From Planctomycetota bacterium (lineage in GTDB: Bacteria > Planctomycetota > Planctomycetia > Pirellulales > Pirellulaceae), in NCBI GenBank assembly GCA_014238905.1, contig JABAAE010000014.1, positions 1-64,000 on the forward strand: DNA of 64,000 nucleotides, read 5' to 3'. Below are positions 1 to 64,000 of the stretch, in pieces (the stretch's first letter is position 1; each line of letters begins with the position of its first letter). The notes beneath the pieces are model-generated. The model saw only the letters and a list, made by a program, of their open reading frames with translations, was not told the origin of the DNA and ran no database searches. Position numbers and translations under genes: made by a program.

Positions 1-49
1 CCTCCGGTTTCGGATCTTGGAGGTGATCCGGTTGGGATGGGTCGGTCAT
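1..49 (-). CDS. N-terminus of an unidentified protein, cut by the left edge
   Basis: An ATG on the minus strand at 47-49 opens a frame of 16 codons (begins MTDPSQPDHLQDPKPE) that runs off the window. An AAGGGG stretch sits about 7 nt upstream of the ATG, a plausible ribosome binding site, which is the main reason to believe it. The residues are polar and proline-rich and show no recognisable domain. The call is weak because so little of the gene is present. Confidence 0.35.
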   Translation of the reverse strand, partial: MTDPSQPDHLQDPKPE

Positions 50-591
50 CGCTGGTCCCCTTTGACTGGTGGTCGGTTTCTGCCGGTCATGAATGGTTTC
101 AGCGGCCAGCGATTCATTGCGGCCGTTGGCAAAAGCCGTTGCCGAGAATAGCATCCCTGTGTTCGCTTATTAGCTTAACGCCTGCGGGCGTGGGTTGCAA
201 AATCTAACTTGGAACATTCCTTACTCGGAAAAAGAACACCGGTGCTCCTTTAAATGTTTGGCAGGACAAAACCATAACGGGTTTGATCAGGTTCGTCCGC
301 TCCCTTGTACCTGACCGACTCGCTGTGACCACAGCGGCCATTGCTGGCCCGAGAGGTGAAATCAAGCGGCGGAGAGGAGACTTCGATGAGTCATCAGTCC
401 CGTGTTTCACCCCGTTTTGAGGGCGGCGTAGTTTTTGACCTTACGCGCACGCGATACGCCCAAGCAAATCAAAAAACGGTCCTTAAATTGGAATCCCAAG
501 AATGGGACGTTGGTTGGCTCTCGTCAAAAACTCGGCATATCAAGAAACCGCCGGAGAATTGATTCCTTCGTTGTCCATCGCCAATGGCACT
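50..591. other. Intergenic region, no supported gene
   Basis: I see no frame with convincing protein character on either strand. Short open frames here have arginine/serine-rich, low-quality composition typical of chance translation. No HicA-like toxin frame is visible downstream of the HicB-like gene that ends at 592. Confidence 0.5.
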
Positions 592-927
592 TTACAGGTG
601 AACCGGGATGGACCGTCGCTGTTCGTCCGGTTCGGCGACTGCCAGTGGATCGATCCAGGGAATGGGCGTTTCGCTTTCCATCAGCTCGGCAACCCGTTTT
701 TTGAAAGCGGTAACCATTTCCCGTATCGCTGCACGTTCGTTGGCCGCACGACAATTCAGTCCCGGCAAGTTCGCCACCCGAGCCCCAACGCCACCGCCTG
801 GATCGGGGGAGATATAGACGATGCAGCTGAAAACCGGCACATCACGTGGGATCAGTGAATCAGTCTTCGGCAATTCCCTCCCGCTTTGCGGTTTGGGTTT
901 TTCGTCTTGTGGTTCGTCGGCTGGCAC
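592..927 (-). CDS. HicB-like / type II antitoxin-fold protein (orphan)
   Basis: The 111-residue product starts from a GTG codon (925-927). Residues about 30-70 read SCIVYISPDPGGGVGARVAN then LPGLNCRAANERAAIREM, which matches the HicB-like layout: a short beta-sheet describing the protein's own 'gloss' (v-ar-v-anLpG), followed by a helix of regularly spaced A/E/R residues. A charged N-terminal tail (PADEPQDEKPKPQSG) precedes it. HicB proteins normally neutralise a HicA mRNA-cleaving toxin, but no HicA (KGSH-type dsRBD fold) is visible on either side, so an antitoxin role is not supported by context. Alternative: one of the many stand-alone HicB-fold proteins of planctomycetes with unknown partner. 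Confidence 0.6.
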   Translation of the reverse strand: MPADEPQDEKPKPQSGRELPKTDSLIPRDVPVFSCIVYISPDPGGGVGARVANLPGLNCRAANERAAIREMVTAFKKRVAELMESETPIPWIDPLAVAEPDEQRRSIPVHL

Positions 928-1736
928 GGCGATGTTGGGGTGAATGGTTCAAAGATGCAAATCGGCGACTGACAGGGATTTTAACATCTTGTCCAGCCTA
1001 ACTCCAGCTAAACGGCGATTCCGTATTGACACCTTCAATCCATTGGTGCTTAGCACTTGGACGGTGTGGACATAACGCGATATTATTCTGGTATGTCCCG
1101 ACGATCTTTTTTTCACGGGCGAATTCTATCATCTGTCCTACAGCTTACGCAAAGCGTTTTGAGAGCCGTTTAATGGATTGGCCCTAAGGCCTCGACCCAT
1201 TGCGGAACCTCTTTTCGAACTCCGAATCAGCCAGATTACCGACTCAAAACACGTTGATTGAATCGGGAAAGGATTGGCAGTTACGGCCAAATCAGCGATT
1301 GAGTTTCCCAGAAACCTTTTTTCAACGTTTCATGACCCCGGTTCGGATGTCCTGTAAAACGATCCTTTTACGGCACGACTCACGCGTGACGAGTTTTTGA
1401 CACATTCCACAGATGCTTGATTGAGAAATCGAAGGCCGGCGGTATCGCGGCTCATTGGAGAACAGCAGTGTCATTTCTTGTCGACCGTTTGGTAGCTGGA
1501 TGCCGAAGAGCCGGCTGTTCTCGCCCGTCACTTTGCGGTTTCTCTAGCAACCTATCGTGCATTCGCTCCCGCATTCCTCCATAGTTTGTTAGATTAGGAG
1601 AATCCTGAGGCATTCACCGGCCCCATGAACCCAGATTTTCTCAAGTAGGATGGTACGAATATCAGGGGAAGCTTAACTGAACCACGGTGCATCACGGCTC
1701 TCGGATTCTTTTCCTTTGATGTGACGAATTTCTAAC
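928..1736. other. Intergenic region of about 800 bp, no supported gene
   Basis: Only short frames of poor protein character occur. A segment near 1170-1195 (ttggccctaaggcctcga) resembles segments near 4250 and 37580; this may be part of a dispersed intergenic repeat but the match is short. No RNA gene was recognised. Confidence 0.4.
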
Positions 1737-2126
1737 ATGACTTTTGCCGCATTTACCAAGCCATTTGCTGATCACCCGCTGTTGCAGGAACGTGTCTTAT
1801 CTGTCCTGCAGGCGTTGCCTGGTGAGGTGCAGCGTGATTTTGTGGATGATCCCCGATTCGGAACGGCGATCGAAAACTACGAACCCGGCAAGGGGTGGAC
1901 ACTGTTCATGCCCACACCCGGGCCTCCCGGTCAAGGAAGTCGTCGCGTCGTGCTGCGACCTAAACTGGAGTTGGCATCTGAAGCGTTCGCCAATTACGTC
2001 ATCGCTCACGAGTTTGCTCATGCGTATCTGCGAAACGGTGGTTGGGGCAAAATCACAGACGCGGAAGAAGCTGCCGATGCGCTCGCGGCTTCCTGGGGAT
2101 TTCATCAGCCAGAAACGTTTAGTTGA
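1737..2126 (+). CDS. Small zinc-peptidase-like protein (HEFAH motif)
   Basis: The 129-residue product has HEFAH at residues 91-95, the HExxH signature of zinc metallopeptidases, followed about 15 residues later by DAEEAADALAASWGF (108-122), where E110 or E111 could be the third zinc ligand. This spacing resembles the ImmA/IrrE-like minimal peptidase fold (HExxH then ExxAN/D). There is no signal peptide, so it probably acts in the cytoplasm. ImmA/IrrE peptidases usually cleave a DNA-binding repressor, but no helix-turn-helix gene is adjacent, so the substrate is unknown. It stands alone on the plus strand between two long gaps. The HExxH reading is direct; the family placement is inference. 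Confidence 0.75.
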   Translation: MTFAAFTKPFADHPLLQERVLSVLQALPGEVQRDFVDDPRFGTAIENYEPGKGWTLFMPTPGPPGQGSRRVVLRPKLELASEAFANYVIAHEFAHAYLRNGGWGKITDAEEAADALAASWGFHQPETFS

Positions 2127-2300
2127 GTTGTGCGACTTGTCCAACCCCCACCAACGATGTCAGGCTTTAGACCCGTTGCGAGTCCATGTGGCCGCCTTCA
2201 CTAGGGCCGGACCACAATTGCCGCTGCCCCGGTGGATTCATGCGTTCAAACCAGACCGTCGATTGCTCGAGTAAAACCGGCGCCGCCGTCCAGTTCAGCG

Positions 2301-2408
2301 GCATTGGTGAAGTACAGAGCGCGTTGGTGCAGTACAGAGCGAGTTGGTGAAGTACAGAGCGAGTTGGTGAAGTACAGAGCGAGTTGGTGAAGTACAGAGC
2401 GCGTTGGA
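2301..2408. repeat. 20-bp tandem repeat (minisatellite), about five copies
   Basis: The unit is GAGTTGGTGAAGTACAGAGC. The core agtacagagc recurs at 2311, 2331, 2351, 2371 and 2391, an exact 20-bp period; copies differ only at single positions (gcg versus gag, tgc versus tga). A period of 20 is not a multiple of three, so it cannot encode a regular peptide repeat. It lies between the HExxH gene and the tail-to-tail FG-GAP gene. There are no spacers, so it is not a CRISPR array. Confidence 0.9.
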
Positions 2409-2491
2409 GTCGTCCCAGAATGTAATCGTCGTGTCCGGTTGCAAGCAAAGAGCCAGCCCATCGCTCCTCCGGTAGTAATCGAGAACCAACG

Positions 2492-3907
2492 CTAGGGGGA
2501 TTTAAACTCAACGGTCAGTTGGCGATTCGTTTTTACTCCCTTCATGGACTGCCTCGTCCGGTTCGGCCAGAGGATCTCGATTTCCACGGGACCCTGATGG
2601 TTGCCGAGCCCGAAGTGCAAGGTCGTCTCGCATTGATTCCCTTCGCCTGTCCCCGTTTCGACCTGACGAGTAAATGTAGTGGCACCCACACTGACGCGCG
2701 CTTGAGCGCCGATCGCCGAACGATTGATCGCTGCGCCGTCGCCTACCAACCGCAACTTCAACCAGGCGTGTGGTGAACCTTGATTCTGAAACAACTTCCC
2801 CGCCGTGGTGAGGTCGAGGTCACCGTCGTTGTCGTAGTCCGCCCAGGCAGCCTGGTAAGTAGGAGGTAAGCCGGAGAGTCCCGCGGCCTCCGAAACGTCC
2901 TTCACCGTAAACTTGCCGTTGTTGCGAAATAACACCGAGTTGTTTTTGCGCCCAAACGAAGCCACGCCGTAAACCGTGGTGAAGAATAGATCCAGATTCC
3001 CATCGTTATCGTAGTCAGCGACGCTCGGCGAGGCGTAAGACTCTTGATAGTGCACGCCACACGTGCCCAAGTCCTCGAATTTGAAACCTTGCTTCTCGCC
3101 CAGGTTTCTCAAAAACCGGGACTTTGGCTGGTCGCCGCGGCCATCAACGTGGGCAAAGTTGCCTGCGAACAGGTCGATCCGCCCATCATTGTTAAAGTCT
3201 CCCCAAGCGGCGCCGATCGAGTGCCCGCCGCCGAAACCGGGCTTGGTCGCAATGACGCCATAGTCGCCGGCGGCTTCTTTCAAGCCGGCTTTTCCGTCAT
3301 TCAACCACAGCAGGTTGGGTTGCAAGCGATAGTTGGAAACGTAAACGTCAACATCTCCGTCTTCGTCAAAATCGCAAGCGGTGACGCCTCGGGTCGCATG
3401 CTTTCCCTCGCTCCGGGCAACGCGAAAGGACTTTCCACCTTCGTTAATCAGAACCAGTAGCGACCGTTCGCTTCCCTCATAGCCGCCCACATAAAGATCC
3501 ACGAAGGTGTCGTTGTTCAAGTCGGCCCATACGGCGCCCCGTGACCCAATTCGCGGGAGGTCGGGTAAGGGGACTTCGACGAGGCCTTTGCCACCATCAT
3601 TGCGGTACAACTTCAACGACGACCAGGAAAACAGGTCTACAAAACCATCATTATTGAAGTCGGCCGCGATCACCGAGCCAGGAGCAACGTCGCCGAATCT
3701 GCTAAACGACTTTCCTTCGTTGTTCTTCCATATGGCCCCTGCGCACAGGTCCGTCCAGCCATCGTTGTCGAGATCCACCCAGCATGCCGCGCCGCCCCCA
3801 AGTTGCAATCCGACGTCGCCGCTCACCTCTTTGAAAGTGACCGGTGGATCTTGAGCGTTCGCCGTTCCGACCAGGAACAATAGAAGCGGGATGAGATTCT
3901 TGTACAT
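2492..3907 (-). CDS. Secreted FG-GAP/VCBS repeat protein with C-terminal UnbV/ASPIC domain
   Basis: The 471-residue product has a signal peptide (residues 1-18, ending ...GTANA) and then at least seven repeats of the FG-GAP/VCBS type with calcium-binding loops such as VDLDNDGWTDL, ADFNNDGFVDL, CDFDEDGDVDV, GDFNNDGRIDL and ADYDNDGDLDL. These form a seven-bladed integrin-alpha-like propeller. The last 80 residues (GPVEIEILWPN...) match the UnbV/ASPIC domain that closes CRTAC1-like proteins. It is probably an exported calcium-binding adhesion or carbohydrate-binding propeller; no catalytic residues are evident. The gene is isolated, reading toward the 20-bp repeat array. Confidence 0.9.
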   Translation of the reverse strand: MYKNLIPLLLFLVGTANAQDPPVTFKEVSGDVGLQLGGGAACWVDLDNDGWTDLCAGAIWKNNEGKSFSRFGDVAPGSVIAADFNNDGFVDLFSWSSLKLYRNDGGKGLVEVPLPDLPRIGSRGAVWADLNNDTFVDLYVGGYEGSERSLLVLINEGGKSFRVARSEGKHATRGVTACDFDEDGDVDVYVSNYRLQPNLLWLNDGKAGLKEAAGDYGVIATKPGFGGGHSIGAAWGDFNNDGRIDLFAGNFAHVDGRGDQPKSRFLRNLGEKQGFKFEDLGTCGVHYQESYASPSVADYDNDGNLDLFFTTVYGVASFGRKNNSVLFRNNGKFTVKDVSEAAGLSGLPPTYQAAWADYDNDGDLDLTTAGKLFQNQGSPHAWLKLRLVGDGAAINRSAIGAQARVSVGATTFTRQVETGTGEGNQCETTLHFGLGNHQGPVEIEILWPNRTRQSMKGVKTNRQLTVEFKSP

Positions 3908-4548
3908 GAGCGATTCCTACGCGTGGAAGCGATGACTGGCTTGCCATCTCGTTTGAAATATTGACCACCGACGCAACCAACCATGGTTGTTTTACACCGC
4001 CGGAGCGTGACCAACTAAAATCAGTATAACCGCAGATTTTCCAATAACTCCGTTTGTAAGTCTAAGCGACTCCCTTCACTATCGCCGAAGTGACAACCCG
4101 GCTCAAATCATTACAGGCTCGTCAACTCAAACTGGCGAGCCTTTCTTTTTGGCCAACGATAGGTGGGATTTTATTGCCGTCCCCCCTCGCGACCAACTCT
4201 CGACGCGGCAGTCACTTGTTCTTTTCGATAAGACTGTGCAGTGCCAAAATGGGCCCTAAGCCTCAAAGTCGCGGGATAGACCCTCAATGCGTCGTGTGAG
4301 AGAAAATGCTGAAAAACAGGGGTGAATTGAGCTTGGACCCAAATTGGGTTTTTCCCTCGTAACGTCAGTTGCAATCTGCCAAAAAAACCCGAGTCCTGCC
4401 TTTATTCCGCATATCGATTATAAAATCAGAAATTAAAATTATGATTGAATGGACTAGCATTCTAAACGCCATCGGCGAACATGGCGGCAGAATTTAGCAA
4501 TAGTAAAGTAAATGGTGATGGGCTAACCGTTACGACTAACAGGAGAAG
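3908..4548. other. Divergent intergenic region of 640 bp, no supported gene
   Basis: It separates the minus-strand FG-GAP gene from the plus-strand gene at 4555. I find no protein-like frame. An AT-rich stretch at about 4400-4445 (tataaaatcagaaattaaaa) may hold a promoter for the downstream gene. The gggccctaagcctcaa segment near 4250 recalls segments at 1180 and 37580. Confidence 0.4.
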
Positions 4549-4554
4549 ATGATC

Positions 4555-5034
4555 ATGCAAATCGAAAGCATTGCAACAATTCTGTTGTTTGTTTGGACAT
4601 CTTTGATGATTTGCGAACAGGCAGCGCTGGCCGACCAGCGACCCTGGTCGCAAGATGAACTTGAAACGATGGCAACTCACGTTGTGGTCGGGAAAGTTAA
4701 AGCGATATATTCGTTCAAGGAGCGAAAAGGAGATTACGAGTACACGCGACTGGTTGCAGAAGTAAAAATCGACAAGCATGAAAAAGGCGATGGTGCGAAT
4801 GACCTTATTTACGTGCGCTATTTCACGAGTGCCTGGAAGGGATCTGGTCCTGTACCGCCAGGGTCGAGTGGACATGCTGGTTTTTTGCCCAAGCACGGCG
4901 GCACGTATCGTTTTTATCTGTCGAAGAAGGGGTATGATGGTGCCTCGCTTGACGGGCCGAAAGATGGCGGATTCAACATCATTTGCCCCAATGGTGTTCA
5001 GCCAGCGGATCATCCGCTGGAGAAAAAGAAGTAG
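4555..5034 (+). CDS. Secreted protein of unknown function
   Basis: The 159-residue product starts at ATG 4555 rather than ATG 4549 because AGGAG at 4541-4545 is 9 nt before 4555 but only 3 nt before 4549. Residues 1-27 form a signal peptide (IATILLFVWTSLMIC core, cleavage near ALA). The mature part (HVVVGKVKAIYSF... EVKIDKHEKGDG... HGGTYRFYLSKK) is rich in beta-strand patterns, like OB- or NTF2-type small secreted domains of planctomycetes that contain a 'VVVGKV' motif. No catalytic motif is seen and the family is not identified. Confidence 0.75.
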   Translation: MQIESIATILLFVWTSLMICEQAALADQRPWSQDELETMATHVVVGKVKAIYSFKERKGDYEYTRLVAEVKIDKHEKGDGANDLIYVRYFTSAWKGSGPVPPGSSGHAGFLPKHGGTYRFYLSKKGYDGASLDGPKDGGFNIICPNGVQPADHPLEKKK

Positions 5035-5121
5035 CCCAACTCCCGCGAATTGGTTACCAAAATTGGAGGGAAATTGCGGGCGCAGAGCAAGCGTGAAACC
5101 GGAAAGTGGCAATAGGGAACT

Positions 5122-5700
5122 GTGATCGAAGTTTGGTCCGATGCGGATGGGCGGTTACTTCACAGTTTCAGAGTCCCGGGCGTGGCCAATGATTTTTCTT
5201 TTACACGCGACGAAAAGACTTTGTATTCAGCTGAGGTTACGGCAAATCGGAAATACAACCACTATCCGGGCTTTTGATATGGGTACTGGCGAGCAACGCA
5301 TACCCGCCAGGTGTCCGGGAAAAGTGGGACAGTTGACTTTAAGTCCGGATGGCTCTCGATTGGCAGCCAATATGGAATTTGGTCCTTTCGAATTCGGGGT
5401 GGTTGCGAAGCTGACAGAGGTCCTTTGCCTTGGGCTTATCATTGTTTGAAACCTTGACGAACCGAGAAAGCCAACATTTTTTACATTCCGTCCGCCAGAC
5501 AAAGAGACTGCGGATTTGATGAATTTTGGTTTTGGCCCCGAACGTCCACAAAACAAACTAATAGGGGCGATTAAGCGAATCGTTCCTGTGAAGTTTCGCG
5601 TTTGCCGGACAGCAAGCTCATCATTAGTGAAACGAGCGAAGGATTTATTACCGTTTATGAGTTAAACAACGGAACATCTCAATCGAACCCAAACACTTCA
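5122..5700 (+). pseudogene. Broken WD40-repeat gene
   Basis: Three pieces of WD40 blades can be read in two frames. Frame 1 (5122-5277) gives VIEVWSDADGRLLHSF and then DFSFTRDEKTLYSAEV before a TGA. The +1-shifted frame from about 5255 continues TTIRAFDMGTGEQRIP and VGQLTLSPDGSRLAAN. After a region without homology, frame 1 at 5605-5680 gives DSKLIISETSEGFITVYEL. The 'SPDGSRLAA ... VWD.dGR' pattern is that of WD40 blades. A frameshift near 5250, stops and a missing start and upstream blades indicate a decayed gene, not sequencing noise alone. Its end lies just upstream of the next small gene. Confidence 0.6.
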
Positions 5701-5721
5701 TCGGTCAACATCTTGACTACC

Positions 5722-6117
5722 ATGAAGATGATCACATTGTCCGTCATCCCTCAGGATGTAAACCAGTTCTCCATAGAATTGGATGACAGCACGGTACTGT
5801 TAGCCAGACGAAAAGTGGATGGTTGGTGGCGGGTGGCCCGGCATGAAAAAAACCAAGGTCAGCCATTCAAGCGGGAAGGAGGCATTGACTTGACCAAGGA
5901 AGGTGAAACCGAACGAAAATCAGCCTTGCTTTCTCTGCTTGGACTGGACGCGGGCACCGACCTGTCAACTTTGGAATGCATGAAGTATCCTCTTGGTTTA
6001 ATAGAAATCCAAACGGAGACCGGTGGCATAAGATTCAAACTCACATCCGTGGCCAATAAAGCAGGAAAAACAGCAAAACTGCGGAAAGGTGTGGTGAATT
6101 GGAAAGACCAGGTTTAA
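5722..6117 (+). CDS. Hypothetical cytoplasmic protein
   Basis: The 131-residue product begins MKMITLSVIP (ATG 5722; ATG 5728 is an alternative). No signal peptide or membrane segment is seen. The sequence (VLLARRKVDGWWRVARHEKN, later LGLIEIQTETGGIRFKLTS) looks like a small alpha/beta protein but matches no family I know. A longer frame exists upstream from TTG 5602, but that part is residual WD40 sequence, so I start at the ATG. It may be the tail-end neighbour left after loss of the WD40 gene. Confidence 0.5.
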   Translation: MKMITLSVIPQDVNQFSIELDDSTVLLARRKVDGWWRVARHEKNQGQPFKREGGIDLTKEGETERKSALLSLLGLDAGTDLSTLECMKYPLGLIEIQTETGGIRFKLTSVANKAGKTAKLRKGVVNWKDQV

Positions 6118-6143
6118 ATCACAAACAACCTTCAAGGATCCCT

Positions 6144-6512
6144 TTGAATAATTCGCTAAGCAGTACTGCAGTCTCAGATCGTTCACATGATTCCAACCGT
6201 ATCCGAGCAAGCAGACGAAACTTGCAGACGGTCCCGCATGTTGTGGGCTTGCTCTCGCTGATCTGGTCACTGATCGCATGGGCGGAGTGGTTCTTAGTTC
6301 CTGTTTTTTATCCTCGCGATGGCAGCCCTGTGCCCTACTTGGGGTTCGCACCCCAAGCCATCTTGCTTTTCCTGGGTTGTGTTGGCTTTACAATCATTAT
6401 CTTGCTGTTAGCAAGCGTTATGCACCGCAGGGGTTTGCTTTTCTACGCGATCCCAGGTGCAGTTTTCGTAGTGTTTCAGGTTGGGAGTTTCGTGTTCGAA
6501 ATTTATCTGTGA
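6144..6512 (+). CDS. Small integral membrane protein, three predicted TM helices
   Basis: The frame encodes about 122 residues from TTG 6144; an upstream TTG at 6099 would overlap the previous gene by 19 bp. No ATG is available, so the start is uncertain. Hydrophobic segments are VVGLLSLIWSLIAWAEWFLV, AILLFLGCVGFTIIILLLAS and LLFYAIPGAVFVVFQVGSFV, joined by a short MHRRG loop, consistent with three membrane helices. The function is unknown. It follows the 5722 gene closely and may be co-transcribed. Confidence 0.6.
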   Translation: MNNSLSSTAVSDRSHDSNRIRASRRNLQTVPHVVGLLSLIWSLIAWAEWFLVPVFYPRDGSPVPYLGFAPQAILLFLGCVGFTIIILLLASVMHRRGLLFYAIPGAVFVVFQVGSFVFEIYL

Positions 6513-6561
6513 AACGATAGAAAAACACAAGCGAAACCTTTCCAAAACAACGGTCGATGGC

Positions 6562-6598
6562 GTGGGGCCAAAAAATTAAAACGAGCACTTCGCCCAAG
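6562..6598. repeat. Dispersed intergenic element, copy A (left arm only)
   Basis: GTGGGGCCAAAAAATTAAAA followed by cgagcacttcgccca matches the left arm of the element seen at 13295, 21393, 30326 and 37590 (consensus about gtggggtcaaaaaacttaaa-cgagcactttggccga). A clear right arm is not visible here. The rest of the 6513-6906 gap holds no supported gene. Confidence 0.55.
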
Positions 6599-6906
6599 AT
6601 GGCCAAATCTGATGACGGATTTGGCAAGGGCGCAACAACGACCAAGCCAAGTTTTTTGGAATGCCAAGAGTCAATCCCCTACTCCATATCGTTATTGCGG
6701 CCGCCGGTTGGGACAAGAATTCTACGAGGAAATACAGTCTGCAACATGGATTCCGATTTAACATGGAGTAAAATGAGTGGCCGCCGATTCCTTGGGGGCA
6801 AGAGTGCGTTGTTGACTAGCGTACGGGCGGCCGCATTGTCAACGGCTTGATTGCCCAACTACTGCACAACGTACCCGATTATGAACACCAGCTAATCAAA
6901 TTGCCA

Positions 6907-7863
6907 ATGCAGTCCCAGATGATCCCATCCGCCAAAAAACCTCCTCAGTTGCTGACGCGATTCGCCACAATCGTCGCGGTTGTGACGGTTCTTGGCGCCG
7001 TATGGCCGGTATTGTTTAACGAAGGCAGTGCGACGGGGAAGCTATTGGTGCGAACATACGAAGTTGAAGCGGCTGGCGACGTCGATTTTGAGGCAGCGAT
7101 GGTGGCTGAACTCTACGGAGAAACCCTGGAGGTCGCAGCAAGCAAACCCCAAAGCGATCCGGCAGCAACGGCTGCGCAGGTGTCCCGACTGCGACAGCTC
7201 GATCGAGGCGTGGCTTTAATGTGTTTGTTGCTAACTGTGGGAATACCTTTGGCTTGTCGCAAGTGGCCCAAACTGTCCTGGCTATACTTGTTACCGGCGT
7301 TGTGGCTTCTGGTGAATGCACAGGCAACCGCGATCAACGGTGGAAAGGCCTTCGCAGAATTGGCAGTGCCGGCCCACGCAACGCGGTGGGGAATGTTGGT
7401 GGCACTGGCATTATTGATTTTGCGAAATCCACAAAACGATCGCATTGCCAACTGGGTGTTGCGGACCGCATGCGCGATGACTTTCGCCGTTCATGGCTGG
7501 GAGTCATTCCAGCTCAATCCGCCATTTCAGGACCTGCTGTATATCACGGCCGGGCACGTCGGCATTGGTCTCTCCGAGTCGGCTTGTCACGGTCTTCTTC
7601 GTACAATCGGGGTAATGGATCTGGTTCTTGCCGTAAGTGTCGTTGCATTTCACCATCGGCGACTGCTGTTCTGGATGGGCTGCTGGGGATTGATCACCGC
7701 AGCCAGCCGTCCCATTGCCATGGGACTCGAGGCCTGGCCAGAGTTCGCCATGCGTCTGCCAAATAGCGTCGCGCCTTTGTTGTTACTGTTTCTTGGCTTG
7801 CAGGCAACATTTTCACTTTCTTCATCTAAAACCAACACACAACCAAAACCCGCTACTTTATGA
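6907..7863 (+). CDS. Multi-pass membrane protein of unknown function
   Basis: The product is 318 residues from ATG 6907 (MQSQMIPSAKK...); a TTG 60 bp upstream could extend it. A first hydrophobic segment (FATIVAVVTVLGAVWPVLF) is followed by a soluble loop of about 75 residues (LLVRTYEVEAAGDVDFEAAM...), then about seven more hydrophobic stretches, including VALMCLLLTVGIPLACR, LYLLPALWLLVNA and VAPLLLLFLGLQATFSL. The pattern suits a periplasmic loop held by an eight-helix membrane domain. Its stop TGA lies within a 23-bp duplication and next to the start of the following phosphatase gene, suggesting an operon. Confidence 0.75.
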   Translation: MQSQMIPSAKKPPQLLTRFATIVAVVTVLGAVWPVLFNEGSATGKLLVRTYEVEAAGDVDFEAAMVAELYGETLEVAASKPQSDPAATAAQVSRLRQLDRGVALMCLLLTVGIPLACRKWPKLSWLYLLPALWLLVNAQATAINGGKAFAELAVPAHATRWGMLVALALLILRNPQNDRIANWVLRTACAMTFAVHGWESFQLNPPFQDLLYITAGHVGIGLSESACHGLLRTIGVMDLVLAVSVVAFHHRRLLFWMGCWGLITAASRPIAMGLEAWPEFAMRLPNSVAPLLLLFLGLQATFSLSSSKTNTQPKPATL

Positions 7864-7889
7864 ATACAAAACCCGCTACTTTATGAATA
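7844..7889. repeat. Perfect 23-bp tandem duplication across a stop/start junction
   Basis: Positions 7844-7866 and 7867-7889 are identical over 23 bp; the unit begins CAAAACCCGCTACTTTATGA and ends in ata. A degenerate third copy (agaacccggtaccctatgaa) follows at about 7903-7922 and contains the ATG chosen for the next gene. Each copy carries an ATGA; in the first it overlaps the stop of the upstream membrane protein gene. The two exact copies place their ATGs in different frames. Confidence 0.95.
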
Positions 7890-7918
7890 ACCACAATACA
7901 ACTAGAACCCGGTACCCT

Positions 7919-9247
7919 ATGAACAACAATCAAGCGAACTGGATCGTCGCGAGCCTTATCTTCTCCGTGATCTCAATGATCTCCGCAGTTTCTGCAAACG
8001 ACGTCGACCTGTCGAAACTAGACGTCAAAAGTCTGGTAACAAAGATGACACCGCTGAAGGGCACGACACCGGCTCAGTGGCGTGTGGTATGGACGGATGA
8101 TGCCAGCCGCGAAGCGACCATCTCCTGGACCACCGCTGAACCCGGAGAAAAGCACGTTGTTTACTACCGAACCGAGTCCGGCGGCAGAAAGGGAAAACCC
8201 GCGCTGAGTCAGGAGTGTCAGTCCAATGGCCTATACACCATCACTCAGCCCAAGCCGCCAAAACCCAAAGAAGGAGAAACACCCGAACAAGCTAAGAAGA
8301 GGAATCCCCCAAAGAAGATCGCGCCGGCGTATTATCATCACGCCAGGATCAAGGAGCTGAAGCCGAATACGCGATACAATTTCGTCTTGGAAAGCGACGG
8401 TGAACGGTCCCGGGAATTCTACTTCCGCACCGCACCTGCGGGAGGTACTGAGTTTACCCTGATCCATGGTGGTGATTCGCGTAGCGGCCACGCTAATCGT
8501 TGTCGAATGAATTTGCGCATTGCTGAGCAGGCAAAGGCGGATTCCAAGGTCCTCGCATTCACGCATGGAGGAGACTATATCGCCACCGGGGCCAGGTGGG
8601 ATCAGTGGCGATTGTGGCTCAGCCAGCACGAACTGACAACACTGGAGGACGGTCGAGTGCTGCCCATCATTCCGACCAAAGGCAATCACGATGGAGGTAA
8701 GATTTATTTCGAAGTTTTCGGTCTAGAGGAGAAGACCAAGCGTTGGCATACAACGATGCTCGGCAAGGACGTGGCGCTGGTGACCCTTGATACGAACTCG
8801 CCGGGAGGCGGTCCACAAGCGGAATGGTTGGAGGCCGAACTGAAACGCCTACGACCTGCGGTTCGTTGGTTGATCGTGCAATATCACCGCCCCATGTATC
8901 CTGCGGTGAAGGGCCCTGCGACGCATGCACCCATTTTCTGTCCCCTGTTCGACAAGTATAACGTCGACATTGCATTAGAGGCCGACGGTCACTGCATGAA
9001 GCGGACGGTACCGATTCGCGATGGCAAAAAGGATTCGACCGGAATCGTTTACGTGGGAGAAGGAGGACTTGGTGTTGGCCAGCGAGAAACTAATCCGGAT
9101 CGTTGGTACCTTAAAGATGGCGGGAAGGCGGGCAGCGCTCACCACGTCATGCAAATCGACTTCAGCGCTGACAACTTGCGTGTCCGCTTTATCCTCATGG
9201 ACGGCTCCGCCTGGGACGATCACACGATCAACGCCCGCAACCTCTGA
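7919..9247 (+). CDS. Secreted purple-acid-phosphatase-like metallophosphoesterase
   Basis: The 442-residue product starts at ATG 7919, which gives a clean signal peptide (NWIVASLIFSVISMISAVSA, cleavage near residue 26). Residues about 50-172 form a fibronectin-III-like domain (EATISWTTAEPGEKHVVYYR), as at the N-terminus of purple acid phosphatases. The catalytic calcineurin-type domain follows: GGDSRSG (D186), GGDYI (D219), GNHDG (N256, H257), QYHRPMYP and ADGHCMK. These are the five metal-ligand blocks of binuclear phosphoesterases. It should hydrolyse phosphate monoesters in the periplasm. The upstream 23-bp duplication may alter spacing of its start region. An in-frame ATG at 7883 is possible but would mask the signal peptide. 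Confidence 0.9.
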   Translation: MNNNQANWIVASLIFSVISMISAVSANDVDLSKLDVKSLVTKMTPLKGTTPAQWRVVWTDDASREATISWTTAEPGEKHVVYYRTESGGRKGKPALSQECQSNGLYTITQPKPPKPKEGETPEQAKKRNPPKKIAPAYYHHARIKELKPNTRYNFVLESDGERSREFYFRTAPAGGTEFTLIHGGDSRSGHANRCRMNLRIAEQAKADSKVLAFTHGGDYIATGARWDQWRLWLSQHELTTLEDGRVLPIIPTKGNHDGGKIYFEVFGLEEKTKRWHTTMLGKDVALVTLDTNSPGGGPQAEWLEAELKRLRPAVRWLIVQYHRPMYPAVKGPATHAPIFCPLFDKYNVDIALEADGHCMKRTVPIRDGKKDSTGIVYVGEGGLGVGQRETNPDRWYLKDGGKAGSAHHVMQIDFSADNLRVRFILMDGSAWDDHTINARNL

Positions 9248-9385
9248 CCGACCAGAGGATGACGACTGGCCACCGAACATTCCTTCGATGGGTCGCTTGG
9301 AGCAAACCAACGGGATTGAAATAATAAATAGAACAATGAGAACACAAGACTCGACATTCTTATGCTTAGCATCGCTGATGTTGGT

Positions 9386-9592
9386 CCCGGCGGTGCCTGC
9401 CCAGTTGCCACCACGGCTCACCCGGAAGACGCCGGCCTTAGGCCCATTTGGATCACTTACGTGAAGCGATGTTCTTTTCATTTCAATATCAAAATAGTCC
9501 TGACACCATTCAAGAACATCACCCTTTATGTCGTGGAAGCCGAAAATATTGTGATGAAAACGCCGGTCAACCTGCCATTGGTTTTCGTTAGT
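9386..9592 (-). pseudogene. Fragment of a SUMF1/FGE-type domain gene
   Basis: Inside a minus-strand open frame, the section from about 9592 to 9386 reads NIFGFHDIKGDVLEWCQDYF, then VSDPNGPKAGVFRVSRGGNW. This is the signature of formylglycine-generating-enzyme-like (SUMF1/FGE-sulfatase) proteins: NpfGLyDMhGNVwEWcqDyy...DPtGPksG..RVlRGGsW. The domain's N-terminal half and everything after GGNW are missing, and flanking translation is random, so only a remnant is left. The conserved N of GNVWEW has become D (KGDVLEW). The fragment lies downstream of the phosphatase gene in a gap of 680 bp without intact genes. Confidence 0.7.
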
Positions 9593-9840
9593 GGCTAGAG
9601 GCAACATTTCGCGCGAAAAATTGCATGAAAAAATCTTGTGAATCGTCCAGGCATCGCGAAACGTCAATATTATTAGATGCTGTCGCCTGACAACCTCTAC
9701 GCTGCATCGAGGACTGATGGAGCCAAGGCGGTTATGGAAACCGTGTGTGGCGTGACTCAGGCAACTTATTGGTGATTCAATCCTGACGGAGAAACAAGCC
9801 CAATAATCCAAGCTGCTTGACCGTAGCCTATAAAAAGAAG

Positions 9841-9870
9841 GCATGCTAATTTAGTAACCGGGTAGCATGC
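9841..9870. promoter_or_regulatory. Inverted repeat upstream of the MYG1 gene
   Basis: gcatgcta (9841-9848) and tagcatgc (9863-9870) are perfect inverted repeats separated by 14 nt, about 60 bp before ATG 9928. It could form a hairpin in the leader or be an operator; nothing else supports a specific function. Confidence 0.3.
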
Positions 9871-9927
9871 TGCCGCTTGTTTTTTGCCGAATTCGAATCG
9901 GATCTTCACTTCAGGGAACCTGACCCA

Positions 9928-10803
9928 ATGACTATTCAGCTAATTGTGACCCACCCAGGCGGAGCGCATAAGGATGATTTTCTGGCCTGCAGTCTATTGG
10001 CTCATTTGCATGGTGCGGCCATCGAGCGACGAGAACCAACAGAACAGGATTTGGCGAACCCCGCGATTTGCGTCGTCGACGTAGGTGGGGCGCACGATCC
10101 AGCATTGAACAACTTTGATCATCATCAATTCTCGCGGGAGGCACCACCACTGTGTGCACTCTCGTTGGTGCTTCAAAGCATGGGGCTTTACGAGGACGCA
10201 TTGGCATTCTGTGCGTGGCTGCGTCCGGCGGAATGGCTCGACACATTAGGACCAAACGAAACCGCCAGGCTGATGGGGATCCCCCGTACGGCTTTGGGAG
10301 AGTTGAATTCGCCGCTCGACACCACGCTACTTAACCGTTTTGCAAGTCATTCAGAGATCCATTCAGAAAACCCTGTTTACCAAGTCATGTGCATGGTAGG
10401 CGAGGATATCGTTAACTACTTGCAAACCCTACGCGAAAGGCTGGATTACCTGAAAGCACACAGCCAATATTGGACCATTGAAGCAGAAGACGAACTCATT
10501 CAAGCCTTGTTCCTAGAAAAAAGTGACGTCATTTCTGACAATCCTTCTTTTGGAATTTATGCATTTATCGCCAGCGAAAAAAAGGAAAAAGAGATTCAGG
10601 CTCTGGTTTATCCGGATCGGCGGGGAGAGGGATACGGCCTGACCCGTTACAACGATAGCCCGCGTTTGAATTTCTCTCGAATCGAATCACTTGATGAAGT
10701 TCGTTTTGCCCACAAACGTGGGTTTGTTGCCAAGGTTTCCACAACAGAACCAGCAAGGCTAAAAGAATTGTTGGAGATGGCTATCGTACCAGCAAAAAAC
10801 TAG
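9928..10803 (+). CDS. MYG1 / UPF0160 family metal-dependent protein hydrolase-like
   Basis: The 291-residue product starts at ATG 9928 (MTIQLIVTHPGG); the upstream extension has no family match. Diagnostic blocks are THPGGAHKDDFLACSLL near the N-terminus, VVDVGGAHDP and NNFDHHQFSREAPPL, the DHH-like metal-binding motifs of the MYG1 family, whose eukaryotic members act as 3'-5' RNA exonucleases. The C-terminal part (FIASEKKEKEIQALVYPDRR...GLTRYND) also fits. No signal peptide is seen, so it is cytoplasmic. Its immediate downstream neighbour is the MBL-fold hydrolase about 100 bp away on the same strand; co-transcription is possible. Confidence 0.9.
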   Translation: MTIQLIVTHPGGAHKDDFLACSLLAHLHGAAIERREPTEQDLANPAICVVDVGGAHDPALNNFDHHQFSREAPPLCALSLVLQSMGLYEDALAFCAWLRPAEWLDTLGPNETARLMGIPRTALGELNSPLDTTLLNRFASHSEIHSENPVYQVMCMVGEDIVNYLQTLRERLDYLKAHSQYWTIEAEDELIQALFLEKSDVISDNPSFGIYAFIASEKKEKEIQALVYPDRRGEGYGLTRYNDSPRLNFSRIESLDEVRFAHKRGFVAKVSTTEPARLKELLEMAIVPAKN

Positions 10804-10906
10804 CTTGTTGGTACTTTGGCAAAGCTGCTGCCCCTTCGAACTGATGGACGGTCTGGTACATTATTCGAAAACTCCCATTGACTGCATCCTGAGTAGAGAA
10901 CCCTGC

Positions 10907-11539
10907 GTGTTACAAACCTCTATCGTCCCGGTGACCGAATTTCAACAAAATTGTTCCATTGTCTACGACGACCAAAGCCAAGTGGCGGTGGTGGTCGATC
11001 CCGGTGGCGAAGTTGAAAAAATCACAGCGGCCGTCGCCGAATTGGGAGTCGGAGTCGAAGCGATTTGGCTCACTCACGGCCACCTCGATCATGCAGGTGG
11101 AGCCGAAGCGGCGAAGAAGCAATTCGGCGTAGACATCATCGGCTCTCACATCGCCGACAAAATCCTCTTGGACAACATTGAGACTGCGGCAGCAGGGTAT
11201 GGATTGACAGGCATGTATAACGCTAGACCTGACCGCTGGTTGGAGGAAGGTGATTCACTGAACATTGGTGAGCATGAGTTTGAAGTTTTGCATTGTCCCG
11301 GTCACGCTCCCGGGCACGTTGTCTTTGTGAATCACGCGCACAAATTCATCTTGATGGGCGACGTCCTTTTTCAAGGATCCATCGGCAGAACCGATTTGCC
11401 GGGGGGCAATCACCAAGCCTTACTCGACAGCATTTCCCAAAAAATCATGACGCTGGACGATGATTACCAATTTGTCTGTGGCCACTCGGCGCCATCAACG
11501 GTCGGTGCCGAGCGACGCACCAACCCATATCTACAGTAG
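10907..11539 (+). CDS. gloC: MBL-fold hydrolase, YcbL/GloC-like (glyoxalase II type)
   Basis: The 210-residue product starts at GTG 10907 (VLQTSIVPVTEFQQNCSIVY), the start that fits the length of E. coli YcbL (about 215). The metal-binding block THGHLDHAGG, the later HCPGHAPGHVVF, MGDVLFQGSIGRTDLPGG and CGHSAPSTVGAERRTNPYLQ all align with that family. The expected reaction is hydrolysis of S-lactoylglutathione or a similar thioester with two metal ions in the cytoplasm; the true thiol is not known for planctomycetes. Upstream frame (from 10805) lacks family similarity. Confidence 0.9.
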   Translation: MLQTSIVPVTEFQQNCSIVYDDQSQVAVVVDPGGEVEKITAAVAELGVGVEAIWLTHGHLDHAGGAEAAKKQFGVDIIGSHIADKILLDNIETAAAGYGLTGMYNARPDRWLEEGDSLNIGEHEFEVLHCPGHAPGHVVFVNHAHKFILMGDVLFQGSIGRTDLPGGNHQALLDSISQKIMTLDDDYQFVCGHSAPSTVGAERRTNPYLQ

Positions 11540-11654
11540 AGGGTGTCATCTAAAACGTTCCTTGGGTTAATGGCTGTTTTCAAAGATCTCGATATTGCGT
11601 CCTTCGATCTTTGACGGTCTGGCCCTGAAGCAAGAGATATCTTGGAGAACGATT

Positions 11655-12170
11655 TCACTTTTTATTGAATTGAGCGACCGCTTGATGAAATAAATGAACA
11701 ACTGCTCTTCCGCTGATTGTGGTTTTCTCCATTAGCTCCTTTGCCACCATCTCGACCGCTTTGGCATGAGGTTCTTCGGACAATAAATATTCTGTCTTGT
11801 CGAGAAGCCGTCGTTCCAATTTTTCCAATTGCCGCTGCGAAGTTGCGCGAGTCTGAGAAAGCAAGCGTTTCACGGCTCGCAGATCCTGCCGAGCCCCTTT
11901 TTCACAATACTGGCCGGTCACGTGTGACTCAGCGACCATGCCGGCAAAAAATATTAACGCCTCGTCTTCCAGCCAATCTTTCGACGGCGTACTCCGCCCT
12001 TTGCGAATTTTGCACGCTCCCAGACGGAGACCACCCGTTGATAGATTGGCTGCACAGATGGTGACCTTTTGAATCGGTCGGCCGACGATGGTTGCCATCA
12101 CCGCATGCCCCGCTTCATGGTATGCCACCGAAGGTGGCTGAGATTGTGTGGAATCTTGATTCTGGGACAC
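11655..12170 (-). CDS. Free-standing FtsH-type (M41) zinc peptidase domain
   Basis: The 171-residue product consists almost entirely of an M41 peptidase domain without the AAA+ ATPase or membrane helices of FtsH. HEAGHAV (H18, E19, H22) supplies the zinc-binding HExxH, and GARQDLRAVKRL with D96 matches the GAsnDl third-ligand block. ALIFFAGMVAES (71-82) matches the FtsH lGGrAAEe segment. Later heptads (LEKLERRLLDKTEYLL) fit the helical C-terminal bundle. Without its own unfoldase it could cleave only loose peptides or work with a separate partner. A secreted protein gene lies 26 bp upstream on the same strand, so the two may be co-transcribed. Confidence 0.85.
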   Translation of the reverse strand: MSQNQDSTQSQPPSVAYHEAGHAVMATIVGRPIQKVTICAANLSTGGLRLGACKIRKGRSTPSKDWLEDEALIFFAGMVAESHVTGQYCEKGARQDLRAVKRLLSQTRATSQRQLEKLERRLLDKTEYLLSEEPHAKAVEMVAKELMEKTTISGRAVVHLFHQAVAQFNKK

Positions 12171-12196
12171 TCGACGCGACCACGAGATGTTAACGG

Positions 12197-12727
12197 TTAT
12201 CGGATCGCTAATTCAATTGAATTAGAGGCTGGCAACGAGCCCAGACTTGACCCTTGGTAACTAATCGAATACTTGGTACCCGCTTTCATTCGGTAAACTT
12301 CCTTGAGATCAAACTTGACGCTGAGACTCCATCCCGATCGAAGCGGTGTGTAGTCGCCGTTCTCTTTGCTGGGTGGGGGTCTTTTGACCATCCTTCCCTG
12401 ACAACCTACCTCACCGTCCGGACCATTGACCTTGAACCGACTCGCCGTCCAACGCTTTTCCAGGGGGCTTTGCCACCAGCAAAACTCCACTGGCCGGTCT
12501 GATGTATTGCTAACTTCGAAGATCATCATGGCCTTTCCTTTCTGCCGAACCGACTCAGGGCACTCCCGAATCCGTCCCAGGAGCCCCGAAACCCTCTTGC
12601 CCCGTGCGATTTTTGCTGGTCCCTGACCTTGGATTGCTGGCACGAACGCCAAAAAAGCAAAAGCTACCAACAGAAACGATGCAAGACAAAAGATCCTCAC
12701 TGTCTTTTTCTTCTTAGTAAAATTCAA
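12197..12727 (-). CDS. Secreted protein of unknown function
   Basis: The 176-residue product has a basic N-terminus (MNFTKKKKTVR), a hydrophobic core (IFCLASFLLVAFAFLAFV) and a likely cleavage site near IQG. The mature part (MMIFEVSNTSDRPVEFCWWQ ... SGWSLSVKFDLKEVYRM) has the pattern of an Ig-like or 'intracellular proteinase inhibitor'-like beta-sandwich concerned with 'deviation from standards' type proteins, but I cannot assign a family. It precedes the M41 peptidase by 26 bp. Confidence 0.7.
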   Translation of the reverse strand: MNFTKKKKTVRIFCLASFLLVAFAFLAFVPAIQGQGPAKIARGKRVSGLLGRIRECPESVRQKGKAMMIFEVSNTSDRPVEFCWWQSPLEKRWTASRFKVNGPDGEVGCQGRMVKRPPPSKENGDYTPLRSGWSLSVKFDLKEVYRMKAGTKYSISYQGSSLGSLPASNSIELAIR

Positions 12728-12945
12728 TGTTTGGCGGCCTTTGGATAAACACTCTCTTCCCGCTCCAAGTTCCAGAGGGCAATAGAATTTATGCGGCGTC
12801 CGCCGCTTCGTAGAACCACATTTATAGGCTTGATACGCAGTTTAGGGAATCGTGGTTCCCGGTACCGACATTCATCTCGCTGGGTGTCTCTGGTTGCGAT
12901 GTCGACCCGGCAATTTCTAGCATGAAAATACGAGTTCCTTTGCGA

Positions 12946-13232
12946 GTCCTGGCGGTCGCCTCAAAGAAACCATGGAGGCGGATGGATCACGCTTGTTTGA
13001 TCACGTCAGCCTCGTTGACGGCAGCAACCTGCGAAATGTCCCTCCGACGGCAAACTGCCGCCTAATTCTCAGCGGAGGCGGTGCAGGCGTGAAACATGGT
13101 CACAACCTCGTCATGCCGAAGAACACTTCGCTCTGTAATGCGTGGTGGAGCTTGTTGCATAGAGTGGAGTGGGTGTGAACGTAAAGCGGAATGGCGACAG
13201 CAGGCGGATTTTGCCTGCATTTCAGGGGTAAT
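12946..13232 (+). pseudogene. C-terminal remnant of a DUF1552 gene
   Basis: The frame at 12957-13179 reads RLKETMEADGSRLFDHVSLV, then GSNLRNV, LILSGGGAGVKHGHNLVMPK and NTSLCNAW. This is the characteristic C-terminus of DUF1552 proteins (LFDnv.lvyGSn...LlaGGGaG.k.GhnLv.P.dTpLcN.w). It ends at a TGA at 13177; the shifted frame there continues GVNVKRNGDSRRI, matching the usual terminal 'GDStG', so a frameshift truncates it. Everything N-terminal of the last 80 residues is absent. Intact DUF1552 genes lie at 21766, 37889, 52048 and 60806. Confidence 0.75.
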
Positions 13233-13294
13233 TTCAGGAAACGCCAGGCGTCACCAATAAAATGCTCGCGTTCTCTCTCACCTCATGTTAACCC

Positions 13295-13398
13295 GTGTGG
13301 TCAAAAAACTTAAACGAGCATTTTGGCTGATAAAAAACGACCTCAGAGACCCAGTTTGAATTCGCAGACTCGGCCGAGTACGTTTCAAAGTTTTGGGC
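13295..13398. repeat. Dispersed palindromic intergenic element, copy B
   Basis: The left arm gtcaaaaaacttaaacg plus agcattttggctga (13300-13330) is mirrored by the right arm tcggccgagta (13370-13380) plus cgtttcaaagttttgggc (13381-13398), giving an imperfect palindrome of about 100 bp. The spacing between the inner arm motifs is about 47 nt, the same as in copies C and E. Confidence 0.6.
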
Positions 13399-13575
13399 TA
13401 CATGGTCCAAACTGGTCACGAGTCTGGTATGGTCGAAGGAGTGACTTTGCCAATTTTCATGAATTAAAAAAAAGAAATCCCACCTCACGCTGCTCGGCAA
13501 TATTGCAGTGATTGGCAGCGGAAACTCGGAATACTTGCGGACCACAGCGATCTCGGATCTTAAGGCAATAGCGAC

Positions 13576-16500
13576 ATGGCTTGTAAACTTCTATCAATCC
13601 TGATGGCGATGCTCGCCGTGACACTGCCGGAAGCGGCGGCCCAATATGGCGACTGGAAACACTCAGGCTCGATGTACATCATCACAACGCCCGAGGGCGC
13701 AGACTTGCCTTCGACCGCCTTGGAGAAAGGCTTTCCGCTGCTCGTTCGCCTACACAAAGACTTCTTCGACTTTAGTCAGGCGAAGCATAGCGGAGAGGAC
13801 ATCCGCTTCTCCGCCAATGGCAAACCGCTGTCGTACCAGATCGAATGCTGGGATGCAGCGAGAGGCAACGCTAATCTTTGGGTGCGAGTCCCCACCATCA
13901 AGGGTAATGATCAACAGGCGATCAAAATGCATTGGGGCAACCACAAGGTCGCTAGCGAAAGCAACGGCCAACAAGTGTTCCGGGTCACAGAAGGGTTCGC
14001 CGGTGTCTGGCATCTGGGCGGCAACCTGGAAGACGCCACTTCCAACAATCTTGACGGCTTCAACAAACCTGACAAACCAACCACCATTACCACCGGCGTC
14101 ATCGGCGACGCTCAGGAGTTTGGTGTCAATCAATTACTTGTCATCCGCCCACGCGGGGCGAAGCAAGATCGACGCGTAACCTGCATGCCGTCTGGCAACG
14201 CAGACCGGACGATGTCGGCTTGGGTCAATCCCACCAGCTTCGAAGGTCGCAACTGGGCATCGGCGTCGATCGGCGGATGGGGTGAACCGGAGCGTGGACA
14301 CAAACCGAACATGGGTTTGTCCTATATGACCATGACTGGAGTCGGCCAACCTCGCTTTCATCTCTACGGGTTTGATCCCCGCTGCGCCAGCAAACTACCC
14401 CTTGGTGAATGGCGGCACATCGCCCTCAGCGTTTCCGAGGACATGGTTCGCTTTTATGTTGATGGTGTTCTGGACAAGACGATTGACAACAACAGCAATG
14501 CGGTGAGCAAACTTGGTACTTTGAAGACCCCCGAGTCAACGCCGGTCGACCTTGGTGATCATGGAAACGGTCGTGGACCCTTCAATGGCGCTCTTGATGA
14601 GGTACGCTTCGAGTCCGTTGCACGCTCGGACAACTGGCAGAAGCTCTGTTTCGAGAATCAAAAACCGTTGCAATCGCTGGTTGGACCACTGGTTCAGGAC
14701 GGTGATGCCTTCTCGGCGTCGCAGTCCAGCTTGACAATGCAGGAGGGAACGTCGGTGGAACTGTCGGCAAAAGCTGGAGGGGCCCGGAAGATCTTCTGGG
14801 TTTTGCAGGATGGTGACACACAGCAAATCCTGGCCGTCGATCGCTTCAAATTCAGCTTTGACACTGGAAGAGTGGACCAAAGCAAAACGGTCGTGTTGCA
14901 GTTCAAGGCTTTATTCGCATCCGGGATGAAAACCAAAACCGTCCGAATTTCCATTCAGGAAAGGATTCCGAATCCTGTTTACACTCTCAGCGTTCCGCAA
15001 TCTTGGAATGGCAGGGATGAGCTGGAGATATCGCCCTCGATCAGCAACCGTGCCGAGATGCAGTCCAAAGGTGCCGGCGACCTGAATTACTCATGGACGG
15101 TTTCGGGCATGGCCACGATCAACAAAAGCAAAGCGGAAAAACTGGTATTGAAGCGGGCACAAAACAGTGGCGTCCTGACCGTCGGCCTCGCCCTCGACAA
15201 TGGTGGTGAGGCGATAACACATTCCGCCAGGATCACTGTTGCCGAACCGAAGGATGATGCATGGGTTGTGCGGACTGCATCGGCGGACGAAAAGCCAGTA
15301 GACCATCAGTTCTATGCCCGCAACGATAACAACCAGGGAACACTTCACTATCGAGGCACGCTCAAGGAACCGTCTGATTCGGTATTCCTGAGACTCTACG
15401 CCGGCGACAAACTGATCGACACACAACGGCAGACGATTAACGTTAACAACAAATACGCCTTGTCGACGAAATTGAAGGCCGGTCTCATCGCCTATCGCAC
15501 AGAGTTCGGCATCCAGCGTGGCGGCGTTGAAACGGTTCTCGATAAAGCCAGTGATCTGGTCTGCGGCGATGTCTTTATCATTCAGGGTCAGTCTAATGCC
15601 GAAGCCTGGACTGACAAACGAATCGTCCATCCTTACCAGAGTCACTGGCTTCGCAGTTTTGGTACGCCGAGCACCAACAAAGACAGAGCCCGAGACGCGG
15701 TCTGGGGCAACGCGTTGTCATTTAACGGAGGCAAGAACCATCATCATTTTCAGATTGGCTATTGGGGCGTTGAACTGGGCAAACTGCTCATCGAAAAGCA
15801 CAAGATTCCCATTTGTATCATCAATGGCGCGCAGGGCGGAACACGGGTTGATCAGCACCAGCGTCGCGATGCTGATCCGACCGATGTGAGCACCATCTAC
15901 GGCAGGCTGTTGTGGCGATTACAACAGGCCAAACTGACACACGGAGTTCGCGCTGTGCTGTGGCATCAGGGCGAAAACGATCAGGGCGAAGCAGGACCGA
16001 CCGGCACTTTTGGCTGGGTGAATTATCAGGATTACTTCATCCGCATGACGGCGGCCTGGAAAGAGGACTTCCCAAATATCAAACACTATTACATCCACCA
16101 GATCTGGCCAGGAGCATGTGGCAGCCGATCGGTGGAGAATGACAGGTTGCGTGAGAGGCAGCGACGATTGCCCGAACAGTTCTCCAACATGAGGATCATG
16201 TCGACACTCGGCATTCGCCCGGGCGGCGGTTGCCACTACTTGCCGGAAGGCTATGCGGTGATGGCAAGGCAGTTATTTCCGCTGGTGAACCAATACAACT
16301 ACGGAGTGGAATCGAGGATTTCCGTCTCCCCGCCGAATATCCAGAGCGTCTTCTACACCAGTGCCAGGAGAGACGAAATCAAACTGGTTTTCGATCAGAA
16401 AGTGAACTGGAACGACCGAGTCGCTGCGCGGTTTTATCTCGATGGTGACGCCGGAGAGCTGTCCATTGTAAGCGGTTTCGGAAAAATCATGACACTGAAG

Positions 16501-16644
16501 CTGGCTGGTCCCTCCACGGCAAGAACGTTAACGTACATCAAAGGTGGCCAGTGGACGCAGGCGGATGCGATCATCCGGGGCGAAAACAACATCGCTGCGC
16601 TGACCTTCTGCGAGGTCCCGATAAGACCTGCAAGATCGCGTTAA
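13576..16644 (+). CDS. Large secreted DUF2341 + LamG + sialate O-acetylesterase (SASA) protein
   Basis: The 1022-residue product has a signal peptide (1-22, ...LPEAAA). Residues about 45-145 (FPLLVRLHKDFFDFSQAK ... IRFSANGKPLSYQIECWD) are a DUF2341 domain. Residues about 150-365 (GVWHLGG, TMSAWVNP, HIALSVSEDMVRFYVDG) are a concanavalin-like LamG domain. Ig-like linkers follow to about 640. The C-terminal catalytic SGNH/SASA domain has GDVFIIQGQSNAEAW near residue 665, NGAQGGTR, and WHQGEND at about 796-802, supplying the Ser and His/Asp elements. It probably removes acetyl groups from exported polysaccharide, with LamG for binding. It stands alone and reads toward the DUF1501 cassette. Confidence 0.88.
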   Translation: MACKLLSILMAMLAVTLPEAAAQYGDWKHSGSMYIITTPEGADLPSTALEKGFPLLVRLHKDFFDFSQAKHSGEDIRFSANGKPLSYQIECWDAARGNANLWVRVPTIKGNDQQAIKMHWGNHKVASESNGQQVFRVTEGFAGVWHLGGNLEDATSNNLDGFNKPDKPTTITTGVIGDAQEFGVNQLLVIRPRGAKQDRRVTCMPSGNADRTMSAWVNPTSFEGRNWASASIGGWGEPERGHKPNMGLSYMTMTGVGQPRFHLYGFDPRCASKLPLGEWRHIALSVSEDMVRFYVDGVLDKTIDNNSNAVSKLGTLKTPESTPVDLGDHGNGRGPFNGALDEVRFESVARSDNWQKLCFENQKPLQSLVGPLVQDGDAFSASQSSLTMQEGTSVELSAKAGGARKIFWVLQDGDTQQILAVDRFKFSFDTGRVDQSKTVVLQFKALFASGMKTKTVRISIQERIPNPVYTLSVPQSWNGRDELEISPSISNRAEMQSKGAGDLNYSWTVSGMATINKSKAEKLVLKRAQNSGVLTVGLALDNGGEAITHSARITVAEPKDDAWVVRTASADEKPVDHQFYARNDNNQGTLHYRGTLKEPSDSVFLRLYAGDKLIDTQRQTINVNNKYALSTKLKAGLIAYRTEFGIQRGGVETVLDKASDLVCGDVFIIQGQSNAEAWTDKRIVHPYQSHWLRSFGTPSTNKDRARDAVWGNALSFNGGKNHHHFQIGYWGVELGKLLIEKHKIPICIINGAQGGTRVDQHQRRDADPTDVSTIYGRLLWRLQQAKLTHGVRAVLWHQGENDQGEAGPTGTFGWVNYQDYFIRMTAAWKEDFPNIKHYYIHQIWPGACGSRSVENDRLRERQRRLPEQFSNMRIMSTLGIRPGGGCHYLPEGYAVMARQLFPLVNQYNYGVESRISVSPPNIQSVFYTSARRDEIKLVFDQKVNWNDRVAARFYLDGDAGELSIVSGFGKIMTLKLAGPSTARTLTYIKGGQWTQADAIIRGENNIAALTFCEVPIRPARSR

Positions 16645-16810
16645 AGCATAGAAAAAAACAAGTCAAAGTGGTCGTAGCAAAAAAGGACCGATTGATGCTG
16701 GTTGACTGAATTCCGCAAAACCCTTTTTGCCGAACAGAATCAAACGATCGAGACACTCGGAATTCAGCGAGCCGAAAAACCGTTCAAGGCGATCATTTCA
16801 TTCCTAAGGG

Positions 16811-18256
16811 TCAAACAAGAATCTTTTGAATGATCTCGCCGGCTACGTCGGTTAATCGGTAGTCGCGGCCGTTGAAACGATAAGTCAGTTTCTCGTGATC
16901 GATTCCCATCAAGTGCAGAATCGTTGCGTGCAAGTCGTTAACGCCAACTCGATTTTCAACCGCCTTGTAACCGAATTCGTCGCTCGCTCCATAGTGAACC
17001 CCACCTTTGATGCCGCCACCAGCCATCCACATCGTGAATGCGTGTGGATTGTGATCACGCCCAAGACTGCCTTGCGAATCGGATGTTCGGCCGAATTCGC
17101 CGCCCCAAATCACAAGCGTATCTTCTAGCATGCCGCGTGCTTTCAAGTCAGTCAGCAGCGCGCCGATCGGTTGATCAACACTCTTGGCAGCAATTCGATG
17201 GTTAGCTCCGATATCATTGTGACCATCCCAAGGCACGTCGGCGACTCCGCCACCTCCCCCGTTTGTTCCCGCATAAAGCTGGACAAAGCGGACACCGCGT
17301 TCGATTAATCGTCGAGCCGTGATGCATTGTTTGGCAACTAATTGCGTCTCTTTCTGATCAACTCCATAGGCCTTTTTGGTTGCCTCGGATTCCTGGTTGA
17401 AATCCATGACTTCTGGAGCAGCCGTTTGCATCCGATAGGCCAATTCGAATGATTCCAGGCGAGCAGCGAGGTCTGCTTCATGAGGACGCAGTTGCTGATG
17501 TTTTGCGTTCATCGCCTTGAGGATGTCCAACTGCGATCGTTGCTGCTGCTCAGTCATCCCATGGATTCGGGCGAGATTGGAAATGGGTGTGTTGTTGCGA
17601 CCATCGATGGAAGTCGGTTGATACATTTTAGGCAGAAATCCGGGAGACCAAATCGGTTTTCCGCCGCGCGGCATCGCTCCATGCAGAACGACAAACCCCG
17701 GCAAGTTCTGATTCACACTGCCAAGTCCGTACGTTAACCACGAACCTACACAAGGCCGACCTTGCAAAAACATTCCGGAATTCATCTCGAGCATCGCTGG
17801 CGTGTGATTATTCGATTGCGAAAAGCAGGAGTAAATGAACGCCATGTCATCAACATGTTTCGCCATCCCCGGAAAGATTTCGGAAACCCATGCCCCCGAT
17901 TGACCATGTTGTTTAAAAGCGAAAGGCGATTTCAAAATTTTGCCGCTGGTGGTAAAAAAACCAGTTTTGGGATCTGCGCCTTCTAGCTTTTTCCCGTCCT
18001 GTTTCCGCAACTCCGGCTTGTAATCAAACGTATCCATTTGCGATGGACTTCCGGGCATGAACAACCAGATAATCGATTTCGCTTTGGGAGCGAAATGCGG
18101 CTGGCGAGGCTGCATTAATCGGCGATCCGCTGCTGCGGATTTTGAAAGCAGACCCTCGTCATTTAACAAACTCGTCAGTGCGAGTGAACCGCAGCCGAGT
18201 CCAGCGTTTCGCAGAAATGCTCGGCGTGATCGAAATTTAAATTCAGGTAGGGACAT
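16811..18256 (-). CDS. Tat-exported DUF1501 protein
   Basis: The 481-residue product starts with a twin-arginine signal (RSRRAFLRNAGLGCGSLALT). It carries the DUF1501 hallmarks: KSIIWLFMPGSPSQMDTFDY, SGKILKSPFAFKQHGQSGAW, MAFIYSCFSQSNNHTPAMLE, GFVVLHGAMPRGG, VRFVQLYAGTNGGGG, WGGEFGRTSDSQG and HNPHAFTMWMAGGGIKGG. DUF1501 belongs to the alkaline-phosphatase/sulfatase-like fold; its reaction is unknown. The upstream gene, 53 bp away, is a DUF1549/DUF1553 cytochrome, the standard planctomycete partner, and the two almost certainly form an operon. The DUF1501 product is presumably periplasmic. Confidence 0.93.
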   Translation of the reverse strand: MSLPEFKFRSRRAFLRNAGLGCGSLALTSLLNDEGLLSKSAAADRRLMQPRQPHFAPKAKSIIWLFMPGSPSQMDTFDYKPELRKQDGKKLEGADPKTGFFTTSGKILKSPFAFKQHGQSGAWVSEIFPGMAKHVDDMAFIYSCFSQSNNHTPAMLEMNSGMFLQGRPCVGSWLTYGLGSVNQNLPGFVVLHGAMPRGGKPIWSPGFLPKMYQPTSIDGRNNTPISNLARIHGMTEQQQRSQLDILKAMNAKHQQLRPHEADLAARLESFELAYRMQTAAPEVMDFNQESEATKKAYGVDQKETQLVAKQCITARRLIERGVRFVQLYAGTNGGGGGVADVPWDGHNDIGANHRIAAKSVDQPIGALLTDLKARGMLEDTLVIWGGEFGRTSDSQGSLGRDHNPHAFTMWMAGGGIKGGVHYGASDEFGYKAVENRVGVNDLHATILHLMGIDHEKLTYRFNGRDYRLTDVAGEIIQKILV

Positions 18257-18309
18257 TTAAAAATTCCTTGACTCAGCTTACAAGTAGTCGGTTTGCGTCG
18301 GGTATCAAT

Positions 18310-21261
18310 CTAATCCACAAAAATAAATTCGTTGAGGCAGAACATCAATTGACAAAAATCGGCAATCGCACGTTCTTTTGCTTTTCCGCCACCACCATAA
18401 GAAGCAGTTTGCGAATCAATAAACGCGGCCATCTGGCTCATTTCCGACTTGTCAGGTTCACGAGACAAAGCCAGTGAGTAGGCCTTTCCGACGATGATCA
18501 CCGATGAAACTTCTGCAGGAACACTGATACGTTTAGCAAATTGTTCGGAAAGTTTTCGGACGAGCGGCGAATTCATCATTGCCAAAGCCTGAGGAGGGAC
18601 AGTTGTTACATCCCGATCGCCAATACTCTGAATCGAATCAGGGGCATCAAACAATTGCAAAATCGGAATCAAGTTACTACGTTTCACTGTCAGATAAACA
18701 CTGCGGCGCGGACTCCCTTCATCAAGCGAACCTTTGCCGAACATCTTCTTGTCGAGCGATCCGCTAACAGAAAGCAACGTGTCACGAATCACTTCCGCCT
18801 CCAAACGAGTTGACGCTCGTCGCCACCAAAGCAAATTGTCTGGATCCACTTTTGCACCAACAACATCAGTATTTCCAGATTGGCGATACACCGCGCTGGT
18901 CATGATCAACCTGTGAATCGTTTTCAATTTCCAATCGCTGCGAATCAATTCAGCCGCCAGAAAATCCAGCAATTCGGGATGGGTCGGCGTGGCTCCCTGT
19001 CTACCGAAGTCGCTCGGTGTTGCCACGATTCCACGCCCCATATGATGTTGCCACAACCGATTCACGATCACGCGGGCGAGCAAATGTCCAGCGCCCTGTC
19101 TTTCGTCTGTCATCCAATCAGCCAACGCAATGCGTGGCGGTTTCTGCATTGGTTTGGCACCTTTACCTGCGGCGGATTTATCTGCGACAGTTCCTTCCAG
19201 CCAGTTTGATTCATCAAATCCCTGATTCGTCAGCACTCGCAGAAATCCTGGTGATGCCAGACCCTGTTTTGTTTTCGAGTTACCTCGTCCGAGGAAGTAA
19301 ACTTTGCGTGTGTCGGCACCGAAACTATAAGTTGCTCCATTTTTTCGAGCTGCGAAAATTTTCGTGATATCTGGCGTAGGTTTCTTTTTTAAATGCTCTT
19401 GCTCGGCGAGATTCAAGTCTGTCCACTCAGGATCGCGCGGCTTGTACCAGGCAAGCAATTCGTTCTTCTGTTTGTCGTTCCATTTTTCTTCGGTGAGAAC
19501 CAGGATGTCTTGGATGTTTTTCGGAATACCAGGTTTGGTACTGAAATAGAAACCCGATGGTCCCGATGCGTTAACGATCTTCACCAGTAAATCATTGCGA
19601 CCCTCTTTTAATGTCAGCGTAACCTTGTCTTGATCAGCTGCCGCGCCTCCGGTAACTTCTTTTGCAAGGACAGATTTTCCGTTTAGCCAGACTTTGATCG
19701 CGTCATCACGACCGAGGGAAATTTCAAGCGGTCCGGCTGCGGAAAGTTTAATCGTACGGTAGAGATAATTCGCACTGTTGTTTCCTGTCAGCGTGTTGTG
19801 AACTTGTCCATCTTTCCATCCTGGCCGTGGAGTCCACTTCAGCTCACCGTAATTCTTTCCGAGGTCAATTTCTTTTTCTGGAGCAAATTCTTTCGCGAAT
19901 GCTTTCTTGAAATCATCAGCGGCGAATGGACCGATCACTTGCCATATCCCTAATTTCTCCTGCTGCTTATCTTCGGGTCGTTGTTTCAACCAATCAGCCA
20001 GCCGATCAGGCAAATGTTCTTTCTCGAACGCTAGGCGGGCGTCAACAAAAGACTTATGAGCTTTATCAAATTTCTTCTTTTCTGCCAGAGTTTTCGCTGG
20101 TTGGGGATCGTAGTCGTAATCCTGAAATCCAGTTGCCGAGAAACACGCTGTAAATCGGTAATAATCTTTCGTTGGCAACGGATCAAATTTGTGATCGTGG
20201 CATCGGGCACAACCGATCGTCATTCCCAGCATTGATGTCCCGATCGTTCCGACGATATCGTCAAGCTGTTCATAGCGACTTCGTTCGCGTTCCTTTTGCG
20301 TTTGCTGAGAAGTAAAAGGTCCGGCCGCGAGAAAGCCAGTAGCTGATTGAGCCATAAAGTCGTTAGGAGAAATCTGATCGCCAGCGAGCTGCAAACGGAC
20401 GAACTGATCATACGGCATATCTTCGTTGAGCGATTTGATTACAAAGTCGCGGTAATGGAACGCTGCAGCGCGATCTTTATCGAATGCATAGCCATTGCTT
20501 TCAGCGAAACGGGCCAGGTCAAGCCAGTGTCTCGCCCATCGTTCACCGTAATGTTCACCTGCCAATAATCGGTCAACCATCTGTTTATAAGCATCTGGAG
20601 ATTGATCGTTAAGAAAAGCTTGCACTTCAGCTGGCTCTGGAGGCAATCCCCAAACTCCAAAGTAAGCTCGTCGAATCAAGATATTTCGATTCGCTTCTTG
20701 TTGTGGTGAAATTCCTTTCGTTTCCAGTGGAGCCAAAATGAAGCGATCGATATCATTACGAATCCAGTTTTCGTTTTTAACTTGGGGTGTTTTGGCATTT
20801 ATCAAAGGTCGAAACGACCAGAATTCTCGCCTGGCGCTGATATCAATTTCAACTTTGGGAAGCTCAATCAATTCTCCATCGCGGGGATCTGGCGCACCCA
20901 TTTCAACCCATTTCGTAAAGTCCGCGATCACGCTGTCCTTCAGTTTCGTGTCTGGCGGCATTTCGAAGCTATCATGCCGAATAGCGGCGATGAGCGAACT
21001 GGCCTTCACATCACCGGGCACAATCGCAGGTCCACTTTCTCCTCCTGTGCGGATGGCATCGCGCGTATCCAGCAACAATTTGCCTTGCAATTGCCCCTTC
21101 TTGACCGATTCTTCGGAATGGCATTTGTAACATCGTTCGACGAGAACAGGACGAATCTTCGTTTCGAAAAACTTGATTCCCTCTGCGTCAGGCTCTTCCG
21201 CCGAAAGTAAAACGGCTGAAAGAAGAATGCCTGCGATTACAGTAGGATTGAATCGATTCAT
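18310..21261 (-). CDS. PSCyt1 + DUF1549 + DUF1553 planctomycete cytochrome
   Basis: The 983-residue product starts at ATG 21261 (MNRFNPTVIAGILLSAVLLS), giving a signal peptide; an upstream in-frame ATG at 21339 would bury it. The first haem-binding site is CYKCHS at residues 44-49 in a PSCyt1 domain (RPVLVERCYKCHSEES ... AIVPGDVKASSLIAAI). DUF1549 follows (FILAPLETKGISPQQEANRN; WARHWLDLARFAES) with a second site GCARCHDHKFDPLPTKDYYR. A central insert (FAADDFKKAFAKEF ... LEISLGRDDAIKVWLNGKSV) looks like a carbohydrate-binding-type beta-sandwich. DUF1553 closes it (HLLARVIVNRLWQHHMGRGI; VKRSNLIPILQLFDAPDSIQ). It is a di-haem periplasmic protein of unknown reaction, paired with DUF1501. Confidence 0.93.
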   Translation of the reverse strand: MNRFNPTVIAGILLSAVLLSAEEPDAEGIKFFETKIRPVLVERCYKCHSEESVKKGQLQGKLLLDTRDAIRTGGESGPAIVPGDVKASSLIAAIRHDSFEMPPDTKLKDSVIADFTKWVEMGAPDPRDGELIELPKVEIDISARREFWSFRPLINAKTPQVKNENWIRNDIDRFILAPLETKGISPQQEANRNILIRRAYFGVWGLPPEPAEVQAFLNDQSPDAYKQMVDRLLAGEHYGERWARHWLDLARFAESNGYAFDKDRAAAFHYRDFVIKSLNEDMPYDQFVRLQLAGDQISPNDFMAQSATGFLAAGPFTSQQTQKERERSRYEQLDDIVGTIGTSMLGMTIGCARCHDHKFDPLPTKDYYRFTACFSATGFQDYDYDPQPAKTLAEKKKFDKAHKSFVDARLAFEKEHLPDRLADWLKQRPEDKQQEKLGIWQVIGPFAADDFKKAFAKEFAPEKEIDLGKNYGELKWTPRPGWKDGQVHNTLTGNNSANYLYRTIKLSAAGPLEISLGRDDAIKVWLNGKSVLAKEVTGGAAADQDKVTLTLKEGRNDLLVKIVNASGPSGFYFSTKPGIPKNIQDILVLTEEKWNDKQKNELLAWYKPRDPEWTDLNLAEQEHLKKKPTPDITKIFAARKNGATYSFGADTRKVYFLGRGNSKTKQGLASPGFLRVLTNQGFDESNWLEGTVADKSAAGKGAKPMQKPPRIALADWMTDERQGAGHLLARVIVNRLWQHHMGRGIVATPSDFGRQGATPTHPELLDFLAAELIRSDWKLKTIHRLIMTSAVYRQSGNTDVVGAKVDPDNLLWWRRASTRLEAEVIRDTLLSVSGSLDKKMFGKGSLDEGSPRRSVYLTVKRSNLIPILQLFDAPDSIQSIGDRDVTTVPPQALAMMNSPLVRKLSEQFAKRISVPAEVSSVIIVGKAYSLALSREPDKSEMSQMAAFIDSQTASYGGGGKAKERAIADFCQLMFCLNEFIFVD

Positions 21262-21392
21262 GGTGGGAGATCTGGCGGCGGAACGTGAGGGGAGTACACG
21301 GTTATAATGGTTCGCAACCCTTTCGGGGAGTTCTTTCAAACTATTTCTGAAGATACGCTAACAGGCCAAGGATTTCATCTTTTTTCAGTGTC

Positions 21393-21486
21393 GTGGGGTC
21401 AAAAAACTGCAACGATTACTTTCGCCAGCATTTTTCGAGTTTGTAACGCTTGCGGACCGCAGGTTTTCGGTCGAGTTGGTAAACGG
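21393..21486. repeat. Dispersed palindromic intergenic element, copy C
   Basis: gtggggtcaaaaaactgcaa then cgattactttcgccag (21393-21429) matches the left arm; ttttcggtcgagttggtaaacgg (21464-21486) the right arm. The inner arm motifs are about 47 nt apart as in copies B and E. Further on, gccccattgcgagtccatca (21532-21551) resembles gccccgctgcgagtcgatca (37710-37729) beside copy E. The rest of the 21262-21765 gap has no supported gene. Confidence 0.55.
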
Positions 21487-21765
21487 CCGGTCATGAAACC
21501 CCATAAAATAAGGGGTCCCAAACTTTTGGCCCCATTGCGAGTCCATCACCTAGCCTCGACTTCGGCTTGTGTTGACTTTGCCGAATTTTCGCCTGAGATG
21601 TAATTCAAATGGGTAGTGAATGCCTCGTTTTTGCCGTCGGCTGAGTATTTTTACCCCTCCGGTTCCTTCGAAGACGTTTACCTGATTTCCGAATTGAACA
21701 AAAACATGTTTTAGCTGCAGGTAATTTTCCTCTTGTGTAGCTCGATAGCATTTGACCTTCGACAT

Positions 21766-23172
21766 TCAAACCAAAATTTCCTTGACGACGTCGGTACTAT
21801 CTCCAAACGAATCTCTCGGGACCCCAAGCTGATTGAGCATGGTGTGGAAAAGATCTGAAAGTTTTCGATCTTCTTTTCGAACATCTTTCTGCCAGGGCTC
21901 GGTTCGACCATCCCAAGCGCCTGCCTGTGGATGGTCACCGGCATGATTGAGGTAACCTCCATGATGGAAGCCCATGTTTTTTCCGCCAGCAAGGATGAGT
22001 GGGTAATTCCGAGAAAGATGAAAGGCACTGGATGCCGATCCATAGAAAACGAGTGAATTATCCAGCATGGATCCATTGCCGTCTGTTTCCTTGGTGCCAG
22101 AAAGTTTTCCTAGGAACCGGGCGAATTCTTCATTCAGAAAACGGCAGTATTTGCCAAAATTCTTCCAGCCATCCGGGTGTCTCGTTTCATGGGACAATTG
22201 GTGGGCCAGTGGAAATCCGACTGCACGGGCAAGGTGATCACTGATACCAACACCGTTTTCACGACCTATCTGGTAAGTCGCCACCCTTGTGGAATCGGTT
22301 TTGAAGGCCAGAAATATCAAATCGAACATGGTCCGAAGGTAATTCCTTGGGTCATCAGGTGTCAGGTTCAAATTGAACTGGTTCTCATCGACATTCGGCA
22401 GGGGAACCTGAATCCATCCTTTGGCCTTTTCGACTTGCCGCTCTGCTTCCCGAACCGAGTCGAGATATTCATCAAGGCTGTGCCTATCCTTTTCCGACAA
22501 CGACTTCCTCAGACTATTGGCATCTTCCATCAGGCCATCGAGGGCACTTTGACTGAGAGCCAATCGCTTGGCGGCATCACCATCTTGCTTGACAAACAAT
22601 TGATCAAAAATCATTTTCGGACGATTTTCAGCCGGAATCGCTTTCCCGTTCTTGTCAAAAGATAGAGTGTGAACCCCTCTGGGAGTCCCCGTGCCGCCAT
22701 CGGTCGACATGACCAATGATGCAAAACGAGTTTCTCCACCAATCTGGTTTGCGTAGACCTGATCTATTGAAATGGAGTTCTTGTAGGGTCCGTCGGAACC
22801 TGTTGCCGCCGAAGTTAAAAACTGATCCGCATTGGAATGGCCATGAACGCTACGACTTGTGGGGTGAGAAAAGCCCGACAGGATAGTCATGTTTTGTTTG
22901 ATTGGCTTGAGCGGCTGGAGACACTTGGTGAACTGATAGTCTTTGCCGGCACCCAGTGGAAACCAGAACCAGTCCTTGTAGTCTTTTTCCTCTGGCAACG
23001 GCATGGGCACGCCATCGGGAAAGTAAAAACAAGCCAACCTTCTAACCGGCTTCTTGCCCTCCTGTTGTTGCGACGTCGCCCTGGCAAGCGATGGGAGCAA
23101 GGGAAGAGTCAAGGCAACGCCACTACCACGCAGGAATCGACGTCGATCCAGTTGTTTGAAAACCATTTTCAT
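21766..23172 (-). CDS. Tat-exported DUF1552 protein (cassette 1)
   Basis: The product is about 468 residues from ATG 23172 (MKMVFKQ); the longer upstream frame would displace the Tat signal. The signal is DRRRFLRGSGVALTLPLLPS. DUF1552 blocks: RRLACFYFPDGVPMPLP, NMTILSGFSHPTSRSVHGHS, DQFLTSAATG, ISIDQVYANQIGGETRF, LVMSTDGGTGTP, and the end LFHTMLNQLGVPRDSFGDST. The protein belongs to the fold related to DUF1501/alkaline phosphatase; its reaction is unknown. The gene lies 70 bp downstream of the DUF1592-type cytochrome on the same strand. Its C-terminus is of the type also seen in the remnant at 12946, unlike the three DUF1552 proteins of cassettes 2-4. Confidence 0.92.
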   Translation of the reverse strand: MKMVFKQLDRRRFLRGSGVALTLPLLPSLARATSQQQEGKKPVRRLACFYFPDGVPMPLPEEKDYKDWFWFPLGAGKDYQFTKCLQPLKPIKQNMTILSGFSHPTSRSVHGHSNADQFLTSAATGSDGPYKNSISIDQVYANQIGGETRFASLVMSTDGGTGTPRGVHTLSFDKNGKAIPAENRPKMIFDQLFVKQDGDAAKRLALSQSALDGLMEDANSLRKSLSEKDRHSLDEYLDSVREAERQVEKAKGWIQVPLPNVDENQFNLNLTPDDPRNYLRTMFDLIFLAFKTDSTRVATYQIGRENGVGISDHLARAVGFPLAHQLSHETRHPDGWKNFGKYCRFLNEEFARFLGKLSGTKETDGNGSMLDNSLVFYGSASSAFHLSRNYPLILAGGKNMGFHHGGYLNHAGDHPQAGAWDGRTEPWQKDVRKEDRKLSDLFHTMLNQLGVPRDSFGDSTDVVKEILV

Positions 23173-23242
23173 TATCCTGTCGTTTGACTTGCTTTGCTTA
23201 CAGTTTAACGGCAATTGTAAAAGTGTTACGGAAAAGTGGCCT

Positions 23243-25957
23243 TTATCTTGCCAAAAATAGATCACTGCCAACAATGGCCGTGATCATATCAGCCAAGCCG
23301 TCTTTCTGCCGGCGTGTTTGGAATGTGATCGCCTCGAGATCTGAGTGATCCTCAAATGTAAGTGGTCTGCCAATGGCAAAGGATGTCATTTTATTCACTA
23401 ACCCCCTCACAAATTGATCTTGCCTGTTTTCCAGCAGGTACTTTTTCAGGCCATTGATACCCTCCAGTTTTTCCCGGTTAAACAGGTAGCTCGTGGCATC
23501 GACTTCTTTTTTGCCTACTCTCGTTCGCCATCTGCCGCTGGCGTCAAAGTTCTCAAACGCAATACCCCATGGGTCAATTTTCACGTGACAGCTCATGCAG
23601 GCGGCATGATCCCGGTGGTTTTCGATACGTTCTTTCAGGCTCATTTTGGAGATACTTGGATCAGACAAGTCGATTTCTGGTACTGCGGGTGGAGGTGGAG
23701 GTGGTGGATCGTTGAGAATTTTCTCCAAAATCCAGACACCACGTTTTAACGGGTGAGAATCCTTACCATCGGAGTTCATGGTGAGAATGCCCGCGGAGGT
23801 CAAAAGACCTCCACGGTTGAGTCGATTTGGTGCTTTGACGGGACGAAAGTGATTCCCCTTGATATTTGGCATTCCATAATGCGTTGCCAAGCGGGAATTG
23901 ACCATTAGGTAGTCCGCATGGATGAAATCCAGCACACTACGGTTATGGTGCATTATTTCTTCAAAAAACTTAACGGGCTCCTCGAGCATTGCCGGTTTTA
24001 GCTCTGGGTCTAATCCGCGATAGGTCTTGGCAAAGTTGACAAACTCCAACATTTCCAAGTCAAGCCACTGATGAACAAAATGCTTGCTGAGCCGGTTGAT
24101 GCGTGGGTCGGCTAACATCCGGTTTACCTGCTGGTCCAGCACTTTTTTCTCGAGAAGTTTTCCACTGTCGGCCAGTTGCCTCAGTTCCTCGTCGGGAAGA
24201 CTACACCAAAGAAAAAAGGAGAGTCGACTGGCAAGTTCATGAGCATTTAATTTACGCGGGTTTTGGGGAGAAATAGGCTCACCCTCGTTCACCGGTGACC
24301 CCAGATAAATAAAATGAGGAGAGGCGATGACCGCCGACAGTGTTTCACCAACCGCTTCCTCAAATGAATCGCAAAGTGGTCTGATTTTTTGGAACAATGC
24401 AATCTTGCGTGCCACCTCATCTTGGGACAGTGGGCGTCGCCATGCCTTTTCCATGAAGTCGGAAAAAATCTCTTCTGCAGCGACGACCTCCTGACTCACC
24501 GGGGTCGAACGTTTAAAAATCAGATCGTGGGATGATGGGGGCCATTTTTCAAAAACCGGGGCTTCGATCTCGATGTAATCGATCAACACCGCGCCCTCGC
24601 TCATCGAATCATTGACGATCTTGATAAACTCTGAAGGACTCGGCATCGCCCCAAGTGAATATCGGCCCCTGACTGAATTTCGGGGGTAGATATCTCCGAG
24701 GGGGATGTCCCACTGGTAGAACTTGTACTGCTCCGAATCAATGGGTGTAATTTCACGGCCCACCTTGAGAACCGATCGACCTTCATTAGACGCCTGGAAG
24801 CCAAACTCAATCCTCAAGCTTGGTCGATCCAAATCGTTTTGGGAGGCCTTTGCGGCCCTGACTTTGACCCTCATCGTTCCCTCGTCGGGAACGCTATCCC
24901 CCAGTTCGACTGTCAGTTTCTGATTGCGACCTTGGGGAATAATCGCAACACAATCGGGTTCCTCGGGCATTTCCTTACGAGTCAAGGATGGTCGATTACA
25001 GTACTTGGCCCCATAGTAAGCCCAACTAGCTTGAACATGTCGACCAGATTTCAGGTCCTTGAATGCGGGGCGACTTGGTTGCTTTTTGTATTTTTCCAGT
25101 AATCTGTCGTACGCCTTTTTTTGGTTTTGCGGATCGTCTTTGTGTTTTTCTTTCGATTTGGCGATCTCTTCTTTCTGCTTCTCCCAATCGATCTTAGCGA
25201 GTACTTTAATCGGTAAATCCCAGAAAAGGGGCTTGGGTCGATCGCCCACGACCAGAGCACGGTCGAGGGCCTGTCTGGCCACCCGGCGAAAACTTTCGAG
25301 CTGGGACCTTGAAAGTCGAAGAGAGCCTGAGCTGTTTTTAAACCCCCCAGGCTGCATCACCTCTGGAGGAAGATCACGGGCGAAATCGTAACGTAAGCCA
25401 AGCAAATCCTGGAGGGCGTAATTGAACTCGTACCGGGTCATTCGTCGAAACGATGTCGACGTATTCCTGTTCTTACGTGCAAGCGACGCTTGTTTCAGCT
25501 CATTGGTCAGCCATTTGAGAATCTTGACCCTGCCTTCTTCGGAAAGGTGGTTATCTTCCGGGGGGGGCATTTCAGAGTTATTGACGACGGCGAAAATTTC
25601 GAGCCACCATTGAACATCCTCTCCGTCGATTAAATCTGGATCGAGCGTGTCAACGCGGATATTCCCCTCTTGCTGTTGCGAGCCATGGCATTGCCAACAG
25701 GCCTTGGAGAGTAAAGGTTGAATATCCTTTTTATATCTCTCTAGGTTGACTTTCAGCTCCGGCAATTCAAGCGTCTCTTTTTTTCCTCCCAAGTAAGCTG
25801 ATTGGGCTGCTCCCTTTTGCCTGGCCCTTACTAAGGAATCCTGATGCCCGGCAGTCGCTTGGGGAAGCGCTAAGAGTACTTGATTTGAAACTAGCAGATT
25901 TGCCGCGACAAAGGCAAACAGGAAAAATGGCTGATTTGAAAGTTGAAATCGCTGCAT
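23243..25957 (-). CDS. DUF1587/DUF1592/DUF1588/DUF1585 planctomycete cytochrome (cassette 1)
   Basis: The 904-residue product has a hydrophobic leader (FFLFAFVAANLLVSNQVLLA). The N-terminal haem site is CWQCHG (87-92) in LSKACWQCHGSQQQEGNIRV. DUF1587 follows (SFRRMTRYEFNYALQDLLGL), then a carbohydrate-binding-like insert with a lysine-rich helix (EKQKEEIAKSKEKHKDDPQN), DUF1595/DUF1592 (AWRRPLSQDEVARKIALFQK; LASRLSFFLWCSLPDEEL), and DUF1588 with the second site CMSCHVKIDPWGIAFENFDA after a PPPPPPP linker. DUF1585 closes it (FVRGLVNKMTSFAIGRPLTF). This is the canonical full-length form of the family, periplasmic and di-haem, and is paired with DUF1552. Confidence 0.93.
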   Translation of the reverse strand: MQRFQLSNQPFFLFAFVAANLLVSNQVLLALPQATAGHQDSLVRARQKGAAQSAYLGGKKETLELPELKVNLERYKKDIQPLLSKACWQCHGSQQQEGNIRVDTLDPDLIDGEDVQWWLEIFAVVNNSEMPPPEDNHLSEEGRVKILKWLTNELKQASLARKNRNTSTSFRRMTRYEFNYALQDLLGLRYDFARDLPPEVMQPGGFKNSSGSLRLSRSQLESFRRVARQALDRALVVGDRPKPLFWDLPIKVLAKIDWEKQKEEIAKSKEKHKDDPQNQKKAYDRLLEKYKKQPSRPAFKDLKSGRHVQASWAYYGAKYCNRPSLTRKEMPEEPDCVAIIPQGRNQKLTVELGDSVPDEGTMRVKVRAAKASQNDLDRPSLRIEFGFQASNEGRSVLKVGREITPIDSEQYKFYQWDIPLGDIYPRNSVRGRYSLGAMPSPSEFIKIVNDSMSEGAVLIDYIEIEAPVFEKWPPSSHDLIFKRSTPVSQEVVAAEEIFSDFMEKAWRRPLSQDEVARKIALFQKIRPLCDSFEEAVGETLSAVIASPHFIYLGSPVNEGEPISPQNPRKLNAHELASRLSFFLWCSLPDEELRQLADSGKLLEKKVLDQQVNRMLADPRINRLSKHFVHQWLDLEMLEFVNFAKTYRGLDPELKPAMLEEPVKFFEEIMHHNRSVLDFIHADYLMVNSRLATHYGMPNIKGNHFRPVKAPNRLNRGGLLTSAGILTMNSDGKDSHPLKRGVWILEKILNDPPPPPPPAVPEIDLSDPSISKMSLKERIENHRDHAACMSCHVKIDPWGIAFENFDASGRWRTRVGKKEVDATSYLFNREKLEGINGLKKYLLENRQDQFVRGLVNKMTSFAIGRPLTFEDHSDLEAITFQTRRQKDGLADMITAIVGSDLFLAR

Positions 25958-26420
25958 TGGTTTTTTAATTCTTCAAAGTCCCGGTGCCTGGGTTCGGGTG
26001 ACCTTCGCGAAAACCGGTTTACTGCGCAGTAAACCGGCGACTCGATCAGCACCATTTATAATTGGGGGGCTATGCAAATGAAAGCCGAATCTCTCCTTGT
26101 TCGTGTTGCAAAGTGTCTCCCATTCATTTGTGCATCGTTTCAAACTGCTTCCAGTTCACTTCGTGGTAGGCCAACGCCAATAATTGAAGCCCCGCATGGC
26201 GGAGTGATCATTCCAGCGATAAGAAGAAATAACAGAGTCTGCAGCCCTTAAGCTAAAACAATCTGCCGACCGTTAAATGCCGGCAATTCCAGAGTTTCCG
26301 AATTCAAAAACATCGTATTCTCATCCGGTTGATCCCTTGTCAATCTGTCCCGATGCTGTGCGGTTTCCCACGTTAGCTGACGACCTCCCCAAGCCACCGA
26401 CATCCACGCCTCAACTATAG
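25958..26420. other. Divergent intergenic region without supported gene
   Basis: It lies upstream of the cytochrome gene (minus) and of the zinc-ribbon frame (plus). Short minus-strand frames (for example 26248-26433) have no recognisable domain. The only structured signal is the perfect 24-bp palindrome at 26014-26037. Confidence 0.4.
26014..26037. promoter_or_regulatory. Perfect 24-bp palindrome upstream of the cytochrome/DUF1552 operon
   Basis: The half-site CCGGTTTACTGC is followed directly by its exact complement, centred on GCGC, 56 bp upstream of the minus-strand ATG at 25957. Perfect palindromes of this length without a loop suit a dimeric repressor site better than a terminator, and no T-tract follows. 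No regulator gene is adjacent. The function is inferred from position only. Confidence 0.4.
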
Positions 26421-26717
26421 ATTCCTCGACCACGTTCGGTTAGCATAAAACAAGATGGCCAGTCTACCGACGACGCAGTTCTCCCACGCAACGTCAAGGC
26501 GGAATTTCCTGATCGCTGCCTAGGGTGTGGTGCGAACTCACCCACAGTCAAGATCAAAGGTTTTTTCGAGAAGAACCTTACTGTCGACACCAATGAATAC
26601 GGCACCCTGACCTTGGAGAAATTAAAGCGATTCAAGGGCCAGCGAAAAGCCAATTCCCTACCAGGCTACCGGGTAGGCTTGTGCCCTAGTTCCCGCACTT
26701 CCAAACTGAAATTCTGA
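26421..26717 (+). pseudogene. Zinc-ribbon-like protein frame lacking a start codon
   Basis: After a TAG at 26418 the plus-strand frame is open for 98 codons to a TGA at 26715. It has good protein character: KQDGQSTDDAVLPRNVKAEF, PDRCLGCGANSPTVKIKGFF, TVDTNEYGTLTLEKLKRFKG, and a final GYRVGLCPSSRTSKLKF. CLGCG is a zinc-knuckle-type CxxC, with a lone later cysteine. No ATG or GTG precedes the conserved-looking part (only ATT/ATA), so the gene is truncated at its 5' end or starts unusually. The stop overlaps the next gene's ATG (TGATGATG), an arrangement typical of translational coupling. Related planctomycete proteins usually continue into a membrane domain, which is absent. Confidence 0.5.
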
Positions 26718-28129
26718 TGATGAAACACATACCGCTTTTCGCCCTATTGATTGCAATCACGATTGCGGCCTCTTCCCACGCAACAGAAAGACCCAACCTG
26801 GTCTTTATCATCGCGGACGACTGCACGTACCTGGACATGGGGGTCTACGGCGGGCAGGCCAAGACGCCCGCTCTCGACCAACTCGCCAGCGAGGGAATGC
26901 AGTTTTCACGCTGCTTCCAAGCCGCGCCGATGTGTTCTCCCACGCGACACAATATCTATACCGGTATCTATCCAGTAAAATCCGGTGCCTGGCCCAACCA
27001 CACCCGAGTCTACCAAGGCACTAAATCCATAGCGCATTATCTGGGCAAAGCGGGCTACCGGGTGGCTTTGTCAGGCAAAACTCATATCGGGCCCAAAGCC
27101 TCCTTCCCGTTCGAGTATTCCAAAGAATTCCGGTCTGCTGATCCTTCAGAAGATGCTCCCTATCCGACACTCGAAAAACTCCTTATCGATTCCAAAGAAG
27201 GAGGAACGCCGTTCTGCCTGTTTGCCTGTTCCAACGAACCACATACGCCTTACAGCAAAGGGGATGCCACAGCCTACGACCCAGCCTCGCTCACGCTGCC
27301 GCCGACTTTTGTGGACACTCCCAATACCCGGCAGGAATACGCCAAGTACCTCGCTGAAATCACTTACTTCGATGACCAATGCGCAGCTCTGCTTAAATTG
27401 CTCGACAAGCACAACTTGGCTAAAAACACCCTCGTCATGGTTGCCTCCGAACAGGGATCTGGATTCCCCTTTGCAAAGTGGACCTGTTTTGAACTGGGAC
27501 TCACATCCGGGCTGATTGTGCGTTGGCCCGGTAAAATAGTCGCCGGTTGCAAGTCAAACGCTTTAGTGGAATACGTCGACATCACACCCACCTTCCTCGA
27601 CGCCGCCGGGTTGGCAACTCCCGACACGATGGACGGTCGCTCGTTCTTGCCTGTCCTCACAGGTGAAAAGGCGGAACACAAGAGATACACCTTTGGTGTG
27701 CAGACAACACGCGGTATCGGATCAGGATCTGAGAACTTCGGCGTGCGGTCTGCCGGGACCAAAACTCACCGTTATATTCGCAATCTTAATCCTACCGAAA
27801 CGTTCAAGAATGTCGTCACCCGGCCGGGTGGTGACAAGGCCGATTTCTGGATGTCCTGGATCGAAAAGGCAAAAGCTGGCGATACACACGCCCGTGCCAT
27901 GACCAAGAAATACCAGCATCGCCCCGCCGAAGAACTCTACGATGTGGAAAATGACCCCCACTGCCTCAGGAACCTGATCGACGAACCGAAGTTCGCTGAG
28001 CTCAAGGCAGACCTGTCCACGCGGCTCGATGCCTGGATGAAATCGCAAGGGGACAAGGGAGCCGCCACGGAGGCCCTGGCTCACACCCGCAAGGTTGGCT
28101 TCAAGGAAAACAAGCGGCCCAACCGGTAG
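26717..28129 (+). CDS. Secreted sulfatase (arylsulfatase-type, SEQG variant)
   Basis: The 470-residue product has a signal peptide (IPLFALLIAITIAASSHA). Metal-binding D34-D35 lies in NLVFIIADDCTYLDMGVYGG. The formylglycine motif C73-S-P-T-R77 is intact and is followed by HNIYTG. GKTHIGP (120-126) supplies the K and H of the active site. In place of the usual SDHG/SDNG block the protein has VASEQGSGFPFAKWT; this SEQG variant occurs in some S1 subfamilies near heparan/N-sulfo-type sulfatases, but the exact subfamily is not certain. The C-terminus has the usual EELYDVENDPHCLRNLI. It should remove sulfate from a glycan in the periplasm after maturation by a formylglycine-generating enzyme, whose intact gene is not in the window. 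ATG 26720 is an alternative start. Confidence 0.93.
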   Translation: MMKHIPLFALLIAITIAASSHATERPNLVFIIADDCTYLDMGVYGGQAKTPALDQLASEGMQFSRCFQAAPMCSPTRHNIYTGIYPVKSGAWPNHTRVYQGTKSIAHYLGKAGYRVALSGKTHIGPKASFPFEYSKEFRSADPSEDAPYPTLEKLLIDSKEGGTPFCLFACSNEPHTPYSKGDATAYDPASLTLPPTFVDTPNTRQEYAKYLAEITYFDDQCAALLKLLDKHNLAKNTLVMVASEQGSGFPFAKWTCFELGLTSGLIVRWPGKIVAGCKSNALVEYVDITPTFLDAAGLATPDTMDGRSFLPVLTGEKAEHKRYTFGVQTTRGIGSGSENFGVRSAGTKTHRYIRNLNPTETFKNVVTRPGGDKADFWMSWIEKAKAGDTHARAMTKKYQHRPAEELYDVENDPHCLRNLIDEPKFAELKADLSTRLDAWMKSQGDKGAATEALAHTRKVGFKENKRPNR

Positions 28130-28195
28130 CCTCGGTCGTTCATCGTGTTGAAAGGGACTGTCCCCGGGCGATCTTAAAGCGAAAAATTCACCACA

Positions 28196-28488
28196 ATGCA
28201 CAAATCTATGATGTGTATGACGGTTCTCATTTGGTTCATCTCAGCCGGTTCTCTGAGCGTTGCTGAGCGGCCGAACATCTTTTTCGTGCTATGCGACGAT
28301 CTGGGCGGGGGGTGATATCGGCATGCTTTGGCAAAACGGGCGTGAGGAAATGCAGAAGTTTTCGACGCCGAATCTGAATCAATTCTAAAGGAGGGCATGA
28401 CCCTTTCCCGTCATTACTATTCGGCGTCATCCAGCGTGGGCGTCACGGTCATCGTTGAGCAGGATTCGATTCATGCCAGGTTTTCCTG
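28196..28488 (+). pseudogene. N-terminal remnant of a sulfatase gene
   Basis: From ATG 28196 the frame encodes a signal peptide (MTVLIWFISAGSLSVA) and then ERPNIFFVLCDDLGGG before TGA. A shifted frame continues DIGMLWQNGREEMQKFSTPN with LNQF before TAA, and a second shift gives EGMTLSRHYYSAS. Together these reproduce the start of a sulfatase (RPNIvFIlcDDLGyGDiG...[20 protein letters not shown]) up to just before the expected C-x-P-x-R motif, after which homology ends. Two frameshifts and loss of the catalytic motif and about 400 residues mark it as dead. It sits 66 bp after the intact sulfatase gene on the same strand. Confidence 0.75.
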
Positions 28489-28961
28489 AGCAATCGCATT
28501 TTGCAGTGTACAAATGTCGACTCTGTATTTTGACCGCACGTAGCAAAACCCCCGTCAGCCAGTCGCTAGGGTTCTTCCCAAAAAAGGGTTGCGTCCGGCA
28601 AGCAAACGTTAATTCGCAAGGTTCAGGCACGTTGATTTTGCAGACGAATCATCCAAATTTGGATAGCTGGAGATCACGCTAATTTTCGTTAAAGATAGTT
28701 TTCGAGATACCCAACGATTGTTGCGACACAGTCTTGGAGATCTTCCAATCTTCACCGAGGCACATTGGCATGGAGGCGTTGCGTACAAGATCGGCAAACG
28801 AAGCTGATTTTGCGTTCATCGAGGAATCTCTTACACTCAGAGAGGCTTCAGCGTCACACGAGATTGCCAAAAAGCGACAAGGCAAGAAAACCAAGCCACC
28901 TTGGAGGCGACGCATGTTAGTTTGTGAACGATCAACAATCCATCCAATATCATTAACGATC
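28489..28961. other. Intergenic region upstream of the SASA esterase gene
   Basis: It follows the sulfatase remnant and holds no recognisable coding sequence. The in-frame upstream extension of the esterase (from 28734) lacks a signal peptide or domain similarity and is judged non-coding. Confidence 0.4.
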
Positions 28962-30281
28962 ATGAAAATTTACAAAACTCTGATTACCATCACGATTTGC
29001 TTCGTTGTCCCTACGTCGTCTCTTTGGGCAGAGATTCCTGAGAGCACTACCCAGAAAAAAGTAAGGGTTTACATATTGGCGGGCCAATCAAACATGGAAG
29101 AGAAAGCCGGATTCCAACCCCTGGCGTGGCAGGTCGGGCAGGAAAAATTCAAGGATCGCTACACGCATTTGATCGTGGACGGCGATCACGCCGCGTTCAG
29201 TAAAGCCTACCAAGCCTCGATCGCAAAAGACCCTAAGAATCCCGTCTACAAATTTTCAGAGCGGCGTGACGTCTGGATGTCCAATCATGGTAGGCATGGC
29301 AATCTCTCGGCCGACTACCTGAAAACCAATAACAAGTTTGGCCTGGAAATTAACTTTGGTCACGAAATGGGTAATCAATATGACGAACAGGTGCTGATTA
29401 TCAAAACTGCCTGGGGCGGGAGATCTATCCATAGAGGATATCGCCCCCCGTCTGCGATCCCTTCCGAAGAGCAGATCAAAAGCGAGTGGAATACGATTGT
29501 AAGTGAGCAGAAAGCAAAACGAGAGAAGGATCTGGCTAATTACCCAATGAAGCTCGAAGCCTTTAAGAAGAAACTCGCTGATTACCAAAAGGCGAAGGCA
29601 ACTGGGAGTCTGAAGAAAAACCAACGAGCGCCTAATAAACCCAAAGATCCAACGACGCAATCAAGCCGAGGTCCCAAAAATCTTGCTGAATATAGAGAGA
29701 GCTACGGAAGTGACTACCGCAACATGATCAAAGAAGTCAAAGCGGCACTCGCCGATATCAAAACAAATCATCCGGCATACCAAGACCAAGGCTACGAGAT
29801 CAAAGGCTTTGTCTGGTTTCAGGGGTACAACGACATGTTCGCTGAAGAGGCTCGAAACAATTATGCCAAGAACTTGGTAAAGCTCATCAAGGACTTAAAA
29901 AAAGAACTCAATGCACCAAATACGAAAACAGTCATCGGACAAATGGGGCACCACGGTGACCTGAAAGGGCTCTATCAAGAGACGAAAGACAAAAGCACCG
30001 GCAAAATGAAGATGTCCGGCAATGGTGCAATTCGCAAAGCCCAGCTGAAAGCCTCCCAACATGCCGACATCAAAAACTCCACCGCTCTTGTTCGCACAGC
30101 TCCATTTTGGGACATGGAAGCGGATGCTATTTTCACAGGACCTGGCAGTTGGCAAAAAGACATCGCCAAATGGCAGCAATTTGGTGCTGACAGACCCTAT
30201 CATTACTACGGTAGTCCCTGGTTCTTCTCGCAAGCCGGCAAGGCATTTGGCAAAGCGATGATCCAGCTTGAAAGCAATTAG
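28962..30281 (+). CDS. Secreted SASA-type (sialate O-acetylesterase-like) esterase with charged insert
   Basis: The 439-residue product starts at ATG 28962, which gives a signal peptide (TLITITICFVVPTSSLWA). RVYILAGQSNMEEKAGF (S43) is the SGNH/SASA nucleophile block, with TAWGGRSI as the next block and FVWFQGYNDM as the C-terminal catalytic block in place of the usual W-H-Q-G-E-x-D. Between them is a highly charged, helical stretch at about residues 170-245 (EQKAKREKDLANYPMKLEAF; KKKLADYQKAKATGSLKK; NQRAPNKPKDPTTQ) that typical SASA domains lack. It probably deacetylates exported polysaccharides. It is flanked by sulfatase genes on both sides, which supports a glycan-decoration role. Confidence 0.88.
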   Translation: MKIYKTLITITICFVVPTSSLWAEIPESTTQKKVRVYILAGQSNMEEKAGFQPLAWQVGQEKFKDRYTHLIVDGDHAAFSKAYQASIAKDPKNPVYKFSERRDVWMSNHGRHGNLSADYLKTNNKFGLEINFGHEMGNQYDEQVLIIKTAWGGRSIHRGYRPPSAIPSEEQIKSEWNTIVSEQKAKREKDLANYPMKLEAFKKKLADYQKAKATGSLKKNQRAPNKPKDPTTQSSRGPKNLAEYRESYGSDYRNMIKEVKAALADIKTNHPAYQDQGYEIKGFVWFQGYNDMFAEEARNNYAKNLVKLIKDLKKELNAPNTKTVIGQMGHHGDLKGLYQETKDKSTGKMKMSGNGAIRKAQLKASQHADIKNSTALVRTAPFWDMEADAIFTGPGSWQKDIAKWQQFGADRPYHYYGSPWFFSQAGKAFGKAMIQLESN

Positions 30282-30325
30282 CGGGGCTGGTTGGAGCGTG
30301 TATCGCAGGCATGAGTCATGCTCGT

Positions 30326-30430
30326 GGGGTGAATAAACTCAGACGAACACTTTGGCCGACGCTGGATCAGACATCGAGTTATGGATCCTGATCTTTCAAT
30401 GTTTTCGGTTCGGCCGAGTTTATTCACCCC
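30326..30430. repeat. Dispersed palindromic intergenic element, copy D (perfect 15-bp ends)
   Basis: The ends ggggtgaataaactc (30326-30340) and gagtttattcacccc (30416-30430) are perfect inverted repeats. Inside, cgaacactttggccga mirrors the cggccga of the right end. The left half matches copies A, B, C and E. The element sits between the converging ends of the esterase (plus) and the EEP gene (minus), so it may act as a two-way terminator hairpin; this role is an inference. Confidence 0.75.
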
Positions 30431-30572
30431 AAGGCATAACAGCTTCAAAGCATTTCGACAGGGGCTGGCGGCTTACCGTGAGCGAGGCAGAGGGGATCGC
30501 TTGCCGATTGCAAATTTCGATACTTGACAATCTAAACTTAAAACGAACCCTTTGTTGGCAAACTCTACCTTT

Positions 30573-31403
30573 TTACTTTTCGGACTTCACTTTTTCGAGA
30601 TTCCGAGGGAACACTATCTCTGCCCAGACGGGTTTATGATCAGACAAAGGATTTTTGAGTTCGATAATGGCTCCGTCTGTTGCCCTGGCTCGAGCCGCAG
30701 TGTTGTACAAGATGTGATCGATCACCCCGAGATTCTTTTTGGAGTCCTGAGCGTTGTATGTAAACTCCTTGGCGACATCAATCTTCAGATCGTTCCACGT
30801 TGGTCTAAATCCTGCCCCCTCGATCGTACTCATGGCAGCATCGCCAATGTTGTTGTTGAAATCCCCGACGACGATAACCCTCTCCGCTGCCTCCTTCGGT
30901 AAAACTTCGGTCGCCAGGCTAAAAGCATGACCATCATTTGCGCCCGACTTGCAGATATGCAGTGAGTAAAAGGCAAAGGGAACACCGTCTATCTTAGTTG
31001 TCGCGCTGACAACCGATGCGGGATTCCAACCACGGCCGGTTAGTTTGTGTTCGTCAGTACTTTCTAAAGGTGTCCTGCTGAGAATCGTCTTGTATTTGTC
31101 TTTGTGATTTGCCGACGATATCTCCCCAACGAAACTGTATTTCATCCCCAGGACCTTGCCGACGCGAGCCGTCCAATCACCATCCGGAGCTTCGTCAAAA
31201 CCGATGATATCCAGCTTGTAGGGCTTGAACATCTCACCAATCTGCTCAGGAGTCGCGCTTTTGCTGAACTCAACATTATAAGAAGCAACACGAACCGTAA
31301 TGGACTCCTCAGGCGATGAAGCGGCCAGACAGAGTGTCGCTCCGCACATGCCAGCAATAACCATGCCTGTAACAACAAGGGATAATAATTTAATGGCTTT
31401 CAT
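30573..31403 (-). CDS. Secreted endonuclease/exonuclease/phosphatase (EEP) family protein
   Basis: The 276-residue product has a signal peptide (LLSLVVTGMVIAGMCGATLC, cleavage near LAA). EEP motifs are in order: VRVASYNVEF (Asn), IIGFDEAPDGDW (metal-binding Glu), YSLHICKSG (His), VVGDFNNNIGDA (Asp/Asn) and NPLSDHKPVWAEIVF (terminal Asp-His pair). The family hydrolyses phosphodiesters or phosphomonoesters (nucleases, inositol or sphingo-phosphatases); the exported location suggests scavenging of phosphate from extracellular substrates. It is followed 90 bp downstream by a calcineurin-type phosphatase in reverse gene order on the same strand with gene 31491, possibly co-regulated. Confidence 0.88.
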   Translation of the reverse strand: MKAIKLLSLVVTGMVIAGMCGATLCLAASSPEESITVRVASYNVEFSKSATPEQIGEMFKPYKLDIIGFDEAPDGDWTARVGKVLGMKYSFVGEISSANHKDKYKTILSRTPLESTDEHKLTGRGWNPASVVSATTKIDGVPFAFYSLHICKSGANDGHAFSLATEVLPKEAAERVIVVGDFNNNIGDAAMSTIEGAGFRPTWNDLKIDVAKEFTYNAQDSKKNLGVIDHILYNTAARARATDGAIIELKNPLSDHKPVWAEIVFPRNLEKVKSEK

Positions 31404-31490
31404 TCTGAATACTTCCTATTCGAAAGGTTCTCTGTTCCCGCTGCCCCTCAAGAGCAACCCATAGCGGCGGCGTATTCCACTCTCTGTCTT

Positions 31491-32435
31491 CTAGTCTTTC
31501 AAACTGATCTGTTTTCGATCACCGTGCTGCTTGTGTTTGCCGTTGATACAGTGTAACTCCAGATCAGCGGACATTTCAGTGAGCTTCATATCGACCCAGC
31601 CATGCGCATGGCCTTTTCCGAAATAGTAACTGACTGCCGGTTGATTAATGAGATGGAGATGGTCCCGGCGATCCTGCTGCCACTGATGCGTGTGACCATA
31701 CACATAGGCCCTGGCATGCTTTCGTTTGGCAAGAATTTTCAACAGGGATGACCCATCACGCATACCCTTGATGGGACGCACCCCGCGGTTGGGATACGGG
31801 TTGTAGTGACTAAAGATAAGGGCTGGCTGATCCGCTCGTTCGTCCAGTTGCCTGGTGAGCCAATTCAACTGTTTGTTTCCCAGGGCTCCATTGCCTGAAT
31901 CCAACAGTACGAGGTTCGCGTGCGGCAGTTCAATCACGCCTGCCTGAACGCCCACCTGCTCTTTCTTTAGGAACGGGAGCAATTTCCAGATGTTCTGACG
32001 ATTGTCGTGATTTCCAATCGTCACATGAATCGTGATGCCCGCAGCACGAATCGGCTCAACAAGCCTGAGAAACTGTTTGTACTCGGCTTCTTTACCGTTG
32101 CTGAGAGCGCAGTCGCCGTTGACGATCAGGTGAGCCGGCCGAGGCTTGAGTGCGATGACACTCTTGCCCGCCTCGATAAGGCATTTCGCTATATGCACGC
32201 TTTCGTGCTCGTCCTCCTTAACGGGCGATCCAGGCCACTTCGTCCCCGGGTAAACACGATTTGAATCGGCACTGATGTGGGTATCCGCAAATAAAGCCAC
32301 TCGGTTCTGATCTAACCCAGCACCTTGATTATCCGCGGCGGTCAACGCACGAGACGTCATCAAAGCCGTGCCACCAAGAGCGAGCGAGCGATTGACGAAT
32401 TGACGACGAGTGATCGGCGGTAAAATGATTGGCAT
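31491..32435 (-). CDS. Tat-exported calcineurin-type metallophosphoesterase
   Basis: The product is 314 residues from ATG 32435 (MPIILPPITRRQFVNRSLAL); ATG 32471 would add 12 residues before the Tat signal. Metal-ligand blocks are VALFADTHIS, HLIVNGDCALSNGKE, VTIGNHDNRQNIW, LIFSHYNPYPNRG and AYVYGHTHQWQ, the full set of a binuclear calcineurin-like phosphoesterase. Folding before export by Tat suits a metal-loaded enzyme. It lies upstream of the EEP gene and downstream of the tandem sulfatase, all on the minus strand. Confidence 0.9.
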   Translation of the reverse strand: MPIILPPITRRQFVNRSLALGGTALMTSRALTAADNQGAGLDQNRVALFADTHISADSNRVYPGTKWPGSPVKEDEHESVHIAKCLIEAGKSVIALKPRPAHLIVNGDCALSNGKEAEYKQFLRLVEPIRAAGITIHVTIGNHDNRQNIWKLLPFLKKEQVGVQAGVIELPHANLVLLDSGNGALGNKQLNWLTRQLDERADQPALIFSHYNPYPNRGVRPIKGMRDGSSLLKILAKRKHARAYVYGHTHQWQQDRRDHLHLINQPAVSYYFGKGHAHGWVDMKLTEMSADLELHCINGKHKQHGDRKQISLKD

Positions 32436-32512
32436 CTTAAAATTCGCTTTCTGTTTAACGTCTGCGTTCAATCTCGTGCTTTACCACGTCGTTGCCCAAC
32501 ACTTTGTTCGGT

Positions 32513-35416
32513 CTATTGGCCCTTCAACTTCATATCCCATGGATTGGAAGCTCTTGGCTCATATATGGGGTGGGCATCCTTATCGGGAAGAGAGTCGACG
32601 ACAGCCTGAAACTTACGCAACACCTTTTTGTGCGTTTCGAGATCGCTATCAAGAAGATTTATTTCCTCCGACGGATCCCTTTCGAGGTCATGTAGGCGAA
32701 TGATCTTCTTCTTTTCCGAAACCCAGACTTTATACTTCTTATCCCGAATAACTCGAGTGGCAAAACTCACCTTTCCCCGCACTCCGTTTTTGGTCAGTCG
32801 TCCGGCACCGCCACCAAGGGACATGATCCACTGACGCTGGCTGTCTTGATTTTTACCGAGCATTACGGAAGCAATCGAAGTTCCGTCGATGATGAGACCC
32901 TCAGGCGTATCGCCGCCGCCGAGTTCCAAGAAAGTGGGGAGCATATCTGAAAAATCGGTCAAGGCATCGGTTTGGACGCCTTCCGGAACCATCCCCGGAC
33001 AGTTGACAATGAAGGGAGCGCAGACCCCAGCTTCAGTTAGCTCACCTTTGGCTCCCACGACCTCTGTTCCGTTCCGCGTAGCGGTGAATCCGACGCGACC
33101 GCCAGTCGTGCCATTATCGGTGGTAAAGATCACAATGGTCCGATCACGCATCTCCAAATCGTCTAGTGACTTTATCAATTTGCCCACCATCTTATCCGCG
33201 TAGCTAACCATGGATCGATGTCGTTCGAGACGACTCTTCGCCTTGGGCTCATCTGGACTAGCAACCCAATTCCTGTGCACCAGTGCCATCGGGTAATAGA
33301 GACACATAGGCTCCTCTTTGTGCTTACGCATGAACTTGATCAAGTGGTCGGTGTACACGTCCGGGCCGAACTTGCCCTCGTACGTCTTGCTGCCCTCTGG
33401 CGTGTTGATGTAAGCGTCGTAATAGCGTTTTTCACTGGCTTTGTTGCCGGTCTCACTACCGGTCCACATCGCCCAGTCATCGAACCCGTGTTTCTTCATG
33501 GCCTGCGGTTCGACCCGAAAGTCATTGATCTGCCACTTGCCTGCTGCATAGGTTGCGTAACCAAGATCCTTCATCAGTCGAGCAAAGGTGGTGTTTTCCT
33601 TCTTCTTCCAGTCAAAGTAGGCCACTCCCCAGCGCGGAACATCCCAGTGATTGACATAGCCGTTGCGCCATGGGTACTTCCCGGTCAACAACATCGTGCG
33701 CGAAGAGGTACATGAAGGCATGGAATAGGCATTATTAAATGTCATTCCGCCCGCTGCGAGCGCATCAATGTTTGGGGTCTTGATGTCGTCTGAACCGTAG
33801 CAGCTGATCCATTCCTTTCCCAGATCATCCACCATGATGAACAGGACGTTCTTCCCCTTTTTTACCTTCGACTTTCCCGTGGAACCCTGTGCAGCAGGTC
33901 GGCGTTTGGGCGACGGCTTATAATTGCCTTTTCCCTTTTCCCAGCGAAACGTCTCGCCGTCGATGACAAGGTCTTTGCGAACGTTGAGATTCGGAGCCGG
34001 CTGAGCGAAAGTCTCTGGCGCGAATTTACGCATTTCCGCTTTCCGCGTTACCTGTTCCGGGCTGGAGGCAAGATTATGCCACTCATTCGGATCGTTCTGC
34101 AGATCGTACAGTTCTTCACCATCCTCGCCGTAACGGATGTAGCGCCAGTCACGGTTGATGACCGCATATTCACCAGGGTTCATGTGGGGCAGGAAGACAT
34201 TGCGGTCCTCGGCGGATGTCGGGTCGGCAAGCGTTTTCACCAGCGATTCACCTGCCAGTTCCTGATGAGGTTTTGCCAGACCGCCTAGATCGATCAGCGT
34301 CGGATACATGTCGATCAGGCTGACCGTCACATCGGACTCCTGTCCCTTGGCCACGCCGGGACCAGCCCAGATAAATGGGACATTGGATGTCCGTTCCCAA
34401 AGTGTATGTTTACCCCAATCGCCTTTTTCCCCGTGGTGGTAACCGTGATCACTCCATAACACGACAATCGTATTGTCCGCATAGGGACTGGCATCAAGGG
34501 CATCCAACACGCGTCCCATCATGGCATCGGCATAGCTGATGCAGGCCAAATAGCCATGAATCGCGTCGTCAACCGCATCCAAATCTTCCAGCTTCTGGTG
34601 AATGCGCGAGCGGGCAGTCTTAATCTTTTTGATCTTCGGGGGCAGGTCGTCCAGATCGTCCGCCTTGTAGGGTGGCAATTTGATTTGATCCGGGTCGTAA
34701 AGATCGAAGTATTTCTGAGGACAGTAATTGGGGAAGTGCGGTGCATAAAGGCCGACTCCCAGAAAGAACGGCTTGTCGTGTTTTTCCTTCAGTTTCTCGA
34801 CCGCCCAATTGACGCGCATCGTATCGGCTATTTCCTCTTCGCGACTGTTCGAAACAGCTCCCCACTCAAGAAACAGGCCACCCGTTATCTGCTGTCCCTT
34901 GTTGTAGATACTACTAGGAAACGTTTTAGGAAACGGCGTTCCCGTACTCCACGAATCAAGTGGCCAACCGCCCTCACGCTGACTCTGATTGCGCAGAAAA
35001 AACTCGTTCCAGCCGCGAACATCGATGGCACCAGCAGGGTGGTGAAACAGCTTGCCTGCTCCGAATGTCTGGTAACCCGCTTTAGAAAAGCTGACCTGCA
35101 GCGGTTCGATTTCCGGATGATGGACAAAGTAGTTTGCTGTCCGGTAGCAGCCGGTCGTCGAGGCAAACTGCCCGCTAAAGATGGCCGCCCGACTCGGTGC
35201 ACAAAAAACACCGGCCGTATGGGCGTTGGTAAAATTCAGTCCGCGGGCGGCAAGCCGATCCAAGTTCGGCGTGATGGCCCGAGGTGTCGTCCCCAAACAG
35301 CCGATCCAGTCATTCATGTCATCGACAGCCAGAAACAGAATATTTGGTTTCTGCGCGGCAAACACCTGCGGTGAGCAGAATGAAATCAACAGGATCAGAC
35401 TGAGGATTCGGTTCAT
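32513..35416 (-). CDS. Two-domain tandem sulfatase fusion
   Basis: The 967-residue product starts at ATG 35416 (signal peptide [17 protein letters not shown]). Domain 1 (about 23-455) is of the iduronate-2-sulfatase type: [19 protein letters not shown], formylglycine motif C72-A-P-S-R76, [30 protein letters not shown], ending [18 protein letters not shown] linker ([20 protein letters not shown], 504-523) leads to domain 2 (about 523-965): [20 protein letters not shown], the atypical C569-T-S-S-R573 where C-x-P-x-R is expected, [19 protein letters not shown] and a C-terminal [15 protein letters not shown]. No stop or frameshift lies between the halves. Sulfatases are normally single-domain (about 450-550 residues), so this is a fusion of two unlike subfamilies. 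The two domains could act in turn on one sulfated chain. Confidence 0.93.
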
Positions 35417-35685
35417 GATACGATGACCGTTTGTTTTTGGTTTTTGATTTTGGCGACCAATCCACCTAGTGAAAAAAGTGGAGTATCGCAAATGCAATAA
35501 TGGATTATCTCCGTAACCAGTTTCACCTCTATTGTTCCTTGAGGCAACTGTCAGCGGTGAGACAACATCGGCAACTTACCTCGCGGGAACAAATTGAGTG
35601 GCTTAGGCGTTGCTGCCGAGACCGTGACACTCATCAAATGCTCAACCGCACAGGGATCCTCACCAGGCTACCAAATCATTCGCAC

Positions 35686-35955
35686 CTATTTCTCTTTACC
35701 TTCAGCAGCAACAAACGGATCTGCCGTCTTACGCCTCTCCAATCCCCATTGGTCAAGCAGATCACTCAGGGTTTGTAACTGATCGGGATTGGTTTCTGCC
35801 AGATTTTTTTCTTCTGCAATGTCGTCGTCCAGGTCGGTGAGTGCAGCGGTAAACTCTTTATTGTCGCGGATCTTGTATCTCCGCAGGTATTTCCAGCCTC
35901 CTCGGCGGACCGCCGATTGCCGAATGACATTCCGGTTCTGACGCACACTGATCAA
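35686..35955 (-). pseudogene. C-terminal remnant of a sulfatase gene
   Basis: The frame reads VIRQSAVRRGGWKYLRRYKI, then NKEFTAALTDLDDDIAEEKN and LAETNPDQLQTLSDLLDQWG. This is the last part of a sulfatase (aiRkGdWKYlr...eLYDLdnDp.E.nNLa..nPe....L...L..W). All upstream parts, including the catalytic motif, are missing; the frame stops about 40 bp from the end of the intact sulfatase at 35995. It may be the tail of an older neighbour replaced by, or recombined with, the gene at 35995. Confidence 0.7.
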
Positions 35956-35994
35956 GGGGCGACGATTGAAGATCGGCGTGAAGGAGCGTCTGGG

Positions 35995-37422
35995 TCACTT
36001 TTGAAATTTGTCGAACCAGCTCTGTACTTTTATCCCCGGGTGCTGGTCTACGGGGACCATCTGAGCAAGCCTCTGCTTCGTCTGTTGGTACTGCGGCTTG
36101 TTCGCCAGATTGGTCCATTCGTCAGGATCGACACGGTGATCATAGAGTTCTTCACTCCCGTCTTCGTAACGAATGTAACGCCAGCGCTGGGTGCGAATCG
36201 AGGTATTTCCTTCTCCATAAGATGAAATCGCAGCTCCGCGGGGCGAGGATGGTTCGGCGAGTTGCCGTTTGATCGATTTCCCGTCAAGCCAGGCGGGAGT
36301 TTTTAGTCCCGCAAGGTCCACCAGCGAAGGATAGACGTCCACCAGGCTCACTGGCTGCGTGCAAGTAGAACCGGACTCGATTCCCGGTCCGCGAACGATA
36401 AAGGGAATATGGGTGGTCTGCTCCCAGATAGCACCCTTGCACCAATGTTTCTTCTCACCCAGATGCCAGCCGTGGTCACTCACTAGCACGACAAACGTCT
36501 CGCGGCCGCGAGGGTTTTTTTTGAGAGTTTCAAGAAACCGGCCGATTTGGCGATCGACAAAAGCAATGGACGATAAATAGGCGCGGATGGTGACATCCCA
36601 CTGATCGTTGGCGACGATAAACTCGTGATCGCTCAGGCCTTTATGGAGCGGTTTGTGGGCGTGGGTTCGTGCGAGGCGGCGGGCAAACTCCGGAATATCG
36701 GCCCAGTCATCCACGCCATCGGGCTCGGCGGGGCGGCGAATCGATTCGAGCGGGAATTGATCGAACCAGGGCTTGGGCACCTGCAGGGGGCGATGCGGAC
36801 GGAAAAAACCGACCGACATGAAGAGCGGTTTTTCCGTGACTTTATTCCATTGCTGACTAGCCCACTGAGCAACCTTATAATCCCCCATCTCTTCGTCGGG
36901 AACGTCGAGGGCGTACCCATCGTTGGGGGCCCGCATGGCATTGAATTTATCTTCGCCCTTCGGGGGTTTCGGGTCCCGTGGTCTTCCGAAAAGCACATCA
37001 CCCACCTTGCCAGGATTTCCGTGAAAAACTTTGCCACCGCTTACAACCCGGTAACCGCTTTCCATAAAGAATTGCTGCATGGTAGGCGTCGTGATTTTTG
37101 TCTCTTGGGGGCCTTTGGCATTGAAGTAGGTCCCGGTCTTGAAAGGATAGACACCGTAATTGAGGCTGGTGCGTGAGGGGCGACACTGCGGTGAATTGCA
37201 ATAGGCCTGTGAGAAGAGCATACCACTGGCCGCGAGGGCGTCGATGTTAGGTGACCTGGCATCGGGATGACCGCCGAGACATCCCACCCAGTCATTCAGA
37301 TCATCGACGATGATGAAGACAATGTCGGGACGTGGCTTTTCCTCGGCCCAAGCTGTGCCTGTTACGGACTGGATTAGCGTAACGATCAGCAGGCCGCTGA
37401 TGATTTTTGTGAATTTATTCAT
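35995..37422 (-). CDS. Secreted sulfatase, iduronate-2-sulfatase type
   Basis: The 475-residue product has a signal peptide (SGLLIVTLIQSVTGTAWA). Metal-binding D40-D41 lies in DIVFIIVDDLNDWVGCLGGH; the formylglycine motif C80-R-P-S-R84 is intact (SPQCRPSRTSLNYG). GGKVFHGNPG, PHRPLQVPKPW, VLVSDHGWHLGEKKHWCKGA and WRYIRYEDGSEELYDHRVDP follow, matching the iduronate-2-sulfatase-like group, as does domain 1 of the tandem sulfatase. It should desulfate a uronic-acid-containing or similar glycan in the periplasm. The gene reads away from the DUF1552 gene and toward the sulfatase remnant. Confidence 0.93.
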   Translation of the reverse strand: MNKFTKIISGLLIVTLIQSVTGTAWAEEKPRPDIVFIIVDDLNDWVGCLGGHPDARSPNIDALAASGMLFSQAYCNSPQCRPSRTSLNYGVYPFKTGTYFNAKGPQETKITTPTMQQFFMESGYRVVSGGKVFHGNPGKVGDVLFGRPRDPKPPKGEDKFNAMRAPNDGYALDVPDEEMGDYKVAQWASQQWNKVTEKPLFMSVGFFRPHRPLQVPKPWFDQFPLESIRRPAEPDGVDDWADIPEFARRLARTHAHKPLHKGLSDHEFIVANDQWDVTIRAYLSSIAFVDRQIGRFLETLKKNPRGRETFVVLVSDHGWHLGEKKHWCKGAIWEQTTHIPFIVRGPGIESGSTCTQPVSLVDVYPSLVDLAGLKTPAWLDGKSIKRQLAEPSSPRGAAISSYGEGNTSIRTQRWRYIRYEDGSEELYDHRVDPDEWTNLANKPQYQQTKQRLAQMVPVDQHPGIKVQSWFDKFQK

Positions 37423-37589
37423 GGGTAAGAGCGTTCGGATGGTTGCGTGTTGATGAGCGAACCGGCGATCACCCGCTAGTTGGCAGGAGGACAGCAGTTC
37501 CTTTCACCGATCCTGCGCGTCGCAGACGTTCAAAACAACTTGCTCCAGATCGTCGTCTTTGTCAATAATAGGAAGGTCGCCCCTAAGTC

Positions 37590-37670
37590 GAAGGACTAAA
37601 ACCAACACTTTGGCCGACTATTTTGAAGCAGTCTCTTACTGGGAGTCCAAGATCTTGGGCCGATTTGGTC
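37590..37670. repeat. Dispersed palindromic intergenic element, copy E
   Basis: gaaggactaaaaccaacact then ttggccgac (37590-37618) matches the left arm of copy D (aacactttggccgac is identical over 15 nt); cttgggccgatttggtcg (37654-37671) is the right arm about 47 nt further on, as in copies B and C. The rest of the 37423-37888 gap shows no supported gene; gccccgctgcgagtcgatca (37710-37729) has a counterpart near copy C. Confidence 0.55.
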
Positions 37671-37888
37671 GTGAAACCGCATCAAACAAATTATCCGAAA
37701 CTGTCAGCCCCGCTGCGAGTCGATCACGCCAACCTCACTTTAGGTCTTGCTGACCGTCACAACCTGAGAATCTCTCCCAACAGTCTGCCAGTTTTTTTGT
37801 TTTGCCGGGCAGAACAGGCAAAAAATTTCAAATCGGAGAATAGTTGACTATCTCAATCGCGGGACTCATTCGCTCAAATTGGGGCAGT

Positions 37889-39286
37889 CTAGACCAGGAA
37901 CCGATCGATTGCTCCGGTCTGGTCTAGCCGATTCCGCTGCATGGTCAGGTCCAGATCACCGTAGTGTTTAATGGGATTACCATAGGCGTTGAGCAGAGTT
38001 GTATACCAATTGCTCAGGGTTTTATGGCCTTCTGTGCCGTGGAACGGCAAGCGGATGTAACGGCCGGCGATGTCAAGTCTGGAATTCTTGCCAGTCATCA
38101 GCACCATCGGCGCCTCGGTGTCCGGACCGTGATGGCCAGCACCGGTTTCGGGCATGTAGATGATCGTCGTATTGTCAAACATCGTGCCCTTGCCCTCAGG
38201 AATCGCTTTGAGGCGGGTCACAAGGGTTTTGATCTGCTTTATGTGGTGGGCCTTGATCGCATTTCGCATTGCGGCGGCGCCGGCAATTTGCCCCCCGTGC
38301 CCGATCTGGTGGATGCTCGTCTTTTGTTTATTCTCGGGCAGTGACGTAATATCGGTACCCAGATCATCGATAGTGTACGTGACAACGTTGGTCAAGCCTG
38401 ACGCCAGCGCCCCGACGATGACATCGGTGAAGGCGGCCTGCTTCTGCGGCAGCGTTGCATCTTCACCACCTCCTGCGTGGACAGGATCGATTTCGGGTAG
38501 GTGTTGGATGATCCGATCTCCCAGCGAGGCGACCTTTGTGTTGCGGTCGCGGATCGACTGAAGCGATTCAATCTGATCGCTAATCTTTAGGCGTTCATCG
38601 CCATCGAGTCCCTTTAAGCGCCGATTTTCCTGTTGGTGCAGGTAGTCAAGCAATGCTTTGTCGGAAGCCGCTTCGTTCGTGTTGGTGACCGACTTGAACA
38701 GCTCCTGGTGCGCGGTCATCGGATCAGCATAGCAGTAGTTCCGTTGCTTCGCCGCTGGAGCAGAATAGCCTGAAACGATCCCGGTTCGGTGGTCCCGTCC
38801 GTGGGGAACCGCCAATGACATTTCGACATGCCCGAAGGGTGAGGGAAATAATTTGGCCAGCTCAAAGTCAACGGTGGCCCATTTGATGTTGCTGAGGATA
38901 TCGCGTCCGGCTTTATAGGCACCCATGCAGCCCGAGTAGGAGTAGTGCCCACCACCACTGACCGACATCGAGATTCCGTGGAGGATGGTCATGTTTTCCT
39001 TGTGCCCGTCGAGCCCTTGCAGCCAGTCGGGCAATTCATGTCCGGCCAAATCCACCTCGAAGGCCTGCTTTTCCTCATGCTTCTTCAGCTCTTGGGAGGA
39101 AAACGAAGGCAGGCCAAACTGCCGGGTCAGGTTGCCGTTGGACTTACGGATAAAAACGAATCGGTGCGGTTTTCCATCGGTGGCAAGACCTGGTGCCGCC
39201 CGCAGGTGGTTGAACGAAGGCGTCAATGCCAGACTGGCCGTTCCTATGGTGGTCGTCTGCAAAATTTCTCGTCGGTTGATCAACAT
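37889..39286 (-). CDS. DUF1552 protein (cassette 2)
   Basis: The 465-residue product begins LINRREILQTTTIGTASLAL, a Tat-like signal with the RR pair. DUF1552 blocks: HRFVFIRKSNGNLTRQFGLP, NMTILHGISMSVSGGGHYSY, WATVDFELAKLFPSPFGHVE, NVVTYTIDDLGTDITSLPE, MFDNTTIIYMPETGAGHHG and GHKTLSNWYTTLLNAYGNPI. It ends only 3 bp from the start-side neighbour: the cytochrome gene's stop at 39290 precedes its ATG at 39286, so the pair is an operon with probable coupling. With 52048 and 60806 it forms a subfamily distinct from the DUF1552 of cassette 1. The reaction is unknown. Confidence 0.92.
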   Translation of the reverse strand: MLINRREILQTTTIGTASLALTPSFNHLRAAPGLATDGKPHRFVFIRKSNGNLTRQFGLPSFSSQELKKHEEKQAFEVDLAGHELPDWLQGLDGHKENMTILHGISMSVSGGGHYSYSGCMGAYKAGRDILSNIKWATVDFELAKLFPSPFGHVEMSLAVPHGRDHRTGIVSGYSAPAAKQRNYCYADPMTAHQELFKSVTNTNEAASDKALLDYLHQQENRRLKGLDGDERLKISDQIESLQSIRDRNTKVASLGDRIIQHLPEIDPVHAGGGEDATLPQKQAAFTDVIVGALASGLTNVVTYTIDDLGTDITSLPENKQKTSIHQIGHGGQIAGAAAMRNAIKAHHIKQIKTLVTRLKAIPEGKGTMFDNTTIIYMPETGAGHHGPDTEAPMVLMTGKNSRLDIAGRYIRLPFHGTEGHKTLSNWYTTLLNAYGNPIKHYGDLDLTMQRNRLDQTGAIDRFLV

Positions 39287-39289
39287 GGT

Positions 39290-42200
39290 TTAATCCCTGG
39301 TGTTGCTTTTACGAAAGATAAAGGAATCGGAAGTTAACAGCGAAACGATCACCTCGTCAAAACTGCCGTTGCTATCGACGTACGCTTTGTCTGCGTTCAT
39401 CAACGTCCTGGAATCGGCAAGCCTTTCGTTGCGGCCCAGGAAGTAGCGAAACGCGTGTCGGATGATTGACTGACGAACCTTGTCCGATTTCGCAAGGCGG
39501 TCAATCAGGTCAAACGCGTCCTCGACGTCACCGTCCAACGTCACATCGTTGGTCCCCTGCAACACCCCGCTCGGATCGACGGGCAAGGCCTTGTAAACCG
39601 GGAGCGAGGCGCCAAATTCGTTGGTCTCGCCCCGCTTGGCCTCGTTGATCAGATTGTCCGGATGCTCCAGATTTTCTTGCCTTCGAAAGCGCCCAAAGTC
39701 GTCGAACGATTCAAACGGAAAGCCCAGCGGGTCCATTTTCTGGTGGCATCGCCAGCAGTAATCAGCGCCCGTTCGATTTTCCATCCGCTGACGGAGGGTC
39801 TTGTGGTGGTCCGGTGGGATGACCGCATCCACGGTGATGGGGACGTCCGGGATGGTTCCGGCCAGCAGTTTCTCACGAATCCACTTGCCACGGTGAATCG
39901 GGTCCGTCTCCAGATTCTGTGAGTGGGCAATCAGCCAGGCGGGATGAGTCAGCATCCCTTTGCGGTTGGCAATGGGGGCTGGTTGGACGGTCGGGTAATC
40001 CCATGTTTTCCAGTCGATGTTCCAGTAGGAGGTGACCTGCTCCCCACGCATCTGCTGGCCGGTGCGACCCAAGACATTTCCGCCGTGCCAAAAACCCATC
40101 GACATCTTCATGTAAGGCATGCCCTCGCCTTGCCCCTGACCGAAATGGAGTTCCAGAGCCGGCATCACTCTCTTTAGTGTGTTCAGCAGCGACTTATTGT
40201 CGCCGCCCCGTGTCTTGCGAAATTCCCAGATGGTCAGCAGGAAGGGCTTATGGGGCGTAATGTCGTCCGGATCCCAATTTTCCCAGTCCAGCTTCCTGAA
40301 GTGCTGGTAGACCTTTTTCATTTGATCGGATCCTGCCTGCATCACCCCGTTATCCCCCGAGTGATAAATATAGAACTTATCGGTCGTGAGCAACTCTTCG
40401 AAAACGTGTTCGTCTTTTTCAAGGATGTGTTCGACCAGTAGATCCGCCTCGTCAATCAGGCGACTGACGGCCTGCTCGTGACGGCCCGCGCCGAAACGCG
40501 AATCGTCCTTGAAGACGTCCTGTGCTTTGGGATACCCGAAGAACTCTCGAAAAAAACGCAACTTGCGGATCGGCTGGTTGGTCGCACTGGCGTTGAGGTT
40601 CGCCGCCTGCACATTTTCGTCGATGATGTACCACTGATCGCGGCCTTGCAGAATCCGGCGGACCTCCCGTTCATAGTCTGCGCGGGAACTTAACTGCCCC
40701 TCCTCCACGGCCTGGACAAGTTCTTCGTCCGGACTGGCGTCGGTCAGCGCGTACGCCAACGCGTAACTGCCATCGCGGGGCGACAACATCCGCCGCCCCT
40801 GTTCGTCCGGTTCACCCTGTCCAAATTCACGGCGATAGGCGAATTCGGTGCTCAGAACCAGCGATTCGATCAGCTTCCCAATGGCGTCCTGACTTTCGAG
40901 TCTGACCATATAGACCTTCAATTGCTCTGTGTTTTCTTTGATCTCGGCAACGGTTGGCTTGCGTTCAAAGAGCTGCCCATAGAGTTCAATGATCATCGGT
41001 TTCATCAGGCCTGTATCCGCGTTGCCCGCGGCTTTTCTCTGAGCACCGAACGCCCCTTTCCAGTGCTCCAAACACTTGTCGATGACTTGTTGGTGACGAT
41101 CGCCCGACTGGCGATGCTTCTGGATGGTTTCGGCAATGACCACCATCTCGCGATCCTGAAGGGGCGCGTATTCTGGCGGGCCGAAGCGGCCATTCTGGAT
41201 GTGACCGTAAAGCCTGTTCATATCCCAGGTATCGTAAAACAGTTTCATGGTGACGATACGGTTCTGAATGCGGTAATCGGTCACTCCCTCCCTGAACCAA
41301 TCCCGCTCACTTTGCTCAATGATGCTGTCGAATTCTTCACGATTGGCGTCGCTGTAGGGTGACCAGACGGGCTGGCCGCTGCGATCCAGCAATGATTGGG
41401 CGGTCAACTCTTCGACCTTGTAGGCGGTCCGCTTGTAGGTGGCGATGCCCCGCAGGATGGCCCGAATATCTTGCTGATTAAATCGCCCTAGGAAATCGAG
41501 GTTTTCATGCCGTTTCTGGATGCCGTTGGTCGAGTGCTTTGGCGGCCCGGGATAAGAAATCTCTTTGCGAACCTGCTTGGGAAGAAGTCCTTCGTGCTGA
41601 TCTCCATAGAGATCCTCAAGCAGACGCTCCATGAAAACATACGTCCTCATGAACTTCTCACGATCTCGGACCGTTTCGCGAAAATCCAGTTCGGTCTCCA
41701 TGAACGCGTACATCGCCGGATAGTGTGCCTTCATCGTTGCCTCAGACGACATGTGACCGGCGATCCGCTTGGCATTTCCGACCATCGTTAGCAGGTGACC
41801 GGTGGTCAGCCGTGGATGGACACTGTAACGCACGCCCACCTTCTCGGGCAGCAGATACGGGTTGGCTATCGTCCTGCGAAACTTGTTCCCACGCTCCGTC
41901 TTGGGACTCCAATGGACGCCGCTATCGCCTTGAACTCGCTGGCTGGTTCCATCAATCGTCCGTGTTGGGTGGTAGTCGAGCAGACGATTGATCCTCTCGC
42001 TGAAGATAAACTCGCTGATCAGCCACCGGCGATCCAAACTGTAGGCTGACAGCCCAGCGTGTTTGCCGGAAAAAAGTTCCTTGTGATCAACGACGTTGCC
42101 GTACTCGAACCGCAGCAGTTTCTCAGCAAGCGCCTTGGCCGTCTTGCCCTTTAGTTGGGTATCCACCCATTGCAGCAGAATTTTTCGCTCGGCGTCATTC

Positions 42201-42520
42201 ATTTGCCTGGCTTCCTCGGGCGGCATCTCGGCCAGGTGAATGACATTTTGCACTTTGCCGAACAGCGTTTGGCGATCAACCGCATCGATCGTATTTAGCG
42301 ACCCTAGCTGTACTTGCCCTTCTTGCTTTTTGTCTCCATGGCACGACACACAATAGCTACTCAGCACCCGGGTCGCTTTCTCCTCCAGCTCCGTCGGCTC
42401 CAGCTCCGTTGTTGAGGACCTCCCTTGGACCGACGCGGTCTGTGCCACCAGTTGGGCTGAAGAAAGGGACCACAGCGCTACCCAACAGCTCAGACCCACG
42501 GCACAACTTGCCCACTTCAT
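39290..42520 (-). CDS. DUF1592/DUF1588/DUF1585 planctomycete cytochrome (cassette 2)
   Basis: The product is about 1076 residues from ATG 42520 (MKWASCAVGLSCWVALWSLS), which gives a signal peptide; ATG 42568 would bury it. The first haem site is CVSCHG (57-62) with the HGDKKQEGQVQLG context and EMPPEEARQMNDAERKILL. The middle is long and without the clear DUF1587 motif of cassette 1. Shared family blocks follow: ALAYALTDASPDEELVQAV, FFREFFGYPKAQDVFKDDSR, LTTDKFYIYHSGDNG and LLTHPAWLIAHSQNLETDPI. The second haem site is CWRCHQ (922-927) in CWRCHQKMDPLGFPFESFDD (DUF1588), then VRQSIIRHAFRYFLGRNERL (DUF1585). It is the longest of the subfamily B members. Confidence 0.92.
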   Translation of the reverse strand: MKWASCAVGLSCWVALWSLSSAQLVAQTASVQGRSSTTELEPTELEEKATRVLSSYCVSCHGDKKQEGQVQLGSLNTIDAVDRQTLFGKVQNVIHLAEMPPEEARQMNDAERKILLQWVDTQLKGKTAKALAEKLLRFEYGNVVDHKELFSGKHAGLSAYSLDRRWLISEFIFSERINRLLDYHPTRTIDGTSQRVQGDSGVHWSPKTERGNKFRRTIANPYLLPEKVGVRYSVHPRLTTGHLLTMVGNAKRIAGHMSSEATMKAHYPAMYAFMETELDFRETVRDREKFMRTYVFMERLLEDLYGDQHEGLLPKQVRKEISYPGPPKHSTNGIQKRHENLDFLGRFNQQDIRAILRGIATYKRTAYKVEELTAQSLLDRSGQPVWSPYSDANREEFDSIIEQSERDWFREGVTDYRIQNRIVTMKLFYDTWDMNRLYGHIQNGRFGPPEYAPLQDREMVVIAETIQKHRQSGDRHQQVIDKCLEHWKGAFGAQRKAAGNADTGLMKPMIIELYGQLFERKPTVAEIKENTEQLKVYMVRLESQDAIGKLIESLVLSTEFAYRREFGQGEPDEQGRRMLSPRDGSYALAYALTDASPDEELVQAVEEGQLSSRADYEREVRRILQGRDQWYIIDENVQAANLNASATNQPIRKLRFFREFFGYPKAQDVFKDDSRFGAGRHEQAVSRLIDEADLLVEHILEKDEHVFEELLTTDKFYIYHSGDNGVMQAGSDQMKKVYQHFRKLDWENWDPDDITPHKPFLLTIWEFRKTRGGDNKSLLNTLKRVMPALELHFGQGQGEGMPYMKMSMGFWHGGNVLGRTGQQMRGEQVTSYWNIDWKTWDYPTVQPAPIANRKGMLTHPAWLIAHSQNLETDPIHRGKWIREKLLAGTIPDVPITVDAVIPPDHHKTLRQRMENRTGADYCWRCHQKMDPLGFPFESFDDFGRFRRQENLEHPDNLINEAKRGETNEFGASLPVYKALPVDPSGVLQGTNDVTLDGDVEDAFDLIDRLAKSDKVRQSIIRHAFRYFLGRNERLADSRTLMNADKAYVDSNGSFDEVIVSLLTSDSFIFRKSNTRD

Positions 42521-43099
42521 ATCTGCCCTAGTCCATTCGTATTTTTGATTGCCAGAATCGGTTTCCAATCGAGCACGTACTACAAAGCCAGCGTTAACGC
42601 TGGAGCCAGAGACGGTAAGTGGCTCTCAGTAATTCCACAGTCTAATAATATACTCGCTAGCCGTGCCGATCTCCAATGCCACCCATCGACACACGGCAAA
42701 TCACCTCAACAGGACGGTGCCAAGGCCTTCGAATCCCTTTAGGAGCAAACGGAATTGAACACTCTGCTTCAGGACGGGTGGGAAGAAGATCCAACGCACA
42801 CTGGCCCGGCAAGTTGGATGGCTTTGGCATAGGGTTTCTCCGGCGTTTGATATTGTTTTGAGTTTCGGCTGGCTGGCTAACTTGCCGGCCGCCGGGGGAC
42901 GAGTGATCACGAAAAGACCAGCAGCATGATCTGATTCTTAACTGAGGAGTCGGAATTGGCACCGAGTCTGCTAGAATCAAGCTTGTCATCTGACGGCTTA
43001 TGCGCGAAAGATGTCCGACCCGGAATCAAATCCCAAAGTCGTTTCATCCGACCTCCCGTCTCGTTAAACAAACGGTCCGTATTCCCGAAAGGCTTGATT
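42521..43099. other. Divergent intergenic region between cytochrome and sulfatase genes
   Basis: No supported gene. A perfect 16-bp palindrome ccagcgttaacgctgg lies at 42588-42603, 68 bp upstream of the cytochrome ATG, a possible operator or hairpin. A possible sigma-54-type promoter for the sulfatase is listed separately at 42956. Confidence 0.45.
42956..42972 (+). promoter_or_regulatory. Possible sigma-54-type (-24/-12) promoter for the sulfatase gene
   Basis: ttggcaccgagtctgct has TGGCAC and TGC at the -24/-12 spacing (GG to GC 12 nt), with two mismatches to the YTGGCACG-N4-TTGCW consensus. It lies about 130 bp before ATG 43100. A single match of this quality can arise by chance, and no activator gene is adjacent. 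Confidence 0.25.
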
Positions 43100-44653
43100 A
43101 TGCCAACCCGATTGTCTCGTTTCCCCGTGCTGCGTTTGTTTTCGGGCCTGATCGTCCTGCTTGCGTTCCTGGGCCCCATGACGACGACCGATGCGACGGA
43201 AAAACCTAACATCATCGTTTTTCTCGTCGACGACATGGGCCCGATGGATACCTCCGTGCCGTTTCTGACCGACCAGCAGGGCAATGCCAAGCGTTACCCG
43301 CTCAATGACTACTACCGAACTCCGGCCATGGAGCGATTGGCGGCTCAAGGCACGCGGCTTAACAACTTCTACGCCATGAGCGTCTGCTCGCCGACCCGCA
43401 CCTCTATCCTCACCGGCCAAAATGCGGCCCGTCACCGCGTCACTCAGTGGATCCGCTCAGAGGGCAACAACAAAGGCCCCTTCGGCCCGCCCGATTGGAA
43501 CTGGACCGGGTTTCAGGACGCCAAGCGCACCTTGCCTGGCCGGCTCAAGACCGCAGGCTATCGCACGATCTTCATTGGCAAGGCGCATTTCGGACCGAAC
43601 GATGAGCCCTCGGAGTTCCCCGACAATCTTGGCTTCGATGTCAACATCGCCGGTTGCTCTTGGGGACAACCTGGCAGCTATTACGGGCAGGACGGCTACG
43701 GACATATCAAGGGCAACAAGAGACGCGCGGTGCCTCACCTGCAGAAGTACCACGGCACCGAGACATTCCTCACCGAGGCACTCACCGTCGAAGCCAAACA
43801 ACAGATCGATAAGGCGGTCGAAGATGGCAAACCCTTCTTCCTCGACCTCGCGCTTTACGCGTTGCACGCGCCTTTCCACAGCAACCCACGCTACGCGGCC
43901 AATTACGCCGAATCGGGCAAGGGTAAGGCCGCTCAGGCCTACGCGACACTGGTGGAAAGCATGGACACGTGCCTCAACGAGGTGATGGATCACGTCCAAG
44001 CCAAGGGGATCGCCCGGGACACGCTGATCATCTTCCTGGGCGACAACGGCAGCGACGCACCGTTGGGCCCGACCCACCAGCACAACAGCTCGTTCCCTTT
44101 ACGGGCCAAAAAAGGCACCCACTACGAGGGCGGCATGCGGGCTCCGTTCATCGCCGCCTGGGCCAAGCCTGACCCCAACAACCAGTGGCAACAAAAACTG
44201 CCCATCGCTCAGGGCGCGATCCAGCATCAGCTCGGTAGCGTGATGGACCTTTACCCCACCATCCTCAACCTCGCCGGCGTCGCGGTACCCAAGGGCCATA
44301 TCATTGACGGCAAAGACTTGGCCAAACAGCTCACCGGCAATCGCAACCCCGACCGCCAAGAGCGGTTTCTGATGCACTTCCCCCACAGCCACCGCAGCAG
44401 CTACTACACGGTGCTCCGCCTGGGCCAATGGAAAGTCATCTATCACTATCTGCCCAACTTGAACCCCGCCAAGACCCAGTACGAATTGTTCAACCTCACC
44501 AACGACCCGTTTGAAAAGACCAACGTCGCCAAAGACCACCCGCAGGTGCTCAAGCGGATGATGAGTGAAATGGTCGAGCAACTCCAAACCCAAGGCGCGC
44601 TGTACCCGGTGGACCAGCAGGGCAACGAACTCCGGCCGCAGGTGCCGCAGTAA
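43100..44653 (+). CDS. Secreted sulfatase
   Basis: The 517-residue product starts at ATG 43100 (MPTRLSRFPVLRLFSGLIVL), giving a signal peptide; the in-frame upstream part from 42956 does not look coding. Metal-binding D44-D45 is in NIIVFLVDDMGPMDTSVPFL. The formylglycine motif C96-S-P-T-R100 is intact (SVCSPTRTSILTG). FIGKAHFGPND, KPFFLDLALYALHAPFHSNP, IIFLGDNGSDAPLG and a C-terminal YELFNLTNDPFEKTNVAKDH complete the fold. The C-terminal tail includes VDQQGNELRPQVPQ. It should desulfate a carbohydrate in the periplasm. The segment has visibly higher GC than the genes at 16-26 kb. Confidence 0.93.
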   Translation: MPTRLSRFPVLRLFSGLIVLLAFLGPMTTTDATEKPNIIVFLVDDMGPMDTSVPFLTDQQGNAKRYPLNDYYRTPAMERLAAQGTRLNNFYAMSVCSPTRTSILTGQNAARHRVTQWIRSEGNNKGPFGPPDWNWTGFQDAKRTLPGRLKTAGYRTIFIGKAHFGPNDEPSEFPDNLGFDVNIAGCSWGQPGSYYGQDGYGHIKGNKRRAVPHLQKYHGTETFLTEALTVEAKQQIDKAVEDGKPFFLDLALYALHAPFHSNPRYAANYAESGKGKAAQAYATLVESMDTCLNEVMDHVQAKGIARDTLIIFLGDNGSDAPLGPTHQHNSSFPLRAKKGTHYEGGMRAPFIAAWAKPDPNNQWQQKLPIAQGAIQHQLGSVMDLYPTILNLAGVAVPKGHIIDGKDLAKQLTGNRNPDRQERFLMHFPHSHRSSYYTVLRLGQWKVIYHYLPNLNPAKTQYELFNLTNDPFEKTNVAKDHPQVLKRMMSEMVEQLQTQGALYPVDQQGNELRPQVPQ

Positions 44654-44837
44654 GGCTAATTCCTGACCGGTGGCCGAGTTGAATGTTGTTCGCCAAATCG
44701 ATGTTCGGGCAATCGGCGAAGATTCGAATCGAAGAACAAAGACAGATCATCACCAACAATTCATCACCCGCGTGGCCGAATTGACCAGGGCGATGACCCG
44801 ACTCAGCTTGGTGCAGGACGATCAAAAAGGCTCTAAT

Positions 44838-44933
44838 CTACTGCTGAACCGTTCGGTAACTCTACTGCTGAACCGTTCGGTAACTCTACTGCTGAACCGT
44901 TCGGTAACTCTACTGCTGAACCGTTCCGTAACT
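44838..44933. repeat. 24-bp tandem repeat (four copies) overlapping a gene's stop codon
   Basis: Units of 24 bp start at 44838, 44862, 44886 and 44910; each begins ctactgctgaaccgttcggt and ends aact. The fourth differs by one base (ttccgt for ttcggt). On the minus strand the unit nearest the gene encodes the last residues and TAG stop of the propeller protein ending at 44910; because 24 is divisible by three, every further unit repeats SYRTVQQ-stop in the same frame. Confidence 0.92.
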
Positions 44934-46622
44934 CACGTCATCGCCTGAGAACTGTTCCCGTCCTTCCCGGTTCACATTTTTTGACCATCGCTCCTGGCCT
45001 GTTGGGTCCAGTTCAAGCACACAGTCATTTGCATATAGAAGTGTGTTTCCGTTATCCAATCGAAACGCGTTCCGAAATCCGTCTCGATCATATCGCCAGA
45101 CGATTTCATTGCTTTTTTTGTTTACTTCGATTGCGCTGCCTGCAATCGAAATCAACACATTTTTGCCAAGCGGTTGAATCGAACTAAGCGATTTGTCGGT
45201 ATCGACGACGAATTTCCAAATGCAGGTGCCATCAACGGTATACTCGCCAATCATGGGATTCCGCGGGCCTTTCTCTGCCAAGAGGGTATTCCCGCTGTCC
45301 AGGCGTATCGCGTATCCGATGCTGCGCTTGATGGGCTTGAAATCCCAAACAACCTCACCGGCCGGATTTACTTCGACCACCGACTTGCCCTGATGACCGC
45401 AAATTAGAATATTACCGTTGTCCATTGGCTGGGCGTTGACCGGGAACTTAACAGGAATTTCCCGAACGATTCTCTTGTTCCGATCGACTTCAATGACGCG
45501 GTTCCTGCGGTATTCGACAATCAGTATGTTGCCATTGTCCATTCTTACTGCGAATCTGGGATATCCACATGGAAACTTCCAAACGACTTCCGAGGATTTG
45601 CCGAGCAGGAGAACACAATTCCGATTGGTGACCGCGACCAACGTCGGCTGGTCAGTCGTTTTGGAAACCTCCATTCGCAACGGGAAGTTCAACACTGCTG
45701 AATTTCCGTTTAATGTGATCCAATCTTTCCAAGCCGCGATTTGCTTGATTCGCACCTCCGGTTCTTCGTACGCTGAGTAATCCATTGTCTGCCCGGTGAG
45801 CTGCCGAAGCGCGATATGACTGAGTGAGCGAAAACCAGGCGATTTCCACTTGCCCATCACTTCCAACAGCAAACTCAACGATCGTCGATCGCCAAGGTCG
45901 GCAAGTGCCAATGCGGCCTCAAGACGTATGCTTTCCTCCAACAGGTGATTCCGGGCCCAGAACTCAAAGCGGTCGCTCAAAGACTTTTCATGCAGGATTC
46001 GTAACGCAGAGATGGAAACTTCCCGTACCGATGCGGTGGTTTTCGATGCCATTTGAGCTGACAGGAAGTTGATATCTTCGGGCGTCGCGGTGACCGCTAT
46101 TACCCTGCGTGCTAATTGGACAATACGTCTTTCATTGGGGAATCTGGTGACGGAATTTAAAACCTCCTTCGTGATCCCTGGAACCTTCAACAATTCCGCG
46201 GAGCGGAGAACTTTTTCGACTATTTTTATTTCTGCAGGGAGCGTTTTATCGAGAATTTTTTTTGCTCGAAAAGATTTTTCGCTGTGTTCCCCCAGAGCGG
46301 CTTCTCGCAGCAATTCAATGGGGACAACGGTGGAGGCGGTTATGGATTTTTCTGCCGATTGACGCTCGCTAAAACTATCAGATCCAAGCTGAGCAATCAG
46401 TTTTTTGGCCAGCTTTCCATCGTGCCCTGATTGGTCCAACGCTTTCAGATACCTCCGAATCCCCACATGATTCATCGGAACACCACGGCTTTCAAGATAG
46501 GAGCTCAAATGAAGAAGCTCATCCGAAGCGGGCACAGCAGAACTGAACTTCGGTGCAGGCAACGCTGCAACAAGCAAAATGACCATGAGGCCTGCTGGCA
46601 ACTTCGAATGCCAAAAGATCAT
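44910..46622 (-). CDS. Secreted HEAT-repeat plus beta-propeller protein
   Basis: The 570-residue product has a hydrophobic leader (LMVILLVAALPAP). Residues about 55-300 are alpha-helical repeats of HEAT/armadillo type (GKLAKKLIAQLGSDSFSERQ; EAALALADLGDRRSLSLLLE). Residues about 320-560 are propeller blades of the 'DNGNxLxxxxxxxxVxEVDxxGxVVW' type: MDNGNILIVEYRRNRVIEVD, MDNGNILICGHQGKSVVEVN, LDSGNTLLAEKG, LDNGNTLLYANDCVLELDPT. Such blades resemble arylsulfotransferase/PQQ-like propellers. Its ATG overlaps the TGA of the upstream PQQ/EF-hand gene by 4 bp (ATGA), so translation is likely coupled. The stop lies in the 24-bp repeat. The function is probably structural or binding; no catalytic residues were recognised. 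Confidence 0.85.
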   Translation of the reverse strand: MIFWHSKLPAGLMVILLVAALPAPKFSSAVPASDELLHLSSYLESRGVPMNHVGIRRYLKALDQSGHDGKLAKKLIAQLGSDSFSERQSAEKSITASTVVPIELLREAALGEHSEKSFRAKKILDKTLPAEIKIVEKVLRSAELLKVPGITKEVLNSVTRFPNERRIVQLARRVIAVTATPEDINFLSAQMASKTTASVREVSISALRILHEKSLSDRFEFWARNHLLEESIRLEAALALADLGDRRSLSLLLEVMGKWKSPGFRSLSHIALRQLTGQTMDYSAYEEPEVRIKQIAAWKDWITLNGNSAVLNFPLRMEVSKTTDQPTLVAVTNRNCVLLLGKSSEVVWKFPCGYPRFAVRMDNGNILIVEYRRNRVIEVDRNKRIVREIPVKFPVNAQPMDNGNILICGHQGKSVVEVNPAGEVVWDFKPIKRSIGYAIRLDSGNTLLAEKGPRNPMIGEYTVDGTCIWKFVVDTDKSLSSIQPLGKNVLISIAGSAIEVNKKSNEIVWRYDRDGFRNAFRLDNGNTLLYANDCVLELDPTGQERWSKNVNREGREQFSGDDVSYGTVQQ

Positions 46623-48316
46623 TGATCTGTTTTTTCCAATTGCGGTCGTTGTGGACGATCAGGACGTTTGCCACCGCCTTGACCATCATTCCCGCCTCGC
46701 GAACGAGAACCGCCCGAACGAGAACCGCCCGAACGGGAACCGCCAGGACGACCGAACAAGCTTGAAATACCGGATGTAAACTCATTCCTGGAGATCGCTT
46801 GATCACCATCTTTATCCAACGTTTTCAGACGATCTGCCATCCGGTTTCCTTCCAACTCGTCAAAGGTGACTTTTCCATCTCGGTTCGGGTCCATGCCATT
46901 AAACATAGCTGCGGGATCGAACCGGTTGCCGCCCCGACCGCCGCCGGCTGGAGGAGTCGCTGGTCGATTGTCGGCTTTGGACAATAACTCTGGCGAAGTT
47001 TCCGCTTTTTGACCTTTATCTTTTACACAGTACAGAAACTTGGAACTGCGCATGAGAAGTTTTCCGTCCTTGATCGCAGGTGTTCCCCAAAATGTCTCGG
47101 AATCCATCGTGATGCGGTTCATCGCCACCTGCTTCGGCTGGTCGCGGATGTCAAACACGTACATTTGCCCGCTTCCGTCGAGATAATAAAGATGATCTCC
47201 CGCCACCACAGGCGATGGATAATCGGCCGCCTGCATCCGGCCACCGGATCTCGAACCTTTCAATCGAAACTGTTTAATGACCTTCCCGTTGCTCGCATCA
47301 ATCACTTTCAAAATTTTACTAGCCACGACATAAATTCGCGATTTATGCAAAACCGGAGAGGCAAAACTAGCGGTCTCGCTTCCTTCCCAAATCGTATTGG
47401 ACTCAGTCACGTCACCTTGGCCTCCCACATCGATCGCGACACTCCCACCGCCTCGACCGGTGACCGCGAAAGCCCGACTTCCGTCTAAAACAACACTCGC
47501 GTACGACTGCGCCGCGTTAGTCGCTTTGGCAAACCATCTCAGATCCCCATTGTCCGGATTCAATCCCCAAATCTCTCTGGCAACGCACATCACCAAGTCC
47601 GTCCTCGATTCGTTGACTTGGACCAGAGCGGGCGTTCCCCACATTCCATCGAGCCCTTTCGCCTCTTGACGCCACAGCTCTTGACCAGTCTCCCGATCAA
47701 TACCGACGATCGACTGACTTTCCGCCGACGCAGTAACGATGACCGTATTTTTATAGATGATCGGACTCGAAGAGGACCCCCACTTCGCCGGATCAGATTC
47801 CTTGCCGACATTGATTTCCCAAAGTTTTTTTCCCGCCAGCGAAAACGCATGAACACCGCTTTTCCCAAAAAAAGCATAGACGTTTTTGCCATCGGTGACC
47901 GGGGTGTGAGAAGCATACCCGTGTGCCGTGACACCGATCCCGGTAAACGGATCTTCGGGCAAAACGACCTTCACATCTTTCTGCCAAAGTTTTTTCCCAG
48001 TCGAAAGTTGAATGCACACCAGGTGTCGAACCAAATTCTCAAGCTGACCCGGATCATTTCGGTCCAAACCGTATCCGGAGTAGCAAGTCACCAACACCCT
48101 GTCGCCAACAATGATCGGACTCGAAGCGCCCGGCCCGGGTAGGGCTGTCTTCCAATCCAAGTTGGCAGCGGATGACCACGTCAGCGGAATTTTTGAGTCC
48201 GCAGAGACCCCTGAGCCCGCCGGACCCCGAAATCGGGTCCAATCATCAGCAGACGCCGCCAGACAGAGCAGGGGGGCAAAAAGACAGACAGTAGCAAGAC
48301 GTCGGTTCATACTCAT
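46619..48316 (-). CDS. Secreted PQQ-like beta-propeller protein with two EF-hands
   Basis: The 565-residue product has a signal peptide (RLATVCLFAPLLCLAASA). DDWTRFRGPAGSGVSADSKI is the planctomycete propeller opener, then PQQ-type blades: CIQLSTGKKLWQKDV, AFSLAGKKLWEINVG, GIDRETGQELWRQEA, GLNPDNGDLRWFAKA. The C-terminal region has two EF-hand loops, DPNRDGKVTFDE and DKDGDQAISRNE, and a disordered tail of GGSRS repeats and basic residues. Ca2+ binding is likely; PQQ-cofactor enzyme activity is unlikely, since catalytic residues were not seen. The next gene overlaps by 4 bp. Confidence 0.9.
   Translation of the reverse strand: MSMNRRLATVCLFAPLLCLAASADDWTRFRGPAGSGVSADSKIPLTWSSAANLDWKTALPGPGASSPIIVGDRVLVTCYSGYGLDRNDPGQLENLVRHLVCIQLSTGKKLWQKDVKVVLPEDPFTGIGVTAHGYASHTPVTDGKNVYAFFGKSGVHAFSLAGKKLWEINVGKESDPAKWGSSSSPIIYKNTVIVTASAESQSIVGIDRETGQELWRQEAKGLDGMWGTPALVQVNESRTDLVMCVAREIWGLNPDNGDLRWFAKATNAAQSYASVVLDGSRAFAVTGRGGGSVAIDVGGQGDVTESNTIWEGSETASFASPVLHKSRIYVVASKILKVIDASNGKVIKQFRLKGSRSGGRMQAADYPSPVVAGDHLYYLDGSGQMYVFDIRDQPKQVAMNRITMDSETFWGTPAIKDGKLLMRSSKFLYCVKDKGQKAETSPELLSKADNRPATPPAGGGRGGNRFDPAAMFNGMDPNRDGKVTFDELEGNRMADRLKTLDKDGDQAISRNEFTSGISSLFGRPGGSRSGGSRSGGSRSRGGNDGQGGGKRPDRPQRPQLEKTDQ
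46701..46745. repeat. 15-bp in-frame tandem repeat encoding GGSRS units
   Basis: gaacgagaaccgccc is repeated at 46701 and 46716, and with changes at 46731. On the minus strand the units encode GGSRS, three times over, in the flexible C-terminal tail of the EF-hand/PQQ protein. The period is a multiple of three, so length change keeps the frame. Confidence 0.9.
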
Positions 48317-48495
48317 TCTCCGCAGAAAAAATCGCCAAGGTGTTATTCTAACAAACCTTGACCAGGCCCGAATCGCCAGTTCGCTAGTATTTTGCGACAG
48401 ACTACCCGATTTTTTGCTTCACCAAGAAAAGGTTTTACCGCTGGCAAAACCATTTTCCCTTACCCGATTTTCAACTGATACTGTTGATCGACGAA

Positions 48496-49068
48496 TTATT
48501 TAGCCTCGGCCTTTCCAACCAGTTTGATCCAATCGATTTCCAATTTAAACGGCCCAGCTTTCTTATCGCCTAACAGGATCCCCATCCCCTTGACTTCCGC
48601 CGGGTTCAAATTGACGCTCGAATAATTTCGGCCTCGCCACGTCGCAAAGAATTTGTCCACTGGAAGGCTGACTTGAATCCATTTCCCCTTCTCGGTCGCA
48701 AACGACTGTCGGAAAGAATAGCCACCCAGATTGCCTCGTGAATAGAGATTGAAGTTGTACTTTCGACCGTCTCCTTTGACCCGCAGGAGAATCGTTTGTC
48801 CCTTCGACATACGGAGGTTGCTCCCGGTGGCCCGAATCGAAGAGAAACCGCCATTGTTGGCCAGCGATAGCGTTCCCGAAAATTCCAAATTGTTGTCCGA
48901 ATTGATTGTCGACTGCCCCACCGAACGACCACCCATCACGCCATCATTGACCGACCTCCATCCTTTCGCTTGCGATTGACCAAAATCAACGAGAATCCTT
49001 TCGTTAGCCGAGGGAGCAAACAGTGCCAGCGAGGCAGAAAGCAGCGACATTGAAACGAATTGACTCAT
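48496..49068 (-). CDS. CIA30-family (complex I intermediate-associated protein 30-like) protein
   Basis: The 190-residue product has a short hydrophobic leader (SMSLLSASLALFAPSANE). The body matches the CIA30/NDUFAF1 fold: VNDGVMGGRSVGQS, LEFSGTLSLANNGGFSSIRA, ILLRVKGDGRKYNFNLYSRG, SFRQSFATEKGKWIQVSLPV and GILLGDKKAGPFKLEIDWIK. Mitochondrial members help to assemble respiratory complex I, but in bacteria the fold is a general carbohydrate-binding-like jelly roll, and here the leader suggests export, so a complex-I role is not implied. It lies upstream of the PQQ/EF-hand gene on the same strand after a 180-bp gap. Confidence 0.9.
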   Translation of the reverse strand: MSQFVSMSLLSASLALFAPSANERILVDFGQSQAKGWRSVNDGVMGGRSVGQSTINSDNNLEFSGTLSLANNGGFSSIRATGSNLRMSKGQTILLRVKGDGRKYNFNLYSRGNLGGYSFRQSFATEKGKWIQVSLPVDKFFATWRGRNYSSVNLNPAEVKGMGILLGDKKAGPFKLEIDWIKLVGKAEAK

Positions 49069-49426
49069 GACTAATTCCCTGAAAGATCGGATTTTTGAGG
49101 AGGAGATTGATTCTTAGAGATGACAGGCTTAATTCCGTCATCGGTAAAAATTTCGTCAAATCAAAATATTTGGATTCAATTTTCACTATCAAAGTTGGAA
49201 AAATTGGCAAATGAAAATCCGATCTGAAAGGGAAAGACAGCCGTGGCGGTTCCTCACCGGGGTCAATTTGCGATTCATCGCAAGTTGTCGTTGGTGTATA
49301 GTTAGTGGGAGCGCAGACAGGCGATCCTATGGGTCGCAATGGCCGTGAAAACTGTATCGCCTTGCTCTTGGCGTTCATCCTTTTGCGATCACCCTTTCCT
49401 TCGATCATCCACAGAGTGTTAGAGAA
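49069..49426. other. Divergent intergenic region, no supported gene
   Basis: It separates the CIA30 gene (minus) from cytochrome cassette 3 (plus) and should hold both promoters. I see no coding frame or strong palindrome. Confidence 0.4.
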
Positions 49427-51967
49427 TTGAACCAGGCAGTTGTGAAATCAGTGAAAAGGGGTTGCCAACGGGACCGGGTTGGTTGCCTGCTCTTAGGGTG
49501 TTGGCTTGTGCTGGCGTCACCGTTTGCCGAACGAGGGTTCGCAGACGATCTCATCGAGGTGCCAAAGGCCATTCAAATGGTCTTGCGGGAGCATTGCCTC
49601 GAGTGCCACCAAGGGGATTCAGCCGAAGGAGGGGTACGACTGAACAACTTGAACGCAGCGACACTGCCGAAACAACTCGACTTGCTCAACCGAGCCCAGG
49701 ATCAGCTCTTTTTTGGGTTGATGCCGCCTGAAGACGCCGCTCCGCTTGACCAACGAGAACAGCGGATATTGGCGGATTGGATGCGCAGCGAACTGCGATT
49801 ACGCCATGCTTCCAAGCTCGATGAAAAACTCCGCCAACCCGCTTATGGCAACTATATAGAACACGCCGCACTCTTTGCTGGATCGTTCAAGGACAAGGCT
49901 TTTACGCCGGCCCGCAGGTGGCTGGTCAGTCCTCAAATATTTCACGAAAGGGTCAATGATGTTTTCGGTTTAGAGGGACGTGATCGGCAAAAGAACTTTT
50001 ATGGTGTGACGAACCCGTTTGTGCTACCTGACCAATCGGGTGTTCGGGATTATGACATCAATCTGCTCGATGGCGGCCATTTGCTGGTGATGTTAAACAA
50101 TGCCAAATGGATTTCGGAAAAACAGGTTTTTGCAGCGGTGTCCAAAGGGATTCAGCGACAAAAGTTAATCTTCCCTAATCCCAAAGATCGCTGGTATCCA
50201 CCGAATGCGCCTGCTGAATGGATTGCGATTGTCAGCAAATCGGATGCTCCCGCCGAAGGCGAATTGGTCGCCGCGATCCAAAAACAATTCGATAATGTGC
50301 TCCGCCGGCAGGCAAGCGATCAGGAACTCGATAGGTACTTGCAGCTGTTTCGATCCGCGATCGAACTGGGTGGCAATAAAAAAGGACTGCAAACGGTATT
50401 ATCTTCTGTATTGCTCGAATCCGAATTCCTTTATCGAACCGAGCTTGGTGAAGAACCTGCGGATGCCTCTGGTAGAAGGTTGCTCTCCCCCCAAGAGGCC
50501 GCTTTTGCGGTGGCCTACGCGTTGGGAGATCGTGGACCGGATCCGCTTCTTCTCAAAGTAGCTCAATCGGGACGCCTCAAAACCAACGAGGATTTCCGGC
50601 GGGAAATCAACCGATTACTCAACGACAACCAATGGTTCAAAGGTCCAGTCGATCCGTCTTTGAGCGGGAAAAACATGCAAAGCCACGTCAGTACCCATCC
50701 CAAACTGGTTCGGTTCTTTCGCGAATTTTTTGGCTATCCGAATTCGACCAAGATATTCAAAGACCTGAAACGAAGCGACGGCTTTTACCAGAATCCATCC
50801 CGAGGCACCGCCGGGACTCCTGGATTCCTCGTTAAAGAGGCTGACCGAATCGTCGATTGGATCCTGCTTGGCGACAAAAACGTCGTTGAAAAACTGCTCA
50901 CCACCGATCAGTATTTTGTCTATCACGACAAGGATAATGAATCCGGAAAAAAAGTGATCGCCCAGTGGAAAGAAGCTTACGAGCATTTCAAGGATACCGA
51001 CTGGAAAAATCAACCTGAAAAAGTCATCGCGGACAACGAGGATTACATCAAGGATCGCAAGTCACTTCGTATCCTGGGCGGAAAGCAGAAACGAGAATTT
51101 TTGCGATATATGTATTATTGGGAAGAGTCTTTTGGTAAGGGACAGACCCCATTTACCACACCATCATTCGCCCACGGTTACACCTACAACCATTCCACCT
51201 TTTACAACCTGCCGCCCACCCCACACATTTTTCGATACAACACAGTTGTTCAACAGAACTTTAAGGGATTAGACGATGAGGAATTTTGGAATTACCCGGT
51301 CAAACAGCCGTTTCCGGTTCCAAACCGAAAGGGACTGTTAACCCATCCTGCCTGGTTGATTGCCCATTCCGGAAATTTTCATACCGACCCGATTCGGCGC
51401 GGCCGCTGGATCCGGGAAAAACTGTTGGCAGGCCGGGTGCCCGATGTTCCGATCACCGTCGATGCCCAGGTTCCGGACGATCCTCATAAGACATTTCGTG
51501 AACGAGTCGAAATGGTGACCATGAATGAACAATGTTGGAAATGTCATCAGCAGATGAACCCCTTGGGGCTGCCGTTTGAAGGATTTGATGATTTTGGAAG
51601 ATACCGACTGGATGAACCTTTGGAAGCCCCCGAAAACTTGGTTGCCAAAACCAAGAAGAAAAACGGCTTCGATTCGTACAGAACCAAGACAGTGAGTACT
51701 TTGGGTGAACTAAAAGGCACCACTCAAGAGGAACTCGATGGCCCAGTCAATGACGCTTTTGAGCTTATCGATCGTTTGGCAAAATCGACGAAGGTACGCC
51801 AGTCTATCATTCGCCATGCCTTTCGATTTTTTATGGGACGAAATGAGATGCTCTCGGATTCAGTGACCCTGGTGGATGCCGACCGGGCTTATCTGGAATC
51901 TGGCGGTAGTTTCCGATCAGTGGTCGTTTCATTATTAAGTTCCGATTCGTTCAGGTACCGAAAGTAA
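49427..51967 (+). CDS. DUF1592/DUF1588/DUF1585 planctomycete cytochrome (cassette 3)
   Basis: The 846-residue product starts from TTG 49427 or, alternatively, GTG 49442; no ATG is available. The leader is VGCLLLGCWLVLASPFAERG. Haem site 1 is CLECHQ (57-62) followed by GDSAEGGVRLNNL. Shared blocks with cassettes 2 and 4: AAFAVAYALGDRGPDPLLLK, FFREFFGYPNSTKIFKDLKR, LLTTDQYFVYHDKDN, GLLTHPAWLIAHSGNFHTDP, RGRWIREKLLAGRVPDVPIT. Haem site 2 is CWKCHQQMNPLGLPFEGFDD, then VRQSIIRHAFRFFMGRNEML and VSLLSSDSFRYRK. It is 80 bp upstream of its DUF1552 partner. The reaction is unknown. Confidence 0.92.
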   Translation: MNQAVVKSVKRGCQRDRVGCLLLGCWLVLASPFAERGFADDLIEVPKAIQMVLREHCLECHQGDSAEGGVRLNNLNAATLPKQLDLLNRAQDQLFFGLMPPEDAAPLDQREQRILADWMRSELRLRHASKLDEKLRQPAYGNYIEHAALFAGSFKDKAFTPARRWLVSPQIFHERVNDVFGLEGRDRQKNFYGVTNPFVLPDQSGVRDYDINLLDGGHLLVMLNNAKWISEKQVFAAVSKGIQRQKLIFPNPKDRWYPPNAPAEWIAIVSKSDAPAEGELVAAIQKQFDNVLRRQASDQELDRYLQLFRSAIELGGNKKGLQTVLSSVLLESEFLYRTELGEEPADASGRRLLSPQEAAFAVAYALGDRGPDPLLLKVAQSGRLKTNEDFRREINRLLNDNQWFKGPVDPSLSGKNMQSHVSTHPKLVRFFREFFGYPNSTKIFKDLKRSDGFYQNPSRGTAGTPGFLVKEADRIVDWILLGDKNVVEKLLTTDQYFVYHDKDNESGKKVIAQWKEAYEHFKDTDWKNQPEKVIADNEDYIKDRKSLRILGGKQKREFLRYMYYWEESFGKGQTPFTTPSFAHGYTYNHSTFYNLPPTPHIFRYNTVVQQNFKGLDDEEFWNYPVKQPFPVPNRKGLLTHPAWLIAHSGNFHTDPIRRGRWIREKLLAGRVPDVPITVDAQVPDDPHKTFRERVEMVTMNEQCWKCHQQMNPLGLPFEGFDDFGRYRLDEPLEAPENLVAKTKKKNGFDSYRTKTVSTLGELKGTTQEELDGPVNDAFELIDRLAKSTKVRQSIIRHAFRFFMGRNEMLSDSVTLVDADRAYLESGGSFRSVVVSLLSSDSFRYRK

Positions 51968-52047
51968 ACGCTGGCCTGCACCCCGATGGCAAATCAACAC
52001 GGTAAAATTATTTCCCCCAGAAATCACAACGGCAGAGAAACTCAACT

Positions 52048-53442
52048 ATGGTAACACGACGTACATTCGTTCAAACGGGTTTGCTGGGTGCCAGTTCGGT
52101 CGCCTTGTTGCCCCAACTCTCGTTGGCCGAGGCGCCGGAGAAAAAACCGCCTACGCGTTTTATTTTCCTGCATAAAGGAAATGGTTTACTGCCAGGCTCA
52201 CTCGTCCCACCCACATTCGACAAACAGCAGTTAGAACTGGAAAACAGAAAACAACCGTTGGAAATCGACCTGAACGGTCACGATCTTCCGCAATGGATGA
52301 GCCCACTGTCGGATCACCAAAAGAACCTGACAATCCTACAGGGTCTATCGGGAAAAATGTGCACCACCGGACACCATACCTGGTGCTCATCCCTGGGGGT
52401 TTTCAAAGCCAACGAGCGGTTGAGTTCCATCAAATGGGCAACCGTTGATTTTGAATTAGCCAAGATGCTCCCGTCTCCTTTTGGGCATATCGAACTGGCC
52501 TGCTTTCCGGGTGGAGGCGGAAATTCTCGTGGGAATATCAACGGCATCGAAAAAGGGTTCTCTGCCCGGGGCCCTCAACAGCCGAATTATGCCTTTGGTT
52601 CACCAAAAGTGGCGGTCCAGGAGCTCTTCAAATCGGTCTCCACTAACCAGAAGTCAAAAGCCAATTACCAACTTGAACAGCAGATGCTCCGGTTTGTAGC
52701 TGAGAACCAGGCAAACCTTGCCCGTCAGCTAAAAGGATTTGAAAAACCAAAAGTCGGCAATTACGCAGACGCCCTGGCTAACATCCGCTCACGGGATGCG
52801 CGGGTTGAGTCGATGGCTGACGTCATCCGCCGCAACATGCCCAAGTTGGATGAAAAATATCTGGCAGATAATCTATCGACCGTGGATCGCCAAACCGGGC
52901 ATACAGAAATCCTGCTGTCGGCCCTGATTTCTGGAATGACCAACGTGGTGACTTTTACACTCGATGAATTGGGGACGCGGTATACCGGACTGCCCGAAAT
53001 TGAAGGCGAAAACGTGAACCAACATGACGTTGGCCATGGTAAAGCGGTCGCCCGATTCAGCGCTCTGGAGGTGCGTGAGAAAATTCGTCAGCAACACATG
53101 CACGTCATCGATCAGATCGTCAAACGCTTGAAGGGCATCCCCGAAGGGACCGGGACGATGTTCGACAACACGATGCTTTTTTACTTTCCCGACAATGGCG
53201 AGACACATCATAGCCATGGCACGGAGTGGCCGTTTGTTGTTCTGGCCGGAGACAATACGCCATTGAATCTGGGACGACGCTACATCCGTTTACCTGGCTA
53301 TGCCAAAGAAGGCCACAAAACACTGGGAAACTGGTATACCACAATCCTGAACGCGTATGGAAATCCCACCGAACATTATGGCGCGCTCGACGTCGGGCTG
53401 GCGATCGACCAAAAGGGCCCGATTCAAAAATTCCTCGGGTAG
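52048..53442 (+). CDS. Tat-exported DUF1552 protein (cassette 3)
   Basis: The 464-residue product starts MVTRRTFVQTGLLGASSVAL, a twin-arginine signal. Family blocks: TRFIFLHKGNGLLPGSLVPP, NLTILQGLSGKMCTTGHHTW, KWATVDFELAKMLPSPFGHI, NVVTFTLDELGTRYTGLPEI, GTMFDNTMLFYFPDNGETHH, GHKTLGNWYTTILNAYGNPT. It closely resembles the DUF1552 of cassette 2, including the glycan-free HYGALDVGL end. It is directly downstream of the cytochrome gene on the same strand. The protein is presumed periplasmic; its catalytic role is not known. Confidence 0.92.
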   Translation: MVTRRTFVQTGLLGASSVALLPQLSLAEAPEKKPPTRFIFLHKGNGLLPGSLVPPTFDKQQLELENRKQPLEIDLNGHDLPQWMSPLSDHQKNLTILQGLSGKMCTTGHHTWCSSLGVFKANERLSSIKWATVDFELAKMLPSPFGHIELACFPGGGGNSRGNINGIEKGFSARGPQQPNYAFGSPKVAVQELFKSVSTNQKSKANYQLEQQMLRFVAENQANLARQLKGFEKPKVGNYADALANIRSRDARVESMADVIRRNMPKLDEKYLADNLSTVDRQTGHTEILLSALISGMTNVVTFTLDELGTRYTGLPEIEGENVNQHDVGHGKAVARFSALEVREKIRQQHMHVIDQIVKRLKGIPEGTGTMFDNTMLFYFPDNGETHHSHGTEWPFVVLAGDNTPLNLGRRYIRLPGYAKEGHKTLGNWYTTILNAYGNPTEHYGALDVGLAIDQKGPIQKFLG

Positions 53443-53559
53443 CCAAACCGTTTTCTGACGACCACCAAGCCTTCCAGTTGCCATCCACGGGCATGGCTTC
53501 GGGAAACCGATGCGGTTCTCTGTTGACCTCCTGATCGCTATCGATTGCGGCGTTCTTGG

Positions 53560-54309
53560 CTACCGTGAGTGGAATTGACCATCGGCATCGAAGTAACCCA
53601 TCTCGTCATGCTGGGAGAAGCCTCGAATATATCGCCATTTCCCGAACTCTCTTGAATGGGATGTATCGAGAGTGGAAAACCAGGGTTCGGCAAACGCCCC
53701 CGAATGCCGGTAGACCATTGCGTCGTAATACGACACCCAAGAATACGCGGCCACATATAGCTGGTAATCTTTCGCCCCAATTCGCTCATAAAACCATTTG
53801 CTCATGCCAGCAGCAACGGCATGGCGAGATAAGTAATCAGTTGGTTTTAGGTAATCCTCGTCAATTTCGCTTAACGACATCGGAAACTCGCCGTTCGCCC
53901 GGCGAAACTCTTCCAGTAAAAATCGAATCTCCGAGGATTCCTCGATGACGGTCGCAGACCATTTTTCGTCAACGTCCCAGCGCGTCATGAAGTAAAAGAC
54001 CCCGAAAAGCAAACAGGCAAGAAATGTCACCAGGGAAAAGAAGACGACGTACGGTTTTCGGCTACCTGCTTGCTTTGCTTCTCCTTTTGGATGACGCGAC
54101 GTTTTGACAAAGAGCGTCCATACGACTGCCGGTGCGATAATGCACGCGGCGGCCACGCAGAAGACGACCACCCCATTGACGGTGTTTGCCACAGAACCCG
54201 GAGACAGGGCAGCGGAATCAGTCGTCGCCATCACCACAACGAATCCTATGAATACAACCGCCGAGCAAACGATGCAAACAACGATTAGAAAGGTGTTGAG
54301 TGACTTCAT
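53560..54309 (-). CDS. Membrane-anchored protein with C-terminal soluble domain
   Basis: The 249-residue product has three hydrophobic segments: FLIVVCIVCSAVVFIGFVVV, NGVVVFCVAAACIIAPAVVW and YVVFFSLVTFLACLLFGVFY. Then a periplasmic or cytoplasmic domain follows (SSEIRFLLEEFRRANGEFPM ... KPTDYLSRHAVAAGMSKWFY) whose 'ANGEFPMSL' motif is like the alpha-helix/loop of pilin-like GspG-type proteins, where a long helix is followed by NGxYP. The final part (RYIRGFSQHDEMGYFDADGQ) is compatible with that. I do not recognise the family. The gene stands alone, facing the cassette 3 end. Confidence 0.7.
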   Translation of the reverse strand: MKSLNTFLIVVCIVCSAVVFIGFVVVMATTDSAALSPGSVANTVNGVVVFCVAAACIIAPAVVWTLFVKTSRHPKGEAKQAGSRKPYVVFFSLVTFLACLLFGVFYFMTRWDVDEKWSATVIEESSEIRFLLEEFRRANGEFPMSLSEIDEDYLKPTDYLSRHAVAAGMSKWFYERIGAKDYQLYVAAYSWVSYYDAMVYRHSGAFAEPWFSTLDTSHSREFGKWRYIRGFSQHDEMGYFDADGQFHSR

Positions 54310-54523
54310 GGGACGATCAGCAGCACCCTAGTACACAGGGTTGCAGGCGACGCTGAGGTACGGTTCCCAGCAGCTCCAACCTTCTTCGAACAACGAATTC
54401 AGTTTACGGACGATCAAGGGTCTCAAAACCAAATCAAATAGTCAAGTTGTCAGTCAATCGCGACTGTAAAATTGTGATTGAGATTTTGGCTGAAATCAAT
54501 ATTTAATTGGCCAAAATTAATTG

Positions 54524-54838
54524 TCAGTCGTCCCGGCTCTCACCGTGAAAGCATGTTGGCACGGGTTTTTCCGTCATTTTGTTTTGTTGTTTTCGAAAAC
54601 TTGGCAACACGATGACATCAGGCACTGGGTCGTGTCCACTGTTCGGTGGACGACAGGAAAAAAATCGGCGGACAATTAAAAGAGTTCCCCAAAACGCACC
54701 AAATTTCCCTAACGCTTCGATAGCGAAATTCGAACAGGTAGGTTTGTAGAGGCATCTGCCCCGAAATCGCTTGGGAGCGTTACGTTGATAAAACTTCACC
54801 GTAGCAATCAATAATCTTTTCATCACTTCATCATCCAT
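54524..54838 (-). CDS. yidD: Membrane protein insertion efficiency factor YidD
   Basis: The product is 104 residues from ATG 54838 (MDDEVMKRLLI); ATG 54880 would overlap the upstream gene by 26 bp. The YidD signature is clear: LLIATVKFYQRNAPKRFRGR, then CLYKPTCSNFAIEALGKFG and RRFFSCRPPNSGHDPVPD. YidD assists YidC-dependent membrane protein insertion. It is usually placed between rnpA and yidC; here it follows a zinc-ribbon protein gene instead, away from that locus. The C-terminal tail after DPVP (RKQQNKMTEKPVPTCFHGES) is longer than in E. coli (about 85 residues). Confidence 0.85.
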   Translation of the reverse strand: MDDEVMKRLLIATVKFYQRNAPKRFRGRCLYKPTCSNFAIEALGKFGAFWGTLLIVRRFFSCRPPNSGHDPVPDVIVLPSFRKQQNKMTEKPVPTCFHGESRDD

Positions 54839-54854
54839 CCCATTCCCGAAGCGT

Positions 54855-55688
54855 TTACCTGCCTGCCCAATTAAATGCATTTTTTAGAGCAGACTGTTTC
54901 TTTTGACGCTCGTCTACCTGTTTCTTGATGGGCGTGGCTCCAAGCCTGTCGGCGGCTTCTAACAAAACCATCCAAACAAAGCGAGAAAAGGCTTCCTCGT
55001 ATTCAGCTTTCTCCAAATCATCACCTGCCTGCGCAAATTTAAAAAGGTTGGATAGCATTTGGTTACAGCCGAGATCAACCTGGGTATAAAACATCAATGA
55101 AATATGAAGGACATTTCCGAATTCTTTGGCCTTGTATAGACAGCGAAAATGTTCGAGATCATCTCGTTTGGACCAGAATGCGATCGCGTCAAACTTGAAG
55201 GTCGGAAAAAGAAATGCCAAGCAGCCTGCGTTATGGTTAGTTGCGGTAGCTGGTTTGATATGGACTTCGGGAAATCGTGACTGAATAATGCAGGAACGCA
55301 CTTCATTTAGATATTGCTCTGAAAAACCTTTGGCCTCCTCAAACCAGAGCGTCAGGTAATATCGATCACCCATGACGGTTTTTTTCTTGTCGAAAATAAC
55401 CATTTCACGATCCGTCGCCTGAACATACTTAGCTTGAGGAACAATCGGTACCTGACCAGGCGGTGGCTGACTCGTGGGACGGGGATTTCCGTAAGGGTTG
55501 TCCAACATTTGGTGTGCGGGAATGTCAGGTTTTACAATGGGCATTGGTGGTTCAATAGCTGACTCCAATTCAGGTACCACAACAATAACTGCCTCACATT
55601 TTGGGCACTTCACTTCTGATTTTTTAAAGTCCTCTGCGACCCGCAGCCTGACTTTACAGTTATTACATGTAATCGTTTTTTTGGTCAT
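54855..55688 (-). CDS. Cytoplasmic protein with N-terminal zinc-ribbon
   Basis: The product is 277 residues from ATG 55688 (MTKKTITCNNCKVRLRVAED); ATG 55709 is an alternative. The first 35 residues form a zinc ribbon of the CNNC...CPKC kind. A proline-rich linker (PRPTSQPPPGQVPIVPQ) follows, then a domain of about 180 residues (VIFDKKKTVMGDRYYLTLWF ... HISLMFYTQVDLGCNQMLSN) unknown to me. MJ0042-like ribbons with such linkers are common in planctomycetes in proteins of unknown role. Its end abuts the yidD start, suggesting one transcript. Confidence 0.75.
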   Translation of the reverse strand: MTKKTITCNNCKVRLRVAEDFKKSEVKCPKCEAVIVVVPELESAIEPPMPIVKPDIPAHQMLDNPYGNPRPTSQPPPGQVPIVPQAKYVQATDREMVIFDKKKTVMGDRYYLTLWFEEAKGFSEQYLNEVRSCIIQSRFPEVHIKPATATNHNAGCLAFLFPTFKFDAIAFWSKRDDLEHFRCLYKAKEFGNVLHISLMFYTQVDLGCNQMLSNLFKFAQAGDDLEKAEYEEAFSRFVWMVLLEAADRLGATPIKKQVDERQKKQSALKNAFNWAGR

Positions 55689-55845
55689 TTCTAAAACCCT
55701 GCCGTTCAACTAATCGGATCTATTTAGGATTTTGGTCTGCTCTGCTGGCTACATTCATTTCCGTACCTATATATTAAATTTGCCAAGATCATTAATCAAA
55801 TTAATACCGACTATAAAACTCCAAATCATTGAGGGATTTCTGCCA

Positions 55846-56187
55846 ATGCCCAGCGACACAACTTCGCCCCCAGAGAGTCGGCACGCTTTAGCAGGAACCG
55901 TTGGGAATGTTTTGGAGTGGTACGACTTTGCCATTCTCCTAGGCGGCATCCAGGGACCTCTCCCAGCTTTCATGGTCGAATGTTTTCCAATTCGAGGACG
56001 ATATACCGCCATCGGTTTAAGCTACAACATCACCCTCGCTATTTTTGGTGGCACAGCCCCCTTGGTGAGCACTTGGCTGGTCAAAACAACAGGCGACCTC
56101 GCGTCGCCGGCGATCTATCTGGTTGTTCTGGCAGCCATCAGTTTTGTAAGCATGTTATTTCTAAAACCCATTGACAATAATACTTAG
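55846..56187 (+). pseudogene. MHS-type MFS transporter gene with its middle deleted in frame
   Basis: From ATG 55846 the frame encodes 113 residues. It starts with the MHS-family N-terminus ALAGTVGNVLEWYDFAILL and passes without a stop into the C-terminal segment GPLPAFMVECFPIRGRYTAI, GLSYNITLAIFGGTAPLVST and WLVKTTGDLASPAIYL. In proline/betaine-type MHS transporters these two regions are about 300 residues apart, so helices 2 to about 8-9 are missing, with the junction near residues 28-30 (about 55930). The remaining protein cannot be a 12-helix transporter. The exact frame preservation may be chance or may reflect a recent deletion. Confidence 0.75.
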
Positions 56188-56496
56188 ATCCCCCCAGTCA
56201 CTAGGGCGGAATTGTCCCTGTCGATTCCTGCCAAATCATACGCGATGCCTCTCAAACGCTCGTTTTGATTACCCCTTCCGAATCCACGATTTTCAAAGAC
56301 CGGAAATCAGCTAGCAACTCAGATTCTTTGGCAAGTCAAAGCCTTAAAAATAGGTAATCTGGGAAAATTACTTCGTTTTAGATGGGTGTTGATTCAAACG
56401 TGGTTTCAATACGTCGATAGATCGAAAGGGATTCTGCCGAAGGCTAACCCGTCCCCAACCATCTCACACTTCGCTGTCATTAAATTATCTGAACTT

Positions 56497-58017
56497 ATGC
56501 CGAACCCTTTCCGATCGTGGATGCTTTTAATTTTGATGGCAGGGCTTCCCGGTAACGCTGTCGCGCAATCGGTCTTTGAAAATGACCAAGCCCTACTTTC
56601 CAACCGCAATTTGGAGCAAGGTTTTTTTACGCAACAAAACTCTTCGCAGTCGTTTTCGGTTTCCGAAACCAGACCACCAGACCAAAATCCCGAGTACCCA
56701 ACGATATTTGTAGGTCGTCGGCCGGAGGAACCTAACCTGGTGACTGATCCTCGAAACAGGCAGCTCCCTGTGACAGCCGAAGAGCTGACAGGATCAAGCG
56801 AGACAGCTTCCAATGACCAGTTAAAACGGCTGCAATATTACGCGGCTTACGACAAAGGCCTCGCGATTCTTCCCTTCGATAAAGAGAATAACCCATTTGA
56901 TCTTCGCATCAACGGCTGGATTCAATTCCGACATCATGGATTTGCTCGCAACGTCAGCGACTGGACAGATAACGCCGGGGTGACTCGAGCTGTAAAAAAC
57001 AGGAACGCATTTGACATTGAACGGGCTAGACTTTCTTTCAAGGGTACCGCGATTGATCCGCGATTGTCCTACTTCTACCAACTCGATGGTGATTCCGACG
57101 GTCGGCACACCGTCGACTTTTTTGATTACTGGTGGGCGTGGAAGTTCAACGATCGTTTTCGAATTCAATTTGGAAAACGAAAGGTAACAGCCAGTCGGCA
57201 GTGGCTGCTTGGAGCCAGACGCACGCGATTCATTGATCGTCCAGTTGCCAACGACTTTTTTCGGCCGGACCGAACCCTTGGCATTTTCGGTCAGGGAAAG
57301 ATCGGTACAACCGGTCAATACGAGGTCATGGTTGGCAATGGGTACCGAACGTCGAACCTGCCCAACAACTCGACCGACGACCAATTCACCTACGCCTTCA
57401 ATCAGTATTTTGACCCCTTGGGAGATTATGGAGGTCAAATTGTCGACTTCGACAACACCTGTGACCCGCTAATACGATTTGGTCATTCGTTTGTTTATTC
57501 GCCCATCACGTCTGAGGCACTGGGAAATCCGCTTGCCGAAACCGACTTTATCCGCCTGACCGATGGGACCCGTTTAAATCAAATTGGAGCCTTAAGTCCA
57601 GGTGTCACCGTTTCGGGCGTGGACGTTTATTTTTATGGCCTGGACTTTGCGGCAAAATGGCAAGGCTGGAGTCTCAATTCAGAAGTGTTCCTGCGATGGC
57701 TGGAAAACATTCAAGGCGATGGCGGGTTGCCTGTTGATCGATTGATGCAACACGGATTTTATGTCGAAGGAGGTAAATTCCTCATTCCTGGAAAACTGGA
57801 TGTCAACTTCCGTTATTCAGAAGTCGGCGGACTGCTGGGCGACCGATCCGAGTACGTCGCCGGTTTCAACTGGTACCCTCTTGAAAACAGTCATAAGTTC
57901 AAATGGTCATTTGACGCGACCGTTTTAGACGGGAGTCCACTGAATAACAACTCTTCTGATATCTTGGTGGGGGATGATGGAACACTATTTCGAACTCAAT
58001 TCCAAGCTGAGTTTTAG
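56497..58017 (+). CDS. Phosphate-selective porin O/P-type outer membrane protein
   Basis: The 506-residue product starts at ATG 56497, giving a signal peptide (WMLLILMAGLPGNAVA). The body has alternating beta-strand patterns and aromatic girdles of an outer membrane barrel: INGWIQFRHHGFARNVSDWT, IERARLSFKGTAIDPRLSYF, YQLDGDSDGRHTVDFFDYWW, FRIQFGKRKVTASRQWL, FYGLDFAAKWQGWSLNSEVF, GFYVEGGKFLIPGKLDVNFR and a final aromatic FRTQFQAEF. This resembles the porin O/P (OprP) family. The likely role is outer-membrane uptake of phosphate or other anions, consistent with the several phosphatases in the window. ATG 56386 upstream gives no signal peptide. Confidence 0.85.
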   Translation: MPNPFRSWMLLILMAGLPGNAVAQSVFENDQALLSNRNLEQGFFTQQNSSQSFSVSETRPPDQNPEYPTIFVGRRPEEPNLVTDPRNRQLPVTAEELTGSSETASNDQLKRLQYYAAYDKGLAILPFDKENNPFDLRINGWIQFRHHGFARNVSDWTDNAGVTRAVKNRNAFDIERARLSFKGTAIDPRLSYFYQLDGDSDGRHTVDFFDYWWAWKFNDRFRIQFGKRKVTASRQWLLGARRTRFIDRPVANDFFRPDRTLGIFGQGKIGTTGQYEVMVGNGYRTSNLPNNSTDDQFTYAFNQYFDPLGDYGGQIVDFDNTCDPLIRFGHSFVYSPITSEALGNPLAETDFIRLTDGTRLNQIGALSPGVTVSGVDVYFYGLDFAAKWQGWSLNSEVFLRWLENIQGDGGLPVDRLMQHGFYVEGGKFLIPGKLDVNFRYSEVGGLLGDRSEYVAGFNWYPLENSHKFKWSFDATVLDGSPLNNNSSDILVGDDGTLFRTQFQAEF

Positions 58018-58425
58018 GAAATGACTGCAATAGAATAGGCGGCTCAATCCATTGCCCAACGCTGGGGATTCCAAGTCACCTACGCAGACACCAGATAATC
58101 GATCACCACCTCGACACCATCGCTCAGGTTTTGTTCGGCAGATCGGCTGATCCTTGCATTGGAGGGAGGATGTTTGCCAGCTGCGATTCGACGCAATGGC
58201 CTCCACCGGTGCCACAGCCTGTCAGCTGAATCAGAATCGATGTCCCAAATAACCTCATCCGGTGACAGTTTTTGCTTCAAAGACCAGGAGCAGGTGGTAT
58301 GATGAACCTCCTTCCCAACCGAGAAGCGTTAAAACCAAATGAACGCCACGCCAGCGGCGGATTTGCGGCCCGCTGCAGGTACCGCGATCATTACCTGACG
58401 CAGTAGCGTAATTAGGACCTGCCTC
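58018..58425. other. Intergenic region between porin and cassette 4
   Basis: It contains only the small minus-strand frame at 58080-58280 listed separately. No clear promoter could be assigned to the cytochrome gene that starts at 58426. Confidence 0.4.
58080..58280 (-). CDS. Small frame with protein-like composition, possible remnant
   Basis: The frame (TTG 58280) encodes 66 residues: KQKLSPDEVIWDIDSDSADR, LWHRWRPLRRIAAGKHPPSN, then SDGVEVVIDYLVSA. Its composition looks natural, and the open frame extends upstream past the TTG as SVGKEVHHTTCSWSLKQKL to a TAA without a better start. It could be a short gene with a TTG start or the C-terminal part of a lost gene. No family is recognised. Confidence 0.35.
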   Translation of the reverse strand: MKQKLSPDEVIWDIDSDSADRLWHRWRPLRRIAAGKHPPSNARISRSAEQNLSDGVEVVIDYLVSA

Positions 58426-60771
58426 ATGATTCGCGTATTTTTAGATGCTCGCGGGCTTTTTGCGTTGCCTTGCCTGATCGTGCTGGTGATGACGGTCGAC
58501 GGTGTCGCCCAAGAGAATGGCAATCACTCGTTCGCGAAAACAGTCCAGCCTTTTTTGGCAGAGCATTGCTACGCCTGCCATTCAGGTGACCAAGCAGAAG
58601 CACAGTTCGATCTGAAGGGACTTGGAAAGGACTTCTCGGCGGAGAAAAACTCGAAGCGCTGGATCGATGTGATGCAAGCTTTGCAGTTTGGAGAAATGCC
58701 ACCGCCGCAAGAAACCCAACCGGCAGCGATTGAAAAAGCAGACGTCGTCGGCTGGATTTTCCAGAAAATGGCCGAAACGGATCAATTCCAGTCGTATCAA
58801 AAGAAATTGCTGGCCCCTGAATACGGTAATTGGGTCAATCATGAAAAGCTTTTTTCTGGCGAGATCAAGACGCCTCCGTTTTCGCCGGCGCGTCTCTGGC
58901 GATACAGCCCGGAGATCTTTGCATCAAAGGGATTTGGGAACGCGAAAAGCCCTTTCACTTATGTGACTTCAGAGCGGGGCATTCGGGATTATGCGGCGAT
59001 GTCGGTGGCGGATCAGAGTACGGTGCAGATGAAGATGGTCGTGGCCGACTCTTTTCTTGCGAGCCGGGAAAAACGGGGCGAGTTCGCAGATTTCGCCCAA
59101 CCTCAAACAAAATCTGAGGAACAGACGCTTCGGGCAGTGATCAGGCGAGAGTTCCTCAGGGTGATCGGTCGCGAGCCAACCGCGCAAGAGAGGGAAAAAT
59201 ATCTCACCTTTCTCAAACAAAACATCAAAACCGGCGGTCACCTTGAGGGACTTAAAACGACCATCAAAGCGATGTTTCTAAGTCCGGAATCAATCTATCG
59301 GATGGAATTCGGCATGGGTAAAGTGGATCAGTACGGCCGCCGACATCTATCACCCGAAGAGCTGGCGTACGCAATTGCCTACGCCCTGACGCATCATGGA
59401 CCGGACCGTAATCGGTTCATCAAAGATGCGTGGCAAAAGGGAGAGCTAAAAACTAAGCAAGACGTCGCTCGTCTGGTCAAGCAACTAATGGACCAGCAAC
59501 TCACCACCGGACGCTGGGACCGAAAAGATTTACCGCGGATCAGGCGATTCTTTGACGAGTTTTTCGGCTTCCACCGCGCCGGAACGGTGTTCAAAGACAA
59601 TGATCGAAAGCGTGCAGAAAAAATTCCCCAATGGAATACCGACATGCTGGTTCACGACGCCGGAATGTTGATTGAGCATGTTTTGAAAAACGACAAAGAT
59701 GTCATTGCCGAGTTGCTAACGACCAACCAATATTTTATTGCGCATCCGGGCGACAATGAGTATGCCCGAGAACGTTACGAGGAAAAATTTGCCGAGGTCA
59801 CCGGCCCAGATTATGTCGAATCCCAGGTGGAGAAGCGGCGAGAACAGATTAAGCGAGATTTTAATTTTGAGGCCATGCCAGAAAAAGTCGACCGTGCCTT
59901 GGAAGCGGCGCGGAATGAAGCAAAGAAAACGGTCGCGAAATTTACGACCGCGCTAGAGAAGGGAATCTATACTCATCCTAGCTTTCCCTTTTCGAACAAA
60001 TCTCGTGGCATCGGTGATCTGCTTTACATCGAACCTTACAATCTGCCCAGTAGCGGCCGCATCGAGCTACAGACGTGGGCTTGGCCTTTGGAGCAACCGT
60101 TGGAAATGCCCCGGCAGCAACGAGCAGGTTTGTTGACACATCCTGCGTGGCTGGCGGCTCATTCACTCAATGAAGACAACGATCCGATTCATCGCGGAAT
60201 CTGGGTATACAAACGGTTACTGGCCGGGGTACTCGGCGATGTGCCGCCGGATGTCGACGCGGTCGTGCCAACCGATCCGCACAAAACACTTAGAGAACGG
60301 ATGAAGCCACTGCGGGCGGAGCGTTGCTGGAAATGTCATCGCAAAATGAATCCGCTCGGCGAACCTTTCGAGGTATTTGACGATTGGGGACGATATCGCG
60401 CCCATCACTATTTTGACGAAAATGACGAAATCTATACGCGGCGGGACGGGCAGTTCGACCGAAAGCTGAAGGAAGGGAAACTTACGACTCGCAAGGTCGA
60501 TGCGTCCGGAGCGATTGCGTTCTCAGGCGATCCCAAGATTGATGGGGAAGTCACCGACGCGATCGAGATGATGCATCGGCTAGGACATTCCGATCGTGCA
60601 CGCCAGTCTTTTATCCGGCATTTATTCCGCTATTTTATGGGGCGGAATGAAATGCTCAGTGATTCAAAAACCTTGATCGAGGCCGAACAGGCTTACTTGG
60701 ACAACGGCGGAAGTTTCAAATCACTTGTTGTTTCGTTGTTAAGTTCAGATTCGTTTTTATACCGCCGCTAA
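58426..60771 (+). CDS. DUF1592/DUF1588/DUF1585 planctomycete cytochrome (cassette 4)
   Basis: The 781-residue product has a signal peptide (ALPCLIVLVMTVDGVAQE). Haem site 1 is CYACHS (48-53) in LAEHCYACHSGDQAEAQFDL, with EMPPPQETQPAAIEKADVVG. Shared subfamily blocks: ELAYAIAYALTHHGPDRNRF, FFDEFFGFHRAGTVFKDNDR, LLTTNQYFIAHPGDNE, LLTHPAWLAAHSLNEDNDPI. Haem site 2 is CWKCHRKMNPLGEPFEVFDD (C634, C637, H638), followed by SFIRHLFRYFMGRNEMLSDS. A charged coiled segment (SQVEKRREQIKRDFNFEAM; RALEAARNEAKKTVAKFT) is specific to this member. It is the shortest of the group and lies 34 bp upstream of its DUF1552 partner. Confidence 0.92.
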   Translation: MIRVFLDARGLFALPCLIVLVMTVDGVAQENGNHSFAKTVQPFLAEHCYACHSGDQAEAQFDLKGLGKDFSAEKNSKRWIDVMQALQFGEMPPPQETQPAAIEKADVVGWIFQKMAETDQFQSYQKKLLAPEYGNWVNHEKLFSGEIKTPPFSPARLWRYSPEIFASKGFGNAKSPFTYVTSERGIRDYAAMSVADQSTVQMKMVVADSFLASREKRGEFADFAQPQTKSEEQTLRAVIRREFLRVIGREPTAQEREKYLTFLKQNIKTGGHLEGLKTTIKAMFLSPESIYRMEFGMGKVDQYGRRHLSPEELAYAIAYALTHHGPDRNRFIKDAWQKGELKTKQDVARLVKQLMDQQLTTGRWDRKDLPRIRRFFDEFFGFHRAGTVFKDNDRKRAEKIPQWNTDMLVHDAGMLIEHVLKNDKDVIAELLTTNQYFIAHPGDNEYARERYEEKFAEVTGPDYVESQVEKRREQIKRDFNFEAMPEKVDRALEAARNEAKKTVAKFTTALEKGIYTHPSFPFSNKSRGIGDLLYIEPYNLPSSGRIELQTWAWPLEQPLEMPRQQRAGLLTHPAWLAAHSLNEDNDPIHRGIWVYKRLLAGVLGDVPPDVDAVVPTDPHKTLRERMKPLRAERCWKCHRKMNPLGEPFEVFDDWGRYRAHHYFDENDEIYTRRDGQFDRKLKEGKLTTRKVDASGAIAFSGDPKIDGEVTDAIEMMHRLGHSDRARQSFIRHLFRYFMGRNEMLSDSKTLIEAEQAYLDNGGSFKSLVVSLLSSDSFLYRR

Positions 60772-60805
60772 CAGCAAACCCCCATCCATACGCAGAAAGT
60801 CTCCA

Positions 60806-62236
60806 ATGTTATTTACAAGAAGACGCGCGATTCAGAATCTGTCGCTTGGCGGAATGTCTCTGGCCATGGCTTCCTGTTTGCGGTCGATACAGGCACATGC
60901 TGCAGGAAACGAAAAAACGCTGCCAAAACGATTTGTCTTCGTCGTCAAATCATCTGGCATCGACAAGTTCAACCTTGTTCCCGATGGCCTCGAGAATCAC
61001 TTCACCAACCCAGACGACGGCAAGAAACTTGGCAATCGAGGGCGGCGTCCCGGTCCGCTCGTTGATCTTTCGCTGGCAACCCAGAAGCTGCCGGAAAAGC
61101 TGGCTGCTCTGGACAGTTTCAAGGATCGCTTGACCATTATTCAGAGCCTCTCTGGCGTGGGGTTCAGGGGCAATCATACCAAGGGCTTTGGGACCCTCTC
61201 GCTTCATGATTCGGAAACAGTAGCCGTTGCACCAACGCTGGACTGCCTACTCGGACAACATCTTTCTAACGGGCCTTACCCGATGTATGGGATGGCAATG
61301 AACGGGAAATTGCTCGGGACAGATAAGCCCGGAGATACCTACTGTTATCCAAACCTTTCAGCCTACGGTCCCGCAAAGCCGGTAGCCTATCAAGCTTCGC
61401 CACGCAAAGCATTTCTGGAGCTCTTTGGTTCAGCCGTCGCGACCCCGGCTGAACTGGAGAAAAAGCTCGCCCTCAATGGTAATCTTATGGATTTCCTTAC
61501 TGAAGATGCGAGACGTGTTGAAAAGCAGTTAGCGGGAGACGACAAAGAACGATTCGCTCTCTATCTAGAATCGTTCGACTCGCTGCGGAAGACCGAGGAA
61601 AAGAAAGCGGCTCTTCTCGACCGAGTTCAGGCACACGCGCCGGAACTGACTGACCGCTATGATGCCATAACGCCCTCCGCGCGGATCGAGTCGCATTTTG
61701 AAATCGCCTCGTCAGCATTGATTGCCGGCCTGACGAACGTGATCACCCTGCGGCCGGATACGCTGGGCGTGAAGTACTCCGAGCTTGGCCTTTCAGATCA
61801 CGTCCACGCTATCGGCCACCTTGGCGAAAACAGGGCATCCAACGGCTGGACCGGTCATCAGGCGCGCATGGAAATCGAAAAACTGCACCTGAAAGAGATC
61901 GCAAAAATGGCGAAGAAATTCGACAGCATTCCGGAGGGGGATGGATCGATGCTCGATAATACCATGATCGTCTACATGTCCTGTTCTTCTGGCGATCATC
62001 ATTGCCCTGGATACGATTGGCCGTTTGTTTTATTGGGCGGCATGGGCAAAAAACTGAAGATGGGACGCTACATTGAGTACCCCAAGTATGGCGACAAAGG
62101 GCACCGGACGGTTGGCAACCTTTATCTTTCGCTCATGCACGCCGCCGGATTGGAGACCGCTCAAACGTTTGGCCAAATGGACTCAAATCTAAAACATCTC
62201 GATTTGAAGGGCCCCTTGGAAGAATTGCTGTCGTAA
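60806..62236 (+). CDS. Tat-exported DUF1552 protein (cassette 4)
   Basis: The 476-residue product starts LFTRRRAIQNLSLGGMSLAM, a twin-arginine signal. DUF1552 blocks: KRFVFVVKSSGIDKFNLVPD, RLTIIQSLSGVGFRGNHTKG, DCLLGQHLSNGPYPMYGMAM, NVITLRPDTLGVKYSELGLS, LDNTMIVYMSCSSGDHHCPG and GHRTVGNLYLSLMHAAGLET. It belongs with the DUF1552 of cassettes 2 and 3 but is more divergent. After its TAA the same frame remains open for 63 more codons (to about 62427) with protein-like composition. Its reaction is unknown. Confidence 0.92.
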   Translation: MLFTRRRAIQNLSLGGMSLAMASCLRSIQAHAAGNEKTLPKRFVFVVKSSGIDKFNLVPDGLENHFTNPDDGKKLGNRGRRPGPLVDLSLATQKLPEKLAALDSFKDRLTIIQSLSGVGFRGNHTKGFGTLSLHDSETVAVAPTLDCLLGQHLSNGPYPMYGMAMNGKLLGTDKPGDTYCYPNLSAYGPAKPVAYQASPRKAFLELFGSAVATPAELEKKLALNGNLMDFLTEDARRVEKQLAGDDKERFALYLESFDSLRKTEEKKAALLDRVQAHAPELTDRYDAITPSARIESHFEIASSALIAGLTNVITLRPDTLGVKYSELGLSDHVHAIGHLGENRASNGWTGHQARMEIEKLHLKEIAKMAKKFDSIPEGDGSMLDNTMIVYMSCSSGDHHCPGYDWPFVLLGGMGKKLKMGRYIEYPKYGDKGHRTVGNLYLSLMHAAGLETAQTFGQMDSNLKHLDLKGPLEELLS

Positions 62237-62499
62237 ACATGCCGTGCCTCCGGTGAGGTCCATGGTGACTTGGAGTTGGAAATCCTGGTCGATCCATTTC
62301 GGCCTTTTCAGGGGCGGCGAGAGCGTTCAAACACCGAAATGCAGGCCTGGGTGGGGGTTTGCCTAGCCAGAGCTGCACAGGCTGAACCAGAAATGGCAGC
62401 TAGAGTATTGAACCTGACATCCAACTAGCTCAACACACCGAGATGAAAAAGCATTACACTGATTTCCATTCCACAGACTTGAAGGAGTGCCTAAATCAA

Positions 62500-64000
62500 A
62501 TGGTCAATCAGCTACCTCAAACGGTTTTCCGGCTGTGCGTGACACTTTTCGTTGTTAGCATTTATGCCGATTCAGGGTCGCACTTGTCTTTTGCCCAAGA
62601 GATCAAATATGAAGATCGTGTCGGTTCCAACAAAGATTTCGACATGTGCGAAAATTTTCGATTCAAGCGAATCACAAAGCTCGTTAGCGACGGAAAAATT
62701 TCACAACAACAGGGCTATAACATTTGGAAACGCGTCCAGTCAGATAAAGGGGCGGTGAAAAAGACCCTTGACGAAGCAGTTGCGGCGAAAGAACTGACCC
62801 AACATCAAGCCGACCGATTGATTCCGTTGATTGATATGAAAATGGTCTATTTCGATAGCCAGCATGGACGGTTTGGTCAGCCAAAGGATTTGAAAGAGGG
62901 CCAATTCAAAACAGGCGAAGTGGCGGCCAAGAATCGCAACGCCGTTTACAAGCGATTAATCGCTGCCAATGAGCGCGGCGAGCTCTATGACTATGATGTC
63001 GCTTCGATCATGAAGCAACTTTACGCGGGCTTCAATTCGGACGCGGCAGTCATCGAGGAAGTCGCCATTTACCGAGGCGCATTAAACCCGCGGATTGGGC
63101 AAAGCGGCTCCCTCCAGCGCGTGCTACAATCCGCCCGGATGCAACGAACACGGGACCGAAATAATGGCAAGGGGTACGCTGCGGTTGAAATCAAGATCAC
63201 CGACCCGGCGGATTGGATCAAGAACCTCGAAAAACCGATCTACTCCGGTCCACAGTCGGGTGAAAAAATCTCATCGTTGACGGCCATCAACCTACGGGGC
63301 GATCAGGCCGGTCAGGAATTTGATCCGGTAGACTTGGCAGGTGACAAACTCCACCTTATGTTCTTTGTCCGAAAGTCTCGCACCTTCGGTCGATTCCTGG
63401 GACAGCTAAGGCAACAACTCCAGTCCATTGAAGAAAACTCAAAACAACCTTGGGCGATGTCAGTTATTGTCTGTACCGACGACGCAAACGAGGCCGAGAA
63501 GAGCTTCTCGGTGTTGGACCAACGATATCCCAAAAACCTGATTGTGGCTTTGTCCAAAGAGGGGTCGGCCGGCCCTCCCGCTTACGGATTGGACAAGAAT
63601 CTCACGGCGACGGTTATTGTCGCCAAAAATGGCAAAGTCGCCCACAACTTGCCCTATGCCGGCAACGCGTTCTACACGCAACCCCATATCCTTGGCGCCA
63701 TCGCCAAAGCCATGGAAGTCGATCACGAGACTCTGCGCAAGTATATCGGCGAGAAACCTGGCGATGCGGTATCGCAAGCATACCGTCGAAGCATGCAGGA
63801 CAAAAAAGAAGATTCAAGGGCGACTCCACAAAATGGGTTTCGTGAAAAACTTGGCCCTTTAGTGCTAAGCGAAAAAATCACCCGTGCAGAAGCGGGAGAA
63901 TTACTCAAACTTTCAGGTGACAAAACGGCTCTTCGGAGAAAGGTTGAAGAACTCGTGAAAGCGAAGAAACTCACTCGAGAACAAGCGAAGGAATTATTGA
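62500..64000 (+). CDS. Large secreted protein with helical modules and a thioredoxin-like domain, cut by the right edge
   Basis: The frame is open for 500 codons from ATG 62500 to the end of the window; ATG 62443 is in frame 19 codons upstream, but 62500 gives a better signal peptide (RLCVTLFVVSIYADSGSHLS, cleavage near FAQ). Residues about 40-125 are helical (KLVSDGKISQQQGYNIWKRV; LDEAVAAKELTQHQADRLIP). Residues about 280-400 resemble a thioredoxin-like fold (LAGDKLHLMFFVRKSRTFGR; AMSVIVCTDDANEAEKSFSV; TATVIVAKNGKVAHNLPYAG), without the CxxC redox pair. A second helical module with the 'G/K-x-LTREQAKELL' pattern starts before the edge (ITRAEAGELLKLSGD; VEELVKAKKLTREQAKELL). The role is unknown. 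Confidence 0.8.
   Translation, partial: MVNQLPQTVFRLCVTLFVVSIYADSGSHLSFAQEIKYEDRVGSNKDFDMCENFRFKRITKLVSDGKISQQQGYNIWKRVQSDKGAVKKTLDEAVAAKELTQHQADRLIPLIDMKMVYFDSQHGRFGQPKDLKEGQFKTGEVAAKNRNAVYKRLIAANERGELYDYDVASIMKQLYAGFNSDAAVIEEVAIYRGALNPRIGQSGSLQRVLQSARMQRTRDRNNGKGYAAVEIKITDPADWIKNLEKPIYSGPQSGEKISSLTAINLRGDQAGQEFDPVDLAGDKLHLMFFVRKSRTFGRFLGQLRQQLQSIEENSKQPWAMSVIVCTDDANEAEKSFSVLDQRYPKNLIVALSKEGSAGPPAYGLDKNLTATVIVAKNGKVAHNLPYAGNAFYTQPHILGAIAKAMEVDHETLRKYIGEKPGDAVSQAYRRSMQDKKEDSRATPQNGFREKLGPLVLSEKITRAEAGELLKLSGDKTALRRKVEELVKAKKLTREQAKELL

Follow-up and report, generated by a model that had tools for sequence, protein, structure and literature searches.

A Probable Young Pseudogene of an MHS-Type MFS Symporter Formed by an In-Frame Internal Deletion in a Planctomycete Genome

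The Open Frame and Its Family

The window analysed here, a stretch of 64,000 nucleotides from a Planctomycetota bacterium of the family Pirellulaceae (assembly GCA_014238905.1, contig JABAAE010000014.1, positions 1 to 64,000), contains a short open frame in which the motif GNVLEWYDF is directly joined to AILLGGIQGPLPAFMVECFP...YNITLAIFGGTAP (Table 1). The frame consists of the first ~29 and the last ~84 residues of an MHS-type MFS transporter. Its N-terminal residues align with the start of long relatives, showing 75% identity to the long relative L011 across L011 residues 3-30, while residues 30-99 match the NCBIfam profile TIGR00883 (metabolite/H+ symporter) at profile positions 330-399 of 400, with an E-value of 2e-15 and a score of 56.7 bits that lies far under the full-length cut-off of 443.45. 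Both ends thus match the family, and in the right order. An earlier sequence-only reading had proposed that the N-terminal MHS signature is fused in frame to a C-terminal region, and the 113 open codons, together with the matches to TIGR00883 and to the long relatives, bear this out. L011 itself, with 403.1 bits across positions 1-399 of the 400 in the profile, also falls short of the curated cut-off of 443.45 bits, so the assignment extends to the family rather than to an exact subfamily or substrate. A Pfam scan of the remnant matched no family, and the sole matches in a PDB sequence search were two Tako8 beta-propeller sequences with repeated matches of ~3 bits or less each, which were judged spurious.

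Table 1. Positions of the features at the remnant locus and of a second transporter remnant in another genome
Feature	Position	Strand	Description
PQQ-type beta-propeller gene	46619-48418	-	Best match in the window's genome to the gene after the transporter in L011, 57% identity
Left neighbour, ~284-residue protein	54855-55709	-	Zinc-ribbon-like start (CxxC...CxxC, by eye)
113-codon open frame	55846-56187	+	Start codon, no stop inside
N-terminal coding part kept	55846..55925	+	~Residues 1-27: N-tail and first half of TM1, GNVLEWYD
Deletion joint	55926..55933	+	Bases fitting either side against L011, L012 and L013; one CTTTGC inside
C-terminal coding part kept	55934..56187	+	Second half of TM10, TM11, TM12, stop; 88-92% identity to L008-L013
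Second transporter remnant, G176 (genus g82)	L094 1486-1695 (G176:C77)	-	About the last 70 codons, in-frame TAA

Long Relatives and the Extent of the Loss

A contig search found 392 related stretches, from which 80 loci were kept. The six nearest relatives, L008-L013, have 88-92% identity to the remnant over its C-terminal part and are planctomycete MAGs, all of genus g82, which belongs to the window's family but is another genus; two of them are Mariniblastus. These loci correspond to G163, G151, G152, G162, G157, and G175, and were counted once. Of the six genes, four have the full 432 residues; a contig end truncates L012, and L009 contains N's. When the remnant was aligned with eight long genes (L008-L015), the loss was exactly 933 nt (311 codons) against seven of them, and the eighth, L009, gave an apparent loss of 660 nt with a run of N inside. 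The expected signs of an internal-deletion pseudogene, long versions of the gene in relatives and a gap flanked by collinear ends, are therefore both present, and the in-frame deletion of ~300 codons that had been read from the window is measured at 311.

In the predicted structure of L011 (mean pLDDT 79.9, from nine sequences), the lost part, residues 30-340, starts within the first helix (2-42) and ends within helix 329-347; following the general scheme of MFS proteins, these two helices are taken here to be TM1 and TM10. Mapped on this structure, the remnant would keep half of TM1, half of TM10, TM11, and TM12, and in its hydropathy profile the last segment alone is strongly hydrophobic. 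Twelve helices in two six-helix halves are not found in the remnant, and L011 residues 30-340 are without counterpart. Since a half TM1 joined to a half TM10, TM11, and TM12 cannot form a 12-helix transporter, transport by the remnant would almost certainly be lost, judging from the missing helices.

The Joint and the Short Direct Repeats

The joint had been expected within 55900-55950, and alignment with the long relatives placed it inside this interval. The positions in Table 1 apply to L011, L012, and L013; against the other long genes the equal-scoring positions are 55933 (L008, L010), 55930-55933 (L009), 55927-55929 (L014), and 55936-55939 (L015). At the joint offset, both ends of the lost segment share CTTTGC (6 nt) in L011, L012, and L013, and TTTGCCGT (8 nt) in L015, whereas the ends share 2-3 nt only in L008, L009, L010, and L014. 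The suggestion that short direct repeats lie at the deletion ends in relatives thus holds for four of the eight and fails for the other four. Among random breakpoint pairs in L011, 0.15% have at least 6 bases in common. By tree path, the rows closest to the window are L009 and L010, both without the repeat, in a tree (14 rows, 240 columns) that does not resolve the place of the window gene.

Slippage between short repeats is plausible, although the repeat is read in relatives, the ancestor's own 3' end being gone. As the repeat occurs in only half of the relatives, slippage would have about even odds against a joint formed without repeats. A literature search for in-frame deletions in MAGs found no paper.

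Copy Number and the Search for Short Homologues

Searching the remnant's genome with L011 returned only two pieces, covering query residues 3-30 and 339-425, both collinear at the remnant locus, and the remnant used as query matched only itself. Neither query detected another copy of the transporter in this assembly, a 96-contig draft that is 93.73% complete, so that a copy in the missing part is possible.

Among relatives, 86 loci (L002-L087) were searched, of which 85 matched. In none of these 85 is EWYD 60 residues or fewer away from the C-terminal match; in 82 it lies >200 residues upstream of that match. Matches occur in 7 of 60 genomes of relatives, 18 of 241 of the family, and 78 of 397 of the class, each listing including the window's own genome and the sets overlapping. 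Short homologues were checked by listed open-frame lengths, and six frames of 68-312 residues were inspected; four reach a contig end or stop no more than about 110 bases short of one, and the other two, which are mid-contig (G557 C43, G578 C1), hold the C-terminal part only. The window's joint was not seen in any of these six short frames among the listed family and class matches. Thus, a family of naturally short homologues sharing this joint, which the sequence-only reading had named as the finding that would speak against a deletion, was not found in the 85 loci or the six frames. The one same-genus genome listed, G001 (87% complete), has no transporter match. A plasmid search matched 521 records, all of <60% identity as judged from the best 8 of 521.

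Gene Neighbourhood and a Second Loss in the Family

The remnant and the long genes have different flanks. The transporter of L008-L013 is followed by a PQQ-type beta-propeller gene, and the best match to the L011 version in the window's genome lies at a distance from the remnant (Table 1). The left neighbour has no match in Pfam or in the five relatives searched, and the rest of its own genome holds a single weak, partial match to it; gene position is therefore of no help. Further along the window, a porin-like gene (56386-58017) has 77-78% identity in three of the four g82 genomes searched; in the fourth, G162, it has 34% together with a 38-residue piece of 92% identity, and the best match in the same-genus G001 has 36%. 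A planctomycete cytochrome (DUF1588/1592) gene (58426-60771) has 74-76% identity in all four g82 genomes and 41% in G001. A 16-nt direct repeat, identical at 15 of 16 positions and possibly due to chance, lies before the remnant (55684-55699) and inside its 3' end (56154-56169).

The second transporter remnant, in G176, has 87% identity to L011, and both of its side stretches align to L009 at 89%, with 393 bases between them, ahead of the remnant, that do not align to relatives. Since its boundaries differ from those in the window, it represents a separate event, which suggests that the transporter gene can be lost in this family.

Age of the Deletion

The remnant shows no sign of decay: it has no stop, no frameshift, and no excess of replacements. 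On shared codons, the window lineage carries 4 replacement and 29 silent private changes, and the long genes L009, L010, L011, and L013 together carry 5 and 37, the same ratio; four long genes were dropped from this count, L008 because it nearly duplicates L010, L012 because a contig end truncates its N-terminus, and L014 and L015 because they are distant. The equal ratio indicates little neutral evolution since the deletion. If the remnant has been neutral since, the deletion would fall within the last 6-13% of the branch at most (one-sided 95% Poisson limit), a limit that assumes neutral replacement:silent ratios of 3 to 1.5 and is rough, with silent sites near saturation. Silent divergence (dS) is 1.5-2.3 against L009, L011, and L013 and saturated against L008, L010, L014, and L015, and dN/dS is 0.012-0.018, a rough figure given the high or saturated dS. 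By these codon counts, either the deletion would be young or the remnant would still be constrained.

Interpretation of the Remnant

The frame is best read, with a probability of roughly 0.86, as a young pseudogene of an MHS-type MFS symporter that arose by an in-frame internal deletion of 933 nt. The internal segment would have been lost, most simply in one event, with the frame retained by chance (1 in 3), and the product would join half of TM1 to half of TM10, followed by TM11 and TM12. Replication slippage or another form of RecA-independent recombination at short direct repeats (about CTTTGC) may have been the mechanism.

The absence of decay fits a recent loss, but would also fit continued selection or an intact allele that is still living. 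With an intact allele, no decay is expected, and the deletion would then be an artefact or a minor allele: a chimera among the reads or library molecules, or a variant strain picked by the assembler. The draft state of the assembly leaves room for such an origin. Nevertheless, this seems unlikely, as the joint lies ~56 kb inside a contig of 246,817 bases and 6-8 repeated bases would not by themselves suffice to collapse a k-mer graph, so that some molecules should carry the joint. Continued selection would imply that the short frame has been kept as a small membrane protein that has taken on a new role, such as regulating or partnering another transporter. Its open frame with a start codon and no stop, and its codons conserved as in the long genes, agree with such a role; however, the codon pattern is explained just as well by a recent deletion, none of the inspected matches has this joint, and a scan of 55700-56420 gave no sigma-70 promoter-like sites (shuffle mean 1.1), which is weak evidence, making this role very improbable. 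It would be slightly less probable still that one in-frame deletion created a hybrid TM1/TM10-TM11-TM12 protein that is translated and selected as a new small membrane protein.

The young pseudogene therefore remains the preferred reading, and the remnant is an ordinary kind of gene loss, probably recent. It matters mainly for annotation, as a gene broken by a frame-keeping deletion passes for a normal 113-residue ORF, and transporter counts taken from such drafts would be wrong. The remnant also provides a single case of gene loss, and the same gene has been lost differently in another genus of the family (G176).

Comparison with Known Systems

As in the TIGR00883 / 2A0106 MHS family of the MFS, both ends of the remnant match long family relatives; unlike members of that family, it is without 311 of about 430 codons, from mid-TM1 to mid-TM10. 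RecA-independent deletions between short direct repeats have been documented, e.g., in E. coli K12 (PMC5426353). In contrast to such deletions, the repeat here is only 6-8 nt, comes from relatives, and occurs in four of the eight; a loss between short direct repeats would leave one copy, as is seen at the joint.
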